A stretch of 64,000 nt of DNA from an uncultured Oscillospiraceae bacterium (GTDB taxonomy: Bacteria; Bacillota; Clostridia; Oscillospirales; Oscillospiraceae), in the NCBI GenBank assembly GCA_944385475.1, contig CALWXJ010000008.1, positions 17,217 to 81,216 on the forward strand, in the 5' to 3' direction. The translations under genes and the position numbers were made by a program. Position 1 is the stretch's first letter. Each line of letters begins with the position of its first letter. Positions 1-64,000 of the stretch are shown piece after piece. Below the pieces are notes generated by a model. It saw only the letters and a list, made by a program, of their open reading frames with translations, ran no database searches and had not been told where the DNA came from.

Positions 1-1662
1 CAGTATGAGCAGTATTTTGATGCTGAGGACGGCAACAGCCTGGTGCTGACCATTGACGCCGATGTGCAGCTGAGCCTGGAAAACGGCCTGGAGAGTATGC
101 TGGAAAAATATGACGCCGCCAACGGCGGCACCGGGATCGTTTTGGATGTGAATACCGGGGCCATTGTGGCCATGGCGTCTTACCCCAATTACGACCTCAA
201 CTCCTATGGCATGATCTATGATGACGGGCTGCAGGCCCAGGTGGATGAAAAGGCGGCGCAGATCCAGGCCAACCGCAGCAGCTATGCCACAGAGGAGGAC
301 TATGAGGCGGCCCTGTCCGCCGCCACCACCCAGGCGGTGCAGACCCAGTGGCGCAACAAGTGCATCGACTCCACGTACGAGCCGGGATCCACCTTTAAGC
401 CCATCACCCTGGCCATTGGCCTGGAAGAGGGCGTCATCGACATGAACAGCACCTTTTACTGCAGCGGCTCGGTGATGGTGCCTGGCTGGCCGTACGCCAT
501 CCACTGCTCCGACCGCAGCGGCCATGGCTCTCAAACGCTTTTGGAGGCGGTGGGAAATTCCTGCAACCCCGCCTTTGTGGATATCGGTCTGAAAATCGGC
601 ACGGAGACGTATTATGAATACCTCCAGTCCTTCGGGCTGATGGAAAAGACCGGAGTGGACATGATCGGCGAGGTGTCCGGCATCTTTGCTGACGAGGACT
701 CCTTCAATTCCGGCGTGGTGTCTCTTGCCACCTACTCCTTTGGCCAGACCTTCAACGTCACGCCCTTGGAACTGGTGCGCGCCCAGGCTGCGTGCATCAA
801 CGGCGGCTATCTCTATACCCCCTATGTGGTGGACCAGGTGCTGGACGAGGACGGCAACGTGATCTCCCAGCATGAGGCCACCGCAGTCCGCCAGGTGATC
901 AGCGAGGAGACCTCTGCCAAGGTGCGCCAGTGCCTGGAATACGTGGTGGCCTCCGGCACCGGCCGCAACGGCCAGGTGGTGGGCTACCGTATCGGCGGCA
1001 AGACCGGCACCGCGGAAAAGACCGGCACCAAAACCGACAGCAATCCCTTGGGGGATGTGGTGGTGTCCTTCATGTGCTTTGCCCCGGCGGACGATCCTCA
1101 GTATTTGATGCTGCTGACCATGGATACGCCCAGCCGCAGCACCGGCGTCTATGTTTCCGGCGGCAACATGGTGGCGCCGGTGGCCAGCCAGATCATGGCG
1201 GAGATTCTGCCCACCCTGGGCATTGAGCCGGACTATACCGCCGAGCAGTTGGTGGGAGCTGACGCCGCTGTTCCCTATGTGGTGGGTATGACGGCGGCAG
1301 AGGCCAAGGCGGAGCTGGAGAGCGCGGGATTTTCCTATCGCGTTGTGGGCAGTGGGGACACGGTTACAGACCAGACACCGGTGGGAGGCGCCATCGTGCC
1401 CAACAACGCCTCCATCATCTTGTATATGGGGGTGGAAAAACCGGACGCCCCGGTTACAGTGCCCAACGTAGTAGGCATGACAGCGGCGGAGGCCAATCGA
1501 ACATTGACCAACGCCGGGCTCATTATGAAAGTGGAGGGAGCCACCAATACCGGTACGGCCTCAGGGAATGTGGTGGCCATCGCTCAGGATCAGACAGTGG
1601 GAACCTCCCTTGCCGCGGGAAGTGTGGTAACGGTACGCTTTGGCACATCAACCATGGATTAG
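1..1662 (+). CDS. spoVD: Penicillin-binding protein with two PASTA domains, SpoVD/FtsI class (5' partial)
   Basis: Class B transpeptidase that cross-links peptidoglycan, in sporulation (SpoVD) or at the septum (FtsI/PbpB). The gene runs in from before base 1, so the membrane anchor and pedestal domain are missing. All three active-site motifs are visible: STFK at bases 388-399 (nucleophile Ser), SCN at 559-567 and KTGT from 1000. Two PASTA repeats follow, at about 1264-1437 and 1453-1650, each with a GMTAAEA core. Two C-terminal PASTA domains and a position directly before murE favour SpoVD, but SpoVD versus PbpB cannot be settled without the N-terminus. About 100 bp separate it from murE. 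Confidence 0.85.
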   Translation, partial: QYEQYFDAEDGNSLVLTIDADVQLSLENGLESMLEKYDAANGGTGIVLDVNTGAIVAMASYPNYDLNSYGMIYDDGLQAQVDEKAAQIQANRSSYATEEDYEAALSAATTQAVQTQWRNKCIDSTYEPGSTFKPITLAIGLEEGVIDMNSTFYCSGSVMVPGWPYAIHCSDRSGHGSQTLLEAVGNSCNPAFVDIGLKIGTETYYEYLQSFGLMEKTGVDMIGEVSGIFADEDSFNSGVVSLATYSFGQTFNVTPLELVRAQAACINGGYLYTPYVVDQVLDEDGNVISQHEATAVRQVISEETSAKVRQCLEYVVASGTGRNGQVVGYRIGGKTGTAEKTGTKTDSNPLGDVVVSFMCFAPADDPQYLMLLTMDTPSRSTGVYVSGGNMVAPVASQIMAEILPTLGIEPDYTAEQLVGADAAVPYVVGMTAAEAKAELESAGFSYRVVGSGDTVTDQTPVGGAIVPNNASIILYMGVEKPDAPVTVPNVVGMTAAEANRTLTNAGLIMKVEGATNTGTASGNVVAIAQDQTVGTSLAAGSVVTVRFGTSTMD

Positions 1663-1765
1663 ACAGGTTTTACCTACTTTTCAACACCAATCCCGGTATA
1701 CCATGGGCAGAAAGTGTTCTATACTGCATCCAGAACCCTAAATTATAAAAAAGAGGTGCAGCTTT

Positions 1766-3217
1766 ATGATGAAATTGAGAGCTTTATTGGACGGCGCACA
1801 GACCCTGGAAATCCACGCCGACCTGGATATGGAGGTAAAGGGCGTGAGCTATGACTCCCGCACCACCCAGCCGGGAGACGTGTTTGTGGCCATGGTGGGT
1901 GTGGAGACAGACGGCCATGCCTATATTTCCAAGGCTGTGGCAGCCGGCGCGGCGGCGGTGGTGTGCCAGCGGCCGCCCCAGGAGGAGATCCCCTATATTC
2001 TGGTAGAAAATGCCCGGAAGGCCCTGGCCATTATGGGGGATAATTTCTTTGGACACCCCAGCCGGGATATGACCATGGTGGCCGTCACCGGCACCAATGG
2101 CAAGACCAGCACCACCTATCTTCTCAAGGCGCTGCTGGAGCAGGGCCTGGGAGCCAAGGTGGGCCTCATCGGCACCATCCAGAATCTCATCGGCCAGGAG
2201 GTAGTGCCCTCTGTGCGCACCACGCCGGAGTCCTTTGAACTGCAGCGCCTGCTGGCCCAGATGCGGGACGGGGGCTGTACCCACGTGGTGATGGAGGTCT
2301 CCTCCCACGCCCTGGCCCAGGACCGAGTCTATGGCGTCCACTATGCCGTGGGTATTTTTACCAACCTCACCCAAGAGCACCTGGACTATCACAAGACCAT
2401 GGAGGCTTACTGCGATGCCAAGGCCATTTTGTTCCGCCAGTGCGACACAGGAGTGGTGAATGCTGATGATCCCTGGCTGGAGCGGCTGCTGCGGGAGGCC
2501 ACGTGCAAGGTGGTGCGCTATTCCACCAAGACACCTTGCGACCTTTGGGCGGAGAATATCCATCTGGCTCAGGACCATATCACCTTCACGGCCCTCACGC
2601 CCCAGGAGCGGGCGGATATCCGGGTGAATATCCCCGGGAAATTCATGGTGTATAATACCCTGGACGTCATTGGCGGGGCCATGGCCCTGGGCGTGACGCT
2701 GCAGCAGGCGGCTCAGATCCTGCCCTCCGTGCCCCATGTAAAGGGGCGGATGGAGGTGGTCCCCACCCCGGGCAAGGACTATACGGTCCTCATCGACTAC
2801 GCCCATACCCCTGACGGGCTGGAGAATCTTCTCTCCTCTGTCCGGGGATTTGCCAAGGGCCATATCACTGTGCTCTTTGGCTGTGGTGGAGACCGGGACC
2901 GCTCCACCCGCCCGGAGCGCACCCGCCTGGCCGCCCGGATGGTGGATCAGATCGTCCTGACCACGGATAATCCCCGGACGGAGGACCTGGGGCAGATCTT
3001 CGGCGATATGCTGGAGGGATTGAAGGATACCACCACGCCCTATGTGATCATTGAGGATCGGGCGGAGGCCATCGGATGGGCCATGGATCACGCCGGCCCC
3101 GGCGACGTGGTGGTGCTCTGCGGCAAGGGGCATGAGAGCTATCAGGACATCCAGCATGTCAAACACCATTTTGACGAGCGGGAAGTCGTCGCGGCGTATT
3201 TGCAGCGTCAGAAGTAA
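1766..3217 (+). CDS. murE: UDP-MurNAc-L-Ala-D-Glu:meso-diaminopimelate ligase
   Basis: Cytoplasmic Mur ligase that adds the third stem-peptide residue to UDP-MurNAc-dipeptide using ATP. The 483 aa match the family length. The P-loop TGTNGKTST lies near residues 108-116 and the C-terminal substrate motif DNPRTED near 401. DNPR is the form found in meso-DAP ligases rather than lysine ligases, so the wall is predicted to be of DAP type. The ATG has GAGGTG upstream; a second ATG directly follows it. It is the second gene of the dcw cluster, 46 bp before mraY. Confidence 0.95.
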   Translation: MMKLRALLDGAQTLEIHADLDMEVKGVSYDSRTTQPGDVFVAMVGVETDGHAYISKAVAAGAAAVVCQRPPQEEIPYILVENARKALAIMGDNFFGHPSRDMTMVAVTGTNGKTSTTYLLKALLEQGLGAKVGLIGTIQNLIGQEVVPSVRTTPESFELQRLLAQMRDGGCTHVVMEVSSHALAQDRVYGVHYAVGIFTNLTQEHLDYHKTMEAYCDAKAILFRQCDTGVVNADDPWLERLLREATCKVVRYSTKTPCDLWAENIHLAQDHITFTALTPQERADIRVNIPGKFMVYNTLDVIGGAMALGVTLQQAAQILPSVPHVKGRMEVVPTPGKDYTVLIDYAHTPDGLENLLSSVRGFAKGHITVLFGCGGDRDRSTRPERTRLAARMVDQIVLTTDNPRTEDLGQIFGDMLEGLKDTTTPYVIIEDRAEAIGWAMDHAGPGDVVVLCGKGHESYQDIQHVKHHFDEREVVAAYLQRQK

Positions 3218-3263
3218 AGAAACAAAAGAGCCGAGAGAACGTCGGCGGAGAGGGAGAGAACGG

Positions 3264-4250
3264 ATGGTTACGCAGATACTCATTGCCGCAGCCGTCAGCT
3301 TTGTGCTGACGCTGGTGATCGGCAGGTTTGTCCTGACAGAGCTGAGGAAGCTCAAAGCCGGGCAGGAGATCCGAAAAGAGGGTCCCTCCTGGCACGCGGG
3401 CAAAGCGGGCACCCCCACCATGGGGGGCATCATGTTCATCCTGGGATCGGGGATCAGCGTGCTGGTCTTGGGATGGGAGCGTATGCTGGACGGGGAATTT
3501 GCACACCTGTACGCCTATTTCTTTGCCCTGATTTTCGGCCTGATCGGATTTGTGGACGACTACCGCAAGGTCCGCCAGCACCAGAACGAGGGGCTGACGG
3601 CAAAGCAAAAATTTGTGCTGCAGCTGCTGGCGGCAGTGGGTTTTCTGTGCCTGATGCGCTATGAGGGGCTGCTGACCAATGCGCTGTATGTGCCGTTTTT
3701 GAACGTGCACATCACCATCAACTGGATCCTCTATATCGCCTTCGCCGCCTTTGTGATCGTAGGGTGCGTCAACGCGGTGAACCTCACTGACGGCATCGAC
3801 GGCCTGGCAGCGGGAGTGACCACCGTGGTGATGGTGTTTTTTACCGCCACGGCGCTTTTGTGGCATCTTACCACCCTGGCCTTGCTGCCGGCGGCGCTGG
3901 CCGGGGGACTGGTGGCGTTCTTCCTCTATAATCACCATCCTGCCAAGGTCTTCATGGGGGATACAGGCAGCCTTTTCTTAGGGGGCGCTGTGGCGGCGCT
4001 GGCCTTTGCCATGGATATGCCCCTGGTCCTCATCCTTGTGGGCATCATCTATATCGCCGAGACCCTTTCGGATATCATCCAGGTGACCTATTTTAAGATC
4101 ACCCACGGAAAACGGATCTTTAAGATGGCCCCGCTGCACCATCACCTGGAGCTTTCCGGGTGGAGCGAGGCAAAGCTGGTGGCGGTCTTTTCCGCTGTGA
4201 CCGCAGTTTTCTGCGTCCTGGCCTATTGGGGCGTACAAGGACGCTATTGA
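3264..4250 (+). CDS. mraY: Phospho-N-acetylmuramoyl-pentapeptide transferase
   Basis: Integral membrane enzyme that moves phospho-MurNAc-pentapeptide from UDP to undecaprenyl phosphate, forming lipid I. The 328 aa carry about ten hydrophobic segments and the conserved cytoplasmic motifs NLTDGIDGLA, GDTGSLFLGG and the HHHLE loop near the C-terminus. The reading frame stays open upstream, but the ATG at 3264 has a purine-rich AGGGAGAG site and matches the usual N-terminus. In most Firmicutes murD follows; here ftsW follows after 47 bp. Confidence 0.94.
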   Translation: MVTQILIAAAVSFVLTLVIGRFVLTELRKLKAGQEIRKEGPSWHAGKAGTPTMGGIMFILGSGISVLVLGWERMLDGEFAHLYAYFFALIFGLIGFVDDYRKVRQHQNEGLTAKQKFVLQLLAAVGFLCLMRYEGLLTNALYVPFLNVHITINWILYIAFAAFVIVGCVNAVNLTDGIDGLAAGVTTVVMVFFTATALLWHLTTLALLPAALAGGLVAFFLYNHHPAKVFMGDTGSLFLGGAVAALAFAMDMPLVLILVGIIYIAETLSDIIQVTYFKITHGKRIFKMAPLHHHLELSGWSEAKLVAVFSAVTAVFCVLAYWGVQGRY

Positions 4251-4297
4251 CTGTCCCGGGGCACTGCCCCTGCTGATTTGGGGAGAGGAGGTGGCTT

Positions 4298-5536
4298 ATG
4301 GAAAAAAACTTAAGACAATCCCGCCGCCCCCGGCGCCCCATGACCCGGGAGGAGGCCCTCAAGCGCCAGGAGCGCCAGCAGCGCCTGCGGGAGAAGGAAC
4401 AGCAAAGCCGGGAGCTGGCCCGGGGCCCCATTGACCTGCCCTTCTTCCTCCTGACGCTGCTTTTGACGGCGGTGGGGCTGGTGATGCTGCTCTCTGCCAG
4501 CTTCCCCTCTGCCTATTATCAAACCAGCAACCATGACCCCACTCACTACTTTACCCGTCAGGCGGTTTTCGCCGTCATGGGCATCGCGGCCATGCTGCTT
4601 TTGAGCAAGATCAATTATCAGCGCTTCCGGGGGATGGCAAAGCCCCTTTTGTATGTGTCCATTGCCCTGCTGCTTTTGGTGATCATCCCCGGCAACCCCC
4701 TGGCGGTCACCCGGAATAACGCCACCCGGTGGCTGGGTATCGGAGAGCTGTTCACATTCCAGCCCTCGGAGATCGCCAAGATGGCAGTGGTCATTTATTT
4801 TGCCGACAGTATCTCCAAGAAAAAGGATAGGATGCAGACTTTCCGCTACGGGGTGGCCCCCTATGCGGTGCTGCTTCTGGCGGTGGCCTTCCTGGTGGGA
4901 TTGGAGCCGCATCTTTCCGGCGCGCTGCTGATCCTGGGCGCCGGCGCCATCATGATGCTGGTTGGCGGCATCAACTGGCGCTGGGTGGGGATCGCCATGG
5001 GCGGTGCCGGCGGACTTTTGTATATCGTGCTGTTTGTCATTGGCTACAATACCTCCCGGATCGAAATGTGGCGAAATCCCTTTATCGATGCCGCAGATAA
5101 GGGCTATCAGCTCTCCCAGAGCCTCATTGCCATCGGCTCGGGAGGACTGCTGGGCCTGGGGCTGGGCAAGGGGCGGCAGAAATTCATGTACCTGCCGGAG
5201 GAGCATAACGACTTTATTTTCGCCATCATCTGTGAGGAGCTGGGCCTCATCGGCGCCACGTTCATCATGATCCTCTTTGCGGCCCTGATCCTCCGGGGAT
5301 ACTGGATCGCCCTCCATGCCCGGGACCGCTTCGGCAGCCTTTTGGTGGTGGGTGTCACCAGCCTCATCGCCATGCAGACTTTTTTGAACATCGCTGTGGT
5401 GACGGGCCTTCTGCCCACCACCGGCATCTCCCTGCCCTTTTTCAGCTATGGCGGCACGGCGCTTTCCATCCAGCTTGCGGAAATGGGCATCGTTTTAAGT
5501 GTATCCCGCCAAATGAGGCCGCCCCGAACAGGTTGA
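4298..5536 (+). CDS. ftsW: SEDS glycosyltransferase FtsW/SpoVE
   Basis: SEDS polymerase that builds glycan strands together with a class B PBP, either at the septum (FtsW) or in the spore cortex (SpoVE). The protein has 412 aa: a basic cytoplasmic N-terminus of about 45 residues, then about ten membrane segments. SEDS landmarks include the FQPSEIAKM region, the LPEEHNDFIFA loop and the final SYGG segment. The start has a strong GAGGAGG site. The PBP at the start of the window is a plausible partner. Its position in the dcw cluster matches spoVE of Bacillus, but the split between FtsW and SpoVE cannot be made here. Confidence 0.9.
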   Translation: MEKNLRQSRRPRRPMTREEALKRQERQQRLREKEQQSRELARGPIDLPFFLLTLLLTAVGLVMLLSASFPSAYYQTSNHDPTHYFTRQAVFAVMGIAAMLLLSKINYQRFRGMAKPLLYVSIALLLLVIIPGNPLAVTRNNATRWLGIGELFTFQPSEIAKMAVVIYFADSISKKKDRMQTFRYGVAPYAVLLLAVAFLVGLEPHLSGALLILGAGAIMMLVGGINWRWVGIAMGGAGGLLYIVLFVIGYNTSRIEMWRNPFIDAADKGYQLSQSLIAIGSGGLLGLGLGKGRQKFMYLPEEHNDFIFAIICEELGLIGATFIMILFAALILRGYWIALHARDRFGSLLVVGVTSLIAMQTFLNIAVVTGLLPTTGISLPFFSYGGTALSIQLAEMGIVLSVSRQMRPPRTG

Positions 5537-5591
5537 GGGGCGGCAGCGCTCCGTCTGCGGACTGATATCCTGGGTGAAAGGAAGGGTGCCT

Positions 5592-6728
5592 ATGGGACAC
5601 CTGCTCAAACGTGTGATTTTTACCTGCGGGGGCACAGCGGGGCATGTGAATCCCGCTATTGCACTGGCACAGCTCATGCATGAAAAAGATCCCCAGACCC
5701 AATTTTTGTTTGTGGGGGCGGAGCGGGGGCTGGAGAAGGACTTGGTGCCCAAGGCGGGGTATGCGTTCCAGACTGTGCATATCTCCAGCTTTCACCGCTC
5801 CCTCCGTCTTCGGGAGATCCGGCATAACCTGATCTCCCTGGGAAACCTTGTCCGGGCGCCGCATGAGGCCCGGGCCATTTTGAAAGATTTTGTTCCCGAT
5901 GTGGTCATCGGGACGGGAGGCTATGCCAGCTTCCCCATGGTCAAGGCGGCGGCCCAGGCGGGGATCCCTACCGCCGTCCATGAGTCCAACATGATACCGG
6001 GCCTTACCACGCAGATGCTGGAGCCGTATGCCGACCGGATCATGGTGGGATTTGAGGCCTGCCGCCAGCACTACCGGCACCCGGAAAAAGTGGTGGTGAC
6101 CGGCACGCCGGTGCGGGAGGACTTTTTCTCCTTCACCAAAGACCAGGCAAAAAAGGCGTTGGGGGTGGATGACGGCCGCCCCCTCATCGTGTCTTTCTGG
6201 GGATCTTTGGGGGCCTCCGGGATGAATCGGCAAATGGCGGATTTTCTGGCCATCGAGGCGGCAAAGGAGCCGTTTCACCACATCCACGGGGCCGGGCAAA
6301 GCGGATATGCCGCGCTGATGGCCCAGCTGGAGGAAAAGGGCGTGGATCTGAAGGCCCACCCGTCGCTGCAGGTGCGGGAGTATATCTATGACATGGCCCG
6401 GGTCCTCCGGGCGGCGGATCTGGTGATCTGTCGGGCAGGCGCCTCCACCATCAGTGAGCTCACGGCTTTAGGCGTGGCGGCGCTGATGGTCCCCTCCCCG
6501 TACGTCACCAACAACCATCAGGAGAAAAACGCCCGGGTGCTGGAATCCGCCGGCGGCGCCGTGGTGGTGACGGAGGCGGAGTCCTCCGGCCAGATTTTGT
6601 ATCAGGCGGCCTGCTCCATTCTCCACGACGGGGCTCGACGGCAGTCCATGGAGGAGGCCATGCGTTCCCTGGGGATCCGGGACGCCACGCAGCGCATCTA
6701 CCGTACGGTGGAGGACATCGTAAAATAA
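5592..6728 (+). CDS. murG: UDP-GlcNAc:undecaprenyl-PP-MurNAc-pentapeptide GlcNAc transferase
   Basis: Peripheral membrane GT28 enzyme that adds GlcNAc to lipid I to give lipid II. The 378 aa contain the N-terminal GGTAGH loop at about residues 13-18 and the C-terminal donor-binding segments CRAGASTISEL and NNHQEKNA. The start at 5592 is chosen over an in-frame GTG at 5574 because an AAAGGAAGG site sits 5 bp before it. The order ftsW-murG is that of other Firmicutes. Confidence 0.94.
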   Translation: MGHLLKRVIFTCGGTAGHVNPAIALAQLMHEKDPQTQFLFVGAERGLEKDLVPKAGYAFQTVHISSFHRSLRLREIRHNLISLGNLVRAPHEARAILKDFVPDVVIGTGGYASFPMVKAAAQAGIPTAVHESNMIPGLTTQMLEPYADRIMVGFEACRQHYRHPEKVVVTGTPVREDFFSFTKDQAKKALGVDDGRPLIVSFWGSLGASGMNRQMADFLAIEAAKEPFHHIHGAGQSGYAALMAQLEEKGVDLKAHPSLQVREYIYDMARVLRAADLVICRAGASTISELTALGVAALMVPSPYVTNNHQEKNARVLESAGGAVVVTEAESSGQILYQAACSILHDGARRQSMEEAMRSLGIRDATQRIYRTVEDIVK

Positions 6729-6800
6729 CCGGGAAAAGGAACCACAAACTCCCCCATTCCATAGGATGAGGCATGGAACCATTATGGGATGGAGGGACGA

Positions 6801-8063
6801 ATGATGAGCCATCTTTTGGTACGGGGCGGCAGAGCGCTCCGGGGCGAGGTGCGGGTCCAGGGGGCAAAAAACAGCGTGCTGCCGATTTTGGCGGCCACAT
6901 TGCTCACCGGCGGTGTGGTCCGCCTGAGAAACTGTCCCCACCTGCGGGACGTGGATGCATCCATCCGGATCCTCAAGGGGCTGGGCTGCACCGCCCTTTG
7001 GGAAGACGGGGGCCTCACCGTGGATACAGCGGGCTTGAACGGCTGCACCGTCTCTGATATACTGATGAGGGAAATGCGATCCTCCGCCATTTTCCTGGGG
7101 GCCATTCTGGCCCGCTGCGGGCAGGCGGAGCTGAGTTATCCCGGAGGGTGTGAATTGGGGCCCCGCCCCATTGATCTGCACCTGTCCGGACTGCGGCGCC
7201 TGGGGGCGGAGATCCAGGAGGGCGGCGGGCGGCTGTGCTGCCGGGCCCCCTGTCTCATAGGGACGGAAGTGGTGCTGGCCCTGCCCTCTGTGGGTGCCAC
7301 AGAGAATCTGATGATCGCGGCCTGCGGCGGCAAGGGGACCACCACCATCGTCAACGCCGCCCGGGAGCCGGAGATCGAGGATCTGGCGGGATTTTTAAAT
7401 GCCTGCGGGGCCCTTGTGCGGGGAGCGGGCACCTCCACGGTGAGCGTGGAGGGCGGACGAAGGCTGCACGGCTGCACATACGACATCATGCCGGACCGAA
7501 TCGCGGCAGCTACTTACCTGTGTGCGGCGGCCTCCGCCGGGGGAGATGTGTTTTTGCGCCGGGGGTGCCAGGCCCATCTTTCCACGGTGTGCGACGCCCT
7601 GCGCCAGGCAGGATGTGAAGTGACAGGAGATCCGGAGGGGATCCGGTTCCACAGTGAAGGACGCCCCCGGGCCATCCGCCCGGTGCGCACGGCGCCCTAT
7701 CCGGGATTTCCCACCGACGCCCAAGCGGTGCTGATGGCAGCGCTGCTGCGGTGCCGGGGCGTCACACTGTTTGAGGAGAATATCTTTGAAAACCGCTATC
7801 GCCACGTTGATGAGCTTTGCCGCATGGGGGCCGCCATTCGGGTCTCCGGCCGTGTGGCGGCCGTGACGGGGGTGGAGCGGCTGCACTGCGCCCCGGTGGA
7901 GGCCACGGATCTCCGGGGCGGCGCGGCGCTGTGCGTGGCGGCGCTGGCAGCGGAGGGGGAGACCCGCGTCTCCCGCATCAGCCACATTGACCGGGGCTAT
8001 GAGGACATCGCCGGGGATCTGCGGGCCCTGGGGGCGGACATAGAACGAGTGGAACAGGAGTAA
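6801..8063 (+). CDS. murA: UDP-N-acetylglucosamine 1-carboxyvinyltransferase
   Basis: Catalyses the first committed step of peptidoglycan synthesis, moving enolpyruvate from PEP to UDP-GlcNAc. The protein has about 420 aa. The substrate loop KNSVLPILAATLL lies near the N-terminus and the PGGC loop places the catalytic cysteine at residue 117, matching Cys115 of E. coli MurA (the fosfomycin target). The late ENIFENRYRHVDEL motif is also canonical. Starts at 6801 and 6804 both fit the GGAGGG site at 6791; the ATG at 6789 overlaps that site and was rejected. It occupies the place where Bacillus has murB. Confidence 0.93.
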   Translation: MMSHLLVRGGRALRGEVRVQGAKNSVLPILAATLLTGGVVRLRNCPHLRDVDASIRILKGLGCTALWEDGGLTVDTAGLNGCTVSDILMREMRSSAIFLGAILARCGQAELSYPGGCELGPRPIDLHLSGLRRLGAEIQEGGGRLCCRAPCLIGTEVVLALPSVGATENLMIAACGGKGTTTIVNAAREPEIEDLAGFLNACGALVRGAGTSTVSVEGGRRLHGCTYDIMPDRIAAATYLCAAASAGGDVFLRRGCQAHLSTVCDALRQAGCEVTGDPEGIRFHSEGRPRAIRPVRTAPYPGFPTDAQAVLMAALLRCRGVTLFEENIFENRYRHVDELCRMGAAIRVSGRVAAVTGVERLHCAPVEATDLRGGAALCVAALAAEGETRVSRISHIDRGYEDIAGDLRALGADIERVEQE

Positions 8064-8069
8064 ACGGCT

Positions 8070-8867
8070 ATGGCAAGACGCAGAAAGTCCAATCGGCGGC
8101 GCAGGAGGGGGAGCTTCGGCTTCCTTTCCAAAGTGCTGTGCGTCTTGCTGATCTGCGGGGCCATTGTGGTGGCCCTCACCCTGTTTTTCCGGGTGGATAC
8201 GATCCTGGTGACAGGGGCGCAGCGCTATACGGAAGAGGAGATCCGCACCGCCTCCGGCGTTGGGGAGGGAGAGAACCTCTTTTTACTCAATAAGTATGAT
8301 GTGGCGCAAAATATAGAAGAGGCACTGCCCTATGTAGAGCAGATGCGGATCAGCCGCAAGCTGCCGGACACCCTGGTGATCGAGGTGCAGGAGTGCACCA
8401 CCCCCCTGGCGCTGACGCAGAACGGGATCACCTGGCTGATCAGCCCCTCCAGCCAGCCTGGGGGGAAGATCGTGGGGCAGGCGGACGCCTCCCTGGCGGA
8501 GGAATACCCCGTAATCGACGGCTGCGAGCTGCTGGCCCCTTCCGTGGGCAGCTATCTGACCCTGGCCACGGAGTATTCCCTCCAGGAGGAGAGTCTTTTG
8601 GAGTTGCTAAGAGCGCTGGTGGACGCGGGGATGATCCAAGAGGCGGACGCCATCCATCTGGGAGATCCTTCCATGCTGACTATGGAGTTTATGGGGCGGT
8701 TCACCGTACAATTTTCCTATGGGGCGGATTACGCCTACAAATTGCGGACCTTAAATGGCATTTTGGAAACGGGGAAGATCCAGGAGAATATGACCGGGAC
8801 ATTTGACATGCGCCGGGATGACGGAAAGACCAATTTTATCCAGAGCGTTCCATCAGGTGCCAGCTGA
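8070..8867 (+). CDS. divIB: Cell division protein DivIB/FtsQ
   Basis: Bitopic membrane protein of the divisome. The 265 aa have a very basic cytoplasmic N-terminus (residues 2-15), one membrane helix at about 22-40, then an extracytoplasmic POTRA domain (VDTILVTGAQRYTEEEI onwards) and a beta domain. It starts 6 bp after murA with an AGGAG site inside the murA end, so translation is probably coupled. The family is poorly conserved; the call rests on domain order and position before ftsZ. Confidence 0.88.
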   Translation: MARRRKSNRRRRRGSFGFLSKVLCVLLICGAIVVALTLFFRVDTILVTGAQRYTEEEIRTASGVGEGENLFLLNKYDVAQNIEEALPYVEQMRISRKLPDTLVIEVQECTTPLALTQNGITWLISPSSQPGGKIVGQADASLAEEYPVIDGCELLAPSVGSYLTLATEYSLQEESLLELLRALVDAGMIQEADAIHLGDPSMLTMEFMGRFTVQFSYGADYAYKLRTLNGILETGKIQENMTGTFDMRRDDGKTNFIQSVPSGAS

Positions 8868-8897
8868 AAAAAACCGCTTGAAAAACAAGTGTTCCCC

Positions 8898-8926
8898 TTG
8901 ACCGGACCGGGAAAGTGTCATACAAT
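8898..8926 (+). promoter_or_regulatory. Sigma-A-type promoter of ftsZ
   Basis: TTGACC at 8898 and TACAAT at 8921 with a 17-bp spacer, in the 143-bp gap between divIB and ftsZ. It suggests that ftsZ has its own transcript in addition to read-through from the cluster. Confidence 0.65.
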
Positions 8927-9010
8927 AACAGAAAGCGCATCATACGATATGTTGGGTAGACCGGCGGGCTTCACCCCCCGCTGATACAAATGATAGCAGG
9001 AGGCACCACT

Positions 9011-10135
9011 ATGGCATTTGGATTGGAAACCGGGCCGGAGAATGTTGTAAAGATCAAAGTCATCGGTGTGGGCGGCGGCGGAAACAATGTGGTCAACCGC
9101 ATGGTCCGCAGCGGCACAAAGGGCGTGGACTTTGTGGCGGTGAATACCGATAAGCAGGCGCTGAATGTCTCCAGCGCCACCTATAAAATTCAAATCGGCG
9201 AAAAGCTGACCCATGGGCAGGGTGCCGGTGCCAATCCGGAAGTGGGCCGTAAGGCGGCGGAGGAGAGCCGCAACCAGATCGCCAAGGCGCTGGAGAATAC
9301 CGACATGGTGTTCATCACCGCGGGCATGGGCGGCGGTACGGGTACCGGCGGCGCCCCCATTGTGGCGGAGATCGCCAAGGAGATGGATATCCTCACCGTG
9401 GCAGTGGTGACGAAGCCCTTTGGCTTTGAGGGCCCCCGTCGTATGCGGGCCGCCGAGGAGGGCATCGCCGAGATGCGGGACAAGGTGGACTCCTTGGTGA
9501 TCATCCCCAATGAGCGCCTCAAGCATGCCACGGACCAGAAAATTACATTTGCCAATGCCTTTGAAATTGCGGATGACGTGCTGCGCCAGGCGGTGCAGTC
9601 CATTTCTGACCTCATCCGGGACACCGGCTTTATCAATCTGGATTTTGCCGATGTCACCGCCATCATGAAAAACGCCGGCATGGCCCACATGGGCGTGGGC
9701 CGGGCCGCCGGCAAGGGCAAGGCGGAAGAGGCCGCCAAGATGGCCATTTCCAGCCCCCTGCTGGAGACGTCCATCAACGGCGCCCGGGGCGTGCTGATCA
9801 ACGTCACCGGCTCCATGGATATCGGTCTGGAAGAGGTGGAGCAGGCCGCCAGCCTGGTGCAGGCCGCGGTCCATCCCGACGCCCTCACTATTTTCGGCGC
9901 CACGTTTGACGAGACGCTGGACGATGAGATCCGGGTCACCGTCATTGCCACCGGCTTTGATCAGGCGGCGCCTTCGTCGGAAACCGCTTCGGCTGGCTCC
10001 GCCGCCCAGGAGGGGGATGGAACTGCCCACGCCCGTCCGCCCCAGCCGCTGCAGGAAGGGGACGTGCCCAAGCCTCAGGAGGAAGAGGACGACCCCTTTG
10101 GCGACATTTTCAAAATTTTCAGCCGCAGAGATTGA
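9011..10135 (+). CDS. ftsZ: Cell division GTPase FtsZ
   Basis: Tubulin homologue that forms the Z ring. The 374 aa include the N-terminal GVGGGGNN nucleotide loop, the tubulin signature GGGTGTGG near residues 108-115, and NADFADV-type T7-loop residues ([11 protein letters not shown]). After the core comes an acidic and proline-rich linker and a terminal peptide [14 protein letters not shown], the usual docking site for division proteins. Start 9011 is preferred to 8990 because AGGAGG lies at 8998-9003. No ftsA lies directly upstream, unlike Bacillus. Confidence 0.97.
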
Positions 10136-10145
10136 AAAAAGTTGG

Positions 10146-10179
10146 AAAACCCCGCAGGAATTGGCCTGCGGGGTTTTTT
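10146..10179 (+). terminator. Rho-independent terminator of ftsZ
   Basis: A 13-bp stem (AAAACCCCGCAGG and its complement) with a 6-base loop and a run of T, 10 bp after the ftsZ stop. It closes the dcw transcript before spoIVB. Confidence 0.9.
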
Positions 10180-10313
10180 CGCGCCCGGATTTTTCGCATC
10201 TGTCAAACCCTGCCATGGCGGGATTGGGGCAAATTGACGGGTCTTTGATTTCGCGCAATGCAGATGATAAACGTGCCGGCGGTCCACCGCCGACAATTTT
10301 TAAAAATGAGGTG

Positions 10314-11339
10314 ATGGTTTTGCATGATCCATCTCAACCGTCAAGGCGACGGCTGTGCCGGATGGCGGCTCTGGCACTGGCCTGCCTGCTCTGTATGGGA
10401 ACGACCGCTATGGCCACCGAAACACGCATGCTGGTGCCGGTAGGGCACACAGTGGGCATTAAACTCTTCGCCCGGGGCGTGGTGGTGGTGAAGGCACCGG
10501 AGAGCGGGACTCCCGCAAAAAGCTGCGGTCTGCGCAGCGGGGACGTCATCGTCTCCTGCGGAGGAGATACGGTGACCTCCACGGAACAGTTCCGCACGCT
10601 TCTGCAAGAAAGCGGAGGAGACGCAACAGACCTGCAAGTCCGCCGCGGCGGGGAACGGGTGATATTGTCGGTAGAACCGGAGTGCAACGCTGACGGTGAA
10701 TACGCCATTGGCGCCTGGATCCGCGACAGCATGGCCGGCATCGGGACCATGACGTATTATGACCCTGCCACAGGGGCGTTTGGAGCTCTGGGGCACGGAG
10801 TCACCGATGTGGATACCGCGCAGCTGATGCCCTTTGGCAATGGATCCATTTTGCCCTCTTCCGTGAAAGCGGTCAAAAAGGGAGTCTCCGGACAAGCCGG
10901 TGAACTGAAGGGAGATTTTGTGCTGACGGAGGATCTTGGCCCCTTGTATGCCAACACATCCTGCGGTGTATTCGGGAAATTGGAGGCAGCGGACTACGAT
11001 CCTGTGGAAAATGAGGCGCTCCCTGTGGGACAGCCCCAGGTGGGACCTGCAGCGATCCGCGCCAACGTGGATGGAGACAGCGTTGAAGAGTATGACATTG
11101 AAATTTTGCAGACCCTTCCCAAGGCGCAGGATGGACGGGAGCTGGTGCTCCAGGTGACGGACCCGGATCTGATCGCCCAGACAGGCGGAATTGTCCAGGG
11201 CATGAGCGGAAGCCCGATTTTGCAAAATGGAAAGATCGTGGGAGCCGTGACACATGTTTTGCTCAATGACCCAACAAAAGGATATGGAATTTTCATTGAA
11301 ACTATGCTTAATACCGGGGACACGGTAGCCGCCGGTTAA
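10314..11339 (+). CDS. spoIVB: SpoIVB peptidase (S55 family)
   Basis: Sporulation serine protease secreted from the forespore to trigger processing of pro-sigma-K. About 341 aa: basic N-terminus and signal anchor (ALALACLLCMGTTAMA), a PDZ domain at about 50-125, then the S55 domain with HGVTDVD (His) and GMSGSPI (catalytic Ser). It is shorter than the Bacillus protein (about 426 aa). The start is uncertain: GAGGTG abuts the ATG at 10314, while a TTG at 10320 has ideal spacing to it and may be the true start. spoIVB followed by spo0A is a conserved order in endospore formers. Confidence 0.92.
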   Translation: MVLHDPSQPSRRRLCRMAALALACLLCMGTTAMATETRMLVPVGHTVGIKLFARGVVVVKAPESGTPAKSCGLRSGDVIVSCGGDTVTSTEQFRTLLQESGGDATDLQVRRGGERVILSVEPECNADGEYAIGAWIRDSMAGIGTMTYYDPATGAFGALGHGVTDVDTAQLMPFGNGSILPSSVKAVKKGVSGQAGELKGDFVLTEDLGPLYANTSCGVFGKLEAADYDPVENEALPVGQPQVGPAAIRANVDGDSVEEYDIEILQTLPKAQDGRELVLQVTDPDLIAQTGGIVQGMSGSPILQNGKIVGAVTHVLLNDPTKGYGIFIETMLNTGDTVAAG

Positions 11340-11373
11340 AAAAGCGGATGGGCCATGCCCATCCGCTTTTTTA
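11338..11373. terminator. Bidirectional terminator between spoIVB and the Nudix gene
   Basis: A perfect GCGGATGGGC/GCCCATCCGC stem with a run of A before and a run of T after, so it can serve both convergent genes. Confidence 0.88.
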
Positions 11374-11405
11374 TGATCCGTCCACAGGGATTTTTCGAAA
11401 AAATA

Positions 11406-11990
11406 TCAAAAGAATAAGCCCAAGGAAGCCGGGGGAAAACACCGCAGCTTTTCGTTGAGCTTTTCATAGACTCTTTGGCGCATCCAGGGCTCACTGGAGG
11501 CTGCCACTGCCTCTTCCCGGGAAAACCAGGCCACAGCGCTGTTTTCGCCTTTTTTGGGACGAATGGGAGAAGAAGGGTCCGCCTCCAGCAAAAAGGTGAC
11601 ATTGAGATGCAGGTGGGAGGGGACATAGATGCCCCGCTTTTCGTGACCATCCACAGTCAGGATCTCAAGGGAGTAGAGGTCCCGGGTCACCGGATGCACC
11701 GGGAAGACCCCGCTCTCCTCTGTCACTTCCCGCACAGCCACAGACAATAGGTCCCGCTCCCCATCGGCATGTCCCCCCAGCCAGGACCAGGATTGAAAAA
11801 GGTTGTGATAGGCCATCAGTACTTTGCTGCGGTCAGGGCTGACCACCCAGGCCGAGGCAGTAAAGTGAGCGCCGTTTTCCCGGCCATAGAGGGGCTGGCC
11901 GGAGCGCAGTAGGTGCAGCAGTTCCTCCCGGTCCGCTGCCTCCTGCTGGTTCCAGGGCAGATAGGCCTCCAAAATCGCGCAAAGATCCAT
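11406..11990 (-). CDS. Nudix hydrolase
   Basis: Predicted hydrolase of nucleoside diphosphates linked to another group; the exact substrate is unknown. The 194 aa contain a Nudix-box-like segment at about residues 71-94: GGHADGE, then REVTEESGV. Spacing in the box is one residue longer than the textbook form, as in the GGHADG subgroup. The start has GGAGG about 9 bp upstream. It lies between spoIVB and spo0A in the opposite direction, an insertion into an otherwise conserved pair. Confidence 0.82.
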   Translation of the reverse strand: MDLCAILEAYLPWNQQEAADREELLHLLRSGQPLYGRENGAHFTASAWVVSPDRSKVLMAYHNLFQSWSWLGGHADGERDLLSVAVREVTEESGVFPVHPVTRDLYSLEILTVDGHEKRGIYVPSHLHLNVTFLLEADPSSPIRPKKGENSAVAWFSREEAVAASSEPWMRQRVYEKLNEKLRCFPPASLGLFF

Positions 11991-12079
11991 GTTCTATCGC
12001 CTCCTTTTTTCAGTTTACCACGGCCTTAAGCGGTTGAAAAGTCTTTATTTGACGCAGAAAAAAGGTGTCACGAAAAAAG

Positions 12080-12086
12080 TGTCGAA
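12080..12086 (+). promoter_or_regulatory. 0A box upstream of spo0A
   Basis: TGTCGAA matches the Spo0A-P binding consensus (TGNCGAA) exactly. It lies 130 bp before the spo0A start and about 31 bp upstream of a possible -35. A second 6-of-7 match, TGACGAG, lies at 12161-12167. Autoregulation of spo0A by 0A boxes is known in Bacillus; here it is inferred from sequence. Confidence 0.55.
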
Positions 12087-12116
12087 TGATTTATGGAATT
12101 AATTTACAGTTAAACC

Positions 12117-12145
12117 TTGAAAAAATCGGAAGATTATGCTACTTT
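12117..12145 (+). promoter_or_regulatory. Possible spo0A promoter
   Basis: TTGAAA at 12117 and TACTTT at 12140 with a 17-bp spacer, in an AT-rich gap. A weak sigma-A match. No convincing sigma-H site was found. Confidence 0.35.
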
Positions 12146-12215
12146 ATAAAAAACGCGATTTGACGAGCTGTAAATCCGTCGCAAATCGAAACTATAGGAA
12201 AAGGACGGGGTTTCT

Positions 12216-12983
12216 ATGGAAGAGAACAAAACGGTATTGATAGCGGATGGCAATGAAGAGTTTCGTACCATGCTGCAGGAAATCACCGACAAGACGGAAC
12301 TGTTCACGGTGGCCGGCACTGCCCGGGACGGAGCGGAGGCTCTGCGCATGGCGGAAGAGCTGCGGCCGGATCTGCTGATCTTGGATGCGGTGCTGCCGGG
12401 AATGGACGGACTGGGCGTCTTGCGGGCTCTGCGGCAGAAGACGGAGCAGATGCCGAAGGTCATCATGGTTTCCGCGTTTAACACCGAGCCGGTTTTGACA
12501 GAGGCGGCGGAACTGGGCGTGAGCTATTTTCTGACCAAACCCTGTGCTGTGGAGACCCTGTTGGAGCGAATGGAGTCGTTGTTCGTGCAAAATCAGAAGG
12601 CAGAAGAGCTGGACGACGATGTGGAGCTGAAGAATCTCGTGACGTCGGTCATCCATGAGATCGGCGTGCCCGCCCATATCAAAGGCTATCAGTATTTGCG
12701 GGAGGCCATCATGATCACTGTGGCGGACATGGAAGTGATCAACGCGGTGACAAAGGTGCTGTATCCTGCCGTGGCCAAGCGCTTTGGCACCACGCCCTCC
12801 AGAGTGGAGCGGGCAATCCGCCATGCCATTGAGGTGGCGTGGGACCGGGGCGATCTGGAGACTTTGCAGAAATATTTTGGGTATACGGTTTCCAACGCCA
12901 AGGGCAAGCCCACCAACAGCGAGTTTATCGCCATGATCGCCGACCGGCTGACCCTGGGCCGCAAGAATGCCCGCCGGGCCTGA
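12216..12983 (+). CDS. spo0A: Sporulation master regulator Spo0A
   Basis: Phosphorelay response regulator that commits the cell to sporulation. The 255 aa have a receiver domain at about 5-125 with the phosphoacceptor at Asp57 ([13 protein letters not shown]) and the conserved Lys in FLTKP. The C-terminal Spo0A DNA-binding domain carries the signature stretches [12 protein letters not shown] and [14 protein letters not shown]. The length fits the family (about 260 aa). No kinase or phosphotransferase gene lies next to it, as is normal. Confidence 0.97.
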
Positions 12984-13079
12984 GGGACGGACAGTCAGAA
13001 GTCTAGGCAGACAGCGGGGCAAAAAGGGCGGCAGATCCGCCGCTGACCCTATCCCACAGCGTCTTTTATGAAGAACAAG

Positions 13080-13121
13080 GACCCCCGGTTCATTGTACCC
13101 TGTATGCAATGAGCCGGGGGT
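13080..13121 (+). terminator. Hairpin downstream of spo0A, possible terminator
   Basis: ACCCCCGG..CATTG pairs with CAATG..CCGGGGGT around an 11-base loop. Only a short GTTTGT tract follows, so termination is uncertain. The 270-bp gap between spo0A and the next gene otherwise holds only the promoter listed next. Confidence 0.5.
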
Positions 13122-13147
13122 GTTTGTCGCTTTGTTAAAAAAGACAC

Positions 13148-13176
13148 TTGCGCCGGCGGCAAAAATTTGCTATCAT
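13148..13176 (+). promoter_or_regulatory. Sigma-A-type promoter of the small membrane protein gene
   Basis: TTGCGC at 13148 and TATCAT at 13171, spacer 17 bp, 82 bp before the start codon at 13258. Confidence 0.5.
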
Positions 13177-13257
13177 AAATCTACTGTGCCGCCAAGGCGC
13201 ACCGCTTTCCATCGGGCGGTGCGGCCCAGGCCTGAATCAGATCATAGGAGGAACTTC

Positions 13258-13614
13258 ATGCCGCATACGCTACACGACATGGAAGGGATGATCCAGGACT
13301 TGCGGGAAGGGCTTCGCGAAGAGGAACTTCTCTCCCGCAACCGACACAAACAGTGGGAAAGACCGATTTTATACCTGCGCAATCTTGCAGCGGCCATCGC
13401 CGGGGCTTTGTTTTTCCTGTCTCTTTTGCCCATGGATGCCGCCGCGTTTTTAAAAGGAGTGGCCTACTTTTTTGGCGCCGCCGCCTATCTCAGCGAGATC
13501 TTGCTTTTGACAGACTGCTTCTCTAACCGGGTGCCGCACTCGGAGATGTTTATGGCCTATTGCTTCGGCCCGATCTATTTATTGCTGGGTGTGAGCTATT
13601 TGGTGGGACATTGA
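13258..13614 (+). CDS. Small membrane protein of unknown function
   Basis: I do not recognise this 118-aa protein. The first 45 residues are charged and predicted cytoplasmic (MEGMIQDLREGLREEEL). About three hydrophobic segments follow, near 46-62, 66-88 and 95-115. The start at 13258 has a strong AGGAGG 7 bp upstream. The same frame is open further upstream but without a site. It stands alone between spo0A and a TSCPD gene. Confidence 0.7.
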   Translation: MPHTLHDMEGMIQDLREGLREEELLSRNRHKQWERPILYLRNLAAAIAGALFFLSLLPMDAAAFLKGVAYFFGAAAYLSEILLLTDCFSNRVPHSEMFMAYCFGPIYLLLGVSYLVGH

Positions 13615-13703
13615 GATCGCCTCCCTGGGGGAAAAGCGCTTGCTTTTTTAGGAGAGGCGTGGTATTTTAAAAAGAAAGTTTTTTGAGAAAAGAGGATCGA
13701 TCC

Positions 13704-13958
13704 ATGACTTATTCCTTCCGTCCCCGGGGCGTTTGCTCCCGGGAAATGCAAGTGGACCTGGACGACCAGGGCATCATTCAGGGGATGCGGGTTGTGGGGG
13801 GCTGCAACGGCAACCTGCAGGGTATCTCCTCCTTGGTAAAGGGGATGAGCGCGGAGGAGGCTATCCGTCGCCTCAAGGGCATCAACTGCGGCGGACGGGG
13901 CACGTCCTGTCCTGATCAGCTGGCCCTGGGACTGGAGGCCATTTTGGCCCAGAAGTAA
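13704..13958 (+). CDS. TSCPD domain-containing protein
   Basis: Short protein (84 aa) of the TSCPD family, named for the C-terminal TSCPDQL motif, which is visible near residues 70-76. A second cysteine sits in GGCNGNLQG near residue 33 and another in INCGGRG. These conserved cysteines suggest metal binding; family members are uncharacterised, and related domains occur at the end of class II ribonucleotide reductases. The start at 13704 has an AGAGGAT site. It ends at a strong terminator, so it is probably monocistronic. Confidence 0.8.
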   Translation: MTYSFRPRGVCSREMQVDLDDQGIIQGMRVVGGCNGNLQGISSLVKGMSAEEAIRRLKGINCGGRGTSCPDQLALGLEAILAQK

Positions 13959-13973
13959 CTGGGAAGACGCGTG

Positions 13974-14010
13974 AAAACAGCGGGAGCACAAAAGCTCCCG
14001 CTGTTTTTTT
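13974..14010 (+). terminator. Rho-independent terminator after the TSCPD gene
   Basis: AAAACAGCGGGAGC and its complement form a 14-bp stem with a 6-base loop, followed by seven T. Confidence 0.92.
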
Positions 14011-14116
14011 GTGGCAGGGTGCGGGCTTTGACATAGGATAAGATAGGGCGGCCGGCAGCAGGCCGGCAAAATAGGTCCGGCCACCCGGGCCCGTGCCCTG
14101 TGAAGGAGGGAAAGGG

Positions 14117-14557
14117 ATGGCCTATTCCGACCGAGAGCTGTTGGCCCGGTTGATCCAGTGCGAGGCGGGAGGCGAAGGGGACATCGGCATGAAAGCGGTG
14201 GCTGGGGTTGTGATGAACCGGGTGCATGCCAAGGGTGGGGAATATGCCCGGGTGGGGCAGGGCAGTATCCGCAACATTATCTTTCAGCCCTATCAGTTTG
14301 TCTGCGCCAGCGAGACGGAAAACGGTGTTTACAATCCCCAGAACATCTATAATATGCGGCCGGAGCAAATTCACTACGATATTGCCGATTGGGCCATTGC
14401 GGGAAACCGTGTGCCGGAGGTGGCGGAGTCGCTGTGGTTCTACAATCCCTTCGGCCCCCCGTGCCGCTCCCGGTTCCCGTCGGAGGTGGGGTACTGGCAG
14501 ACCCGGATCGGCGACCACTGCTTTTATAATCCCACAAATGCCTACTACAACACTTGA
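14117..14557 (+). CDS. cwlJ: Spore cortex-lytic enzyme CwlJ (SleB-type hydrolase)
   Basis: Hydrolase_2 enzyme predicted to degrade cortex peptidoglycan at germination. The 146 aa are essentially only the catalytic domain, with no signal peptide, as in CwlJ (142 aa in Bacillus) and unlike SleB. The catalytic region LIQCEAGGEGDIGMKAVAGV contains the conserved Glu near residue 17. The start follows AAGGAGGG. The next gene encodes a GerQ-like protein, and cwlJ-gerQ is the known Bacillus pairing, which decides the name. Confidence 0.88.
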   Translation: MAYSDRELLARLIQCEAGGEGDIGMKAVAGVVMNRVHAKGGEYARVGQGSIRNIIFQPYQFVCASETENGVYNPQNIYNMRPEQIHYDIADWAIAGNRVPEVAESLWFYNPFGPPCRSRFPSEVGYWQTRIGDHCFYNPTNAYYNT

Positions 14558-14565
14558 AAGGTGTC

Positions 14566-15087
14566 ATGATCATGCAGATGCGAACAAATTACATGCCGCC
14601 CTCTGGCGGCCGCGGCCCTGCGGGGCAGGACTGGTCCGGGGAAGTGACTCCAGAGCCCCGGATTCCCGTAAATACCGCTGCGGCGGATGGATCTGAGAGC
14701 TGGGACAGCGGCGGGCTCATTACCAGCCGGGGCACCAGCAGTTTACCGGAGAATTGGAACCGTGAGGGGGAGGTGTCCATGCGTAACGGCCTGCCCATGG
14801 ATGTCATCAACAACCCCACCACCACCCAGGAGGCCTATCAGGGATCTTTGCGGGCCATGCTCTCCCGCTATGTAGGGAACTTCATTGTGGCCACCTTCCT
14901 GGTGGGCACCCAGAACACCGTCTCCTGGGAGGGGATCTTGTACGATGTGGGCAACGATTACATGACCATTTACCAAGCCGCCCGGGAGCGCTATATCGTC
15001 ACAGACATCTACTCTTTGAAGTATATTGAGTTTTACGACACCCGCAAGCGGGAGATGTGTAACACACTTATGCGGGAACGGGGCTGA
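14566..15087 (+). CDS. gerQ: Spore coat protein GerQ-like
   Basis: Coat protein that CwlJ needs for correct localisation in Bacillus spores. 173 aa: a variable N-terminal half rich in Gly, Pro and Ser, then a conserved domain at about 90-160 (SWEGILYDVGNDYMTIYQA, then YIVTDIYSLKYIEF) that matches the GerQ beta-rich core. The start is either 14566 or 14572, just after the cwlJ stop, so translation is coupled. Only the C-terminal half supports the family call. Confidence 0.82.
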   Translation: MIMQMRTNYMPPSGGRGPAGQDWSGEVTPEPRIPVNTAAADGSESWDSGGLITSRGTSSLPENWNREGEVSMRNGLPMDVINNPTTTQEAYQGSLRAMLSRYVGNFIVATFLVGTQNTVSWEGILYDVGNDYMTIYQAARERYIVTDIYSLKYIEFYDTRKREMCNTLMRERG

Positions 15088-15098
15088 GCGGCCAAAAA

Positions 15099-15130
15099 AA
15101 TGAGACTGCCTAAGGCAGTCTCATTTTTTA
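15099..15130. terminator. Bidirectional terminator between gerQ and the carboxypeptidase gene
   Basis: TGAGACTGCC-TAA-GGCAGTCTCA with A-run and T-run flanks. It serves both convergent genes. Confidence 0.92.
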
Positions 15131-15139
15131 TTGACAACT

Positions 15140-16492
15140 TCAGCGCCGGCGGCCCCGGTAATTGCGGCGGTGGGAGGATACGCTGTGACCATAGCGGTAA
15201 CGGCGGCGGCCAAAGATAATGCGCCAACCCACCAGCACCAGGATCAGTACCACCAGCAGAGCCAGGACGATGCGTACTGCGGTGTGGGAGAAGAAGTCCT
15301 GCACGTTTTTCCAGAATACCATCAGCCCGTCGGCCTCCACATCCGTCAGGGCCAGCAGATCCACCGTGGCATAGATGGTGTCGCCATAGCTGAGCTGGAT
15401 ACTGCCCAGGACCTGCCCCGCCTGTACAGGAGCCTCCACCGGCTCCTGGAGGACGATGGTCCGCTCCAGGTCCTCCGGCGTCAGGTCTTTGGGGAAGAGA
15501 ACCTCCACATCCTCTGCGGGATGGACTGTGACATGATCCATCTTGGACAGAGTCACCGCCACCTCCTGCACAGGGTCTTTTGCCTCCAGGATGGTCTGAT
15601 AGGAGAAGTTATCAAATCCGTAGTTGAACATCCGGGTGGTTTCAGAAAAGCTGCGGATATTGCCAACGCCATTTTCCTCCACCCGCTCAGCGCCTAAAAT
15701 AACACTGATAAAGTGCATGCTGCCCCGGATCGCGGAGGAGACCAGGCAGTAGCCGGCCTCATCGGTGGAGCCGGTCTTGATGCCGTGGGCCTCCGTGTTG
15801 CGGTAGCCGATGACCCGCCAGTTGGAAAGCAGGTGGTTGGTGGTCCAGTAGTTCCGCTCCTCGCTCATGTTGGTGGCGGGGATCACCACGTGGGCCGTGT
15901 CGCAAAATGTCATGAAGTCGGGATATTCCATGGCCGCCTGAGTGATGAGATACATGTCATAGGCGGAGGTATAGTGCTGAGGGTCGTGGAGGCCATTGGT
16001 GTTGGCAAAGTGCGTGTTGACGCAGCCCAGCTCCCGGGCTTTTGCGTTCATAGCGTCCACAAAATCCTCCACCGTGCCGCACACTGCCTCAGCCAGGATA
16101 TTGCACGCTTCGTTGGCGGAGACCACCAGCATGCAGTACATGAGGTTGCGCACCGTCATGATCTCTCCGGCCTTGATGCCGGCGGTACTGCCGTCGGCGG
16201 AGAGGCCTTCCATGGCAGAGGAGGAGGCGGTGATCTCCTGGTCCAGGGAGAGCGTTCCCGCGTCAACGGCCTCCAGGGTCAAAAGGGCGGTCATGATCTT
16301 GGTGAGGCTTGCGGGGTAGAGCTCCTGGTGTTCATTTTTGGCATAGACCACGGCGCCGGTGTTGGCGTCCACCAGCAAGGCGGCCTTGGCCAGGATGTCC
16401 GGATCGTCCAATGCGGCGGCGGAAGGGGGTGCCCAAAGGCTCAGCACCAGGGCGGCAAACAAAAAAACAGAGAAAAAGCGTCGTGTTTTCAT
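15140..16492 (-). CDS. dacF: D-alanyl-D-alanine carboxypeptidase (DacF/DacB type)
   Basis: Low-molecular-weight PBP that trims the terminal D-Ala of stem peptides. 450 aa: signal peptide at about 1-27, S11 domain with SLTK, SANEACN and KTGSTDEAG, a PBP5-type C-terminal beta domain, then a membrane helix near 405-425 and a very basic tail (GRRRYRYGH onwards). The C-terminal helix anchors it outside the membrane. DacF versus DacB cannot be fixed by sequence alone; nearby cwlJ-gerQ and spmAB hint at a cortex role. It is transcribed alone. Confidence 0.88.
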   Translation of the reverse strand: MKTRRFFSVFLFAALVLSLWAPPSAAALDDPDILAKAALLVDANTGAVVYAKNEHQELYPASLTKIMTALLTLEAVDAGTLSLDQEITASSSAMEGLSADGSTAGIKAGEIMTVRNLMYCMLVVSANEACNILAEAVCGTVEDFVDAMNAKARELGCVNTHFANTNGLHDPQHYTSAYDMYLITQAAMEYPDFMTFCDTAHVVIPATNMSEERNYWTTNHLLSNWRVIGYRNTEAHGIKTGSTDEAGYCLVSSAIRGSMHFISVILGAERVEENGVGNIRSFSETTRMFNYGFDNFSYQTILEAKDPVQEVAVTLSKMDHVTVHPAEDVEVLFPKDLTPEDLERTIVLQEPVEAPVQAGQVLGSIQLSYGDTIYATVDLLALTDVEADGLMVFWKNVQDFFSHTAVRIVLALLVVLILVLVGWRIIFGRRRYRYGHSVSSHRRNYRGRRR

Positions 16493-16648
16493 TTCTATCT
16501 CCGTGATTCTATGATATAATGATGTATCTGCCGGGGCCTGTCCCCCTTGATGGCGGGGAAAAGCGCCCGGGAACAGGAACGGTTCCGGGATCCCGGCGGG
16601 AGTGGATGTTAAAAATCAGTATAGCAAAAATTCCGGAGGAGTTCAACC

Positions 16649-17032
16649 GTGAGAGAAAAAGTAAAAGCTGCAAAAACAGAAATTTTTCTCATGGCGCTGA
16701 CGGCAATTTTCCTCTGCAGCCTGACCGTGCTGGCGCTTCGGGACCGGCGGGCCACCCAGGCGCAGGATCTGGTGGTGGAGACAGAGGTGGAGGTTCCCCA
16801 GGAGGAGGTGCTTCCGGATCTGACGCCGCTGGATCTGAATACTGCCACAGCTGAGGAACTGGATACGCTGCCGGGCATCGGTCCGGAGCTGGCCCGGCGC
16901 ATTTTGGAGTACCGGGAGGAGCATGGGCCGTTTACATCCGTGGAGGAGCTTTTGAACGTCTCCGGGATTGGAGAGGCGAAGCTGGCGGATCTGGAAGGAC
17001 GGGTACAGGTGACCGGGGGAGGTACGGAATGA
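16649..17032 (+). CDS. Helix-hairpin-helix protein, ComEA-like
   Basis: 127-aa protein with one N-terminal membrane anchor (about 12-29), a short acidic linker, and two HhH motifs at about 68-125 (LPGIGPELARRI and VSGIGEAKLADLEG). ComEA binds DNA outside the membrane during uptake; the layout fits, but no comEB or comEC follows. The GTG start has GGAGGAG 7 bp upstream. Its stop overlaps the response-regulator start by 4 bp (ATGA), so it belongs to that operon. Confidence 0.8.
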   Translation: MREKVKAAKTEIFLMALTAIFLCSLTVLALRDRRATQAQDLVVETEVEVPQEEVLPDLTPLDLNTATAEELDTLPGIGPELARRILEYREEHGPFTSVEELLNVSGIGEAKLADLEGRVQVTGGGTE

Positions 17033-17703
17033 AGATTTTGGTAGTGGATGACGAGGCCACCCTGGTCAAGGGCATGAAGTTCAATTTGGAAAATGAGGGC
17101 TATCAGGTGGAGTGTGCCTATGACGGGGAGGCTGCCGTGGAGCTGGCCCGCACCGGAAACTTTGACTTACTGGTGCTGGACGTGATGATGCCCAAGGTGG
17201 ACGGGCTGGAGGCCTGCATGCGGATCCGGGAGTTTTCCAATACCCCCATCATCATGCTCACCGCAAAAAGCGAGGATGCAGATAAGCTGATGGGATTTGA
17301 GTGCGGGGCGGACGACTATCTCACAAAGCCCTTCAATATTTTGGAACTGAAGGCCCGCATCCGGGCGCTGCTGCGCCGCAGCGGCCGCCAGCGGGATCAG
17401 GCGGCGCTGCTGACAGCGGGGGACATCACCTTGAACACAGAAGAGCGGGTGGCTATCCGGGACGGTGTGGCAGTGGATCTGACGGCCAAGGAATATGATC
17501 TCATCGAGCTGCTCATGCGGAACCCCCGGCGGGTATACAGCCGGGAAAATCTGATGAACGTGGTGTGGGGCTATACCTATTCCGGGGATTACAGGACGGT
17601 GGATGTCCATATCCGCCGCCTGCGGGAGAAGCTGGAGAAAAACCCTGCGGAGCCGGACCACATCATGACCAAGTGGGGAGTGGGGTACTATTTCAAAGGA
17701 TAA
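17029..17703 (+). CDS. OmpR/PhoB-family response regulator
   Basis: DNA-binding response regulator of 224 aa. The receiver domain at about 1-115 has the acidic pair DDE near residue 7, phosphoacceptor Asp in LLVLDVMMPKVDG near 51, and Lys in LTKPF. The winged-helix domain at about 125-222 ends with the recognition segment YRTVDVHIRRLREKLE. It is encoded directly before its histidine kinase. Targets are unknown. Confidence 0.93.
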   Translation: MKILVVDDEATLVKGMKFNLENEGYQVECAYDGEAAVELARTGNFDLLVLDVMMPKVDGLEACMRIREFSNTPIIMLTAKSEDADKLMGFECGADDYLTKPFNILELKARIRALLRRSGRQRDQAALLTAGDITLNTEERVAIRDGVAVDLTAKEYDLIELLMRNPRRVYSRENLMNVVWGYTYSGDYRTVDVHIRRLREKLEKNPAEPDHIMTKWGVGYYFKG

Positions 17704-17731
17704 TAAGACCCCCTTTTGGGGCAGCCTGCAA

Positions 17732-19117
17732 ATGAAGTTCTGCGTCAGCTACCTGGCGGTCATCGCCGGAGTGCTGCTGCTTTTGAACACCTATCCCCTG
17801 CGGGTGTCCCAGGACCTGGTGTTTCGCTCCAAAGCCACGACGCTGCAAAACAGCGTCTCCGTCATGGTATACTCCCTGTCCGGTCTGGATGTACTGAACG
17901 AGGAGAATGTGGCCGCGGCCATGGCCGTGGTGGAGGAGACGGGAATGAGCCGTATCCTGGTAACAGACAGCGGCGGAAAGGTCCTCTATGACACCCGGGA
18001 GACGGACAGCGCCCAGGGGCGCTATACCTTTTATTCTGAGATCGTCCAAGCCCTCCTGGGCAACGATGCCTTTTCCTGCACCTATCAAAACGGGGCGTTT
18101 CGCAGCCGAGCCGCTTCGCCGGTGCTGTATCAAAACCAGATCATCGGCGCCGTATACGCCTATGAACTGGATTTGGAGCAGGCTGCCCTTTTGGAGGGAC
18201 TGCAGAGCAACCTGCTGCGCCTGTCCATGATGATCACCCTCATCGTGCTGCTGCTGAGCGTGCTGCTCTCCGCCGCCCTGACGAAGAAGATCAGCCAGCT
18301 GCTCACAGCCATTCGGGAAGTGCGGGAGGGGGCATACAGCCACCGCACCCAGATCGTGGGGCATGATGAGATGGCCCAGATCGGCCATGAGTTCAACCGG
18401 CTGGTGGACCGGCTGCAGACCACGGAAGAGGTCCGGCGCCGCTTTGTCTCCGACGCGTCCCATGAGCTGAAAACACCCCTGGCGGCGATCCGGCTTTTGT
18501 CGGACTCCATTTTGCAAACAGACAACATCGACCCCCAGACCACCAGGGAGTTTGTAACGGATATCGGCCAGGAGGCAGAGCGCCTCAGCCGCATCACCGA
18601 GGATCTTTTGCGGCTGACAAAGCTGGACAGCGGCGTGCTGGAGGCCGCCGCACCGGTGGAGGTGCTGCCGGTGCTGGAGCAGGTGCTGCGGATGATGAGC
18701 CTCATCGCCCAGGAAAAAGAGGTGGATCTGACCTATGGGGCCCAGGAGGGGTGCTGGGTCCTGGCCACCCGGGACGAGGTCCATCAGGTGATCTACAACC
18801 TGGTGGACAACGCCGTGAAATACTGCGGAGCGAAAAAGACCGTCCAGGTCCAGCTGCGCGCAGAGCGGGAGTGGGTGACCCTGCAGGTGTGCGACAACGG
18901 TCCCGGGATCCCGGAGGAGGATCTGCCCCGGGTATTCGAGCGGTTTTACCGGGTGGACAAGGCCCGCTCCCGGGCTGCCGGAGGCACGGGCCTGGGTCTG
19001 GCCATCGTCAGCGACACAGTGCGCCGCCGGGGCGGAGAGGTGAAGGTTGCCAACCGCCTGGGCGGCGGGTGCTGCTTCAGTGTCCGCTGGCCCCGGCTGG
19101 AAAGGAGCGGCTCATGA
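17732..19117 (+). CDS. Sensor histidine kinase
   Basis: 461-aa membrane kinase and partner of the preceding regulator. Membrane helices lie at about 7-23 and 160-185, enclosing an extracytoplasmic sensor domain of about 135 residues. HAMP, HisKA (DASHELKTPLAAIRLL, phospho-His), and HATPase_c with N box NLVDNAVKY, G1 box DNGPGIP and G2 box GGTGLGLAIV follow. No clear ribosome site precedes the ATG, which lies 28 bp after the regulator stop. The stop overlaps the next gene by 4 bp. Confidence 0.92.
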   Translation: MKFCVSYLAVIAGVLLLLNTYPLRVSQDLVFRSKATTLQNSVSVMVYSLSGLDVLNEENVAAAMAVVEETGMSRILVTDSGGKVLYDTRETDSAQGRYTFYSEIVQALLGNDAFSCTYQNGAFRSRAASPVLYQNQIIGAVYAYELDLEQAALLEGLQSNLLRLSMMITLIVLLLSVLLSAALTKKISQLLTAIREVREGAYSHRTQIVGHDEMAQIGHEFNRLVDRLQTTEEVRRRFVSDASHELKTPLAAIRLLSDSILQTDNIDPQTTREFVTDIGQEAERLSRITEDLLRLTKLDSGVLEAAAPVEVLPVLEQVLRMMSLIAQEKEVDLTYGAQEGCWVLATRDEVHQVIYNLVDNAVKYCGAKKTVQVQLRAEREWVTLQVCDNGPGIPEEDLPRVFERFYRVDKARSRAAGGTGLGLAIVSDTVRRRGGEVKVANRLGGGCCFSVRWPRLERSGS

Positions 19118-19956
19118 AACGGATATGGAGCGGGCTTTTGTGCCTGATGATGCTGCTGGGATGCAGTGCCTCGGGCCAGCCCCAGGGGGAGGAATATGAG
19201 CTCTACTTCCGCGCCCGGGATCTGGAGACCGTCAGCGGAGAAGACGCCTTGGTGACCCGGCCCCTTTATCTGGACTATGCGCCCCAGGGCGTGGAGGAGC
19301 TGGCCCAGGTGCTGATGGAGGCGTTGCTGGAGGGGCCGGAGGATCCGCTGCTGCAAAGCACCCTGCCAGACGGTATGGAGATGCTGTCTTTGACGGTGGA
19401 CGGCAGCCAGGCCACCGTAGATCTGGACACCGCTTACCGGACCCTCTCCGGAGTGGAACTGGCTTTGGCGGATTATGCCATTGTTCTGACACTGACGCAG
19501 CTGCCCCAGATCTATTACGTCAAGATCACAGTGCGGGGAGAGGAACTGAGCTATCGCAGCCAGCAGGTCCTCACCGCCCGGGACGTGTTCCGGATCCCGT
19601 CGGAGGATGTGGTCAGCACCGTGGCGGCGGCGCTGTATTTCCCCAATGAGGAGGGCACACTGGTGGCGGAGACCCGCCAGCTGGAGATCTATGAAGGAGA
19701 GACCCAGGTGGGGACGCTGGTCTGGGCCTTGGAGGACGGCCCCCAGGAAGAGGGGCTGCTGCCCATTATGCCGGAGGGCTTTGGCGTGACTTCTGTGTGG
19801 ATGGAGGAGGACACGTGTTATGTAAACTTCTCCTCTGCAACCATCACAGAGGAGGTGGATCTTGCCCTCATCCAGGAATCTATAGACCGGTCACTGCGGT
19901 CGCTGCAGTCGGTTAACGAGGTATTGTTCCTGGTGGACGGGGAATTTTTGCGATAA
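19114..19956 (+). CDS. GerMN-domain lipoprotein
   Basis: 280-aa predicted lipoprotein. A signal peptide ends in the lipobox LLGC at residues 14-17. Two GerMN domains follow, at about 50-150 and 175-275; GerM of Bacillus has two such domains and acts in sporulation and germination. It starts 4 bp inside the kinase gene with AAAGGAGCGG upstream, so it is co-expressed with the two-component system and may be its output or a signal-sensing accessory protein. That role is inference. Confidence 0.82.
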   Translation: MKRIWSGLLCLMMLLGCSASGQPQGEEYELYFRARDLETVSGEDALVTRPLYLDYAPQGVEELAQVLMEALLEGPEDPLLQSTLPDGMEMLSLTVDGSQATVDLDTAYRTLSGVELALADYAIVLTLTQLPQIYYVKITVRGEELSYRSQQVLTARDVFRIPSEDVVSTVAAALYFPNEEGTLVAETRQLEIYEGETQVGTLVWALEDGPQEEGLLPIMPEGFGVTSVWMEEDTCYVNFSSATITEEVDLALIQESIDRSLRSLQSVNEVLFLVDGEFLR

Positions 19957-19957
19957 A

Positions 19958-19989
19958 GAAAGCGGAGGACCCTTGGGTCCTCCGCTTTT
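19958..19989. terminator. Bidirectional terminator between the GerMN gene and spmB
   Basis: AAGCGGAGGACCC-TT-GGGTCCTCCGCTT stem with A and T flanks, reaching the spmB stop codon. Confidence 0.9.
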
Positions 19990-20509
19990 ATACACCGAAG
20001 AACAGCCTTACTGCGAAGGCAGAGGCCACAAAGCCCGCAAGGTCTGCCGCCAGGGCAGAGGGAACGGTATGGCGGGTACGGACGATGCCGGCAGAGCCGA
20101 AATAGACGGCTATGGCATAGAAGGTGGTCTCTGTGCTGCCCAGCATCACCGCTGCTACCCGGCCGATGTAGCTGTCAGGGCCATAGGATTCCATCAGGTC
20201 ACTGCCGATGGCCAGGGCGCCGCTGCCGGACACGGGGCGGATGAGCATCAGGGGCACCGTTTCCACCGGCACGCCCAGCCACTGCAGGACGGGAGAGCAC
20301 AGCGTGCACAGCCAATCCATGGCGCCGGAGGCGCGGAACATGGATACCGCCGTCAAAAGCCCCACCAGGGAGGGTATGATGCGCAGCAGGACCGTAAGTC
20401 CCTCTTCGGCGCCGTGGGCCAGTGTCTCATAGACGTTGACCCGCTTGCCCATCCCATAGATTGCCACCGCCGAGAGCAGCAGCGGAATGACAAGAGAGCT
20501 GAGGTTCAT
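19988..20509 (-). CDS. spmB: Spore maturation protein B
   Basis: Membrane protein of 173 aa with nucleoside-recognition (Gate) type helices, needed with SpmA for dehydration of the spore core in Bacillus. Recognisable SpmB features are the RPVSGSGAL loop and GSTETTFYAIAVYFG near residues 115-130. It overlaps spmA by 4 bp. The molecular activity of the pair is not established. Confidence 0.92.
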   Translation of the reverse strand: MNLSSLVIPLLLSAVAIYGMGKRVNVYETLAHGAEEGLTVLLRIIPSLVGLLTAVSMFRASGAMDWLCTLCSPVLQWLGVPVETVPLMLIRPVSGSGALAIGSDLMESYGPDSYIGRVAAVMLGSTETTFYAIAVYFGSAGIVRTRHTVPSALAADLAGFVASAFAVRLFFGV

Positions 20510-21090
20510 ACGTCGCCTCCTCCCCAGCGGGAGAGCAGCGTCGCCGTACCCAATCCCACTGCTACGGAGAGGGCGGAGCTGAGCCAGACTGCCGGCAGGA
20601 TGTCAAAGGGGGTTTGAGATCCGCAGGCAGAGCGGACAGAGGCGATGGTGGTGGGCAGCAGCTGGATGGAGGCCGTGTTCATCACCACCAGCAGGCAAAG
20701 CTCATTGCTGGCGACACCGCCGCAGCCCCGGGCCATGCGGCGGGCGGCCCGGATCCCCAGAGGGGTGGCGGCATTGCCCAGCCCCAGGAGGTTTGCGGAG
20801 AAATTGGCGGAGAGCGCCGCCAGGGTCTCCTCGTCCCGGCTGGACTTTGGCATCAGACGGCGCAGCAGGGGGCGGAAAATGCGGGACAGTCCCGCCGAGA
20901 GACCGCACACATTCATGACTTCCATCACGCCGCTCCAAAGGCACAGGACTCCCGCCATGGAAAGGCTCAGCTCAATGGCGGTGGAGGCGCCGGACATGGC
21001 GGCGTCCGCCACTGCGTCCAGCGAGCCGTTGATCAATCCAAAGACCAAAGACAGCACCACCATTCCTGTCCAGATCCACGCCATGGCCAT
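20506..21090 (-). CDS. spmA: Spore maturation protein A
   Basis: Membrane protein of 194 aa, partner of SpmB. Diagnostic stretches are the N-terminal WTGMVVLSLVFGLING and the central NFSANLLGLGNAATPLGI motif. Start ATG with GGAGGGCG about 6 bp upstream. It forms a two-gene operon with spmB, divergent from the AbrB-type gene; the two share a 131-bp AT-rich gap. In Bacillus the operon is controlled by sigma-E, but no clear sigma-E site was found here. Confidence 0.92.
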   Translation of the reverse strand: MAMAWIWTGMVVLSLVFGLINGSLDAVADAAMSGASTAIELSLSMAGVLCLWSGVMEVMNVCGLSAGLSRIFRPLLRRLMPKSSRDEETLAALSANFSANLLGLGNAATPLGIRAARRMARGCGGVASNELCLLVVMNTASIQLLPTTIASVRSACGSQTPFDILPAVWLSSALSVAVGLGTATLLSRWGGGDV

Positions 21091-21142
21091 AGGGCGCCCT
21101 CCTTTTTGAAAATTTGTAATTCAAGAAAAGCACAAATGCGAA

Positions 21143-21172
21143 TTGACAGAATATGACAAATTATGCTATGTT
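21143..21172 (+). promoter_or_regulatory. Sigma-A-type promoter of the AbrB-family gene
   Basis: TTGACA at 21143 and TATGTT at 21167, spacer 18 bp, in an AT-rich stretch 50 bp before the GTG start. Confidence 0.55.
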
Positions 21173-21221
21173 ATTTTTGACACTTGTGTTTAAGATTGCG
21201 GATTTGTGAGGTAAAATTACT

Positions 21222-21464
21222 GTGAAGTCAACTGGCATTGTAAGAAAAGTGGATGAGCTGGGCCGCATTGTGCTGCCCATCGAGATGCGGCGCACCCTGG
21301 ACATCGCAGAAAAGGATGCATTGGAAATCTATGTGGAGGGTTCTTCTGTTATTCTGAAAAAGTACAAACCCAGCTGTATCTTCTGTGACAGCACCAAGGA
21401 CATTGTGACCTATAAGGGAAAGAACATCTGCCCCAAGTGCCTCAAAGAGCTGCAGCAGCTGTAA
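21222..21464 (+). CDS. AbrB/SpoVT-family transition regulator with C-terminal zinc ribbon
   Basis: 80-aa DNA-binding protein. Residues 1-50 are a typical AbrB swapped-hairpin domain (STGIVRKVDELGRIVLPIE). The rest holds two CxxC pairs, CIFC near 52-55 and CPKC near 71-74, which look like a zinc ribbon. AbrB-type proteins repress growth-transition and sporulation genes. The GTG start has GTGAGG upstream. The clostridial form of AbrB has this same zinc tail. Confidence 0.88.
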   Translation: MKSTGIVRKVDELGRIVLPIEMRRTLDIAEKDALEIYVEGSSVILKKYKPSCIFCDSTKDIVTYKGKNICPKCLKELQQL

Positions 21465-21497
21465 CATTGGAATATGGGCCCATTGCGGGCCTAAGTG

Positions 21498-21540
21498 AAA
21501 AAGTGCCTGGGAACCAAGAGCTTGGTTCCCAGGCACTTTT
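21498..21540. terminator. Long bidirectional terminator
   Basis: A near-perfect palindrome (AAAAGTGCCTGGGAACCAAG and its complement) with about 20 bp of stem, between the AbrB gene and the convergent Cys-rich membrane protein gene. Confidence 0.9.
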
Positions 21541-21567
21541 GCCTTTGGAAAAGCGGCGAAGAGGATA

Positions 21568-22428
21568 TCATTGCTCCGCCGCGGTGGCCACAGAGTATGC
21601 AAGGGCCTTTGCTGTTTGATAGAGATAGATGGGTGTCAAGATACTCACCGCCAGCATACCAATGGTACCCGCCAGGGCCAGTAAAAGCCCAATCACATCG
21701 ATGAGCAGTGCCAGCACGGTACCGCCTATGACGATCCCTGTACTGGCGATGTTCCATGTCCACAGCCGCTCCCACTTCTCCGATAGCAAAGAGTCCAGCC
21801 CCCACAAAAGCTCGCTGTGGGCGTGGAACTCGTGGAAGTTCCCCAGCAGAGAAATCCCCAGGGTAGGAAGAGTGAAAATCAGCGACCAGGAGGGCGCCGC
21901 ATTCCCCCAGAGCAGGAGAAAAAGCCCCTGCAGGCCCTGGGCGATCAGCGAGAAGATGCCGGCAGTGCGGTAGTGCTCATTGATGGGAAAAAGTTTTAAA
22001 AGCACGGCGCCATAAGCCAGGCTGCAGAGGATGTACCCGCCTTCCCCTATGAAAGAGAGGGTAGGGAAACGCAGTGCGATGGGCTCTATGCTGCCAAGGT
22101 CCGCTACAATTCCCGCCACCACCAGCCAAAACAGCACCCAGATCCACTTGCCGGCAAAGGCGGCATCCCGCAGCCGCTTTTGTGTCTGCTCCTCTTCCGC
22201 CCGGCGCTTTTGGAGGCGCTGGTCAAAAAGGGATTCCCGGCGGCGCAGGGTGGCACAGCCAGAGGAGAAAAGGCAGGTGGCGCAGGTTTCGTGCCCCTTG
22301 TCCCGGCAGCAGCGGGCGATCTCACATTCGCAGGCATAGGAGCGGCCCGGCCCGTCCTTGCAGCCGGGGCAGGAAGACGTCCTTTGGGGACAGGATGCGC
22401 AGTCTTTTCCGCAGTAGGATGATGCCAT
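21568..22428 (-). CDS. Cys-rich N-terminal domain fused to multi-pass membrane protein
   Basis: 286 aa. Residues 1-55 hold about 11 cysteines in a DUF3795-like pattern (YCGKDCASCPQ, CPGCKDG, CATC), probably binding zinc. A charged, possibly coiled segment follows at about 60-90, then about six membrane helices to the end. Function unknown. The start at 22428 is chosen because AAGGAGG lies 8 bp upstream; the ATG at 22449 is upstream of that site. Confidence 0.75.
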   Translation of the reverse strand: MASSYCGKDCASCPQRTSSCPGCKDGPGRSYACECEIARCCRDKGHETCATCLFSSGCATLRRRESLFDQRLQKRRAEEEQTQKRLRDAAFAGKWIWVLFWLVVAGIVADLGSIEPIALRFPTLSFIGEGGYILCSLAYGAVLLKLFPINEHYRTAGIFSLIAQGLQGLFLLLWGNAAPSWSLIFTLPTLGISLLGNFHEFHAHSELLWGLDSLLSEKWERLWTWNIASTGIVIGGTVLALLIDVIGLLLALAGTIGMLAVSILTPIYLYQTAKALAYSVATAAEQ

Positions 22429-22493
22429 ACAGGGTGCCTCCTTTGCCATACTTCTCCAAAATCCGGCCGGCGTGGTGCGGCGGCCGGGGCACG

Positions 22494-23333
22494 TTATGTC
22501 TCCGGCTGCGCCAAGGCGGCAGCGTACAGCTCATTTTTGGAAAGCCCGGTGGCCTCCGCCACCTCCCGGGCGGCATCTTTCAACCGCTGGCCCTGCTGCT
22601 GCAAAGACCGCACCTGGGCCACGCCCTCCTGGAGGGTGATCCGGTTTCGGGGCAATGGCGCGGCGCCCCCCACCACCAGGACATATTCCCCCTTGGGGGA
22701 TTGCCGGGCATAGTACTCCACCGCCTGGGCGATGGTACAGCGAAGGATCTCCTCGTGAATCTTGGTCATTTCCCGGCACAGCGCCATGGGCCGCTGGGGA
22801 CCGAAGACCTCCTGCAGATCCCCAAGAGTGGACCGGAGCTTGTGGGGCGCTTCGTGAAAGATCATGGTGCGCGTTTCCCCCCGCAGGGCCTCCAGCCGCT
22901 CCCGCCGCTCTTTCTTTCCCACGGGCAAAAAGCCCTCAAATGTAAAACGGCCTGTGGGCAGGCCGCTGACGGCCAGAGCGTTCACCGCGGCGCAGCAGCC
23001 CGGGATGGACACTACAAGCACGCCGTTTTCTCCGCAAAGGCGCACCAAATCCTCACCGGGGTCGGAGATGGCCGGGGTCCCGGCATCCGTCACCAGGGCG
23101 CAGGACTCTCCCCCCAGCAGCCGGGACAGGATCCCCTGGCCCGCGGCGGCATAGTTATGGGCATGGTAACTCACCAGGGGTTTTCGGATCTGAAAGTGGT
23201 TGAGCAGCTTCAAAGATACCCGGGTATCCTCCGCCGCGATGAAGTCCACGCTCTCCAGGGTCTGGATCCCCCGGGGAGAAAGATCCCCCAAATTTCCGAT
23301 GGGGGTGGCCACCAGGTACAATGTGCCGCTCAT
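22494..23333 (-). CDS. rsmI: 16S rRNA (cytidine1402-2'-O)-methyltransferase
   Basis: SAM-dependent enzyme that 2'-O-methylates C1402 in the ribosomal P site. The 279 aa of the tetrapyrrole-methylase fold show all family motifs: ATPIGNLGD at the N-terminus, AEDTRVSLKLL near 35-45 and DAGTPAISDPGE near 85. Its start overlaps the stop of the upstream methyltransferase gene by 4 bp, so the two form an operon. That pairing is common in Clostridia. Confidence 0.95.
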   Translation of the reverse strand: MSGTLYLVATPIGNLGDLSPRGIQTLESVDFIAAEDTRVSLKLLNHFQIRKPLVSYHAHNYAAAGQGILSRLLGGESCALVTDAGTPAISDPGEDLVRLCGENGVLVVSIPGCCAAVNALAVSGLPTGRFTFEGFLPVGKKERRERLEALRGETRTMIFHEAPHKLRSTLGDLQEVFGPQRPMALCREMTKIHEEILRCTIAQAVEYYARQSPKGEYVLVVGGAAPLPRNRITLQEGVAQVRSLQQQGQRLKDAAREVAEATGLSKNELYAAALAQPET

Positions 23334-24064
23334 ACGGTATCCTCCTGCGCTTTGTGGTAAATCTCATTGAGTTCCTCTGTGGGCAACCCCTGGGGAGTCT
23401 GCAGGACCAGAGGCGGTAAGATGGAAAGACCCGGCCGGCCGCCCCGGCGGCCCTCCACCAAAAGGAGAGAGGGGGCATCCCCCGCCTGGTGGCACACCGG
23501 CCGCAGGCGCTTTGGCTCCATCCCGGTGTCCCGCAGGGCACACAGCAGGTCTGTCAGCCGCTCCGGCTTGTGGACCAGGCAGAAACTGCCCCCCCAGGAG
23601 AGCAGATAGGCCGCGGCACGGCACACGTCTTCCAGAGTGCAGCTCTCCTCCATCCGGGCCATTCGGGCCTGGGGATCCCGGGGCGGAAGACCGCTGCCCG
23701 CGGGGTAATAGGGAGGATTGCAGACCACGCAGGAAAAGCTGCCCCCGGGAAGAATCCTGCGAATGTCCCGCACGTCCCCCTGGAGGAAGGACAGCGCCGC
23801 TTCCACATGGTTTTCCCGGGCGGTCCGCCGCCCCAGCTCCACGGCTTTTGGATCCACATCCACCCCAGTGAGAAGCAGCTTGGGCTGGCGCTGCAGCAGC
23901 AAAATACTCAAAAGCCCTGCCCCGCAGCAAAGGTCGCACACCCGCTGCCCGGGGCGCAGCCGGGGCAGGGAGGAGAGGACAAAGGTATCGGTCCCCGGGG
24001 GAAAAAGCCCCTCACTGCGCAAAAACCGCAGCCCGCCGGGACAGAGAAATTCCCATTGCTCCAT
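23330..24064 (-). CDS. tRNA1(Val) adenine-N6-methyltransferase-like protein
   Basis: Rossmann-fold SAM methyltransferase of 244 aa, TrmN6/YfiC type. The SAM loop is DLCCGAGLLSILL at about 45-57, the acidic residue follows in TGVDVDPKAVELG, and the catalytic NPPYY motif, typical of exocyclic amino methylation of adenine, lies near 118-122. The E. coli enzyme modifies A37 of tRNA-Val; the substrate here is inferred. First gene of the pair with rsmI. Confidence 0.85.
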   Translation of the reverse strand: MEQWEFLCPGGLRFLRSEGLFPPGTDTFVLSSLPRLRPGQRVCDLCCGAGLLSILLLQRQPKLLLTGVDVDPKAVELGRRTARENHVEAALSFLQGDVRDIRRILPGGSFSCVVCNPPYYPAGSGLPPRDPQARMARMEESCTLEDVCRAAAYLLSWGGSFCLVHKPERLTDLLCALRDTGMEPKRLRPVCHQAGDAPSLLLVEGRRGGRPGLSILPPLVLQTPQGLPTEELNEIYHKAQEDTV

Positions 24065-24132
24065 CTGTCACCTCCACGGTCATTTCCTTTTATTTATTAT
24101 AGGAGAAAGACGCCTGCGGCGCAAGGGGCAGA

Positions 24133-24172
24133 GAAAAAAACAGCGCCGCGAGCACAAAAGCTCACGGCACTG
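24133..24172 (-). terminator. Terminator of the ferredoxin gene
   Basis: On the minus strand GTGCCGTGAGC pairs imperfectly with GCTCGCGGCGC around a short loop, followed by seven T. Confidence 0.7.
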
Positions 24173-24194
24173 TCATGTACGACCTTCGTTCAGA

Positions 24195-24365
24195 TTACTC
24201 AGAGACGATGGCGCTGGCGGGGCAAGTGGATTCGCAGGAACCGCAATCCAGGCAAGCATCGGCGTCGATGACGTACTGATCGTCACCCTGGCTGATGGCG
24301 CCGGCAGGACAGACGTCCGCGCAGGAACCGCAGCTCAGGCAATCAGAAGTGATTCTGTAAGCCAT
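24195..24365 (-). CDS. 2[4Fe-4S] ferredoxin
   Basis: 56-aa clostridial-type ferredoxin with two clusters: CLSCGSCADVCP near residues 9-20 and CLDCGSCESTCP near 38-49, each a CxxCxxCxxxCP motif. It is a low-potential electron carrier in the cytosol, a likely partner of NfnAB further along. The start at 24365 follows GGAGGTG. Transcribed alone. Confidence 0.95.
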   Translation of the reverse strand: MAYRITSDCLSCGSCADVCPAGAISQGDDQYVIDADACLDCGSCESTCPASAIVSE

Positions 24366-24494
24366 GGGACACACCTCCATAAAAATTATGCGCTTATTTT
24401 AACATATTTAAGGAAAAAAGCAAGGGCCCCCATATAAAATTGCGGTAAAAATTATGGGCGGCTTCCGGCGTTGTTCACAAATTGTTTACATAAA

Positions 24495-24511
24495 GGTCAA
24501 AGAAAGTCAAA
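24495..24511 (+). promoter_or_regulatory. CtsR operator 1
   Basis: GGTCAAA-GAA-AGTCAAA is an exact match to the CtsR heptad direct repeat (RGTCAAA-NAN-RGTCAAA). It lies 10 bp upstream of the -35 of the ctsR operon. Confidence 0.9.
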
Positions 24512-24520
24512 TAAAACCTA

Positions 24521-24548
24521 TTGACAGGGAGAAAAATCGTGCTATACT
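24521..24548 (+). promoter_or_regulatory. Sigma-A promoter of ctsR-mcsA-clpC
   Basis: TTGACA at 24521 and TATACT at 24543, spacer 16 bp, enclosed by the two CtsR operators. Confidence 0.85.
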
Positions 24549-24563
24549 AAGTTCCAGAATAAA

Positions 24564-24586
24564 GGTTAAAGAAAGTCAAAGTCAAA
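24564..24586 (+). promoter_or_regulatory. CtsR operator 2, with an extra half-site
   Basis: GGTTAAA-GAA-AGTCAAA (one mismatch to consensus) is followed directly by another AGTCAAA heptad. It lies over the transcription start region. Confidence 0.82.
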
Positions 24587-24633
24587 GATGAAAACAAAAA
24601 GATGGTATCGCAGTAGAAAGAAGGGGTTATCAA

Positions 24634-25086
24634 GTGGGGATTTCCGATTTGATCGCCGGCTTTCTCCAGGACAGCCTGGACGAAGCGGAAGACGGGGTTT
24701 TGGAGGTGCAGCGCAGTGATCTGGCGCAAAAGTTCAACTGTGTTCCCAGCCAGATCAACTATGTGATGTCCACCCGCTTTTCCCCGGAGCGTGGATATAT
24801 TGTAGAGAGCCGCCGCGGCGGCAACGGCTATATCCGGATCACCCGGGTACGGGTGGACCGGCAGACGCTGCTGATGCATGTGATCAATTCTCTGGGGCAG
24901 GAGATGGATCTTCCCTCCGCCCGGGCTATCGTCAGTAATCTGACGCAATCCGGCGCGGTGGAGCAGAACCTGGGCCAGGCATTGATGGCGGCCATCAGTG
25001 ACAAGGCACTGAAGGCAGTTCCTCGGGAAAACCGGGACGCTGTAAGAGCCGACATCATGAAGCAGGTTTTGATCCTGCAGGTTTAG
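24634..25086 (+). CDS. ctsR: Class III heat-shock repressor CtsR
   Basis: Dimeric winged-helix repressor that senses heat and controls clp genes. The 150 aa have the N-terminal HTH domain with the glycine-rich heat-sensing wing RRGGNGYIRI near residues 59-68, and a C-terminal domain that ClpC/McsB usually binds. GTG start with GAAGGGG about 8 bp upstream. Two CtsR operators in its own promoter show autoregulation. First gene of the operon with mcsA and clpC. Confidence 0.95.
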   Translation: MGISDLIAGFLQDSLDEAEDGVLEVQRSDLAQKFNCVPSQINYVMSTRFSPERGYIVESRRGGNGYIRITRVRVDRQTLLMHVINSLGQEMDLPSARAIVSNLTQSGAVEQNLGQALMAAISDKALKAVPRENRDAVRADIMKQVLILQV

Positions 25087-25157
25087 AACCGGCGGGCAAA
25101 GCAGGCGGCATGAAATGATGAGATGAAAAATGTACAGCATATAGGAGGAATTGGATT

Positions 25158-25679
25158 ATGAAATGTGAGAATTGCGGCAAGAATGATGTCACGTTTGTAT
25201 ATCGCAGCAACATCAACGGACAGGTGGAAGAGCATCATCTATGCACGGAATGTGCCCAGAAGCTGGGATACGCCCAGAAGGTGGCATCTCCCAGCCGGAA
25301 CCTGATGCATAACTTCTTCGGCACCAACAATCTGCTGGGAGGCGGATTCTTTGATGATTTCTTCTCTCCCATGCCCAGTCTGCTGGGCCGGATGAGCAGA
25401 ATGCTGGAGGATCCCTTTGATGATTTCTTCAGCGAGATGCCCGCTTTGGGAACCAGTGAGACCCAGCAGGCGGCTCCGCAAAAGCAGGAGGATCTGCTGA
25501 GCCAGGAAGAGCAGAACCGCTTTTCCTGCCTGCGGGAACTCAATGCCAAGAAGATGGAGATGAAGAAGGCCGTTCGGGAGGAAAACTTTGAACGTGCCGC
25601 CCAGCTGCGGGACGAGATCCGCCAGCTGGAGGGCCAGCATAAGGCGGAAAAGAAACAAAATGACGATAAGGCGGAGTGA
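25158..25679 (+). CDS. mcsA: McsA, zinc-finger and UVR-motif protein
   Basis: 173-aa adaptor that normally activates the arginine kinase McsB. The N-terminal zinc fingers CENC and CTEC (residues about 3-34) and a C-terminal UVR motif (ENFERAAQLRDEIRQLEG, about 145-162) are present; a low-complexity middle rich in Phe, Asp and Gly joins them. AGGAGG-like site before the ATG. No mcsB follows: clpC begins 35 bp after the stop. In Bacillus and many Clostridia the order is ctsR-mcsA-mcsB-clpC. Confidence 0.9.
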   Translation: MKCENCGKNDVTFVYRSNINGQVEEHHLCTECAQKLGYAQKVASPSRNLMHNFFGTNNLLGGGFFDDFFSPMPSLLGRMSRMLEDPFDDFFSEMPALGTSETQQAAPQKQEDLLSQEEQNRFSCLRELNAKKMEMKKAVREENFERAAQLRDEIRQLEGQHKAEKKQNDDKAE

Positions 25680-25714
25680 TATCCCCCTTTTCCAGAGAAG
25701 GAAGGTAAACGAAT

Positions 25715-28171
25715 ATGAATGAAAACAGATTTTCTCCCAGGGCGGAAGAGGCCCTGCGCCTTGCCCAGGAGGCAGCTGGTGAACTGGGCCACGGCTACGT
25801 GGGCACCGAGCATTTGCTGCTGGGACTGATGCGGGAAGAAGAGGGCATGGCCCACGCCGTTTTGAGTGAAGCAGGATTGACGGATGAGATCATTTTGGAG
25901 ATCATCAAAAAGAGCGTTGGGGCAGGGCTGCCCGGCGGGAATCCCGCCCAGGGCCTGACCCCGCGGGCAAAGCGTGTGGTGGAGATCGCCATGGAGGACT
26001 CTGTCCGGGGCGGCTATAACTACATTGGCACCGAGCACCTGCTGGCCGGGCTGCTGCGGGAGGGCAACAACATGGCTGTGCGGATCCTGCGCGCCGCCGG
26101 TGTGGATGCCCGTCACCTCTACACGGCCCTGATGCAAAAGACGAATCTTGCCTCCCGGTCCCAGGCGGCCCCTGCCAAGGCCGGCACCGCCGGAGCCAAG
26201 GATGACGGCAAGACCAAGACTTTGAAGGAGTATACCCGGGACCTGACGGCTGACGCCCGGGACGGCAAGCTGGATCCGGTGATCGGCCGTGACGAGGAGA
26301 TCCAGCGGGTGATCCAGATCCTCTCCCGCCGCACCAAGAACAATCCCTGCCTCATTGGCGAGCCCGGCGTGGGCAAAACAGCCATTGCCGAGGGCCTTGC
26401 CCGGAAGATCGTCATGGGCGATGTGCCGGACAATCTGCTGGATAAGCGGCTTTTGTCCCTGGACCTCTCCGGTATGGTGGCAGGCACCAAGTACCGGGGC
26501 GAGTTTGAAGAGCGCATCAAAAAGGTGATGGAAGAGGTCCGCAAGGCCGGCAATATCATCTTGTTCATTGATGAGCTGCACACCATTGTGGGGGCCGGCA
26601 GCGCCGAGGGCGCCGTGGATGCTGCCAATATCATCAAGCCCGCTCTGGGCCGCGGCGAGCTCCAGGTCATCGGAGCCACTACCCTCAATGAGTACCGCAA
26701 ATATATCGAGAAGGATGCCGCCCTGGAGCGCCGTTTCCAGCCGGTGCAGGTGAACGAGCCCACCCAGGAGGCCTCCCTGGAGATTTTGAAGGGCCTGCGG
26801 CCTAAGTATGAGGCGCACCATAAGCTCAAGATCACCGATGAGGCTTTGGAGGCCGCTGTGACCCTCTCTGCCCGGTATATCAGTGACCGCTTCCTGCCTG
26901 ACAAGGCCATTGACCTGATGGACGAAGCCGCCAGCCGGGTGAGGATGGAGTCGGAGGAGATCTCTCCCGAGCTTAAGAGCCTGGAGGAGAAGATCGCCGC
27001 CCTGGCCAAGGATAAAGCCGCCGCCATCGAGGCCCAGGATTACGAAAAGGCCGCACAGCTGCGGGATATCGAAAAGGACTACCGTGAGCAGGTGGAGCTG
27101 GAGCGGGAGAAGCGCCATAAGGACAACGCTGAGCACCGCCCTGTCACCGCGGAAGATATTGCCGCTGTGGTGGCGGGCTGGACGGGGATTCCGGTCACCC
27201 GCCTTACAGAGGATGAGAGCACACGCCTTCTGCATATGGAAGACATCCTCCATGAGCGTGTGGTGGGCCAGGACGAGGCTGTTGAGGCCGTTGCCCGGGC
27301 CATCCGCCGGGGCCGTGTGGGCCTCAAGGATCCCAAGCGTCCCATTGGTTCGTTCTTGTTCCTGGGTCCCACGGGCGTGGGCAAGACAGAACTTTGCAAG
27401 TCCCTGGCCGAGGCCATGTTCGGCGATGAAAACGCCATGATCCGGATCGATATGTCCGAGTATATGGAGCGGCACACAGTCTCTCGCCTCATTGGTTCTC
27501 CTCCGGGTTATGTGGGCCACGAAGAGGGCGGCCAGCTCACGGAGAAGGTCCGCAGAAAGCCCTATTCCGTGGTGCTGTTCGATGAGATCGAAAAGGCCCA
27601 TGAGGATGTCTGGAACATCCTTCTGCAGATCCTGGATGACGGCCGGATCACAGACTCCCAGGGCCGCACCGTGGACTTTAAGAATACCGTGATCGTCATG
27701 ACCAGTAACATTGGCGCCAAGGCCTTGACCGCCGTGGGCACCAAGCTGGGCTTCAAACAGGACGAAGAGGGCGGCGACGAGAATGGAGAGAAGGCCTTCC
27801 GTCAGGCAAAGGAAACCGTGATGGCAGAGCTGCGCCAGACCTTCCGGCCGGAATTCCTGAACCGCATTGATGACATCATTGTCTTCCGTGCCCTGGGGCA
27901 GAAGGACATTGAGGAAGTCGCCCGCCGGATGCTGAAGACGGTTTCCGCCCGGATGGAGACCATGGGTATCCATCTGGACGCCAGCGAGGATGCTGTGGCG
28001 GAGCTGGCCCGGGAGGGCTTTGACCCCAAGTACGGCGCCCGTCCTCTGCGCCGGGCCATTCAGAACAAGGTGGAAGACGCTGTGGCGGAGCGGATGCTGG
28101 ACGGCACCTTGCACGCAGGCGACACCGCGCATCTGACGGTGGAGGATAATCACCTCTTGGTGAGCAAGTAA
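25715..28171 (+). CDS. clpC: Hsp100 ATPase ClpC
   Basis: AAA+ unfoldase that feeds proteins to ClpP and removes damaged proteins. 818 aa: double Clp_N domain at about 1-145, first AAA module with Walker A GEPGVGKT near 215, a middle domain with a UVR-like stretch ([16 protein letters not shown] near 445), and a second AAA module with GPTGVGKT near 551. Length and order match ClpC. Last gene of the CtsR operon; a strong terminator follows. Confidence 0.96.
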
Positions 28172-28196
28172 GGTCCGCCGGAGAGAAAAATACTGA

Positions 28197-28238
28197 CAAA
28201 AGCCCCCGCCGGAGCAGCTGCTCCGGCGGGGGCTTTTT
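28197..28238 (+). terminator. Terminator of the ctsR operon
   Basis: AGCCCCCGCCGGAGCAG and its complement form a long GC stem followed by five T. The A-run before it may also serve the convergent gene at 28265. Confidence 0.92.
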
Positions 28239-28264
28239 CTGGCAGAGACTACGGAAAGGCGGGG

Positions 28265-29182
28265 TCACGGCCCCAGCCGGATGTAGACCTCGTAGCCGCT
28301 GTGACGGGTCTGGCCGCCTTCCTGGTCGGTGGCAGTATACCAGGAGGTTTCCACCAAGAGGACATCTTCCTCTTTGGCACTTGCATACAGCGCGGTGCCG
28401 CTGGGGTGGTAGTTGCTGCCTCCCTCCACCTGGGGCAGCAGGTCATAGCCGGTGAAGACCGTCTGCTCCACCAGGGAAAATCCCTCCGGCGCCTCCCCCT
28501 CTATTCGGCTGCCGTAGGTCTCCCCTGCGGCGGCAAAGCGCAGCTGCTCCTCCTCTGTCAGGCCCCGGGAGGTGCCGCAGGGGGCATAGAGACTGCCTTG
28601 GTACAAGATGCGGCGGCTCCCACGGACAGAGGCGTCTACATACCGGACATATCCTGTGAAGGTGGTTTGACTGGCGATGTCGTAGCAGGGCTGGAGGACA
28701 TAGATCCACTGGGGGATATCCGGATGGGTGTAATAGGGATACGGCCCCTCCGTACCATCAAGAAAGACCTCACCTGCCGGGGAAAACCCCTCCGGCAGCG
28801 TATAGGACTGGGGATGGGAGGAGATCAGATAGGTGGTGCCCCCCACCTCAATAAAGGGGGCGCCATCTGCGGTGTCCGGCGGCTGTGCGCCGTCTGTACC
28901 GCCGGTGTCGTCCTGCCCGGTGGATCCGTCGCTGGTATCGCCGGCGGCTCCGGCGCCGTCATTGCTGGTGTCGCTGTTGCCGGCGGGGAGGATCCGGGAA
29001 AGAGACAGGGATGCCAGCAGCAGAAGGCAGGCTGCCAGGGTGGGGATCCACAGGCGCTTTGCCCTGGCGGAAATTTGGCGGCGCTTTTGGGGGGCGGGTG
29101 CCGGGTCGTCAACGGGGGCTGCCTGCAGTACAAAGGGATCGTCCGCCTGCCCCAGGGCGCGCAGAAGCTCATAGGCGGTCAT
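28265..29182 (-). CDS. Membrane-anchored protein encoded with an ECF sigma factor (putative anti-sigma factor)
   Basis: 305 aa, function inferred from context. Short cytoplasmic N-terminus (about 48 residues), one membrane helix at about 49-67 (TLAACLLLLASLSLS), a linker rich in Gly, Thr and Asp, then an extracytoplasmic domain of about 200 residues with many Tyr and Gly. That is the usual layout of sigma-regulating membrane proteins, but no zinc (ZAS) motif is visible. It overlaps the sigma gene by 4 bp. The start at 29182 has GGAGGG upstream. Confidence 0.72.
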   Translation of the reverse strand: MTAYELLRALGQADDPFVLQAAPVDDPAPAPQKRRQISARAKRLWIPTLAACLLLLASLSLSRILPAGNSDTSNDGAGAAGDTSDGSTGQDDTGGTDGAQPPDTADGAPFIEVGGTTYLISSHPQSYTLPEGFSPAGEVFLDGTEGPYPYYTHPDIPQWIYVLQPCYDIASQTTFTGYVRYVDASVRGSRRILYQGSLYAPCGTSRGLTEEEQLRFAAAGETYGSRIEGEAPEGFSLVEQTVFTGYDLLPQVEGGSNYHPSGTALYASAKEEDVLLVETSWYTATDQEGGQTRHSGYEVYIRLGP

Positions 29183-29739
29183 GGGGCGAATCCCTCCTTC
29201 TCCAAATGCTGCCGCAGCCGCAGCCGCAGGCGGTGCAGGGCCGTGGATACCGCGCCGGGGCGCGCTCCCCGACGGGCGGCGATCTCCTTGACGGGCAGCA
29301 AGTACCAGTAGCGCTGCAAAAACAAGGTCCGCTGATCTTGGGGCAGGGCGGATAAAAAGGCATTGAGACTCTGCGCCAGAGCGTGGGCGTCGGCTGTTTC
29401 CTCCACGGTGGGTCCCCCGGGCAGACATTGGGACAGCTCCGACAGGCATAGCTCCGCCTCTCCGCCTCCCCGCTTTTCCGCCTGCCGGCTTCGAAACCGG
29501 TCCAGGGCCAGATTCCGGGTGATTTTTGCTAAAAAGGCACCCAAATAGCTGGGGCGCTGGGGTGGGATGGAGGTCCATGCCCGCAGATAGGTATCCCCCT
29601 CACACTCCTCCGCGTCCTCCCGGACAGCGAGGATGCGATAGGCCACACCATAGCAGCAGCGGCCGTATTTTCGGCGGCTCTCCGCCACTGCCGCCTCGTC
29701 CCGGGCCCAGTAGAGGGCTACAATGGCATAATCTTCCAT
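29179..29739 (-). CDS. ECF-type RNA polymerase sigma factor
   Basis: Sigma-70 family factor of 186 aa with region 2 (about 20-85, DAEECEGDTYLRAWTSI and the RNLALDRFRSR end) and region 4 (about 125-180, LPQDQRTLFLQRYW, then VSTALHRLRLRLRQHL). The start at 29739 is fixed by AAGGAGGTGG 6 bp upstream. It is co-transcribed with a putative anti-sigma protein. Target genes are unknown; autoregulation is possible (see the repeats upstream). Confidence 0.9.
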   Translation of the reverse strand: MEDYAIVALYWARDEAAVAESRRKYGRCCYGVAYRILAVREDAEECEGDTYLRAWTSIPPQRPSYLGAFLAKITRNLALDRFRSRQAEKRGGGEAELCLSELSQCLPGGPTVEETADAHALAQSLNAFLSALPQDQRTLFLQRYWYLLPVKEIAARRGARPGAVSTALHRLRLRLRQHLEKEGFAP

Positions 29740-29766
29740 AAAAACCACCTCCTTACCTTCATAGAC

Positions 29767-29803
29767 GGAACCAACGGGGGAAACTTACACAGGATAGAAC
29801 CAA
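29767..29803. repeat. Direct GAACCAA repeats upstream of the sigma factor gene
   Basis: GAACCAA occurs at 29768-29774 and 29797-29803, 29 bp apart start to start. On the minus strand these read TTGGTTC, upstream of the sigma gene start. They could be recognition elements of this sigma factor or chance. Confidence 0.35.
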
Positions 29804-29847
29804 TATAGCAGATTTTTTCCCTTGTGCACAGAGGAGCAGGCCTTATC

Positions 29848-29876
29848 TTGACTTGTTCACAAATTCCAGGTATCAT
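29848..29876 (+). promoter_or_regulatory. Sigma-A promoter of the large membrane protein gene
   Basis: TTGACT at 29848 and TATCAT at 29871, spacer 17 bp, 46 bp before the ATG at 29923. Confidence 0.6.
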
Positions 29877-29922
29877 GACAAGTAATTTATAAGGGCCATT
29901 ATGGATAAAGGAGCGTTTTTGT

Positions 29923-31764
29923 ATGCTGTTTTCCTTTCCCTTTGGCGGGTTTAACCCCGCGGATTTTAAAAATCCCTTTCAGCAGGAGCCGCAGGAGGGA
30001 GCCTCTCCCGGTCCCAAGCGGGAGAGAAAGCCCCGCAAGGCCATCGGCAACGCCTTTACCAGGATGCTGATCAACCTGGCGGTGACCTTGGCGGTGGGGG
30101 CGGCGTATTTCTATTTTGAACTGCCGGCGCTGAACTTCCATGCAGAGGAGTTTTATGTGTTCCTCTTTTTGCTGTGCGTGGTGTACTGCGTCTGCGCCAT
30201 TTTCACCTCCGCCTTTCAAGGAGAAGGGGTCAAGGGGTATGTGGGCTTTGTAAAAAAGCAATGCACCATTCCCTTTTTCCTGGTGCTGGCGCTGATCGCC
30301 GTCACGGTAATCGGGGCGCTGAGTTCCTGGGTGGTGCTGCGGGCGGGGAAATACAGCCAGCTTTTGCCGGTGGAAAGCGGGGACTTTGCCGCCGACATCG
30401 AGGAGATCTCCTACGACCAGATCCCCATGCTGGATGAGGACTCTGCCCAGCGGCTGGGCAGCCGGGTGCTGGGAGAGCTCAGCGATATGGTCTCCCAGTT
30501 TGAGATCCTGCCCTCCTATACCCAGATCAACTACCAGGGCCGCCCGGTACGGGTGACCTCCCTGGCCTACGGGGACCTGGTGAAGTGGTTCACCAACCGC
30601 TCCTCCGGCCTTCCGGCCTATCTGGTCATTGACATGGCCACCCAGGAGGCGGAGGTGGTGCGCCTGAAAGAGGGGATGAAATATACCGTTGCAGAGCATT
30701 TCGGGCGGTATTTGCCCCGGCACCTGCGGTTCCACTATCCCACCTATATGTTTGCCGACCCTGTTTTTGAGATCGATGAGGAGGGGCATCCCTATTGGGT
30801 GTGTCCCCGGATGGTGAAGACCATCGGCCTTTTCGGGGGCAGTGATATCCGGGGGGCCGTGCTGGTGGACGCCGTTACCGGAGAGAGCCAGTATTATGAG
30901 GAAGTGCCCTCCTGGGTGGACCACGTGTATGACGCGGAGCTCATCATGGAGCAGTATGACTTTTACGGGATGTATAAAAACGGCTTTTTGAACTCCATCT
31001 TCGGCCAGCGGGAGGTGACTTTGACCACGGAGGGGTACAACTATATCGCCATTGGGGACGATGTGTATATGTATACCGGCGTCACCTCCGTCACCTCCGA
31101 TCAGTCCAATATCGGCTTTATCCTCTCCAACCAGCGCACCAAGCAGACCCGGTTTTACTCCGTCTCCGGCGCCACGGAGCGCTCTGCCCAGGACTCCGCC
31201 GAAAGCCAGGTCCAGCAGATGCGCTATGAGGCCACCTTCCCCCTGCTTTTGAACATTGCCGACCAGCCCACGTATTTCATGGCCCTCAAGGGCGCGGACG
31301 GCCTTGTGAAGATGTACGCCATGGTGAACGTGCAGCAGTACAACATCGTGGAGACCGGCGGCACAGTGGCGGAGTGCGAGAGCAATTACCGCCGGGCCCT
31401 GGCGGATTACGGCATCATCTCTGAATCGGACTCCCAGACCGCGCCCGCTGACCAGGAGGAGGTCAGCGGCATCATCGCCGAGATCCGCTCTGCCGTGATC
31501 GCGGGCAATACGCACTACTATGTCCGGCTGGAGGGGATGGAAGTGTTCTTTGACCTCTCTGCGGCGCAGATGCCTGAGGCGGCGCTGCTGGATGTGGGGA
31601 TGAGCGCCACCTTCCACTGCGGGCTGGATGAAGAGGGGAATCTTCCCCAAAGCGGTCTGTGGCCCGCCCTGGATTTTTCCTGGGAAGGGTGGCAGGGCAG
31701 TCGGGCCCCCAGCCCGGGGGAAGAGCTTGCCTCGGAGACCATCGAGGAATTTGACGCCGCCTGA
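29923..31764 (+). CDS. Large membrane protein of unknown function
   Basis: 613 aa; I do not recognise the family. A basic cytoplasmic N-terminus of about 45 residues is followed by three hydrophobic segments at about 47-66, 73-95 and 118-140. Then comes a large, probably extracytoplasmic domain of about 460 residues. It contains many Tyr and acidic residues and repeated beta-like stretches, with no obvious catalytic motif. The start has AAGGAGCG upstream. It has its own promoter and terminator, so it acts as a single-gene unit beside an ECF sigma pair read the other way. Confidence 0.75.
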   Translation: MLFSFPFGGFNPADFKNPFQQEPQEGASPGPKRERKPRKAIGNAFTRMLINLAVTLAVGAAYFYFELPALNFHAEEFYVFLFLLCVVYCVCAIFTSAFQGEGVKGYVGFVKKQCTIPFFLVLALIAVTVIGALSSWVVLRAGKYSQLLPVESGDFAADIEEISYDQIPMLDEDSAQRLGSRVLGELSDMVSQFEILPSYTQINYQGRPVRVTSLAYGDLVKWFTNRSSGLPAYLVIDMATQEAEVVRLKEGMKYTVAEHFGRYLPRHLRFHYPTYMFADPVFEIDEEGHPYWVCPRMVKTIGLFGGSDIRGAVLVDAVTGESQYYEEVPSWVDHVYDAELIMEQYDFYGMYKNGFLNSIFGQREVTLTTEGYNYIAIGDDVYMYTGVTSVTSDQSNIGFILSNQRTKQTRFYSVSGATERSAQDSAESQVQQMRYEATFPLLLNIADQPTYFMALKGADGLVKMYAMVNVQQYNIVETGGTVAECESNYRRALADYGIISESDSQTAPADQEEVSGIIAEIRSAVIAGNTHYYVRLEGMEVFFDLSAAQMPEAALLDVGMSATFHCGLDEEGNLPQSGLWPALDFSWEGWQGSRAPSPGEELASETIEEFDAA

Positions 31765-31785
31765 GAAAGGCGGAGAAAATAACAC

Positions 31786-31828
31786 GGCAAAACCACCGGG
31801 AACCTCTGGGGCTCCCGGTGGTTTTGCC
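31786..31828 (+). terminator. Terminator of the large membrane protein gene
   Basis: GGCAAAACCACCGGGA pairs with its complement around a short loop, ending in GGTTTTGCC. Confidence 0.82.
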
Positions 31829-31958
31829 TTTGGGGTCATGCACCAAATCCACAAAAATAAAAGGAAAACTTTGGCATATTGGCGGCGGTTTTTTGGTTGC
31901 CAGAGGAGGCGGGGTGTGGTATCGTAAATGCAACAAACATGGACAAGGGGGCTTGGAC

Positions 31959-32909
31959 ATGCTGGTTTTGGATTTTATCAACGTAGGCAATGGCGACGCC
32001 ATTTTGGTGCGCCAGAAGGAGGAGGGACGGCGGCCGTTTGCCATGCTGGTGGACTGCGGCCACGACAACCTCATCCGGGATGACCACCCCCAGGATCTGG
32101 ATCCCCGTTCCCGGCGCATCTACGCCGGGGATTTTTTGAAAAAAGAGGGGGTGGGGTATCTGGATGTCCTCCTGATCACCCACTTCCACCGGGACCATAT
32201 CGGCGGTTTGGACCGGGTATTGGAAGCTGCCGGAGTGGGGACGCTTATCACCACCTATCTGCCCCCGCCGGGCAGCGCCCCGCTGGATCCGGATGGGGAC
32301 AACGGCCTTCCCAAGGCCGCCAGGAATGTGCTGCGGTGTGTGGATCTTTATGCCGGGGCGCTGCGGGCCCACCCCCACCGCTGGGAAAAGGCGGTTTGCC
32401 TCCAGGGGGACCGGACCGTCACCTTCCAGCTGACGCCGGAGCTGAAAATGGATGTGCTGTGCGGGGAGCCGGCCCTTTACCCACGGCAGCGGCAGGTGTA
32501 TGATGCGGCCTTTGCCGGGGAGCGCAACGGATATGACCTTGTCCACTGGGGCAAGTCCATGAATGTCTCCAGCCTTCGCCAGCGGCTGTATTACCACGGG
32601 AAGGAGATCGTCTTAGGAGGGGACGCCTACGCCCATATGTGGGAGACGGAGACCTCCACCCCCTGCGATATTTTGAAAATTCCCCACCATGCCTCGTTGT
32701 CCTCCACCACCCGGAAGCTTTTGCATATGCTCCAGCCCAAGACAGCGGTGGTGACGGTGGCGGCGGGCCGGCCGGACGAGCGGCCCCACCCCTATATCAT
32801 CTCTCTCATCCGGGAGTTCACCCAGGAGCTGTATTTCACAGACGCCGTGGATATCCCCGGTTTGGTGGAACCTCACTTCCATGAGTCTGTGCACTTGGAG
32901 ATCCCATAA
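31959..32909 (+). CDS. Stand-alone metallo-beta-lactamase-fold hydrolase (ComEC C-terminal type)
   Basis: 316 aa. The metal motif THFHRDHIGGL (HxHxDH) lies near residues 73-83, a downstream Asp in VLGGDAY and a His in KIPHHAS complete the site. The opening FINVGNGDAILV is the ComEC/Rec2 MBL form (usually DVGQGDA). There is no membrane part, so it is probably a soluble nuclease or phosphodiesterase. The start at 31959 is chosen at the domain edge; the frame is open upstream. Substrate unknown. Confidence 0.82.
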   Translation: MLVLDFINVGNGDAILVRQKEEGRRPFAMLVDCGHDNLIRDDHPQDLDPRSRRIYAGDFLKKEGVGYLDVLLITHFHRDHIGGLDRVLEAAGVGTLITTYLPPPGSAPLDPDGDNGLPKAARNVLRCVDLYAGALRAHPHRWEKAVCLQGDRTVTFQLTPELKMDVLCGEPALYPRQRQVYDAAFAGERNGYDLVHWGKSMNVSSLRQRLYYHGKEIVLGGDAYAHMWETETSTPCDILKIPHHASLSSTTRKLLHMLQPKTAVVTVAAGRPDERPHPYIISLIREFTQELYFTDAVDIPGLVEPHFHESVHLEIP

Positions 32910-32913
32910 ACAT

Positions 32914-32947
32914 GCCCCCGGGACGAATAGTCCCGGGGGCGTTTTTT
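32914..32947. terminator. Terminator between the MBL gene and the phosphoesterase gene
   Basis: GCCCCCGGGAC-GAATA-GTCCCGGGGGC followed by seven T. The phosphoesterase gene converges from the right. Confidence 0.9.
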
Positions 32948-32957
32948 TGAAAAACGG

Positions 32958-33425
32958 CTATGCCAAAGAAAGTAGACGCCCTTCAAGTTTCTCCTCCGTC
33001 ACGGTGATCACACCGTAGAAGGGGTGAAGGGGATCGCCGATGCTGCCGGGGTTGAAAAAGAGGGCCCCCATGCGCCAGTCGATGAAGGGCTTGTGGGTGT
33101 GGCCGAAGAGAAGGGCGTCCAGCCCCATGGACTCAGCGGTGTAGCCCGCCTGGATCAAAGACTGCTTGACCCCCAGGGTATGTCCGTGGCACAGCAGGAT
33201 CCGCCGCCCCTGGGGCTGGATGAGCTGCTGGACAGGCTGGCCGGGGCGGAAGTCACAGTTTCCCACTACCTGGCAAAAGGCCCGCTGGGGGAACAGTCTG
33301 TGCAGCCGCTGGGCCTCTCCCCACCCGTCTCCCAGATGAACGATCATGTCCGAGGGGGTCATTTGGGCCGCCTGCACCATATTTTCCAAATTGCCGTGGG
33401 AATCAGAAAAGACCAGGATTTCCAA
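32958..33425 (-). CDS. YfcE/MJ0936-family metallophosphoesterase
   Basis: 155-aa phosphodiesterase-fold protein. The two-metal motifs are SDSHGN at residues 7-12, HLGDGW near 31, GNCD near 55, CHGHTLG near 80 and GHTHKP near 109. Family enzymes cleave phosphodiesters in vitro; the physiological substrate is unknown. In Clostridia it often follows rph and rdgB, which are not present here. Confidence 0.9.
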   Translation of the reverse strand: MEILVFSDSHGNLENMVQAAQMTPSDMIVHLGDGWGEAQRLHRLFPQRAFCQVVGNCDFRPGQPVQQLIQPQGRRILLCHGHTLGVKQSLIQAGYTAESMGLDALLFGHTHKPFIDWRMGALFFNPGSIGDPLHPFYGVITVTEEKLEGRLLSLA

Positions 33426-33492
33426 AAGGACCCCTCCCGTACTGCGTTTTTTTCAGTATACCCCCGGAGAGGAACGCTTTCAACCTTTGCGT

Positions 33493-33521
33493 TTGACACA
33501 GGGAGACAAATTTGCTATCCT
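33493..33521 (+). promoter_or_regulatory. Sigma-A promoter of the 99-aa gene and radical SAM gene
   Basis: TTGACA at 33493 and TATCCT at 33516, spacer exactly 17 bp, 25 bp before the start at 33546. Confidence 0.75.
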
Positions 33522-33545
33522 GCTGAGAGAAAAGGAGGGGTGACC

Positions 33546-33845
33546 ATGCCAGGCAGATTCCATGAGCTGGACATGAACTTTTTTACCCGGGCATCGGTAT
33601 TTCCCGGGAGTATTGGCTGCTTTCGCTACCGCTTTGCCCGCACCGGCTGGATCGGGGACGGCTCCATTCAGGTCTGGGTGTATGAAAACATCAGCTTCGA
33701 GCTGGCCAAAGATGTGGAGACTAAGACCTTCCCCTGGACAGAGGAGGGAATCGCCCAGATGAAGCAGTGGCTGGAGGAGGCTGCCCAGCGCCGGGGAACG
33801 GAGCCATATCGGATCCCATATCCGCCATGTACTACAACCGACTAA
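33546..33845 (+). CDS. Small conserved-looking protein of unknown function
   Basis: 99 aa, soluble, with no known motif that I recognise. It is rich in aromatic residues (FFTRASVFPGSIGCFRYRF) and ends in a charged helix (EEGIAQMKQWLEEAAQRR). A strong AGGAGGGG precedes the ATG and a good promoter lies upstream, so it is a real gene. Its end overlaps the radical SAM gene by 19 bp in another frame, which suggests coupled translation. Confidence 0.75.
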   Translation: MPGRFHELDMNFFTRASVFPGSIGCFRYRFARTGWIGDGSIQVWVYENISFELAKDVETKTFPWTEEGIAQMKQWLEEAAQRRGTEPYRIPYPPCTTTD

Positions 33846-34720
33846 GCGACGATCTCCGCAGGACCTATGGTGCCAAGGTGTACAAGCTGAGCCTCTCCTC
33901 CGGCTGTACCTGCCCCAACCGGGATGGCACCCTGGGCCGCCGGGGGTGTATTTTTTGTGATGGATCCGGGGCCTTTGCCCAGAGGGGCAGCATGGAAGAG
34001 CAGCTTACCGCCGCCCGGCGCCGGGTGGCGGCCAAGGCGGGGGAGGGGGCGAAGTACATCGCCTACTTTCAGTCCTTCACCAATACCTATGGGCCGGTGG
34101 AGCGCCTGGAGAGACTGTACCGGGAGGCGATGGCTCCGGAGGATGTGGTGGCGCTGTCTGTGGCCACCCGGCCGGACTGCCTTCCCCCGGACATGCTGGC
34201 GCTGCTGGAGACGCTAAGCCGCCAAAAGCCGGTGTGGGTGGAATTGGGCCTGCAGACCATCCACAGTGCCTCTGCCGCCTATTTGCGCCGGGGATATGAT
34301 CTGGAGGTCTATGACAGGGCGGTGGAAGCGCTTGGTACCCGGGGAATTGCCGTGGTGGTGCATCAAATCTTGGGGATTCCAGGGGAAACGACTGATATGA
34401 TGGCACAAACTGCCCATTATATTGGACAAAGCGGGGCATGGGGTATCAAATTTCACCTGCTCCATGTGCTGCGGGGCACAGATCTTGCCGCCTTATGGCG
34501 GGCGGGGGAAGTGCCGGTTTTGACGTTGGAGGCGTATATCCAGGCGCTGGAGGCGTGTTTAAGGCACCTGCCCAGGGAGGTGGTGATCCACCGCCTCACC
34601 GGGGATGGGGCCAAGCGGGACCTCCTGGCTCCCCTTTGGAGCGGAGAGAAAAAGAAGGTGCTCAACGCCATCCGTGCCGCCTTTGTTCGGGATGATTTGG
34701 AGCAGGGAAGCGCCCTTTGA
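33827..34720 (+). CDS. Radical SAM protein, TIGR01212/YhcC family
   Basis: 297 aa. The family opening YNRLSDDLRRTYGAKVYKLSLS is present, with cluster cysteines in CTCPNRDGT and CIFC near residues 25-44. The SAM-binding core continues through YFQSFTNTY and VELGLQTIH. Members (E. coli YhcC) are uncharacterised iron-sulfur enzymes. The start at 33827 matches the family N-terminus; an earlier in-frame GTG at 33767 lies inside the previous gene. Confidence 0.85.
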   Translation: MYYNRLSDDLRRTYGAKVYKLSLSSGCTCPNRDGTLGRRGCIFCDGSGAFAQRGSMEEQLTAARRRVAAKAGEGAKYIAYFQSFTNTYGPVERLERLYREAMAPEDVVALSVATRPDCLPPDMLALLETLSRQKPVWVELGLQTIHSASAAYLRRGYDLEVYDRAVEALGTRGIAVVVHQILGIPGETTDMMAQTAHYIGQSGAWGIKFHLLHVLRGTDLAALWRAGEVPVLTLEAYIQALEACLRHLPREVVIHRLTGDGAKRDLLAPLWSGEKKKVLNAIRAAFVRDDLEQGSAL

Positions 34721-34751
34721 AGCCCTGGGGACGTGCCTCCGGTGAGACAGG

Positions 34752-34799
34752 AAAACAGGACGCCGCCGCTGTTTTATGCAGCGGCGGCGTCCTGTTTTA
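34752..34799. terminator. Strong bidirectional terminator
   Basis: AAAACAGGACGCCGCCGCTG and its complement, 20-bp stem with a 7-base loop, between the radical SAM gene and the convergent ligase gene. Confidence 0.93.
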
Positions 34800-34805
34800 G
34801 GGGCA

Positions 34806-36347
34806 TCAAGTGTTGGAGGGGGGATTCTCCCGGGCCTCCGCACGGCAGACCTTTACCCCCGCCAGGGCCATGGCAAAGACGAAGAAGAAAATGCACATCA
34901 CCCGGGGATAGTTCCACAAAAAATCTGCCAGGCCGCAGACCATAGCCCCGCACAGCGAAGCGGCAGCGGCACAGGTGAGGGTACGGGCATCGGAGTCCGT
35001 GGTGGCCACCCGGCGCACAGTGTGGGCTGCCTGCTTGATGTTCCAGAGCATGGAGCCCACGAAGGACGAAATCCCCAGGAGCCCCGCCTGGACCCAGACT
35101 TCCAGATAGAAGCTGTGAGAATGGACGAAGGGGGCCTTGTCGTGGTAGAGGTTAAAGTCCCGGATGAAAGACTGGGTAGCGGCGGTGCCTAAACCGGCGC
35201 CGGAAACAGGGGACTTGCGGATGACCTCCAGCGCCGCTTGCCACAGGGTCATGCGGCTGGCAGAAGAGGAGTCGGCGGTGTTGGTGATGGTGAGGATGCG
35301 GTTCCAGATGGTCTGGGGCAGGAAGGGGATACAAAGGCAGCAAAGCACAAAGAACCCGGGGATGAGCCGGGGCTTCCACAAGAACACCAGCACCACCATA
35401 GCGCAGGCCATACCCACCCAGCTGGCCCGGGAATAGGTCATCCCCAGGGCAGCGGCGCCGATGGCGCAGGTGCCCAGGCACAGGAGCTTCGTATACCAGT
35501 GGCGGCTGATCCACACCAGCGCCAAGACCAGGGGCAAGAGTATGATCAGCACCTGGGCAAAGGTGTTGGGATTGTCAAAAATGGAGTAGACACGCCCGGG
35601 CATACCGGCGTTGACGGTGAGATCCACATAGGACTCATTGACCTCGATGCCCTGCAGGCGCTGCAAGATGCCATAGCTGCCGGAGACGGCCACGCATACC
35701 GCGCCGCCGGCGGCCAGGCGCTTGAGATCGTCACTGTTGCGCACGGCGCTGAGGGTCACCACCACGCAAAGGGCGGCGGAGATATGGTAGATCAAAAAAC
35801 GGAAGGAGAGGGAGGGGCTGTAGGAGAAGATCACCGCCAAAAACATGGAGGCAAACAGCACCACGGGATAGAACCCGATGCCCTCCATATCCAGACGCCG
35901 CCCGCTGGCCATGGCCCCGGCGTAAAACAGCACCAGCAAAAAGGCAAAAGCCATCAGACTGTATGCGTTGTTCCAGCGGGAGAAGGGGATGCACCACAAG
36001 GCCATGATCAGCCATGACTGGGCGATGGCAGTCTCATCCCCCATGGCAAAGGCCAGACGGGCAAAGACGCTTTGGCCGAAGGTAGGCTGCAAAAAGAGAT
36101 ATAGCCGGCGCAGGATGAGCCCCGGCAGATTCACCACCCAACCTAAAAGGCGGCAGGAGACGCTCTCCGGCCAGGCCCGGGCCACCACCCCTTGGCGGCA
36201 CAGGGGCCGCAGGATCCGGCTTTCATCCACCTGGCGGGTACACCAGCGCCCCAGACGGCACAGCAGCCGGTGAAGGGCGCTGGCCTCATAGAGGTCCCAA
36301 AGGGAGCAGAGCAGGGCGTATAGGCAGCTTTCTTTCCATAAAGTCAT
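34806..36347 (-). CDS. O-antigen ligase/polymerase-family membrane protein
   Basis: 513 aa with about 10-12 membrane helices and a Wzy_C-type region: TYSRASWVGM near residue 310, followed by a long external loop with GAGLGTAATQ and FVHSHSFYLEVW. Such proteins polymerise or attach surface glycans. The first 140 residues are rich in Cys, Arg and Leu and are not typical. It lies 11 bp after a glycosyltransferase gene, so the two probably form a unit for surface polysaccharide. Start 36347 is the most likely; the site upstream (GAGGAAT) is modest. Confidence 0.82.
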   Translation of the reverse strand: MTLWKESCLYALLCSLWDLYEASALHRLLCRLGRWCTRQVDESRILRPLCRQGVVARAWPESVSCRLLGWVVNLPGLILRRLYLFLQPTFGQSVFARLAFAMGDETAIAQSWLIMALWCIPFSRWNNAYSLMAFAFLLVLFYAGAMASGRRLDMEGIGFYPVVLFASMFLAVIFSYSPSLSFRFLIYHISAALCVVVTLSAVRNSDDLKRLAAGGAVCVAVSGSYGILQRLQGIEVNESYVDLTVNAGMPGRVYSIFDNPNTFAQVLIILLPLVLALVWISRHWYTKLLCLGTCAIGAAALGMTYSRASWVGMACAMVVLVFLWKPRLIPGFFVLCCLCIPFLPQTIWNRILTITNTADSSSASRMTLWQAALEVIRKSPVSGAGLGTAATQSFIRDFNLYHDKAPFVHSHSFYLEVWVQAGLLGISSFVGSMLWNIKQAAHTVRRVATTDSDARTLTCAAAASLCGAMVCGLADFLWNYPRVMCIFFFVFAMALAGVKVCRAEARENPPSNT

Positions 36348-36358
36348 GGCGGGATTCC

Positions 36359-37366
36359 TCACAGATGATTTTTCAAACGATACAGCAGGGTCAAAAGAGT
36401 AAAATGCCCTCCCCGGATCAGCGCTGCCACCAGCTGTTTGCGCCGGCCAAGGCCCGCGGGGCGCAGAGAGCGGATAGCCCGGGCCATCTCCGGCCGGGCG
36501 CACAGGGCACGGATGGCCTCTTTGCGCTGAACCATGGTCTTGGGGCTGCCGGGGGCAAATTCGTTGCCCACGGCGATCAAAAGCCCTGCCCAATTGCTGT
36601 TGTCCCGCCATGTGGGGCACAGCCCCTCCAAATCAAAGCGCCGGGCCAAACACTCCTTGCGCTCCATATAGCGGGCAAAGACCCGGTTCAGATCCGGCAT
36701 AAACCGATGGGTGGCGGAGGTGGGGTTGAGAAGGTAGCGGTAGAGGGGCTCCTCCGTTACCGCCAGGCACTGGGCACGGCAGAAATACTCCAGAAGAAAG
36801 AGCTCGTCTTCCAGATAGGCCCCCTCAAAGCGCATCCCCTCCAGCAGCTCGGCAGAGAAGAGATAGCGCCAGATAAAGCCGTTGAAAACCGGCTGGGCCA
36901 GGCGCTGGCCCAAAAGAGGGACGACGATGCGCTCTTTGATGGCAGCACTGTGATAGACGCCCTGAGGCAGCAGCAGCTCTTGGGAAGCAGACCCCTCCGG
37001 CGTCACATTGAAGTGGGCGCAGCCCGCCGTGTCGGCTCCGTGGGTCTTTCGCAGCTGCCACAGGATCTCCAGGGCACGGGGCTCCAGAGCGTCATCGGCG
37101 TCCAAAAAGGCAACAGCCCCGGCACGGATGTGGGAGAGCCCCGTATTTCGGGCGGCGCTGACGCCGCCGTTTTTTTGGTGAAAGACCCGGATACGCCGGT
37201 CGGCGGCGGCGAAGCGGTCGCACAGGGCGGGGGAGCCATCCGTGCTGCCGTCATCGACCAACAATAGTTCCCAGTCGGAAAATGTCTGGGCGCGGACGCT
37301 GTCCACACAGGCCTCCAGCAGGGCTTGGGCCTGGTAGACCGGAACGATCACAGAAATCAGGGGCAT
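36359..37366 (-). CDS. Family 2 glycosyltransferase
   Basis: 335-aa GT-A enzyme. The N-terminal nucleotide-sugar fold shows ISVIVPVYQAQALLE, the SWELLLVDDGSTDGS donor site and FLDADDAL (DxD-like) near residue 95. The C-terminal 130 residues are variable and basic. It lies directly before the ligase gene and probably builds the same surface glycan. Donor and acceptor are unknown. Confidence 0.9.
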   Translation of the reverse strand: MPLISVIVPVYQAQALLEACVDSVRAQTFSDWELLLVDDGSTDGSPALCDRFAAADRRIRVFHQKNGGVSAARNTGLSHIRAGAVAFLDADDALEPRALEILWQLRKTHGADTAGCAHFNVTPEGSASQELLLPQGVYHSAAIKERIVVPLLGQRLAQPVFNGFIWRYLFSAELLEGMRFEGAYLEDELFLLEYFCRAQCLAVTEEPLYRYLLNPTSATHRFMPDLNRVFARYMERKECLARRFDLEGLCPTWRDNSNWAGLLIAVGNEFAPGSPKTMVQRKEAIRALCARPEMARAIRSLRPAGLGRRKQLVAALIRGGHFTLLTLLYRLKNHL

Positions 37367-37399
37367 GGAACCTCTCCTTTTGCGCGCAGGGCGCGGGTG

Positions 37400-38269
37400 T
37401 CATGATTGGCCAATCCGGGCTTGGCGGGTATCACTGAGGGAGTACATCACAACGCCGCCCAAAATCACGGCGCCGCCCAACACAGTGGCCAGAGAGGGGA
37501 CCTCCTGCAGGAAGAGAATGCCCCAGACGCTGGCAAACACCGGCTCTAAAAATTTGACGGTGGAGATGTAGGAGGCCTTTTCATACTTCAGTCCCCAACT
37601 GAAGACGCTGTGGCCCAGCAGGGTACAAAATACCGCCAGCCCCAGGCCCGCCGCAAGGTTCTCCCCGCCCCAGCCGGTAAGGGAGACCCCTGTGACCAGG
37701 GCGATGAGCACCGTGGTGAGGCAGCCGGCGGCATAGACCAGGGCGGTATAGACCGTGGTGGACAGGGAAGTGCGCACCAAGCGGCCGATGACCGTGTATA
37801 CCGCCATAAAGGCGGCGCCTGCCAAAGCGATGAGGTTGCCGATGAAGCTGCCGCCAAAGCCACCGGACAGGGCTACCACCACGCTGCCCACGAAGGACAA
37901 AAGGATGCCCCCCAGACCCAGGCGGCCCGGCAGTTCTCCCCGGAGGAGGAACATGGCGATGCACACCCAAAAGACCTCCGTGTCCACCAGTACCACGGCA
38001 GAGGCGATGGAGGTATATTCCAAAGCGGTAAAATAGGCAAAAAAATGCAGCCCCAAAAACGCACCGGATACCAGGCACAGCAAAAGCTGCCGCCAGGGCA
38101 GGCTTTTGAGCTCCTGCCGATGAAAGAGCAGGGCCCAGGGCACCAGAATAAGGGAGGCAAAGGCCATGCGGTATACCACCAGAACCAAACTGGGGGCAGT
38201 GGACCAGCGGGCCAGCAGGGCGGATACCGACACGCCCATAACACCCAAAATAATGATGAATTTTTTCGT
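37400..38269 (-). CDS. EamA/DMT-family transporter, start codon apparently ACG
   Basis: About 289 aa with ten membrane helices in two EamA repeats, a drug/metabolite transporter of unknown substrate. The family usually begins M-KKF-hydrophobic. Here a GGAGG site at 38277-38281 is followed 7 bp later by ACG (38267-38269), then AAA AAA TTC ATC ATT ATT, exactly that N-terminus. The first standard starts, TTG at 38248 and ATG at 38239, have no ribosome site and would cut into helix 1. Either ACG is used, or the start was mutated, or there is a sequence error. Confidence 0.8.
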   Translation of the reverse strand, partial: TKKFIIILGVMGVSVSALLARWSTAPSLVLVVYRMAFASLILVPWALLFHRQELKSLPWRQLLLCLVSGAFLGLHFFAYFTALEYTSIASAVVLVDTEVFWVCIAMFLLRGELPGRLGLGGILLSFVGSVVVALSGGFGGSFIGNLIALAGAAFMAVYTVIGRLVRTSLSTTVYTALVYAAGCLTTVLIALVTGVSLTGWGGENLAAGLGLAVFCTLLGHSVFSWGLKYEKASYISTVKFLEPVFASVWGILFLQEVPSLATVLGGAVILGGVVMYSLSDTRQARIGQS

Positions 38270-38375
38270 TGCGCTTCCTCCAAACTGTCCCCGAGGGAAT
38301 TTTTAAAAAGAAAATCAGAGAGTCATATTATAGCACTGACTCAAAAAAATGTCCATACAGGAAAGAATTGGGCAG

Positions 38376-38411
38376 AAAAAGGCCGCCCGGCTGAAAGAGA
38401 GCCGGGCGGCG
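38376..38411 (-). terminator. Terminator of the 63-aa gene
   Basis: On the minus strand GCCGCCCGGCT pairs with AGCCGGGCGGC around a 7-base loop, followed by CTTTTTC. Confidence 0.85.
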
Positions 38412-38415
38412 TGGG

Positions 38416-38607
38416 TCAGCGGATATAGCCGGCGCTGCGCAGATGGGCCACGTGGGACTCCAGCTGTGAGAGGTTGGTGATGCCGGAACCCTCTTCAAAG
38501 ATCATGCACTGTGCTCTGGGGTCCAGCATTTGAAAGTAATGCGCTGCTGCGGCGTCTTCCTGCAAAAGATCCATCAAGGAAAGATAATCGGTAAGTTTAT
38601 AGGCCAT
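38416..38607 (-). CDS. Small protein of unknown function
   Basis: 63 aa, acidic and probably helical (YLSLMDLLQEDAAAAHYFQML), with no membrane segment or known motif. The ATG at 38607 follows GGAGGTG by 6 bp, and a terminator follows the stop, so it looks like a genuine gene. It lies downstream of metK, separated by the metK terminator. Confidence 0.6.
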   Translation of the reverse strand: MAYKLTDYLSLMDLLQEDAAAAHYFQMLDPRAQCMIFEEGSGITNLSQLESHVAHLRSAGYIR

Positions 38608-38679
38608 GTCCTTCACCTCCGCCCATAGTCTGCCCGAAACGGGCGGGATCTCTCTGGCGAGTTTCCGGCGGAACTGGCA

Positions 38680-38712
38680 AAACAAGCCGCACGCCCAAGA
38701 GCGTGCGGCTTG
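38680..38712 (-). terminator. Terminator of metK
   Basis: AAGCCGCACGC and GCGTGCGGCTT form an 11-bp stem; on the minus strand TTGTTTTG follows. Confidence 0.8.
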
Positions 38713-38733
38713 AAAAATATGGCATGAAAAAAA

Positions 38734-39927
38734 TTATGCTTGCTCAGACAAGGCGGCCTTCAAAGCCTCGGTGCGGTCGGTGTCCTCCCAGCGCACCCCC
38801 AGATCCTCCCGGCCCATGTGGCCGTATGCGGACAGCTGGCGATAAATGGGCCGGCGCAGGTCCAGATCCCGGATAATGGCGGTGGGACGCAGGTCAAACA
38901 CCTTGCGCACAGCCTCCTCCAGCCGGTCATCCCCCACGGTGCCGGTGGAGAAGGTGTCTACGAAGATGCTGATGGGCTGGGCCACGCCGATGGCGTAAGA
39001 GAGCTGCACCTCACAGCGGCGGGCCAGACCGGCGGCCACGATGTTTTTTGCCACATACCGGGCGGCATAGGCGCCGCTGCGGTCCACCTTGGTGGGGTCC
39101 TTGCCGGAGAAGCATCCGCCGCCGTGGGGGGCGCTGCCGCCATAGGTATCCACGATGATCTTGCGCCCGGTGAGGCCGGAGTCCCCCTGGGGGCCGCCGA
39201 TGACGAAGCGGCCAGTGGGGTTGATGTAGATTTTGGTGTGCTGGTCCAGCAGCCCTGCGGGAATGGAGGGGTGGATCACAAGGTCGATCATGTCCTGACG
39301 GATCTGGTCCAGGGTCACCTCAGGGCTGTGCTGGGTGGAGAGGACCACGGTGTCCACCCGGACGGGGCGGTCATTTTCGTCATACTCCACAGTGACCTGG
39401 GTCTTGCCGTCGGGACGCAGGTAGTTTACCAGCCCCGCCTTGCGCACCAGGGCAAGGCGCTTGGCCATGCGATGGGCCAGGGAGATGGGCAGGGGCATCA
39501 GTTCCGGCGTCTCGTCACAGGCGTAGCCGAACATCATCCCCTGGTCCCCGGCGCCGTTTTGCAGCTCCGCGTCTTCATCGTTCCGGACCTCCAGCGCCCG
39601 GTCCACCCCCAGGGCGATGTCGCTGGACTGTTCGTCAATATTGGTGATAATGCCGCAGGTGTCGCAGTCAAAGCCGTACTTGGCGCGGTCATAACCGATC
39701 TCCCGGATCACCTCCCGGGTGATCTTGGGGATATCCGCATAGCCCTTGGTGGTGATCTCCCCCATGATGTGGATCAGACCCGTGGAGGCAGTGGTCTCGC
39801 AGGCCACGCGGCTCATGGGGTCCTGGGCCAGCAGGGCGTCCAAAATGGCATCGGAGATCTGGTCACAGATCTTGTCGGGGTGGCCTTCCGTCACCGATTC
39901 AGAAGTGAAAAAATAATGTCTTGCCAT
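38734..39927 (-). CDS. metK: S-adenosylmethionine synthetase
   Basis: Makes SAM from methionine and ATP in the cytosol as a tetramer. The 397 aa fit the family. Motifs are [12 protein letters not shown] near the N-terminus, the hexapeptide-like [16 protein letters not shown] (Cys where many have Ala) and DTGSCG-type metal ligands represented by DCDTCGI. The start at 39927 has AGGAG 8 bp upstream. It is controlled by a SAM-I riboswitch in its leader. Confidence 0.97.
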
Positions 39928-39974
39928 GGCAATGCTCCTTTTTGTCCCTCTCAGGCGAAGCTGCCTTCTCCGCA

Positions 39975-40007
39975 TAAAAAATACGCGTTTCGACGGACGA
40001 AACGCGC
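39975..40007 (-). terminator. Riboswitch-controlled terminator before metK
   Basis: On the minus strand CGCGTTTCG and CGAAACGCG pair around a short loop, followed by TATTTTTT. It lies 24 bp after the SAM-I aptamer and before the metK ribosome site, so SAM binding should stop transcription here. Confidence 0.88.
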
Positions 40008-40030
40008 AGGAAAATCAGCTCTTGCTCGCT

Positions 40031-40121
40031 CCTCATCTGCCGCTCTACGCCGGAATTGGCACCTTACAATGCAGGTTGCCGTGGGTTCATCGGGCCGTTC
40101 CCTCCGCCACTCTTGATAAGG
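40031..40121 (-). promoter_or_regulatory. SAM-I (S-box) riboswitch aptamer upstream of metK
   Basis: Minus-strand leader with the conserved SAM-I elements in order: CTTATCAAGAG, GGAGGGA, CCCGATGAA-like turn, CGGCAACC, AAGGTGCCAA and the closing GATGAGG. P1 pairs CCTTATC (40115-40121) with GATGAGG (40031-40037). High SAM is expected to lower metK expression through the terminator at 39975. Confidence 0.95.
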
Positions 40122-40145
40122 GACGTGATTGAATTTGTACCGTTT

Positions 40146-40173
40146 ATTGTAACACATCCTGCGGATTTGTCAA
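40146..40173 (-). promoter_or_regulatory. Sigma-A promoter of metK
   Basis: On the minus strand TTGACA (40168-40173) and TACAAT (40146-40151), spacer 16 bp. Transcription would begin about 20 bp before the SAM-I aptamer. Confidence 0.82.
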
Positions 40174-40242
40174 GGCGGGAAATGAGCGGTTTCTTTTTAT
40201 ATCTGCACCGATGGGCGTTAACTCCGCCGGTTTCACCATACG

Positions 40243-40270
40243 TTGACTGAAGTAAAAAATATGATAAAAT
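40243..40270 (+). promoter_or_regulatory. Sigma-A-type promoter of the 57-aa gene
   Basis: TTGACT at 40243 and TAAAAT at 40265, spacer 16 bp, in an AT-rich stretch. Confidence 0.55.
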
Positions 40271-40309
40271 TAAGTGATAGATAAGATGTGGACAAAGGGT
40301 GATTTAAAC

Positions 40310-40483
40310 ATGAAGCATTTTGGTCGTTTAATCTTGTTAATTGCTGCATTGGGCATCGGCGGTGGATTGGGAACATTGCTTCTTCCTGGTTTTGAGGCCG
40401 CTAAAATGATGGCGTTTTTCGTGATATGTGGTGTGATAGGCCAAGCTTTTTATCAAATTGACCATAAGATTTTCAAGAAGTGA
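40310..40483 (+). CDS. Small membrane protein of unknown function
   Basis: 57 aa with two hydrophobic segments, at about 5-25 (LILLIAALGIGGGLGTLLL) and 34-50, and a basic tail (HKIFKK). AAAGGGTGA precedes the ATG. Codon use and base composition are clearly more AT-rich than the surrounding genes, which may mean transfer or weak selection. Some in-frame starts exist 8-12 codons upstream. Confidence 0.55.
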   Translation: MKHFGRLILLIAALGIGGGLGTLLLPGFEAAKMMAFFVICGVIGQAFYQIDHKIFKK

Positions 40484-40689
40484 ATTGTCAAGGTTCCGCG
40501 AGAAGTGTCTTCCTTCGTGAAAATGATAAAGGGAGGCTGCTTACACCCCAAATCAGTCCAAAGGGTAATCGGGAGAAGCGAGCATCTCTCTGAGATGAGG
40601 GGGCTTCTTAAAAGGCCTGGGCAAAATTCCCCCAGAGAAAGGGGGCATATGATGGCGGATCTTCACTTCCCGCTGTGTCCACTGGAAAA
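40484..40689. other. Non-coding gap with two small hairpins
   Basis: No supportable gene. Two hairpins are visible: CATCTC/GAGATG nested in GAAGC/GCTTC at about 40573-40609, without a T-run, and CCCCC/GGGGG at about 40629-40646. It may be remnant sequence or an untranslated region. Confidence 0.4.
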
Positions 40690-40721
40690 GAACCGCCGCC
40701 GGGACTCCGGCGGCGGTTTTT
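40690..40721. terminator. Terminator at the end of rimM-trmD
   Basis: AACCGCCGCCGG-GACT-CCGGCGGCGGTTTTT. It overlaps the trmD stop codon and can act in both directions. Confidence 0.85.
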
Positions 40722-41532
40722 AAGACAGCTCTGCCTGGGCCGCCCCGGGGGAGGGCTCTGCCTCCTGGGGCGCCTGCTGGGCGGCCAGCTCCGCCCGGGC
40801 TTCTGCCAGGATCCGGCGCTGGGCCTTGGTGGTGAGCTGGCTCTCGTCAAACTGGGCAAAGAGATCCGGGCGGCGGAGCATGGTGCGCTTATAGCTCTCT
40901 TTTTTGCGCCAGGCGGCCACTTTTGCGTGGTCACCGGAGAGCAGCACCTCCGGCACGGCCCGGTCATGCCATACTGCCGGGCGGGAATACTGGGGGTACT
41001 CCAAAAGGCCGTTCCAGTGGGATTCCTCCTCAAAGCACTCGGGGTCCGGCAGTACGCCGGGCACCATGCGGCACACGGCGTCCGCCACCGCCATGGCGGG
41101 GATCTCCCCTCCGGTGAGGACAAAGTCCCCCATGGAGATCTCCTCATCCACGCACGCGTCGATAAACCGCTGGTCGATCCCCTCATAGTGGCCGCACACC
41201 AGGATCAGATGGTCGTAGTTCTCTTTCAGCTCCCGGGCCACAGACTGGGTAAAGGTGCGCCCGCAGGGAGAGAGGAAGATGGTGCGGCCCGGTCCATAGG
41301 TGGACACCACATGCTCCCAGCAGCGATACAGGGGGTCCGCCTGCATCACGGCGCCTCGCCCGCCTCCGTAGGGGTAATCGTCCACCTGCATCTGCTTATT
41401 GGTGGTGTATGCCCGGATCTGGTGGCTGCGGATGGCGATATAGCCCCGCTGCTGGGCCCTGCCCAGGATACTCACTCCCATCATGGCGTCCACTGCCTCC
41501 GGGAAAAGGGTCATGATATCAATGTTCATCAT
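40720..41532 (-). CDS. trmD: tRNA (guanine37-N1)-methyltransferase
   Basis: Knotted SPOUT enzyme that methylates G37 of tRNAs with a G36, preventing frameshifts. About 270 aa. Conserved sequences are MNIDIMTLFPE, YPYGGGRGAVM, VCGHYEGIDQRF and the SAM-knot stretch DFVLTGGEIPAM. The last 23 residues (AAQQAPQEAEPSPGAAQAE) are a low-complexity extension. Start is 41532 or 41529 after GGAGGGG. It overlaps rimM by 14 bp. Confidence 0.96.
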   Translation of the reverse strand: MMNIDIMTLFPEAVDAMMGVSILGRAQQRGYIAIRSHQIRAYTTNKQMQVDDYPYGGGRGAVMQADPLYRCWEHVVSTYGPGRTIFLSPCGRTFTQSVARELKENYDHLILVCGHYEGIDQRFIDACVDEEISMGDFVLTGGEIPAMAVADAVCRMVPGVLPDPECFEEESHWNGLLEYPQYSRPAVWHDRAVPEVLLSGDHAKVAAWRKKESYKRTMLRRPDLFAQFDESQLTTKAQRRILAEARAELAAQQAPQEAEPSPGAAQAELS

Positions 41533-42025
41533 TGGCCATCCCCTCCAGAATCCGGACGTCCATGCACCCGGCGTCAAGATCCACCGACTGGATAAAAACC
41601 TCCGGCACAGCGGGGATGAGATAGGTCCGCTCCCCCCGGACGGTATACACCTTGTGGGCGGGATAGTCCTCTACCTTTACCACCTGCCCCAGGCACCTGC
41701 CGCTGCCGGCATCGTAGACGTCAAGCCCCATCAGCTCGTCATCAAAATACTGGCCCTGGGGAAGGGGGGCATCCTCCCGGCGGATGAAGAGCTCCCGTCC
41801 CTTATAGGAAAGGGCGGCGTTCATATCCTCCACCCCTGGAAATTTCATCAGGACCATGCTTTTGTGGACATGGTTGGCAGTGGGCTGCAGGGCTTGTCCG
41901 TCCATATAGAAGGTGGAGAACCGGGTCAAAAAGGCGGGGGCCACGTTCCTGGGCTGAACCCGGACCTCGCCCCGGATGCCGTGGGCATTTACCACCCGGC
42001 CCACGCAGATAAACTCCTGTTTCAT
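41519..42025 (-). CDS. rimM: Ribosome maturation factor RimM
   Basis: 168-aa factor for 30S head assembly that binds S19. N-terminal RimM barrel begins with VGRVVNAHGIRGEVRV, and a PRC-barrel follows at about 95-165 (GRELFIRREDA, then a final HTEIFIQSVD-like VPEVFIQSVDLD). AGGAGGGG lies upstream of the ATG. It is translationally coupled to trmD. rpsP and khpA, its usual upstream neighbours, lie 1.8 kb away behind an opposing gene. Confidence 0.94.
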   Translation of the reverse strand: MKQEFICVGRVVNAHGIRGEVRVQPRNVAPAFLTRFSTFYMDGQALQPTANHVHKSMVLMKFPGVEDMNAALSYKGRELFIRREDAPLPQGQYFDDELMGLDVYDAGSGRCLGQVVKVEDYPAHKVYTVRGERTYLIPAVPEVFIQSVDLDAGCMDVRILEGMANDEH

Positions 42026-42140
42026 AGGCTGTCCCCTCCTGGAGATTTTTTTGCTTTCAATCCTTTATTATAGCTCCGGCACTTCCAAAAGGCAATGAAA
42101 ACAACTTCCGAGAAAGGACAGGAGAAATTTTCCGGAGTTC

Positions 42141-42169
42141 TTGACAGCGGGGGAGGCATCTGGTATTGT
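42141..42169 (+). promoter_or_regulatory. Sigma-A promoter of the riboswitch-permease unit
   Basis: TTGACA at 42141 and TATTGT at 42164, spacer 17 bp, directly before the yybP-ykoY-type leader. Confidence 0.8.
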
Positions 42170-42173
42170 ATAG

Positions 42174-42294
42174 CGTAAAGAGGGAGTAGCTTGCGCCCCT
42201 GCAGGGCGTCGTGTGATTCGCCACCCCGGCCTTATGGCCCGGATCATATGCCAAGAAGCGAGACTTTTGCCCGGGCGGCAAAGGCCTCGCTTTT
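42174..42294 (+). promoter_or_regulatory. yybP-ykoY (Mn2+) riboswitch with overlapping terminator
   Basis: The leader contains the two signature segments of this class: AGGGAGTAGC at 42181-42190 and AAGCGAGACTTTTGCC from 42257. They lie on either side of a GC-rich multi-arm region. GTAAAG (42175-42180) pairs with CTTTTGC to close P1. The 3' segment GCGAGACTTTTGCC can instead pair with GGCAAAGGCCTCGC (42277-42290), followed by TTTT, forming a terminator. The two folds exclude each other, so ligand should turn the gene on. The class senses Mn2+ in Bacillus, Lactococcus and E. coli. Confidence 0.85.
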
Positions 42295-42402
42295 GTGCGC
42301 CTTGATCCAGGGCGCCGCGGTATTTGGGCCAAGTCACAAAACTTTGGAGGAAATGCCGGGCGCACGAATTTGCTGTGGCAAAAAAATAGGAGGAATTGAC
42401 CC

Positions 42403-43671
42403 ATGAAGACCCTTGCACTGATCGTATTCATCGCGGTGTACGCGCTGCTGCTGCTTTTGCCCAAATACCGGGCTGTGGTAGCCCTGGTCGCCGCGGCGCT
42501 GTTTGTGGCGGTGGGAATCGTGCCGTTTTCTGCCGTTGCCGCTGTGGTGGATTGGAACGTACTTTTGATGCTGGCAGGCACCATGGGCACTGTGGACCTT
42601 TTCATCCGCTCCAACATGCCCAACCGCCTTTCGGACTACTTAGTGCGGATGCTGCCCAATGTCAAATCGCTGATCATTGTGCTGGCGCTGTTTGCCGGCC
42701 TGGTTTCCGCATTTGTGGATAATGTGGCCACTGTGCTGATGTTGGCGCCGGTGGGTCTGGCGTTGGCACAGCGGCTGAATATTTCCCCTGTGGGACCCAT
42801 CTTGGCCATCGCGGTGTCCTCCAACCTCCAGGGCGCCGCCACGCTGGTGGGGGATACCACTTCCATTTTGCTGGGCGGCCACATGGGCCTGGATTTTATG
42901 GATTTCTTTATTTACGAGGGGGGCCCCAGCATGTTCTGGGTGGTGCAGGCCGGCGCCATCGCCACAGTACCGGTGATGCTCTTTTTGTTCCGCAAGGAAA
43001 AAGGAGAGCTTCACAGCACCCACCTCACGCCAGTAAGCGACTATCTGCCCACCTGTTTGCTGCTGGGCACGGTGGCCTCCTTGATCGCGGCCTCCTTTGT
43101 CCCCAATAAGCCCGCCGTCACCAACGGTGTTTTGTGCATGGCCTTTTTCCTGGTGGGTCTGGTGGCAGAGGTTGCCAGAGGCCATCACCGGGCTCTGGTG
43201 CGCCAGGTGGTGAAGAACATCGACTATGCCACGCTGCTGCTGCTGGCAGGACTGTTCGTGGTGATCGAGGGGATCGACCGGGCAGGGATCATTGCCGACA
43301 TCAGCGATATCATCGCCCATCTGGGGGGCGGGAACCTGTTTTTGACCTATACCATCATCGTGTGGTTTTCTGTGCTGGCCTCGGCCTTTATTGACAACAT
43401 CCCCTATACCGCCACCATGCTGCCGGTGGTGGGGGGCGTGGCTGCCTCTTTGGGCGTGGACCAGGCGGTGCTGTGCTTTGGCCTGCTTACAGGCGCTACC
43501 CTGGGAGGCAATTTGACGCCGGTGGGCGCTTCTGCCAATATCGCCGCCGGCGGCATCCTCCGCAAGGCCGGCTACGAAGTCACCACCGGCCAGTTTATGC
43601 GCATCGGCGTACCGTTTACCCTGACGGCCGTGACTGTGGGGTATATCTTGGTGTGGTTCTTCTATACCTGA
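42403..43671 (+). CDS. ArsB/NhaD (SLC13-type) permease under a Mn2+-type riboswitch
   Basis: 422-aa ion-transporter-superfamily permease with about 11 membrane helices. Two inverted repeats are suggested by FVDNVATVLMLAPV near residue 105 and FIDNIPYTATMLPVV near 330, and by ASNLQGAATLVGD-like and LGGNLTPVGASANI segments. Relatives move arsenite, Na+/H+ or dicarboxylates. Control by a yybP-ykoY leader suggests a role in metal export or homeostasis, which is inference. AGGAGG-type site before ATG. Confidence 0.88.
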   Translation: MKTLALIVFIAVYALLLLLPKYRAVVALVAAALFVAVGIVPFSAVAAVVDWNVLLMLAGTMGTVDLFIRSNMPNRLSDYLVRMLPNVKSLIIVLALFAGLVSAFVDNVATVLMLAPVGLALAQRLNISPVGPILAIAVSSNLQGAATLVGDTTSILLGGHMGLDFMDFFIYEGGPSMFWVVQAGAIATVPVMLFLFRKEKGELHSTHLTPVSDYLPTCLLLGTVASLIAASFVPNKPAVTNGVLCMAFFLVGLVAEVARGHHRALVRQVVKNIDYATLLLLAGLFVVIEGIDRAGIIADISDIIAHLGGGNLFLTYTIIVWFSVLASAFIDNIPYTATMLPVVGGVAASLGVDQAVLCFGLLTGATLGGNLTPVGASANIAAGGILRKAGYEVTTGQFMRIGVPFTLTAVTVGYILVWFFYT

Positions 43672-43685
43672 GAAAATGTGCCAAA

Positions 43686-43718
43686 GACCGGGAGCGGATA
43701 CCGCTCCCGGTCTTTTTA
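43686..43718 (+). terminator. Terminator of the permease gene
   Basis: GACCGGGAGCGG-ATA-CCGCTCCCGGTC followed by five T. Confidence 0.93.
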
Positions 43719-43740
43719 TAAAAATAATAGGAACATACAA

Positions 43741-43783
43741 AAAGACCGCCGGCATGGCTTTTGCCATGCCGGCGGAAAAGAAT
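43741..43783 (-). terminator. Terminator of the ylxM-ffh-rpsP-khpA operon
   Basis: On the minus strand CCGCCGGCATGGCA pairs with TGCCATGCCGGCGG, followed by TCTTTTTG. It ends the operon before rimM. Confidence 0.87.
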
Positions 43784-43811
43784 CTTCTGGCGGGGCGGGA
43801 TCCCCATCCAA

Positions 43812-44042
43812 TCAATCTACAATGTCGACGGAAACCTTAACGCCGGTGCGCTGGGCATAGGAGCGGATCACAGTTCGAATCTCCTTGGCGATGCGGCCCT
43901 GGCGGCCAATGACCTTGCCCATATCGTCGGGGGCGACGCGCAGTTCCAGCGTCAGCTCCTCTTCCCCAGGGATCTCTGTAACGGAGACAGCATCCGGGTC
44001 AGTGACAAGATTTCTGGCGATGTAGAGCAGCAAGTCTTTCAT
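43812..44042 (-). CDS. khpA: KH-domain RNA-binding protein KhpA (YlqC)
   Basis: 76 aa forming one KH domain with the GxxG loop GRQGRIAKEIR near residues 48-58. KhpA forms a dimer with KhpB and binds many RNAs, influencing division and cell size in Gram-positives. It starts 15 bp after rpsP, the usual order. Confidence 0.93.
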   Translation of the reverse strand: MKDLLLYIARNLVTDPDAVSVTEIPGEEELTLELRVAPDDMGKVIGRQGRIAKEIRTVIRSYAQRTGVKVSVDIVD

Positions 44043-44057
44043 ATGCTGCCCTCCGGA

Positions 44058-44297
44058 TCAGAGGACTTCGACTTTTTTCAGAAGTGCTCTGACGGTGTCG
44101 GTGGGCTGAGCGCCGGACTTGATCCAGTTTTGAGCGCGCTCTGTGTCGATCTTGATCTCAGCGGGGGAGACACAGGGGTTGTAAGTGCCGATTTCCTCAA
44201 TGAAGCGGCCGTCCCGGGGGAAGCGGGAATCCGCCACCACCACGCGGTAGAAAGGAGCCTTCTTCGCGCCCATCCGGCGCAGTCTGATCTTTACCAT
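44058..44297 (-). CDS. rpsP: 30S ribosomal protein S16
   Basis: 79-aa S16 with the canonical opening [25 protein letters not shown] (first 20 residues suffice for recognition) and the later [18 protein letters not shown]. Needed for 30S assembly. It sits between ffh and khpA, as in other Firmicutes, with a normal ribosome site (AGGTAAC) upstream. Confidence 0.97.
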
Positions 44298-44375
44298 AAT
44301 TTTGTTACCTCCAGAATTTTGTATAAGTTGAGTTCTATCTATAAATGCTTTGCACTTATATCCTATTAAAAGGGG

Positions 44376-45734
44376 TCAACGCCGCCGCTTCTTGCGGCCA
44401 AAGCCCCCCAGGCGGCCCCCCAGGCCGCCAAAGCCCCGGCCGCCGCGGCTCATCTGCTTGAACATCTGCTGCATGGCCTCAAACTGTTTGAGCAGACGGT
44501 TGACATCCACTACGCCAAGGCCGCAGCCGGCGGCGATCCGGCGTTTGCGGCTGGCCCCCAGGATCTGGGGGTTCTCCCGCTCCAGAGGGGTCATGGATAA
44601 GATGATGGCCTCTGTATGGGACAGGACCTTTTCGTCGATAGAGGTCCCCTGGAGCTGCTTGCCCAGCTGGCTGGGCATCATCCCCGCCAGTTGGCTCAAG
44701 TCCCCCATGCCCCGCAGCTGCTGAAGCTGATCGTAATAATCCTGCAGGGTAAAGCGATTTTTTCGCAGCTTCTCCTCCATTTTGGCGGCCTGCTTCTCGT
44801 CGTACGCCGCCTCGGCCTTTTCAATGAAGGAGAGCATATCTCCCATGCCCAGGATCCGGGATGCCATCCGGTCCGGGTGGAAGGGCTCGATCATATCCAG
44901 CTTTTCCCCGGTGCCCACGAATTTAATGGGCTTGCCGGTGGCTGCCCGGATGGAAAGGGCTGCGCCGCCCCGGGCGTCGCCGTCCAGTTTGGTAAGGATC
45001 ACTCCGTCGATCCCCAGGGAATCGTCAAACGCAGAGGCGGCGTTCACCGCGTCCTGGCCAGTCATGGCGTCCACCACCAGCAAGATCTCGTGAGGATGGA
45101 CGGCTTCCTTCATCCGCTTGAGCTCGTCCATCAGCGCCTCGTCCACATGGAGGCGGCCGGCGGTATCCAAGAACACCATATCGTTGCCGTAATCCCGGGC
45201 ATGGCGGATGGCGTTACGGGCGATCTCCACGGGGTCACCTTGTCCCTCCTCAAAAACCGGCAGGTCCAACTGCCCGCCCACCACTTTCAGCTGCTCGATG
45301 GCGGCGGGGCGGTAGACGTCACAGGCGGCCAGCAGGGGCCGCTTTTGCATCTGGCGGCGCAAAAGCCCTGCCAGCTTGGCAGTGGTGGTGGTTTTGCCGG
45401 CGCCCTGCAGACCCACCATCATCACAACGGTGGGACCGCTGCTGGCCATGGAGATCTTGGCATTGGCACCGCCCATAAGGGCTGTCAGCTCTTCATTGAC
45501 GATCTTGATGACCTGCTGGGCGGGGGTGAGGCTGTCCAGCACGTCTGAGCCGATGGCCCGCTCCGTGACTTTGGCCACAAAGTCCTTGACCACCTTGTAG
45601 CCCACGTCTGCTTCCAGGAGGGCCAGGCGCACTTCCCGCATGGCCTCCCGCACGTCATTTTCCGACAGGCGGCCCTTGCCCCGCAGACGCTTAAATGTGG
45701 CGCTTAGCTTTTCACTCAGTCCTTCAAATGCCAT
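44376..45734 (-). CDS. ffh: Signal recognition particle GTPase Ffh
   Basis: SRP54 homologue of 452 aa that targets nascent membrane proteins. N domain at about 1-85, G domain with GLQGAGKTTT near residue 107, DTAGR near 190 and TKLDG near 245, and a methionine-rich M domain from about 300 to the end. The tail is glycine and basic-rich (GRLGGFGRKKRRR). It begins 4 bp after ylxM, so the two are coupled. Confidence 0.97.
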   Translation of the reverse strand: MAFEGLSEKLSATFKRLRGKGRLSENDVREAMREVRLALLEADVGYKVVKDFVAKVTERAIGSDVLDSLTPAQQVIKIVNEELTALMGGANAKISMASSGPTVVMMVGLQGAGKTTTTAKLAGLLRRQMQKRPLLAACDVYRPAAIEQLKVVGGQLDLPVFEEGQGDPVEIARNAIRHARDYGNDMVFLDTAGRLHVDEALMDELKRMKEAVHPHEILLVVDAMTGQDAVNAASAFDDSLGIDGVILTKLDGDARGGAALSIRAATGKPIKFVGTGEKLDMIEPFHPDRMASRILGMGDMLSFIEKAEAAYDEKQAAKMEEKLRKNRFTLQDYYDQLQQLRGMGDLSQLAGMMPSQLGKQLQGTSIDEKVLSHTEAIILSMTPLERENPQILGASRKRRIAAGCGLGVVDVNRLLKQFEAMQQMFKQMSRGGRGFGGLGGRLGGFGRKKRRR

Positions 45735-45738
45735 GGTC

Positions 45739-46104
45739 TCATTCCTTTAGCACGGCCAGTTCGCCGCAGATGGTGTCAGTCAATTCGCTCAGGCGGGCAT
45801 CCTCATACTGGCGGTAATTCAGTGTGCGGATCTCGGCCACAGCGGCTTCAATGGCGTCTAAATGGGGACGCTGGGCCTCAAAGCGCTTGATGATGCCGGT
45901 CTTGTCCTCCACTTCCTGCATGGCGGCCTCCGCCCGGACGATCACATCCCGCACGCCCTGGCGGGAGATGCCTGCGTTTTCCGCAATCTCCGAAAGAGAG
46001 AGGTCCTCATTGTAATAGAGGTCAAAAAATTCCCGCTGGCGGGGGGTCAGCAGTTCTGCGTAAAAATCAAAGAGCATGGTCATGCGATACGTTTGGTTTT
46101 TCAC
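45739..46104 (-). CDS. ylxM: YlxM family SRP-associated HTH protein
   Basis: 121-aa helix-turn-helix protein. The core LTPRQREFFDLYYNEDLSLSEIAE and SRQGVRDVIVRAE is a sigma-region-4-like HTH. YlxM stimulates SRP function in Streptococcus and is almost always encoded before ffh. First gene of the operon with ffh, rpsP and khpA; a good promoter lies upstream. Confidence 0.92.
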   Translation of the reverse strand: MKNQTYRMTMLFDFYAELLTPRQREFFDLYYNEDLSLSEIAENAGISRQGVRDVIVRAEAAMQEVEDKTGIIKRFEAQRPHLDAIEAAVAEIRTLNYRQYEDARLSELTDTICGELAVLKE

Positions 46105-46149
46105 ATCATTACCCCCTCTGTAAAGTTATAAGCCTTTACAACGAAGAAT

Positions 46150-46178
46150 AGTTTACAGGAATTTTTGAGAAAAGTCAA
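46150..46178 (-). promoter_or_regulatory. Sigma-A promoter of ylxM-ffh-rpsP-khpA
   Basis: On the minus strand TTGACT (46173-46178) and TAAACT (46150-46155), spacer 17 bp, 46 bp before the ylxM start. Confidence 0.72.
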
Positions 46179-46265
46179 GGGAATTTTGGCTCCGGGGCAA
46201 AAAAATCCGCCGGACACGGCGGACATTCCAGCGGACTATATTGGGGGTGAGAGGGGGAGGGCAGA

Positions 46266-47225
46266 ATGATCTTTGACGGACACTCTGATCTTTTATGGGA
46301 TGTGACCCGGCGGGCAGAGGCGGGGGAAGACGGGGCGCTGCAAAAATGGGTCCGGGTCCTGCGCCGGGGCGGAGGAGAAGGCGTGGTGCTGGCTCTGTGG
46401 GCGCACCTGACCACCGCGGGCGCTTTTTGGGGAAAGGTGCCGGGAATGGGCCATCCCCGAAGACGGACGGAGCGGATGCTGCAGGTACTGGAGCGGGAAC
46501 TGTCATATACCCGGGATCTGCGGCTGGTGACGTCTGCTGCCCAGGCCGGGGAGGCCCGCAGGGCAGGGGCGGTATATGCCTTTTTGTCCGTGGAGGGGAT
46601 GGAGGCCATCAGCACGGAGGTCACCGGCGTGGACTGGTATGCCCGGCAGGGGGTGCGGATGGGGATGCTGACGTGGAACGAAGATAATCTGCTGGCCTCC
46701 GGCGCGGGGGGCGACCGCAGCCGGGGATTGACGGCGGCGGGGCGCCGGGTGATCCGCCGTATGGAGGAGGTGGGGATGATCGTGGATGTCTCTCACCTCA
46801 ACGACCGGGGGTTTTGGGATGTGATGGGGATGGCGGGAAGGCCGGTCATGGCCTCTCACTCCAACTGCAGGGCGCTGTGTGACGTGCCCCGGAACCTGAC
46901 AGATGACCAGCTCCGGGCCATTCGGGACAGCGGCGGCGTCGTGGGGCTGAACGCATACCACGGCTTTCTTCACGCCGATCCCACCCGGCGCACCGTGGAG
47001 ATGCTGGCCCTCCATGCCGCCCATATGGCAGAGGTCATGGGGGTGGAGCATGTGTCCTGCGGATTTGACTTTTGCGGCTTTTTCGGCCCGGGGGAGAAGG
47101 GGGGACAGGGAATTTCCGATGCCTCCCAGATGGAAAATCTCATGCTCTGCCTGGAGTCACTGGGCATGTCCCGCCGGGAGCGGGAGGCCATTGCCCGGGA
47201 AAACTTGCTGCGGGTGCTGGCTTAG
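46266..47225 (+). CDS. Membrane dipeptidase-family (M19) peptidase
   Basis: 319-aa zinc dipeptidase of the amidohydrolase fold. Metal ligands are visible: DGHSD at residues 3-7, Glu in SVEGMEA near 111, His in MASHSNCRAL near 197, and VSHLNDRGFWD near 176 follows the family pattern. Members cleave dipeptides, including some with D-residues. It is cytoplasmic here (no signal peptide). Its end overlaps the convergent pepT end by 4 bp. Confidence 0.93.
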   Translation: MIFDGHSDLLWDVTRRAEAGEDGALQKWVRVLRRGGGEGVVLALWAHLTTAGAFWGKVPGMGHPRRRTERMLQVLERELSYTRDLRLVTSAAQAGEARRAGAVYAFLSVEGMEAISTEVTGVDWYARQGVRMGMLTWNEDNLLASGAGGDRSRGLTAAGRRVIRRMEEVGMIVDVSHLNDRGFWDVMGMAGRPVMASHSNCRALCDVPRNLTDDQLRAIRDSGGVVGLNAYHGFLHADPTRRTVEMLALHAAHMAEVMGVEHVSCGFDFCGFFGPGEKGGQGISDASQMENLMLCLESLGMSRREREAIARENLLRVLA

Positions 47226-48427
47226 GCCCCTGCCAGATACACCAGAACGGAGACCATCTGCTCCATCGCCTGGACGGAGACGAATTCATGGGTGCTGTGG
47301 GCGTTTGCTCCCCCAGTGGAGAGGTTGGGGCAGGGCAGTCCCATATAGGAAAGGCGGGCCCCGTCCGTCCCGCCCCGGATAGGCAGGCTACGGGGCTCCA
47401 CCCCGATGGAGCGGTAGGCTGCCTCTGCCCGCCGCAGCAGCTGCGGATGGGCAAGGACCTTGTCCCGCATGTTGTAATAGCTGTCCTCTGTTTGCAGGCA
47501 GAACGTCCCCTCGCCCCAGACATAGTTGAGGTGGCGGCACACCTCCTGCAAAAAGGCCTTGCGGGCGGAAAATCCCCGGGCCTCATGGTCCCGGATCAAA
47601 AGACGCACTGTGGCGGCGGACTCCGTGGCCTCGATGCTCTGGACATGGTAAAATCCCTCCCGCCCCTGGGTGTGGGCGGGGGCCTGGGCAGGGGGAAGCT
47701 GGGATACAAAGGCGGTGGCCAGCAGCGCGGCGTTTTTCATCTGCCCCTTGGCAGAGCCCGGATGGGTGTTGTGGCCCTGGATGCGCACCACCGCGGAGGC
47801 GGCGTTGAAGTTGTCGTATTCGATCTCCCCCATGAGTCCTCCGTCCACAGTGTAGGCGGAGGAGGCGGCGAAGTACTCCAGGCGGAAGCGGTCCGCCCCC
47901 CGACCGATCTCCTCGTCCGGAGTGAAGCACACCGCCACCCGCCGGCGGGGGATGTGGGGGTTGGCGGAGAGCTGGGCGCAGGCAGTGATGATCTCGGCAA
48001 TGCCGGCCTTGTCGTCCCCGCCCAAAAGAGTGGTGCCGTCAGTGACAATGAGATCGTGCCCCAGGCACTGCTGCAAAAGAGGGTTCCGGGCCGCCTGCAG
48101 GATCTCGCCGCTCTCTAAGGGGATGTCTCCCCCGGTATAGTGGACAAGCTTGGGGCGGATGTCCCGCCCGCTCACCTCTGCCGCGGTATCCATATGAGCG
48201 ATAAAACCCACTGGCTCCAGCAGCTCACAGCCGGGGGAGGCGGGCAAAGTGGCATAGACATAGCCAAATTCGTCCTGCCGGACGTCTTCCATATGGATGC
48301 TGCGCAGCTCCTGAGCCAGGAACGCGCCAAATTCCAGCTGCCCCGGCGTGGAGGGAACGGAGTGGGAATCGGGATCGGAGGTGGTGGGAAAGGAGACATA
48401 GCGTAAAAACCGCTCCTGCACCGTCAT
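47222..48427 (-). CDS. pepT: Peptidase T (tripeptide aminopeptidase)
   Basis: M20B zinc peptidase of 401 aa that removes the N-terminal residue of tripeptides. Motifs are HMDTAAEVSG near residue 77, GGDDKAGIAEI near 140, the FTPDEEIGRGAD segment near 172, and HPGSAKGQMKNA near 220. The ATG at 48427 has AAGGAGGG upstream; the open frame continues far beyond but has no support. Cytosolic; works with the neighbouring dipeptidase in peptide turnover. Confidence 0.95.
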   Translation of the reverse strand: MTVQERFLRYVSFPTTSDPDSHSVPSTPGQLEFGAFLAQELRSIHMEDVRQDEFGYVYATLPASPGCELLEPVGFIAHMDTAAEVSGRDIRPKLVHYTGGDIPLESGEILQAARNPLLQQCLGHDLIVTDGTTLLGGDDKAGIAEIITACAQLSANPHIPRRRVAVCFTPDEEIGRGADRFRLEYFAASSAYTVDGGLMGEIEYDNFNAASAVVRIQGHNTHPGSAKGQMKNAALLATAFVSQLPPAQAPAHTQGREGFYHVQSIEATESAATVRLLIRDHEARGFSARKAFLQEVCRHLNYVWGEGTFCLQTEDSYYNMRDKVLAHPQLLRRAEAAYRSIGVEPRSLPIRGGTDGARLSYMGLPCPNLSTGGANAHSTHEFVSVQAMEQMVSVLVYLAGA

Positions 48428-48574
48428 AAAAAGCCCTCCTTCGGCACAAAGAATTTTTTTGAGTGTAACACGGCGGCCCCAATTGCGCAAGAGGAGAGAA
48501 AAGGTTTGAAATATGGGGCAGACTATACTATAATTGCTTTTGTATATCATTTTACAAAAAGAGGAGCTGAAACC

Positions 48575-49843
48575 TTGGAAATGACACGCACCCAGATTGC
48601 CCGGGGGGTCTATTTGACGTATCTGCCGGCCAGGAAATTCAAGACCAGCCTGCTGTCCGTCCAATTTGTGACGCCCCTGCGCAGGGAGACTGCCAGCGCC
48701 AACGCCCTTTTGGCCGCGGTTCTTCGCCGGGGCACGGTGAGCTGCCCGGATATGGCGGCGCTGTCCGCCCGGCTGGACCAGCTGTACGGCGCCACCATTG
48801 ACTATACCGTCCGCAAACGGGGAGAAAACCAGTGCGTGGGCTTTGTGGCAAGCTTCATCGATGATGCCTTTGCCCTGGGCGGAGAGCGGCTTTTGGAGCC
48901 TGTGACGGATCTGATGGGGGAGCTGGTGTGCAGCCCCGCCACCTATCACGGCCGCTTCCAGCCGGCGTATTTTGAAAGTGAAAAGACCAATCTCATCGAC
49001 GCTATCCGCGCCCAGGTCAACGATAAGCGGGAATATGCGGACAGCCGCCTGCTGCGCCTCATGTGCCAGGCAGAGCCCTATGCCATCCCCCGCCTGGGGG
49101 AGGAGGAAGACGCCCAGGCCCTGCAGTCCCGCAAACTGTATGCCCAATATCGGGAGCTTCTCTCCTCGGCCCACATCGAGGTAATTTTCAGCGGCAGCGC
49201 CCCCCAGGAGCGGGTGGAGCAGGCGCTGCAGGGGGCCTTTTCCACGCTCCCCCGGGAAGAGGTGTGCCCCATTCTGGGCACCCAGCCCCACGAAGGGCGG
49301 CAGGAGGCGCAGTCCGTCACAGAGGAGATGGACGTGACCCAAGGGAAGCTGGGCATGGGATTTACCTGCGGCAGCGACGATATGCCGGCTTTGCTGATGG
49401 GCAATACCCTCTTTGGCGGCAGCAGCAATTCCAAGCTCTTTATGAATGTGCGGGAGAAGCTGTCCCTTTGCTACTATGCCTCTTCCGCCTACCACCGCCA
49501 AAAGGGGATCATCACGGTGTCCTCCGGAGTGGAGTTCCGGGATCGGCCCCGGGCGCAGGAGGAGATCCTGGCGCAGCTGGAGGCTCTGCAGCAGGGGAAG
49601 ATCGAAGACTGGGAGATGGAGGGTGCCCGCAGCTGCCTGCTCAATGCCTATGCCTCCATGGGGGATTCCCAGGGCAAGATCGAAAACTTTTACCTCAGCC
49701 AGGCGGCCACCGGCCAGGAGGAGACGCCCCAGCAGCTTTCTGAGCAGGTGAGCCAGGTGACGCTGGAGCGAATCGTCCGCGCTATGGAGACGGTTCGGCT
49801 GGACACCGTGTATTTCCTGACGGGAAAGGAGAGGGCCCAGTGA
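48575..49843 (+). CDS. M16-family protein YmfF (YfmF) type, without the zinc motif
   Basis: 422 aa with the two-domain M16 fold but without an HxxEH motif, so probably inactive alone. It forms a pair with the next gene, which keeps the motif; such active/inactive pairs are known for M16B peptidases. Bacillus homologues are linked to EF-P modification. The start is taken as TTG 48575 because GAGGAG lies 8 bp upstream; ATG 48581 is possible. It overlaps the next gene by 4 bp. Confidence 0.85.
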   Translation: MEMTRTQIARGVYLTYLPARKFKTSLLSVQFVTPLRRETASANALLAAVLRRGTVSCPDMAALSARLDQLYGATIDYTVRKRGENQCVGFVASFIDDAFALGGERLLEPVTDLMGELVCSPATYHGRFQPAYFESEKTNLIDAIRAQVNDKREYADSRLLRLMCQAEPYAIPRLGEEEDAQALQSRKLYAQYRELLSSAHIEVIFSGSAPQERVEQALQGAFSTLPREEVCPILGTQPHEGRQEAQSVTEEMDVTQGKLGMGFTCGSDDMPALLMGNTLFGGSSNSKLFMNVREKLSLCYYASSAYHRQKGIITVSSGVEFRDRPRAQEEILAQLEALQQGKIEDWEMEGARSCLLNAYASMGDSQGKIENFYLSQAATGQEETPQQLSEQVSQVTLERIVRAMETVRLDTVYFLTGKERAQ

Positions 49844-51132
49844 AACAGACCTTTTATGAGCGCATCGGCGAGGCGGTATACCGGGAAAGATTGGAAAACG
49901 GCCTGGAGGTGTGCGTGGTGCCCAAGCCGGGCTACGCCAAGAAGTATGCCTTTTTTGCAACCCGCTACGGCGGGATGGATACCCGTTTTTGCCTCAACGG
50001 AACGTGGATGGATACTCCGGCGGGCATCGCCCACTATTTGGAGCACAAGATGTTTGACACCCGGGAGGGCAACGCCCTTCAGGAGTTGGCCAAAAACGGG
50101 GCGGAGCCCAATGCCTTCACCTCCAATGCCATGACGGGTTACTATTTTGACTCCACGGATCATTTTGAGGAAAATCTGAAGATTTTGCTCTCCTTTGTGT
50201 CCATTCCCTACTTCACAGACGAGAGCGTGGCCAAGGAGCAGGGCATCATCGCCCAGGAGATCCGCATGATCGAGGACAACCCCGACTGGCAGATCTATAC
50301 CCGGATGCTCAAGGCCCTTTACCACACCAGCACCGCCCGGACCTCCATCGCCGGCACGGTGGAGAGCATCTCCCACATCACGGCCCAGACCCTCTATGAC
50401 TGCCATAAAGCCTTTTATACCCCCTCCAACATGATCTTGACGGTGGTGGGAGAGGTGGATCCCATTCACGTGGTGGATCTGGCGCGGCGAGTGCTGCCCC
50501 GGGTGGGGGGAGGCGCCATTGCCCGGGACTATGGGCAGGAGCCGGAGGGCGTGGCCCAGAGAGAGACCGCCATGGAAATGGAAGTGGCATCGCCCCAGTT
50601 TTTGGTGGGATTCAAGTGCCGCAGCGTCCCGGACGGAGAGGACTATCTCCGGGCCGCGGTGGTGGGGGATCTGGCCTGCGACCTCCTCTTGGGGGAATCC
50701 AGCCCCCTCTATCACCGGCTGTATGACGCAGGGATGATCAACACCAGCTTCGGCGGGGCCTATGAGATGATGCCGGGCGTTGCCTATCTGTACGCCGGGG
50801 GCGACAGCAAGCAGGCCCCCGCTGTTTTGGAGGCCATCTGCCAGGAGTCCCGCCGGCTGCAGGAGCAGGGCGTGGACCAGGCGTTTTTCCAGCGGGCACG
50901 GCGGGCCGCCTTCGGGTCTAACCTGCGGGGGCTCAATTCCTTTGAAAATATCGCTGTGACGCTGACGGAGGGGTATTTCCACGGGTATGACCCCTTCCGC
51001 TTTCCACAGGTATTTGACAGCATCACCCCGGAGGACATCACGGATTTCCTGCGGGAAAATGTGACGCAGGAGCGCTCCGTTCTCTCTCAGATTTTGCCCC
51101 GGAGCGGAGAAAAGGGAGGAAACAAAGCGTGA
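49840..51132 (+). CDS. M16-family zinc protease YmfH (YfmH) type
   Basis: 430 aa. The inverted zinc motif HYLEH lies near residues 66-70 with the second-shell Glu in EQGIIAQEIRMIEDN near 140. It is the active partner of the preceding protein. GTG start overlapping the previous stop (GTGA). Its stop overlaps lgt by 4 bp, making a tightly coupled chain of three genes. Confidence 0.9.
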   Translation: MKQTFYERIGEAVYRERLENGLEVCVVPKPGYAKKYAFFATRYGGMDTRFCLNGTWMDTPAGIAHYLEHKMFDTREGNALQELAKNGAEPNAFTSNAMTGYYFDSTDHFEENLKILLSFVSIPYFTDESVAKEQGIIAQEIRMIEDNPDWQIYTRMLKALYHTSTARTSIAGTVESISHITAQTLYDCHKAFYTPSNMILTVVGEVDPIHVVDLARRVLPRVGGGAIARDYGQEPEGVAQRETAMEMEVASPQFLVGFKCRSVPDGEDYLRAAVVGDLACDLLLGESSPLYHRLYDAGMINTSFGGAYEMMPGVAYLYAGGDSKQAPAVLEAICQESRRLQEQGVDQAFFQRARRAAFGSNLRGLNSFENIAVTLTEGYFHGYDPFRFPQVFDSITPEDITDFLRENVTQERSVLSQILPRSGEKGGNKA

Positions 51133-52268
51133 GCGCACTGAAAAACATGCCCATCAGTTTCCCGGGCCTTTTTGGGGACTGGGAGTTCAATCCCGATGTA
51201 GCCATCCACATCGGGCCGGGCATCTACTGGTATGGTATCATTTTGGCCGTAGCCATGCTGGCGGGGCTGCTGCTTTGCATGAAGCAGGCCCGGCGTTTCG
51301 GCCTGACGCAAGACCACGTGCTGGATGTGGTGCTGTGGGGCGTGCCCTGCTGCATCGTGGGGGCGCGGGCGTACTATGTGCTGTTTTATTTGGATCTCTA
51401 CCGCAACAGTGACGGATCCTTCAACTGGCTGGAGATGCTGGCGGTGCGGGATGGCGGCCTTGCCATCTATGGCGCCGTGATCGCCGGGGTCCTGGTGGCC
51501 CTGGTCTATTCCCATCGGAAGAAGATCCCCTTTTTCGCCCTGACGGATCTTGCGGTGGAGGGCCTTCTTTTGGGACAGGTGATCGGCCGGTGGGCCAACT
51601 TCATCAACCGGGAGGCCTTCGGCGGCCCCACCACGCTGCCCTGGCGGATGCGGCTGTGGGTGTCCCAGCAGGAGTATATCGAGGTACACCCCACGTTTTT
51701 CTATGAGAGCCTTTGGAACTTCATCGGATTGATGCTGATTTTGTTCGTGGTCTCCAAGGGACGGCGGTTTGACGGGGAGAATACCGGCTTTTACTTTTTG
51801 TGGTACGGGGTAGGACGGGCCTGGATCGAAGGGCTGCGGACCGACAGCCTGTACCTCTTTGACTGGACCATCTTCGGCCAGCCTATCCGGGTGTCCCAGG
51901 CCCTGAGCGTCGTGCTGGCGCTGGGGGCGCTGGTATTTCTGATCTACAACATCCGGGTGAAAAAGCGCACCGCCCAGACCCTGTGGGTATCTCAGCAAGA
52001 AGAGGCGGCCCGGCGCAAGGCCGCCATCGAGGCGGCGGATGCCGCGGCGGTGGCGGAGCTGATGGCAGAGCCCGGGGAGGACGCGGCTCAGGCCCAAACG
52101 CAGCCGGAAACCCCGCGGGGGGAGGATCCCAAAGAACCGGAAAATCCTCCCCAGGGAGGGACGGAGGACGCGCCTGCCCGGGCGGGAGAGGGCGCACCTG
52201 CCCACCAGGACCAGGAGAATATCACCGGCGAGGCCCGGAAGGAGAAGGAAAATGGCGATTGTAATTGA
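51129..52268 (+). CDS. lgt: Prolipoprotein diacylglyceryl transferase with long C-terminal tail
   Basis: Membrane enzyme that attaches diacylglycerol to the lipobox cysteine of lipoproteins. The core, about 275 residues with seven membrane helices, contains RDGGLAIYGA near residue 108 and the signature GRWANFINREAFG near 155. A further tail of about 95 residues, rich in Ala, Glu, Pro and Gly, is unusual and of unknown role. GTG start coupled to the M16 gene. The lipoprotein at 19114 is a likely substrate class. Confidence 0.94.
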   Translation: MSALKNMPISFPGLFGDWEFNPDVAIHIGPGIYWYGIILAVAMLAGLLLCMKQARRFGLTQDHVLDVVLWGVPCCIVGARAYYVLFYLDLYRNSDGSFNWLEMLAVRDGGLAIYGAVIAGVLVALVYSHRKKIPFFALTDLAVEGLLLGQVIGRWANFINREAFGGPTTLPWRMRLWVSQQEYIEVHPTFFYESLWNFIGLMLILFVVSKGRRFDGENTGFYFLWYGVGRAWIEGLRTDSLYLFDWTIFGQPIRVSQALSVVLALGALVFLIYNIRVKKRTAQTLWVSQQEEAARRKAAIEAADAAAVAELMAEPGEDAAQAQTQPETPRGEDPKEPENPPQGGTEDAPARAGEGAPAHQDQENITGEARKEKENGDCN

Positions 52269-53091
52269 CGGAAAAGCTTTGGCGGCCAAGGTGAAAGATG
52301 AAGTCCGCCATGAGGTGCTGACCCTACCCCGCCGGCCGGGCCTGGCGGTGGTGCTGGTGGGGGAGGACCCGGCCTCCCAGGTCTATGTCCGGGGAAAGGA
52401 ATCTGACTGCGCCCAGTGCGGCATCGAGAGTTTTGGGTACCGGCTGCCGGCGGACACGCCGGAGGAGGAGCTCCTGGCTCTGGTCCGCCGGCTCAATGAG
52501 GATCAGCGGGTGGACGGCATTCTGGTACAGCTGCCCTTGCCGGCGCCTCTGAACGAGAAGGTGGTCATCGATACCATCTCCCCGGACAAGGATGTGGACT
52601 GCTTCCACCCCTTTAATGTGGGGCAGCTGCACATCGGACAGGCCCGTTTTGCCCCCTGCACCCCTGCCGGTGTGATGGAGATGCTGCGGGCCTATGACAT
52701 TCCCGTCCGGGGCAAGCGGTGCGTGGTGTTGGGGCGCAGCAATATTGTGGGCAAGCCCATGGCGGTGCTGCTGACCCAGGCCGACGGGACGGTCACCACC
52801 TGCCACTCCCGGACGGAGGACCTGGCGGAGATCACCCGCCAGGCGGACATCCTGGTCAGTGCCATCGGCAGGGCCCACTTCATAACGGCTGACATGGTGA
52901 AAGAAGGGGCGGTGGTGATTGACGTGGCCATGAACCGCAACGAGTCCGGCAAGCTCTGCGGAGACGTGGAATACGACGAGGTGTTTCCAAAGGCCTCCTA
53001 CATCACCCCGGTGCCGGGAGGCGTGGGGCCCATGACCCGGGCGATCCTCATGCGCAATATCCTGACGGCGGCCCGGAGCCATCTGGAGTGA
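52252..53091 (+). CDS. folD: Bifunctional methylenetetrahydrofolate dehydrogenase/cyclohydrolase
   Basis: 279-aa FolD interconverting 5,10-methylene-THF and 10-formyl-THF. Motifs are YVRGKESDCAQCGI near residue 45, QLPLPAPLNE near 95, DVDCFHPFNVG near 122, PCTPAGVMEML and the dinucleotide site GRSNIVGKPMA near 163. It starts 17 bp inside lgt in another frame, with GGAAGGAGAAGG upstream, so it is coupled to the lgt chain. Confidence 0.96.
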   Translation: MAIVIDGKALAAKVKDEVRHEVLTLPRRPGLAVVLVGEDPASQVYVRGKESDCAQCGIESFGYRLPADTPEEELLALVRRLNEDQRVDGILVQLPLPAPLNEKVVIDTISPDKDVDCFHPFNVGQLHIGQARFAPCTPAGVMEMLRAYDIPVRGKRCVVLGRSNIVGKPMAVLLTQADGTVTTCHSRTEDLAEITRQADILVSAIGRAHFITADMVKEGAVVIDVAMNRNESGKLCGDVEYDEVFPKASYITPVPGGVGPMTRAILMRNILTAARSHLE

Positions 53092-53102
53092 AAGAACATA
53101 GG

Positions 53103-53137
53103 AAAAACCGCCTTCGGCTATGCCGGAGGCGGCTTTT
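53103..53137. terminator. Terminator between folD and the PAP2 gene
   Basis: ACCGCCTTCGGC-TAT-GCCGGAGGCGGC with one mismatch, five A before and five T after. Confidence 0.82.
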
Positions 53138-53158
53138 TGGTTTTTATGAAAGATCTTG

Positions 53159-53806
53159 TTACACAGGCTCCAGCACACTGCGGAACTGCCGGTAGTATAC
53201 AGGGGCGGCAGCCACAGCGGACAGTGCCAGCCCACCCAGCATATCCAGCAGGGAGTGCTGCTTGATCAGTACCGTGGAAAGGCAGATGGCCACGGCGGTC
53301 ACCACACTCAAAAACCGCACCGCCCTGGGGTGGCGGAGGTTCCGACAGTCCATCAGAGCCAGTGCCGCCCCAATGGACCCCACCACATGGACCGAGGGGA
53401 AGACGTTGGTGTTGGTATCCACCCGGTAGACCATAGCCACGATATCTGTGAGCAGGTTGTCCCGGGGGAAGACATGGGGGCGGAGGTTTTGGGCGTTGGG
53501 CACCAGGACCCAGATCAAAACGCTGCTGAAAAATGTAATGGCCATGAAGCACATGTACCGGCGGAAAGCGGCGCCGTCCCGGCGGAAGGTACAGATCCCC
53601 GCCAGGATCTGGAAGAGAAACCAGAACCCATAGGGGATGACGAACCACTCACAAAAGGGGATGGCCCTGTCAATGGGCATTTCCGTGTTCCAGCAGATGG
53701 ATGCCGGCAGCAGCCGCTCCAACAGAAAAAAGGTCGCCATGTAAATCGGAATCCACAGCGTATAGCGAAGATTTTTCCGGGCCAGAGCCCGCTGGTATGA
53801 GGTCAT
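53159..53806 (-). CDS. PAP2-superfamily membrane phosphatase
   Basis: 215 aa with about six membrane helices. Motifs NVFPSVHVVG near residue 137 and KQHSLLDMLGG near 183 are the second and third parts of the PAP2 active site; the first (Lys/Arg-rich) motif is weak, as in the inositolphosphotransferase-like subgroup. Likely acts on a lipid or isoprenoid phosphate outside the membrane; substrate unknown. A single gene between two convergent or divergent units. Confidence 0.85.
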   Translation of the reverse strand: MTSYQRALARKNLRYTLWIPIYMATFFLLERLLPASICWNTEMPIDRAIPFCEWFVIPYGFWFLFQILAGICTFRRDGAAFRRYMCFMAITFFSSVLIWVLVPNAQNLRPHVFPRDNLLTDIVAMVYRVDTNTNVFPSVHVVGSIGAALALMDCRNLRHPRAVRFLSVVTAVAICLSTVLIKQHSLLDMLGGLALSAVAAAPVYYRQFRSVLEPV

Positions 53807-53928
53807 GGTTTCACCGCCGTTTCTGAAAAATCGTTGGTTTTCAACATAGCAATATCAAGAGAAAAAATCATGAATAATTTATGAACTTATTTCCCGGAGC
53901 CGGGCCCTCCCCACTGCGGAGGAGGGGC

Positions 53929-54393
53929 CTAAACAGTCTGACACAGGGAGGAGAGCTCCTCCGGATGAGACGTGTGGACAGGGAAATTTTTTTCCTCTTT
54001 GAGATAGCTCATGATGGAGCGGCGGGTGATGATGCCGATGAGATTGTCCAGATCATCGATCACCGGCACAAAATTTTGCTGCATGGCGCTGTCCAGCAGT
54101 TCGTCCATGGTGGCGGTGATGCGGACAGGAGGGTACTTGGACCCGAGGATATCCCGAACCTCCAATTTTTCCAGATCCCGCATGGAACAGCCGTCCTGCA
54201 GCTGGCCGCTGTCCAGGATCCGCCACAGGAAATCTCCCTCGCTGACCGTCCCTACATATCGTCCGTCCCGGGTGATGACGGGAATGGCGGTGTAGCCCCG
54301 GTTGCGCATTTTTTCCAGGCCCTGGCGAAAGGTGCAGTCGTCATATAAGTAAGCAATTTCCCCCTTGGGAAGCAGAAAGTAGGCAATGTTCAC
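53929..54393 (-). CDS. CBS-domain pair protein
   Basis: 154 aa made of two CBS motifs, at about 5-65 (FRQGLEKMRNRGYTAIPVI) and 85-145 (MDELLDSAMQQNFVPVI, then GIITRRSIM). Such pairs bind adenine nucleotides and regulate partners; no partner domain is attached. The GTG at 54393 with AAGGAG upstream is preferred to an ATG 66 bp earlier. It is divergent from the Crp/Fnr gene. Confidence 0.85.
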   Translation of the reverse strand: MNIAYFLLPKGEIAYLYDDCTFRQGLEKMRNRGYTAIPVITRDGRYVGTVSEGDFLWRILDSGQLQDGCSMRDLEKLEVRDILGSKYPPVRITATMDELLDSAMQQNFVPVIDDLDNLIGIITRRSIMSYLKEEKNFPVHTSHPEELSSLCQTV

Positions 54394-54512
54394 GCCGCAG
54401 ACTCCTTTCCTTCCGATGGGAACGGTGAAAATCCGTTCCTCTCTAATCATAATATACAATACAAGGCCGTCGTTTTTTTGAACAATTTATAAAACATTCT
54501 GAAAAAAATGAT

Positions 54513-54540
54513 TTGCTTTTTTCATAAAATCTGGTATGAT
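54513..54540 (+). promoter_or_regulatory. Possible promoter of the Crp/Fnr gene
   Basis: TTGCTT at 54513 and TATGAT at 54535, spacer 16 bp, in an AT-rich gap. Confidence 0.45.
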
Positions 54541-54575
54541 CATATTGTGATATATGCAACAAGGAGGGGAGTGCT

Positions 54576-55247
54576 GTGCTGACGGAGCAGGAGCTGCGGG
54601 AGAGTCCTTTATTCTGCAACATCAGTTATGAGGAGTACTGCAGTATGCTGCACTGCTTTCAAGCGGTGCAGCGGTCTTTTGCCGCGGATGAGCTGATCTA
54701 TGATTTTTCCGCTCCGCGCAAGGATGTTATTGGCGTGATGGAGCGGGGGAACGCCTCGCTTATCCGGATCGATGAGGACGGGATTTCCACCGTGATGGAG
54801 GAGCTGGGGCCCGGGGGCGTCTTTGGTCGGGGCCTGGCCTTTGGGGGATCTTTGAGCGACAGCCTGGAGATCGTCAGCCGCACGCCCTGCGACGTGCTGT
54901 TTATCGACTATCCCCACCTGTTCCGCCGGTGCGAGAAGGCCTGCACCCACCACAGCGTCCTGGTGCAGAACATGCTGGGGCTGCTGGCGGACAAGGCCCA
55001 GTCCCTCAGCGAGCGGGTGGACGTACTGTCCCGCCGCTCTATCCGGGACAAGCTTTTGTGCTATTTTCGCCAGCTGGCGGAAAAAGAGGGAAGAAATGTT
55101 TTCCAGCTCCCCTTTTCCCTCAGCACACTGGCGGACTACATCGCCACAGACCGCAGCGCCATGATGCGGGAGCTGAAACATCTGCGGGAAGAAGGGGTGA
55201 TCCAATCTGAGGGCCGCCGTTTCAGCCTGACAGAAAGGCATATATAA
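54576..55247 (+). CDS. Crp/Fnr-family transcriptional regulator
   Basis: 223 aa: N-terminal cyclic-nucleotide-type beta barrel (about 15-130), dimer helix, and a C-terminal winged HTH near 165-220 (FSLSTLADYIATDRSAMMRELK). The N-terminal half has cysteines at CNISYEEYC, but there is no full Fnr iron-sulfur pattern. GTG start with AAGGAGGGG upstream. It precedes nfnAB and may control it; ligand unknown. Confidence 0.9.
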   Translation: MLTEQELRESPLFCNISYEEYCSMLHCFQAVQRSFAADELIYDFSAPRKDVIGVMERGNASLIRIDEDGISTVMEELGPGGVFGRGLAFGGSLSDSLEIVSRTPCDVLFIDYPHLFRRCEKACTHHSVLVQNMLGLLADKAQSLSERVDVLSRRSIRDKLLCYFRQLAEKEGRNVFQLPFSLSTLADYIATDRSAMMRELKHLREEGVIQSEGRRFSLTERHI

Positions 55248-55294
55248 ATCGGGAAAAGTCTGGTGAAAACGACGGAGAAGCGGGAGCGGGGGGA

Positions 55295-55323
55295 TTGACG
55301 GCCTCCCCTCCATCTGCTAATAT
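55295..55323 (+). promoter_or_regulatory. Sigma-A promoter of nfnAB
   Basis: TTGACG at 55295 and TAATAT at 55318, spacer 17 bp, 72 bp before the nfnA start. No clear Crp-like palindrome overlaps it. Confidence 0.6.
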
Positions 55324-55394
55324 AAATTTAATGTGTCGTATTGCGGGATACAGGAACAAAGCAGAAAAACATCATTCGGGAAAGAAGGAAAAAT

Positions 55395-56237
55395 ATGTAT
55401 CGTATCGTCAGAAAAGAGGCGCTTCGTCCCACGGTGACACTGTATGAGATCGAGGCACCCCTGATCGCCAAAAAGGCCAATCCGGGCCAGTTCATCATTT
55501 TGCGTGTAGATGAGAAGGGCGAGCGCATTCCCATCACCATCAACAGCTATGACCCGGAGAAGGGCACCGTCACCATCATTGTCCAGACGGTGGGCGCTAC
55601 CACGGAAAAGCTCAGCCATATGAAAGAGGGCGATTGCCTGGCCGATTTTGTGGGCCCCCTGGGCAAGCCCACGGAGACCGCTGGAAAGAAGAAGGTCTGC
55701 GTGGTGGGCGGCGGCGTGGGCTGCGCCATTGCCTATCCCGTTTTGAAAAAGTTCCATGACGATGGCGCCGAGGTCCATGCGGTCATCGGCTTCCGCAGCG
55801 AGGATCTGGTGATTCTGGAAGATGAGTTCCGCGCCGCCAGTGACAAACTGGTGGTCTGCACGGACGATGGCTCCTATGGCCGCAAGGGCCTGGTGACGGA
55901 GGCGCTGAAGGAGCTCATTGATGCCGGCAACCAGTATGACGAGGTGTTTGCCATCGGTCCCATGGTAATGATGAAGTTCGTTTCCAAGACCACGGAGCCT
56001 TACGGAATCCCTACTACTGTTTCTATGAGCCCCATCATGATCGACGGCACCGGCATGTGCGGCGGCTGCCGTCTCAGTGTCGGCGGCGAGATGAAGTTTG
56101 CCTGCGTGGACGGGCCCGACTTTGACGGCCATAAGGTCGACTGGGATCTGGCGGTTAAGCGCAACCAGATGTATCAGGCGATCGAGCGTCACAAGTATGA
56201 GGAGACCTGCAACCTGTTCAAGAAGGAGGCAAACTAA
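55395..56237 (+). CDS. nfnA: NfnA: NADH-dependent ferredoxin:NADP+ oxidoreductase, small subunit
   Basis: 280-aa FAD/NAD-binding subunit with an iron-sulfur cluster. The FAD site is RIPITINSYD near residue 42, the NAD site VVGGGVGCAIAYP near 105, and the [2Fe-2S] cysteines lie in MCGGCR and FACVDGP near 225-245. With NfnB it forms the flavin-based electron-bifurcating transhydrogenase linking NADH, NADPH and ferredoxin; it can also be read as the sulfide dehydrogenase small-subunit family. The start at 55395 has GAAGGA upstream. Confidence 0.9.
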   Translation: MYRIVRKEALRPTVTLYEIEAPLIAKKANPGQFIILRVDEKGERIPITINSYDPEKGTVTIIVQTVGATTEKLSHMKEGDCLADFVGPLGKPTETAGKKKVCVVGGGVGCAIAYPVLKKFHDDGAEVHAVIGFRSEDLVILEDEFRAASDKLVVCTDDGSYGRKGLVTEALKELIDAGNQYDEVFAIGPMVMMKFVSKTTEPYGIPTTVSMSPIMIDGTGMCGGCRLSVGGEMKFACVDGPDFDGHKVDWDLAVKRNQMYQAIERHKYEETCNLFKKEAN

Positions 56238-56239
56238 TC

Positions 56240-57625
56240 ATGGCCAACATGTCTTTGATCAAAAATCCCATGCCCTCTCAGGACCCCAATGTCCGCAATA
56301 AGAACTTTGACGAGGTGGCGCTGGGCTATACCCGGGAGCAGGCGATGGACGAGGCTCAGCGGTGCCTGAACTGCAAAAACCGCGCCTGCATGCAGGGTTG
56401 CCCCGTAATGGTACATATTCCCGAATTTATTGCCGAGGTTGCCAAGGGCAACTTTGAAGAGGCCTATCAGATCATCTCCAACACCAGCGCCCTGCCCGCC
56501 GTGTGCGGCCGTGTCTGTCCCCAGGAGAACCAGTGCGAAAAGTACTGCGTCCGGGGCAAGAAGGGCGATCCCGTGGGGATCGGCCGTCTGGAGCGGTTCG
56601 TGGCCGACTGGCATAACAGCCATACCTGCGATGTGCCTCCCCGTCCGGCCCCCAACGGCCACAAGGTGGCTGTGGTGGGCTCCGGCCCTGCGGGCCTCAC
56701 CTGCGCCGGCGACCTGGCCCGCAAGGGATATGACGTCACCGTGTTTGAAGCGCTGCACTTAGCCGGCGGCGTCCTAGTCTATGGCATCCCCGAGTTCCGT
56801 CTGCCCAAGGCCATCGTGCAGAAGGAAGTGGACGGATTGAAGGAAATGGGCGTCACCATTGCCACGGATACTGTGATCGGCGGCACCATCACCATTGACG
56901 ATCTGATGGCTGAGCACCGGTTCGAGGCGGTGTTCATCGGCTCCGGCGCGGGATTGCCCATGTTCATGAAGATCCCCGGCGTCAACTATCGCGGCGTCTA
57001 TTCCGCCAACGAGTTCCTCACCCGCATCAACTTGATGAAGGCCTATCGGGAGGATTCCGACACCCCCATCCAGCATCCCAAGAAGGTGGCCGTGGTGGGC
57101 GGCGGCAACGTGGCCATGGATGCCGCCCGCTGCGCCAAGCGCCTGGGTGCCGAAGTGTATATCGTCTATCGCCGGGGCATGGAGGAGCTTCCCGCCCGTC
57201 ATGAAGAGGTGGAGCATGCGGAGGAAGAGGGCGTGATCTTCAAGACCCTCTGCAATCCTGTGGAGATCTTTGCCGATGAAAACGATGATGTGAACAAGAT
57301 CCGCTGCATCAAGATGGAGCTGGGTGAGCCGGACGCTTCCGGCCGCCGCCGCCCCATGGAGATCGCCGGCAGTGAGTTCGATCTGGACGTGGACTGCGTC
57401 ATCATGGCTCTGGGCACCAGCCCCAACCCCCTGATCAAGGATACCACGGAGGGCTTGGTCATCAATAATCACGGCGGCATTGTCGTCAATGAAGATGGCC
57501 TGACCTCCCGGGAGAAGGTCTATGCCGGCGGCGACGCCGTCACCGGCGCAGCCACTGTCATTTTGGCCATGGGCGCCGGCAAAACTGCCGCCAAGGCCAT
57601 TGACGAGCAGCTGATGGGCAAGTAA
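56240..57625 (+). CDS. nfnB: NfnB: glutamate synthase small-subunit-like flavoprotein
   Basis: 461 aa, GltD-type. N-terminal iron-sulfur domain with CLNCKNRACMQGCP near residues 39-52 and CGRVCPQENQCEKYC near 92-106; FAD fold at VVGSGPAGLTCAG near 145; NADPH fold at VVGGGNVAMDAAR near 287. Often annotated gltA, but no large glutamate synthase subunit is nearby and nfnA lies 2 bp upstream, so the Nfn complex is the better call. Confidence 0.92.
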   Translation: MANMSLIKNPMPSQDPNVRNKNFDEVALGYTREQAMDEAQRCLNCKNRACMQGCPVMVHIPEFIAEVAKGNFEEAYQIISNTSALPAVCGRVCPQENQCEKYCVRGKKGDPVGIGRLERFVADWHNSHTCDVPPRPAPNGHKVAVVGSGPAGLTCAGDLARKGYDVTVFEALHLAGGVLVYGIPEFRLPKAIVQKEVDGLKEMGVTIATDTVIGGTITIDDLMAEHRFEAVFIGSGAGLPMFMKIPGVNYRGVYSANEFLTRINLMKAYREDSDTPIQHPKKVAVVGGGNVAMDAARCAKRLGAEVYIVYRRGMEELPARHEEVEHAEEEGVIFKTLCNPVEIFADENDDVNKIRCIKMELGEPDASGRRRPMEIAGSEFDLDVDCVIMALGTSPNPLIKDTTEGLVINNHGGIVVNEDGLTSREKVYAGGDAVTGAATVILAMGAGKTAAKAIDEQLMGK

Positions 57626-57641
57626 GAAGCAGTCATGGGAA

Positions 57642-57671
57642 AAGAGGCGGACGTGGGTCCGCCTCTTTTCG
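57642..57671 (+). terminator. Terminator of nfnAB
   Basis: AAAGAGGCGGAC-GTG-GGTCCGCCTCTTTT. Confidence 0.85.
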
Positions 57672-57685
57672 GTACGGAGGAACCA

Positions 57686-58606
57686 ATGAACTACAAAAAT
57701 ATGAAGCCCCGGGAAGTCTACCGCAGTTACATGCGCAAATACCACCTGGTGCGTATTGGCCGCTATGCCCTGCTGGCGGTATACCTTATTTTCCTTGTGA
57801 GCATTTGGGGCGGCAGCCAGCGGGAAAACCAGAGCTGGATCCCCATCTATATGATCTCCCTGGTGGTGTTTTTCCTGTTGCTGCGGGCGCTGCGGGTGGT
57901 GCAGGCCCTGAACTTTGCGGGGTTGGAAAAGATCCTGACCCACGACTGCGACGCGGAGAAGTTTGCCGAGGTGATTGACCTGCTGCGGGAAAAGCCCAAG
58001 TGGAACAAGAATTTCCGCATGGTGATGGCCCACGTCCGGGGCTTGTATTTTGCCGGATATTATCCTTCCGCCAACCGCCTTCTGGAGGAAGTGGCTCTGG
58101 AGCGTCCCTCCACCGGTGTGGAGCTGACGTTTTTAAACCTGCAGTTTAACTGCCGCATGGCCCTGGGGAATGTGGAGGGAGCCGACAACGTCCGCAAAGA
58201 GACGCTGCGATTGGTGCAGAAGACGAAAAAACCCCGGCTGCGCAACAGCGGGGAATACCTTTTAAAGCTTATGGAGGGCGCCCTGGCGTTTCAGGAGGGG
58301 CGCTATGAGGAGTTCCGCCAGATCGAAGAACAGGTCCTCTCCCAAAGCACCTGCCCGATGCAGGAGCTGACGGCCTCTTACCGCCTGGCCCAGGCGGATA
58401 TTGGCCAGGGAAAGACGGAGGATGCCCGGAAGCGATTGGAGCGGGTGGCGGCGGAGGGGGGCACACTGTACGTGGCCAACGAAGCCCGCCGGATTTTGGA
58501 AAATCCCCCCTTTGCCGGCCAGGAAAAGGAGGAGTCCCCTGCCGGAAATGGCGCAGACAAGGAGGCGGAAGAAGCCTCCCGCCAGGAGGAGACGGGGGAG
58601 GAATGA
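57686..58606 (+). CDS. Membrane protein with TPR-like domain
   Basis: 306 aa, function unknown. Two membrane helices at about 22-42 and 50-70, then a cytoplasmic helical domain of about 200 residues with repeats resembling TPR units (YFAGYYPSANRLLEEVALERP, then ELTASYRLAQADIGQGKTED). The last 35 residues are very acidic. ACGGAGGAA precedes the ATG. It follows the nfnAB terminator closely and may still be partly co-transcribed. Confidence 0.75.
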   Translation: MNYKNMKPREVYRSYMRKYHLVRIGRYALLAVYLIFLVSIWGGSQRENQSWIPIYMISLVVFFLLLRALRVVQALNFAGLEKILTHDCDAEKFAEVIDLLREKPKWNKNFRMVMAHVRGLYFAGYYPSANRLLEEVALERPSTGVELTFLNLQFNCRMALGNVEGADNVRKETLRLVQKTKKPRLRNSGEYLLKLMEGALAFQEGRYEEFRQIEEQVLSQSTCPMQELTASYRLAQADIGQGKTEDARKRLERVAAEGGTLYVANEARRILENPPFAGQEKEESPAGNGADKEAEEASRQEETGEE

Positions 58607-58633
58607 CCCCCGCCTGTCAGGATGTAAATCTAA

Positions 58634-58674
58634 AAAACGCCGCACCGGTTTTTCACTCCGGTGCGGCGTTTTTC
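58634..58674. terminator. Bidirectional terminator
   Basis: AACGCCGCACCGG and its complement around an 11-base loop, with A and T flanks, between the TPR gene and the convergent deacylase gene. Confidence 0.9.
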
Positions 58675-58679
58675 TGCTT

Positions 58680-59216
58680 TTAAAGATCCACTACGGTGAC
58701 GGTGTGGCGCACCCGGGGCAGGAAGACTTGAAGAAGATCCTCTGTCCGAAGCCGCAAACTGGCGGTATTTTCGCAGGGGTGGCAGCCAAAGAACGCCCCG
58801 TCGTGGACACTGCGCTCCATCAGCAGCTGCACCTGGCAGTCTGTGTCATACATCAGGCCTAAAATACTGGCGGAGCCAGGGGTACAGCGGATCAGCCGCT
58901 CCATCTCCTCTGCCGGGGCAAAGGACAGGCGGGAAGAGCCAATCTGATGGCTGAGATCCTTTGTGGCAAAGGGCAGATCCTCCGGCATGGTGAGGAGATA
59001 GAAGCTGCTCTTTTGCCGGTTGCACAAAAAGAGGTTTTTGCAAATGCGGATCCCCAGGGCATCTGAGATGGCAGCGCAGGCAGCCATGTCCTCCGCTGGG
59101 GGATGGGACATCCAGGTATAGGGGATGCCCAGCTCATCCAACAGAGAAAAAGCCGCCAGGGCCTGGGGGCCATATCCCGTCTGGGGCGCCTGGGTAAGAA
59201 GGACCGGGGGCGTCAC
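58680..59216 (-). CDS. YbaK/PrdX-type prolyl-tRNA deacylase-domain protein
   Basis: 178 aa of the YbaK/ProX editing fold that hydrolyses mischarged tRNA (often Ala-tRNA-Pro). Supporting stretches are a lysine in ICKNLFLCN near residue 60, the FATKDLSHQIG segment and GSASILGLMYD near 113. No synthetase is attached. Its start overlaps the murC stop by 4 bp, so it is the second gene of a murC operon. Confidence 0.87.
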   Translation of the reverse strand: MTPPVLLTQAPQTGYGPQALAAFSLLDELGIPYTWMSHPPAEDMAACAAISDALGIRICKNLFLCNRQKSSFYLLTMPEDLPFATKDLSHQIGSSRLSFAPAEEMERLIRCTPGSASILGLMYDTDCQVQLLMERSVHDGAFFGCHPCENTASLRLRTEDLLQVFLPRVRHTVTVVDL

Positions 59217-60598
59217 TGGGGATCCTCCAGCAGCTTCTCTCCGGCCCGATAGATGTCTCCGGCCCCCACAGTGAGGATCAGATCCCCCTCCTGCGCCAGG
59301 GCCCGCAGCTGCTGGGTCACCTTATCCAGAGTGGAACAGTATACGGAGCCGGGGATATTGCGGCACAGGTCCGAAGAGGAGATCCCCAGAACATTTTGCT
59401 CCCGGGCGGCATAAATCTCTGCCAAAACGGCCACGTCTGCCTTTTTCAGCTCTTCTACGAACCGGTCAAAGAGCTTGGCGGTGCGGGAGTAAGTGTGGGG
59501 CTGAAACGCCACGATGATCCGCCGGTGGGGCAGCTCCTGAGCCATGGACAGCAGCGCCCGCAGCTCGTCAGGATGGTGGGCGTAATCGTCATAGACCTTC
59601 GCCCCGTGATAGGTGCCCTTATACTCAAAGCGGCGGGCCGCGCCGGTAAAGGAGGAGAGGCCCTCTTCCACAGCGGAGGCGTCAATATGCAAAAGATACG
59701 CGGCAGAAGCGGCGGCCAGGGCGTTGGAGACATTGTGCAGGCCATGGACATGGAGTTTTACATGGGCATAGGTCTGCCCCCGGATCACCACGTCAAAAGC
59801 GGGGAAGCCGTCCTCCTGGCGGAGATTGGCGGCGGTGCAGTCCGCCGGATGGTCCAGCCCAAAGGTAAAAACCGGATGGTCCAGTCCTGCTACCGCCGCC
59901 ATAGCGCCGGCATTATCGGCGTTGGCGATGATGGCACCGCCCTCCGGCACCAACTGGGCAAAGGTGTGGAAGGAGTGCTCGATATCCTGGAGATCCTTGA
60001 AAAAGTCCAGGTGATCCTCCTCTACGTTGAGGATAACAGCCACTGTGGGATAGAAGAATAAAAAGCTGTTGCAGTATTCGCACGACTCCAGGATGATGGT
60101 GTCCCCCTGGCCCACCCGATAACCTGAGTGGAGCAGAGGCAGCGTGCCGCCGATCATGACGGTGGGATCTTTCTGGGCGGCCATAAAGATATGGGTGCAC
60201 ATGGAGGTAGTGGTGGTTTTGCCGTGGGTACCGGAGACGCACAGGGCGTTGGCGTAGTGCTGCATGATAGCGCCCCAGGCTTGGGCCCGCTCGTAGACCG
60301 GGATGCCCCGGGCCACGGCGCCGGCGATCTCGGGGTTGCTGTCATGGATGGCAGCAGAGCGGATGACAAAGTCGCACTCCCCCAGGTTTTCCGCGTTATG
60401 GCCAATGGCCACCGGGATGCCCAGGGAGCGAAGATGGTTTACCGTCTCCCCCTCAGACATGTCGGACCCCTGTACGAGAAGGCCCTTGCGGCGCAGCACC
60501 TCTGCCAGAGGGCACATGGAGACGCCCCCGATGCCGGACAGATGCACCCGTTTGCCGGGGACCAGATACGATTGGATGGGTAAGGGGTTATTCATCAT
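59213..60598 (-). CDS. murC: UDP-N-acetylmuramate:L-alanine ligase
   Basis: Adds L-Ala to UDP-MurNAc, the first stem residue. 461 aa with N-terminal GIGGVSMCPLAEVL (nucleotide-sugar loop), P-loop SGTHGKTTT near residue 118 and the late DDYAHHPDELRA near 345. The start at 60598 (or 60595) has AAAGGAAG upstream; the frame is open further but without support. It lies 50 kb from the dcw genes. Confidence 0.96.
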   Translation of the reverse strand: MMNNPLPIQSYLVPGKRVHLSGIGGVSMCPLAEVLRRKGLLVQGSDMSEGETVNHLRSLGIPVAIGHNAENLGECDFVIRSAAIHDSNPEIAGAVARGIPVYERAQAWGAIMQHYANALCVSGTHGKTTTTSMCTHIFMAAQKDPTVMIGGTLPLLHSGYRVGQGDTIILESCEYCNSFLFFYPTVAVILNVEEDHLDFFKDLQDIEHSFHTFAQLVPEGGAIIANADNAGAMAAVAGLDHPVFTFGLDHPADCTAANLRQEDGFPAFDVVIRGQTYAHVKLHVHGLHNVSNALAAASAAYLLHIDASAVEEGLSSFTGAARRFEYKGTYHGAKVYDDYAHHPDELRALLSMAQELPHRRIIVAFQPHTYSRTAKLFDRFVEELKKADVAVLAEIYAAREQNVLGISSSDLCRNIPGSVYCSTLDKVTQQLRALAQEGDLILTVGAGDIYRAGEKLLEDPQ

Positions 60599-60676
60599 GA
60601 AAATGAACTTCCTTTCATCCCTCTCTCCCGGTTGCGAAGGGGGAGGGAGGGGAGTATAATCATAAAAAGACATGTT

Positions 60677-60705
60677 ATTATAGAACAAAAGGAAGTAAAA
60701 TGCAA
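60677..60705 (-). promoter_or_regulatory. Sigma-A promoter of murC
   Basis: On the minus strand TTGCAT (60700-60705) and TATAAT (60677-60682), spacer 17 bp. The -10 is perfect. Confidence 0.75.
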
Positions 60706-60726
60706 CGGGAAAGGAGGGGAATCCAG

Positions 60727-62061
60727 GTGAAAATCCCAGGGGATGTCAAAGAAATCCTCCAGACCATGGAATCCGCCGGATACGAGGCCTGGTGTGTGGG
60801 CGGGTGCGTGCGGGACAGCCTTATGGGCCGCACGCCTGCGGACTGGGACGTGGCCACCTCCGCCCTGCCGGAGGAGACGGAGGCCCTTTTTCCCCATCAG
60901 GCGGTGCCCACCGGTCTGCGCCATGGAACTGTTACCGTCTGCACCCCCAAAAGGCGTGTGGAGGTCACCACCTATCGGGTGGATGGCCCCTACCAGGATC
61001 ACCGCCGCCCCCTGTCCGTGCACTTTACCGCCTCCATCCGGGAGGATCTGGGGCGGCGGGACTTCACCGTGAACGCCATGGCGGCGGATCTGCGGGGGAG
61101 ATTGGAAGATCCCTTCGGAGGGCAGGAGGATCTGCAACAGGGCATTTTGCGCTGCGTAGGGGATCCCCAGCAGCGCTTTGAAGAGGATGCCCTGCGGATC
61201 ATGCGGGGGCTGCGGTTTGCCTCCGTGCTGGGCTTTTCCGTGGAAGAGGACACTGCCCGAGCCATTCGCAGATGCCGGGACCTTTTAAAAGAGATCGCCC
61301 CAGAGCGGATCTGGACGGAACTGACCGGCCTTCTCACCGGCTGCCAGGCAGGGCCGGTCCTGCTGGGATTTCCGGAGGTACTGGGGGTCTTTTGGCCGGA
61401 GGTCCTGCCTATGGTGGGCCTGGACCAGCGCAACCCCCACCACTGCTACGACGTGTGGAGCCACAGCGTCCACGCCTTGGAGGCCGTGCCGCCGGACCTC
61501 CTGCTGCGGTGCGCGGCGCTGCTGCACGATGTGGGAAAGCCTGCGTGTTTTACTTTGGATGAAGCGGGGACCGGACATTTTTACGGCCATGGCCCTGTGG
61601 GATGCCGCATGGCAGAACAGATGCTTCGGCATATGCGCTGCCCCAGTGCTTTTCGTGAGCGGGTGGTCCGCCTGGTGGAGTGGCACGACCGGTTTATCCC
61701 GCCCCAGCACAAGTCCCTCTGCCGGGCACTGCGGCTTTTGGGAGAGGAGGACCTGCGCCGCTTGATCGCCCTTAAGCGGGCGGACAACTTAGCCCAGGCA
61801 CCAGCCTACCGCTCCCGGCAAAAAGACTGTGATCTGCTGCAGGCCATGCTGGAGGATTTGCTGCGCCAGCAGGCCTGTTTTTCCCTCCGGCAGATGCAGG
61901 TAAACGGCAGGGATCTCATGACCCTGGGGCTGAAGGGGCCTCGGATCGGGCAGATGCTGGAGGCCCTGCTGACAGAGGTGGTGGAGGGGAGAGTGCCCAA
62001 TGAGCGCGCCGCCCTGCTGGCGTGGGCGGCGGAGCGGGCGCACCCTAAAGAAGACCAATAG
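60727..62061 (+). CDS. cca: CCA-adding tRNA nucleotidyltransferase
   Basis: 444 aa that add or repair the 3' CCA of tRNAs. Nucleotidyltransferase head with GGCVRDSLMGR and metal Asp pair ADWDVAT near residues 22-42, RRDFTVNAMA near 108, and an HD domain with LLHDVGKP near 265. GTG start at 60727 has AAGGAGGGG 7 bp upstream; the ATG at 60700 precedes that site. Divergent from murC. Confidence 0.93.
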   Translation: MKIPGDVKEILQTMESAGYEAWCVGGCVRDSLMGRTPADWDVATSALPEETEALFPHQAVPTGLRHGTVTVCTPKRRVEVTTYRVDGPYQDHRRPLSVHFTASIREDLGRRDFTVNAMAADLRGRLEDPFGGQEDLQQGILRCVGDPQQRFEEDALRIMRGLRFASVLGFSVEEDTARAIRRCRDLLKEIAPERIWTELTGLLTGCQAGPVLLGFPEVLGVFWPEVLPMVGLDQRNPHHCYDVWSHSVHALEAVPPDLLLRCAALLHDVGKPACFTLDEAGTGHFYGHGPVGCRMAEQMLRHMRCPSAFRERVVRLVEWHDRFIPPQHKSLCRALRLLGEEDLRRLIALKRADNLAQAPAYRSRQKDCDLLQAMLEDLLRQQACFSLRQMQVNGRDLMTLGLKGPRIGQMLEALLTEVVEGRVPNERAALLAWAAERAHPKEDQ

Positions 62062-62085
62062 AGAGGTAAAAAGGCGTCTCCTGCC

Positions 62086-62116
62086 TCCCGTTCCCAAGGG
62101 AACGGGAGGCTTTTTC
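62086..62116 (+). terminator. Terminator of cca
   Basis: GCCTCCCGTTCCC-AA-GGGAACGGGAGGC followed by five T. Confidence 0.92.
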
Positions 62117-62163
62117 ACCCCCTGCCCTCTCCTGCCATACCATGGAGCGAGGAGGTGTGCGGT

Positions 62164-63012
62164 TTGGAAAAAATCTACGGTGTAGCAGGAGGCGACCGGC
62201 GGCAGGCAGAGCTGGTACTGCTCCTGAGAGAAAATGGCCGCAAAGTGTGTTCTTGCGGCCTGGAGGAATGGGGGGTAGCGTCTTCACCCCTGGAGGAAGT
62301 GCTGGCCCAGGAGATCGTGATCTTCCCTCTGCCCCTTTGCAAGGGGAGCGGGGAACTGAATCTTCAGGGACAGGATGTAACGCCGGAGGAGGCCTTCAGA
62401 CATCTTACCCCCCATCAGCACATTTTTGGGGGGCAGGTATCTCCGGCGGTGCTGAAGGCGGCAAAAGAGCAGGGGTTGGAGATCACAGACTATTTCCGGC
62501 GGGAGGAGATTACGATCCTCAATGCGGCTGCTACGGCAGAGGCGGCCTTAACAGTGGCGCAAAAGGAGTCGGAGCGGATGCTGCTGAATACGGACTGCCT
62601 GGTGATTGGGTTTGGACGGATCGGTAAACTTCTGTGCCAGCGCTTGAGCGGCATAGGGGCACGGGTGAGCGCCGCAGCCCGGAGCGCAACAGATCGGGCG
62701 TGGATCCAGGCCCTTGGATGGCAGGCGATGGATACCGGCCATTTAAGCGGCAAGCTGGGGAGCTTCCAAACTGTGTTCAACACGGTTCCCGCCCCGGTGC
62801 TGGGGCCGGAGTTGCTGACCCAGCTCCGGCAGGACTGCCTGTGTGTGGAGCTATCTTCGGTGGAGGGCATCGACCTTGCCGCAGCCCGGAAGCTGGGATT
62901 GGCCAGCGTCTGGGCCAGGGCCCTGCCGGGGCGGATGGTTCCCCGCAGCGCCGCCAAAATCATTTATGATACCATTGAACAATGTTTACAAGAAGGGGGA
63001 AACCTGTCATGA
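62164..63012 (+). CDS. dpaA: Dipicolinate synthase subunit A
   Basis: Mother-cell enzyme subunit that makes dipicolinic acid for the spore core. 282 aa: N-terminal dipicolinate-synthase domain with FPLPLCKGSG near residue 56, then a Rossmann dinucleotide-binding domain (LVIGFGRIGKLLCQRL near 145). Start is taken as TTG 62164 with GAGGAGG ending 8 bp upstream; the GTG at 62155 overlaps that site. Four-base overlap with dpaB. Confidence 0.95.
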   Translation: MEKIYGVAGGDRRQAELVLLLRENGRKVCSCGLEEWGVASSPLEEVLAQEIVIFPLPLCKGSGELNLQGQDVTPEEAFRHLTPHQHIFGGQVSPAVLKAAKEQGLEITDYFRREEITILNAAATAEAALTVAQKESERMLLNTDCLVIGFGRIGKLLCQRLSGIGARVSAAARSATDRAWIQALGWQAMDTGHLSGKLGSFQTVFNTVPAPVLGPELLTQLRQDCLCVELSSVEGIDLAAARKLGLASVWARALPGRMVPRSAAKIIYDTIEQCLQEGGNLS

Positions 63013-63587
63013 GTTCAAAACGGATCGGATTTGCGCTTTGCGGATCATTTTGTACCCACGAAAAAGCGCTGCAGGCGCTGAAAGAATTGTGTGAACACTA
63101 TGAGACGGTCATTCCGATTTTGACGGAGACTGCAGCTACCACCGATACCCGCTTCGGTACGGCATCGGATCTGATGAAAAAGTTGGAGGCCATTACCGGC
63201 CAAAAACCGCTTTGTACATTAACAGATGTGGAACCCATTGGACCCAAAGGCTTGATTGACGTGTTAGTCATTGCACCAGCCACAGGAAACACCATGGCAA
63301 AGCTTGCCGCGGGAATCGCGGACAGCGCGGTGACCATGGCAGCCAAGTCTCATCTTCGCAATGGGCGGCCCGTTGTCATTGCAATATCCAGCAACGACGG
63401 GCTGGCAGCGGGTGCCAGAAATATCGGGGAGCTGCTTAACCGCAAGCATTATTATTTCGTCCCCTTTGGCCAGGATGACCCTGTAGGAAAGCCTACATCC
63501 TTGATCGCGGATTTTTCCAAGCTGCCGGACACCGTGGAAGCAGCCCTGCTTGAAAAGCAGATTCAGCCGCTTTTATATGCAAAGTAA
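63009..63587 (+). CDS. dpaB: Dipicolinate synthase subunit B
   Basis: 192-aa flavoprotein-fold subunit (SpoVFB). RIGFALCGSFCTHEKA at the N-terminus, VIAPATGNTMAKLA near 87 and AAKSHLRNGRPVVIA near 113 are characteristic. Together with DpaA it converts dihydroxytetrahydrodipicolinate to dipicolinate. The start overlaps the dpaA stop, with AAGAAGGGGG upstream. In Bacillus asd and dapG/dapA follow; here a terminator follows. Confidence 0.95.
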   Translation: MSSKRIGFALCGSFCTHEKALQALKELCEHYETVIPILTETAATTDTRFGTASDLMKKLEAITGQKPLCTLTDVEPIGPKGLIDVLVIAPATGNTMAKLAAGIADSAVTMAAKSHLRNGRPVVIAISSNDGLAAGARNIGELLNRKHYYFVPFGQDDPVGKPTSLIADFSKLPDTVEAALLEKQIQPLLYAK

Positions 63588-63622
63588 GAAAAGGGAGCCG
63601 GAAATATTCGGCTCCCTTTTTA
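63588..63622 (+). terminator. Terminator of dpaAB
   Basis: AAAAGGGAGCCG-GAAATATT-CGGCTCCCTTTTT. Confidence 0.93.
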
Positions 63623-63729
63623 TAAGCTTTATTATAAGTGAAATTAATAAAAACAATAAAATATATAAGGAGATAAGAAATAAAAGGAAAAAAAGAATGA
63701 AGTTTTTTATAAAAAGGGGGAAATAAAGG

Positions 63730-63758
63730 TTGACAAACAGAATAAAATTTGCTATTCT
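63730..63758 (+). promoter_or_regulatory. Sigma-A promoter, upstream of two
   Basis: TTGACA at 63730 and TATTCT at 63753, spacer exactly 17 bp, in an AT-rich context. Confidence 0.75.
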
Positions 63759-63822
63759 ACGAAAGCTGTCTAACAGAGTGCTGGAAACACATGAAGAAAG
63801 TTTGAAAAAAACGATACAAAGT

Positions 63823-63852
63823 GTTGACAAAAGCGCGTTTTTCTGTTAAAAT
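63823..63852 (+). promoter_or_regulatory. Sigma-A promoter, downstream of two
   Basis: TTGACA at 63823 and TAAAAT at 63847, spacer 18 bp. Transcription would start near 63859, at the edge of the hairpin-rich segment. Confidence 0.72.
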
Positions 63853-63858
63853 TCAGCT

Positions 63859-64000
63859 TACCTGTAAGAGACAGGCATGTACCTTGTAAATTAAACAACG
63901 TAACGAGAAAAGCACCAGCGGAAGCGGGGCAGAGATGTCCTGCAACCAAAGCGTTGTGGGTGAGTAGGGAGTGAGTCAATTCTCCTGAAAGCAGCAACGG
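63859..64000 (+). ncRNA. Structured leader RNA of unidentified class (3' end outside window)
   Basis: Predicted pairings: CCTGT/ACAGG at 63861-63875 with an AAGAG loop; an outer helix ACAACG (63895-63900) with CGTTGT (63952-63957); within it GGGCA-GAGA-TGTCC, a GNRA-capped hairpin; and GGAG/CTCC near 63968-63985. The conserved cores of lysine, T-box, glycine, cobalamin and SAM classes were not found. It may be a riboswitch, a protein-binding leader or a small RNA. Confidence 0.4.

Follow-up and report, generated by a model that had tools for sequence, protein, structure and literature searches.

The leaders of Bacillus subtilis ykoY and Streptococcus mgtA respond to Mn2+, and Escherichia coli carries two leaders of the same kind in front of mntP and alx. 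In the structural work on this RNA class, the Mn2+-sensing adenosine lies in loop L3, as A48 in Xanthomonas oryzae (ACA48UACU) and as A41 in Lactococcus lactis (UCA41AUUC) (PMC6754395). For the L. lactis RNA, antitermination on metal binding is reported in a further study (PMC9190785). The genes placed under these switches can carry names that suggest other substrates; in Bordetella pertussis, a Ca2+:cation antiporter controlled by a yybP-ykoY switch was shown to export Mn (PMC8546581). In the window, which is the whole 64,000-nucleotide stretch analysed here, a leader of this kind stands before a carrier of yet another protein family, in a unit composed of the following elements:

42141-43718, forward strand: riboswitch-permease unit, with promoter, 99-nt structured leader, terminator and a single 422-codon gene
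42141-42169, forward strand: promoter of sigma-70 type, TTGACA-17-TATTGT, with TG before the -10 element
42173-42271, forward strand: predicted aptamer of the Mn2+-riboswitch class, alx/L. lactis L3 type, 67.1 bits with covariance model R1 (the window being among R1's 30 sequences)
42178-42182 with 42264-42268, forward strand: P1.1 switch helix, 5 pairs in the window
42182-42189, forward strand: 5' strand of L1, GGGAGTAG, with its 3' partner strand GCGAGAC at 42258-42264
42189-42191 with 42257-42259, forward strand: P1.2, from covariation and fold
42193-42209, forward strand: P2 hairpin, 6 of 6 pairs changed on both sides among 30 leaders
42211-42249, forward strand: P3.1 (42211-42220 with 42240-42249), loop L3 (42221-42227) and P3.2, from the fold
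42223, forward strand: adenosine equivalent, by alignment, to the Mn2+-sensing A41 of L. lactis and A48 of X. oryzae
42254-42294, forward strand: intrinsic terminator, with the 3' strands of both P1.1 and L1 in its 5' arm
42388-42393, forward strand: ribosome binding site AGGAGG, by eye
42403-43671, forward strand: ArsB/DASS-fold permease, 422 aa (PF03600, 6e-56; pLDDT 88; ArsB 10tp, TM 0.84)
43683-43718, forward strand: terminator hairpin 3' of the permease gene, by eye

The class of this leader is established by comparison rather than by the public model of the yybP-ykoY family. The sequence-only reading had held that a poor score against RF00080 would speak against its assignment, and in name this is what was found: RF00080 gives no match in the window at E<=10 or in the host's own genome at E<=0.001, and positions 42100-42410, compared with 4227 Rfam families at E<=10, give a single chance match to a snoRNA and no metal or alkali switch. 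The assignment to yybP-ykoY holds nevertheless, through R1, a covariance model built from 30 leaders of the ArsB-like permease and no others: in 5.7 kb of E. coli K-12, R1 detects the mntP leader (29.7 bits, 3e-7) as well as the alx leader (25.4 bits, 5e-6). With RF00080 itself, the mntP leader reaches 41.6 bits where 45 would be needed, and alx goes unreported at E<=1; the RF00080 score thus does not delimit the class, and since R1 finds both RNAs on which RF00080 is weak, the low RF00080 score of the window reflects the model and not the RNA. Across the host's order, none of 295 genomes has an RF00080 match above the cut-off and 19 have one at E<=0.01, compared with 144 that have an R1 match at E<=0.001, so that the public model misses many likely members there; across the phylum, R1 matches are present in 170 of 398 genomes. 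When R1 is applied to the loci brought in by RF00080, 17 of 19 give a match (26-57 bits), the exceptions being L126 and L132; in 16 the match coincides with the RF00080 position, and in L129 it falls at another place in the locus. The leader shows homology by covariance model, both L1 strands, the L3 sensing adenosine and the P1.1, P1.2, P2 and P3 helices, with a score under the RF00080 gathering cut-off. By this homology the leader is a new member of the known Mn2+ riboswitch class.

In terms of anatomy, the leader shares with the Mn2+ riboswitches of E. coli alx and L. lactis yoaB the L1 element GGGAGUAG, the conserved L3 adenosine, a P1.1 helix in common with the terminator and a predicted ON logic; it differs from them in being unreported by RF00080, in its absent or reduced P4 and in the ArsB/DASS-fold permease behind it. 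The Na+-I riboswitch (RF03071) is another RNA, with no match in the window's leader at E<=10 and none in the host's own genome. A further Rfam family, RF02617 (SSRC10), matches the leader of one relative (L025, 1365-1486) at 32.3 bits against a cut-off of 56 (E 0.035). Its consensus shows CCGUCaaUACGG and CgaGaC, and it probably belongs to the same riboswitch class as the leader, although it is curated as a Streptococcus sRNA and is not reported in the window; SSRC10 precedes a gene annotated as a putative calcium transporter (PMC3675131).

The secondary structure is carried by covariation among relatives. A1 is an alignment of 30 permease leaders made with no structure as a guide. Of its 28 pairs, 21 show changes in both partners; 85% of cells can pair, a share that drops to 33-48% once the partners are shifted by 1-3 columns, a comparison in which the shifted versions are partly disfavoured by construction. 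Pairing reaches 95-97% in helices P1.1, P1.2 and P2 and 67% in the poorly aligned P3.1. GGGAGTAG is invariant in 30 of 30 leaders, the loci having been chosen by GGGAGTAG itself, and all 258 leaders of an R1-guided alignment, a procedure that favours agreement, retain the C-A of the Mn2+-sensing adenosine site. The P4 arm ranges by eye from none to a hairpin among the relatives, with little or nothing in the window. The window's own RNA is a less typical representative: two outer consensus pairs of P1.1 are broken, and 42173-42271 folded alone prefers another structure (-34.3 kcal/mol) over the consensus aptamer (-29.9 kcal/mol). Its L3, CGCCACCCC, deviates from the CGUCANNAC pattern at several positions and reads as a diverged version of the L. 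lactis-like motif. The aptamer proposed for the window is supported by comparison with relatives rather than by its own fold.

The elements around the aptamer are those of a transcriptional switch. The clean promoter claimed by the sequence-only reading is borne out by the TTGACA-17-TATTGT site with its upstream TG; over the two strands of the 451-base stretch, 2 promoter-like sites occur where shuffles lead one to expect 0.4. The terminator hairpin at 42254-42294 is strong (-24.0 kcal/mol, with a folding z of -2.39 for the whole stretch), and its U-run is short, four long (UUUU). The 3' strand common to aptamer and terminator lies at 42258-42271, just where it had been placed before. As the P1.1 3' strand falls within the 5' arm of the terminator, antitermination is predicted on metal binding, and the ON logic proposed earlier agrees with this reuse of the strand, its direction in the cell being deduced from the arrangement. 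The same architecture is general among 197 leaders assembled from the order-wide matches listed, the homologue-driven loci and the RF00080-driven loci: a hairpin reusing the P1.1 3' strand and followed by T's is present in 157 of them, compared with 3 of 197 with shuffled downstream bases, and in the permease leaders a terminator reuses this strand in 39 of 45. In the absence of metal, the nascent RNA would fold the hairpin 42254-42294 and transcription would stop; Mn2+ would dock L1 onto L3 via adenosine 42223 and thereby hold P1.1, which would block the hairpin and allow the permease to be made.

The permease belongs, as had been read from the sequence, to the ArsB-type carriers of the ion-transporter superfamily. 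Its reading frame is intact, its Pfam matches are CitMHS (PF03600, 6e-56), DctM and ArsB, and its AlphaFold model (pLDDT 88) is predicted to adopt the ArsB/DASS fold. The best fold match in the PDB is the ArsB arsenite carrier 10tp (TM 0.84), which is alike over the full length; the permease differs from it in sequence (18% identity), in scores below the NCBIfam ArsB cut-offs (50.4 of 457, 44.2 of 760 and 41.3 of 415 bits) and in the metal-class RNA in front. It is also under the NCBIfam DASS cut-offs, and no NhaD model is among its matches in general Pfam and NCBIfam searches. The host's own genome, in an assembly about 86% complete, has a single R1 match, that of the window, and neither an Na_Ca_ex nor an OadB match; it has one MntP gene, in whose 3.5-kb locus no leader motif is seen by pattern.

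A survey of how often such a leader precedes related permeases had been proposed, and the association recurs. Among 81 permeases, from 80 homologue loci in named genome records and from the window, a leader precedes 31 of the 79 with readable upstreams, and 48 of the 79 have none, 2 having too little upstream. On a tree of these 81, the presence and absence of the leader need 16 changes, at least 12 of them on well-supported branches. A further sample of 29 permease loci from the host's bacterial family, some of which may be the same organisms, has a leader in 8 (R1, both strands, E<1e-6), with weaker cases in L105 and L091 left uncounted. In total, 45 distinct leaders, the window's included, precede members of the permease family, and the permease lies on the same strand behind all 45. 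At Rfam gathering cut-offs, 40 homologue loci (L060 and all but 9 of the 48 leaderless ones) give tRNAs and one c-di-GMP switch on the other strand, and no alkali-metal or Mn2+ switch; by eye, the upstreams of 15 loci (14 leaderless ones and L046, which has a leader) hold no hidden leader. Compared directly with 200 genomes of the family, the leader DNA gives 2 short non-self matches, neither with an Rfam switch: one (L003) was rejected as lying inside a reading frame and the other (L004) was judged by eye to be due to chance. In Proteiniclasticum ruminis (L046), two near-identical leaders stand in tandem (1311-1424 and 2878-2991), each before a copy of the permease.

The leaders fall into two types by the first five letters of L3 in the covariance-model alignment, CAACA on the one hand and CGUCA or close forms on the other; the window's L3 is of the second type. 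The genes behind them were counted in an order-wide census of 144 leaders (143 loci) among the matches listed, the window's own being left out and six further order-wide places being counted with the RF00080-survey loci: P-type ATPase 39, OadB 38, Na_Ca_ex 22, MntP 21, permease 8, SPFH/flotillin 6, NaPi 3 and other or unassigned 7. One member each of OadB, Na_Ca_ex, P-type ATPase, MntP, NaPi and SPFH was checked with Pfam. Among the matches listed, the 197 leaders divide sharply by gene: MntP has CAACA in 29 of 29, the permease has another sequence in 45 of 45 (CGUCA in 42), OadB has the second type in 37 of 39 and Na_Ca_ex in 21 of 24, the 2 and 3 exceptions being CAACA, and the P-type ATPases are split (CAACA 22, other 22). 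The six SPFH/flotillin leaders (L205, L239, L250, L220, L222, L253) are of CGUCA type. Outside the order, a sample of 61 leaders at 60 loci, chosen among the matches listed and leaning to high scores, has GDT1 under the CAACA type (7 of 7) and, under the second type, TerC (15 of 15), OadB (5 of 5), the permease (1 of 1), Na_Ca_ex (9 of 10) and P-type ATPase (12 of 14). The other 9 leaders belong to the second type and have no classified gene behind them. Two TerC and two GDT1 members were checked with Pfam there. In one of these loci (L312), a CGACA-type leader before TerC and a CAACA-type leader before GDT1 lie in a row (1701-1800 and 542-635, both on the reverse strand). Escherichia coli follows the same rule, its mntP leader reading CAACA and its alx leader CGUCA in the alignments; its record names alx an Mn2+ exporter, and alx belongs to the TerC gene family.

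Fisher tests of type against gene give 2e-19 for the order and 6e-7 for the phylum sample, both ignoring kinship, and comparison within genomes is the better support for the division. Both types occur in 21 of the 127 genomes with a typed leader among the matches listed; 15 of these 21 have MntP, with CAACA in 15 of 15. Three genomes (G231, G266, G415) hold OadB and Na_Ca_ex together, with one leader of each type. Under the second type, no two of the permease, OadB and Na_Ca_ex occur in one genome among the matches listed (9, 37 and 21 genomes, with kinship uncontrolled). This division of the regulon in the order, the phylum sample and E. coli raises the question as to whether one class comprises two tuned or differently specific sensors. 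A far-reaching answer is that the yybP-ykoY class consists of two sensors differing in affinity, kinetics or ligand, CAACA serving MntP and GDT1, and CGUCA serving TerC, Na_Ca_ex, OadB, the permease and SPFH/flotillin, and that the ArsB-type permease forms an unrecognised riboswitch-controlled family of Mn2+ (or Mn2+/Ca2+) exporters that replaces the OadB and Na_Ca_ex carriers in some genomes; taken jointly, these claims are speculative and rather unlikely all to be right.

As the second L3 type is common to RNAs known for Mn2+, the simplest reading is that of an Mn2+ ON switch in front of an Mn2+-lowering carrier, and we regard it as probable that the leader acts in this way on a permease that exports Mn2+. 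Mn2+ as the ligand, proposed from the start, is supported by homology. As an ArsB/DASS-fold carrier, the permease would most likely rid the cell of surplus Mn2+, with H+ or Na+ as the probable counter-ion. The B. pertussis antiporter BP3410 offers a parallel, being a carrier of another nominal substrate under the same RNA class (PMC8546581), although it belongs to a different protein family. Several observations weigh against this reading: many carriers of the second-type regulon have names that refer to Na+ or Ca2+ (OadB, Na_Ca_ex, Na_Pi_cotrans) and do not obviously point to Mn2+; RF00080 is silent, the window's own fold differs, its L3 is divergent and its U-run is four long; and there are the 48 leaderless homologues among 79 and the host's MntP with no leader motif seen. 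It is possible, if doubtful, that the leader senses Mn2+ while the permease moves something else, as an Na+/H+ or anion carrier that aids the cell under metal stress. The fold family includes Na+-coupled anion carriers along with ArsB, the scores under the NCBIfam ArsB and DASS cut-offs leave room for other substrates, and 48 of 79 homologues are leaderless. Against this, no two of the second-type permease, OadB and Na_Ca_ex share a genome among the matches listed, as would be expected of stand-ins for one function, a pattern that may be due in part to kinship and that is qualified by the three genomes with OadB and Na_Ca_ex under one leader of each type. That there is no riboswitch at all, and that a chance stem lies beside a constitutive terminator, would agree with the lone chance hit of Rfam in the window's leader and with its deviating minimum-energy fold; for the leader family this is already contradicted by covariation, by recurrence before 45 permease genes and by the cross-detection of the E. 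coli Mn2+ leaders, and for the window it is scarcely credible.

A change of ligand deserves separate weighing. The CGUCA-type leader of these Clostridia could report Na+ or an Na+/Ca2+ imbalance, the permease, OadB, the exchangers and the Na/Pi carriers being answers to sodium. Its regulon in the order has this flavour, with many genes for OadB, Na_Ca_ex and the ArsB/DASS carrier among the matches listed, and oxaloacetate decarboxylase genes (PMC9337991) as well as nhaD and oadG (PMC9646797) are also found behind the validated Na+-I switch. Of nine Na+-I matches in the order, one (L294, in the host's family) precedes an Na_Ca_ex that shares 39% identity with a homologue behind a CGUCA-type leader, and a review expects yybP variants with other divalent ligands (PMC7266159). 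The idea that OadB is a lone gene was rejected, a small frame resembling the OAD_gamma chain lying 2-19 bases behind it in 3 of 6 loci, as a working Na+ pump might have; these one-helix frames (L278, L279, L283) score E 0.48-0.91, under the Pfam cut-off, and OadB may yet belong to a sodium pump. These frames raise the sodium explanation slightly and lower slightly both Mn2+ export and the two-sensor proposal. On the other side, inspection by eye of six OadB loci shows no catalytic decarboxylase subunit in any of them, the L3 type matches UCA41AUUC of the Mn2+-bound L. lactis structure (PMC6754395) and the sensing adenosine is invariant in the 258 leaders of the guided alignment. TerC (15 of 15 among the matches listed) and E. 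coli alx also have leaders with this L3 type, which lowers the case for an altered ligand, and we consider a sodium-reporting leader improbable. Beside one leader-controlled OadB (L283), a shortened permease-like frame (202-783, reverse strand) looks like a decayed copy of the permease.

An ArsB-type Mn2+ carrier would be new, and the leader-permease pair would be a recurrent and testable candidate for a new family of Mn2+ exporters in mostly uncultured Clostridia. In the literature searched, no paper was found that joins a manganese riboswitch with SLC13, and the gene lists of Price 2015, Martin 2019, Dambach 2015 and Bachas 2018 may have the pairing. In that search, yybP-ykoY and oxaloacetate decarboxylase occur together only in the paper on the Na+ switch, in which the name appears within a reference (PMC9337991), and yybP-ykoY and arsB only in a review of Bacillus, where the sentence deals with general Mn regulation.

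In terms of genomic context, the permease gene on the forward strand is flanked by genes of the reverse strand that resemble rimM/trmD and rpsP/ffh (named by eye), and the unit sits on the opposite strand within an apparent ylxM-ffh-rpsP-KH / rimM-trmD cluster (40720-46104 of the window). In one relative (L006), rimM-like sequence is seen by eye upstream as well. A second riboswitch of the window, a SAM riboswitch (RF00162, 75.6 bits), lies at 40030-40122 on the reverse strand, before a metK-like gene at 38734-39975.
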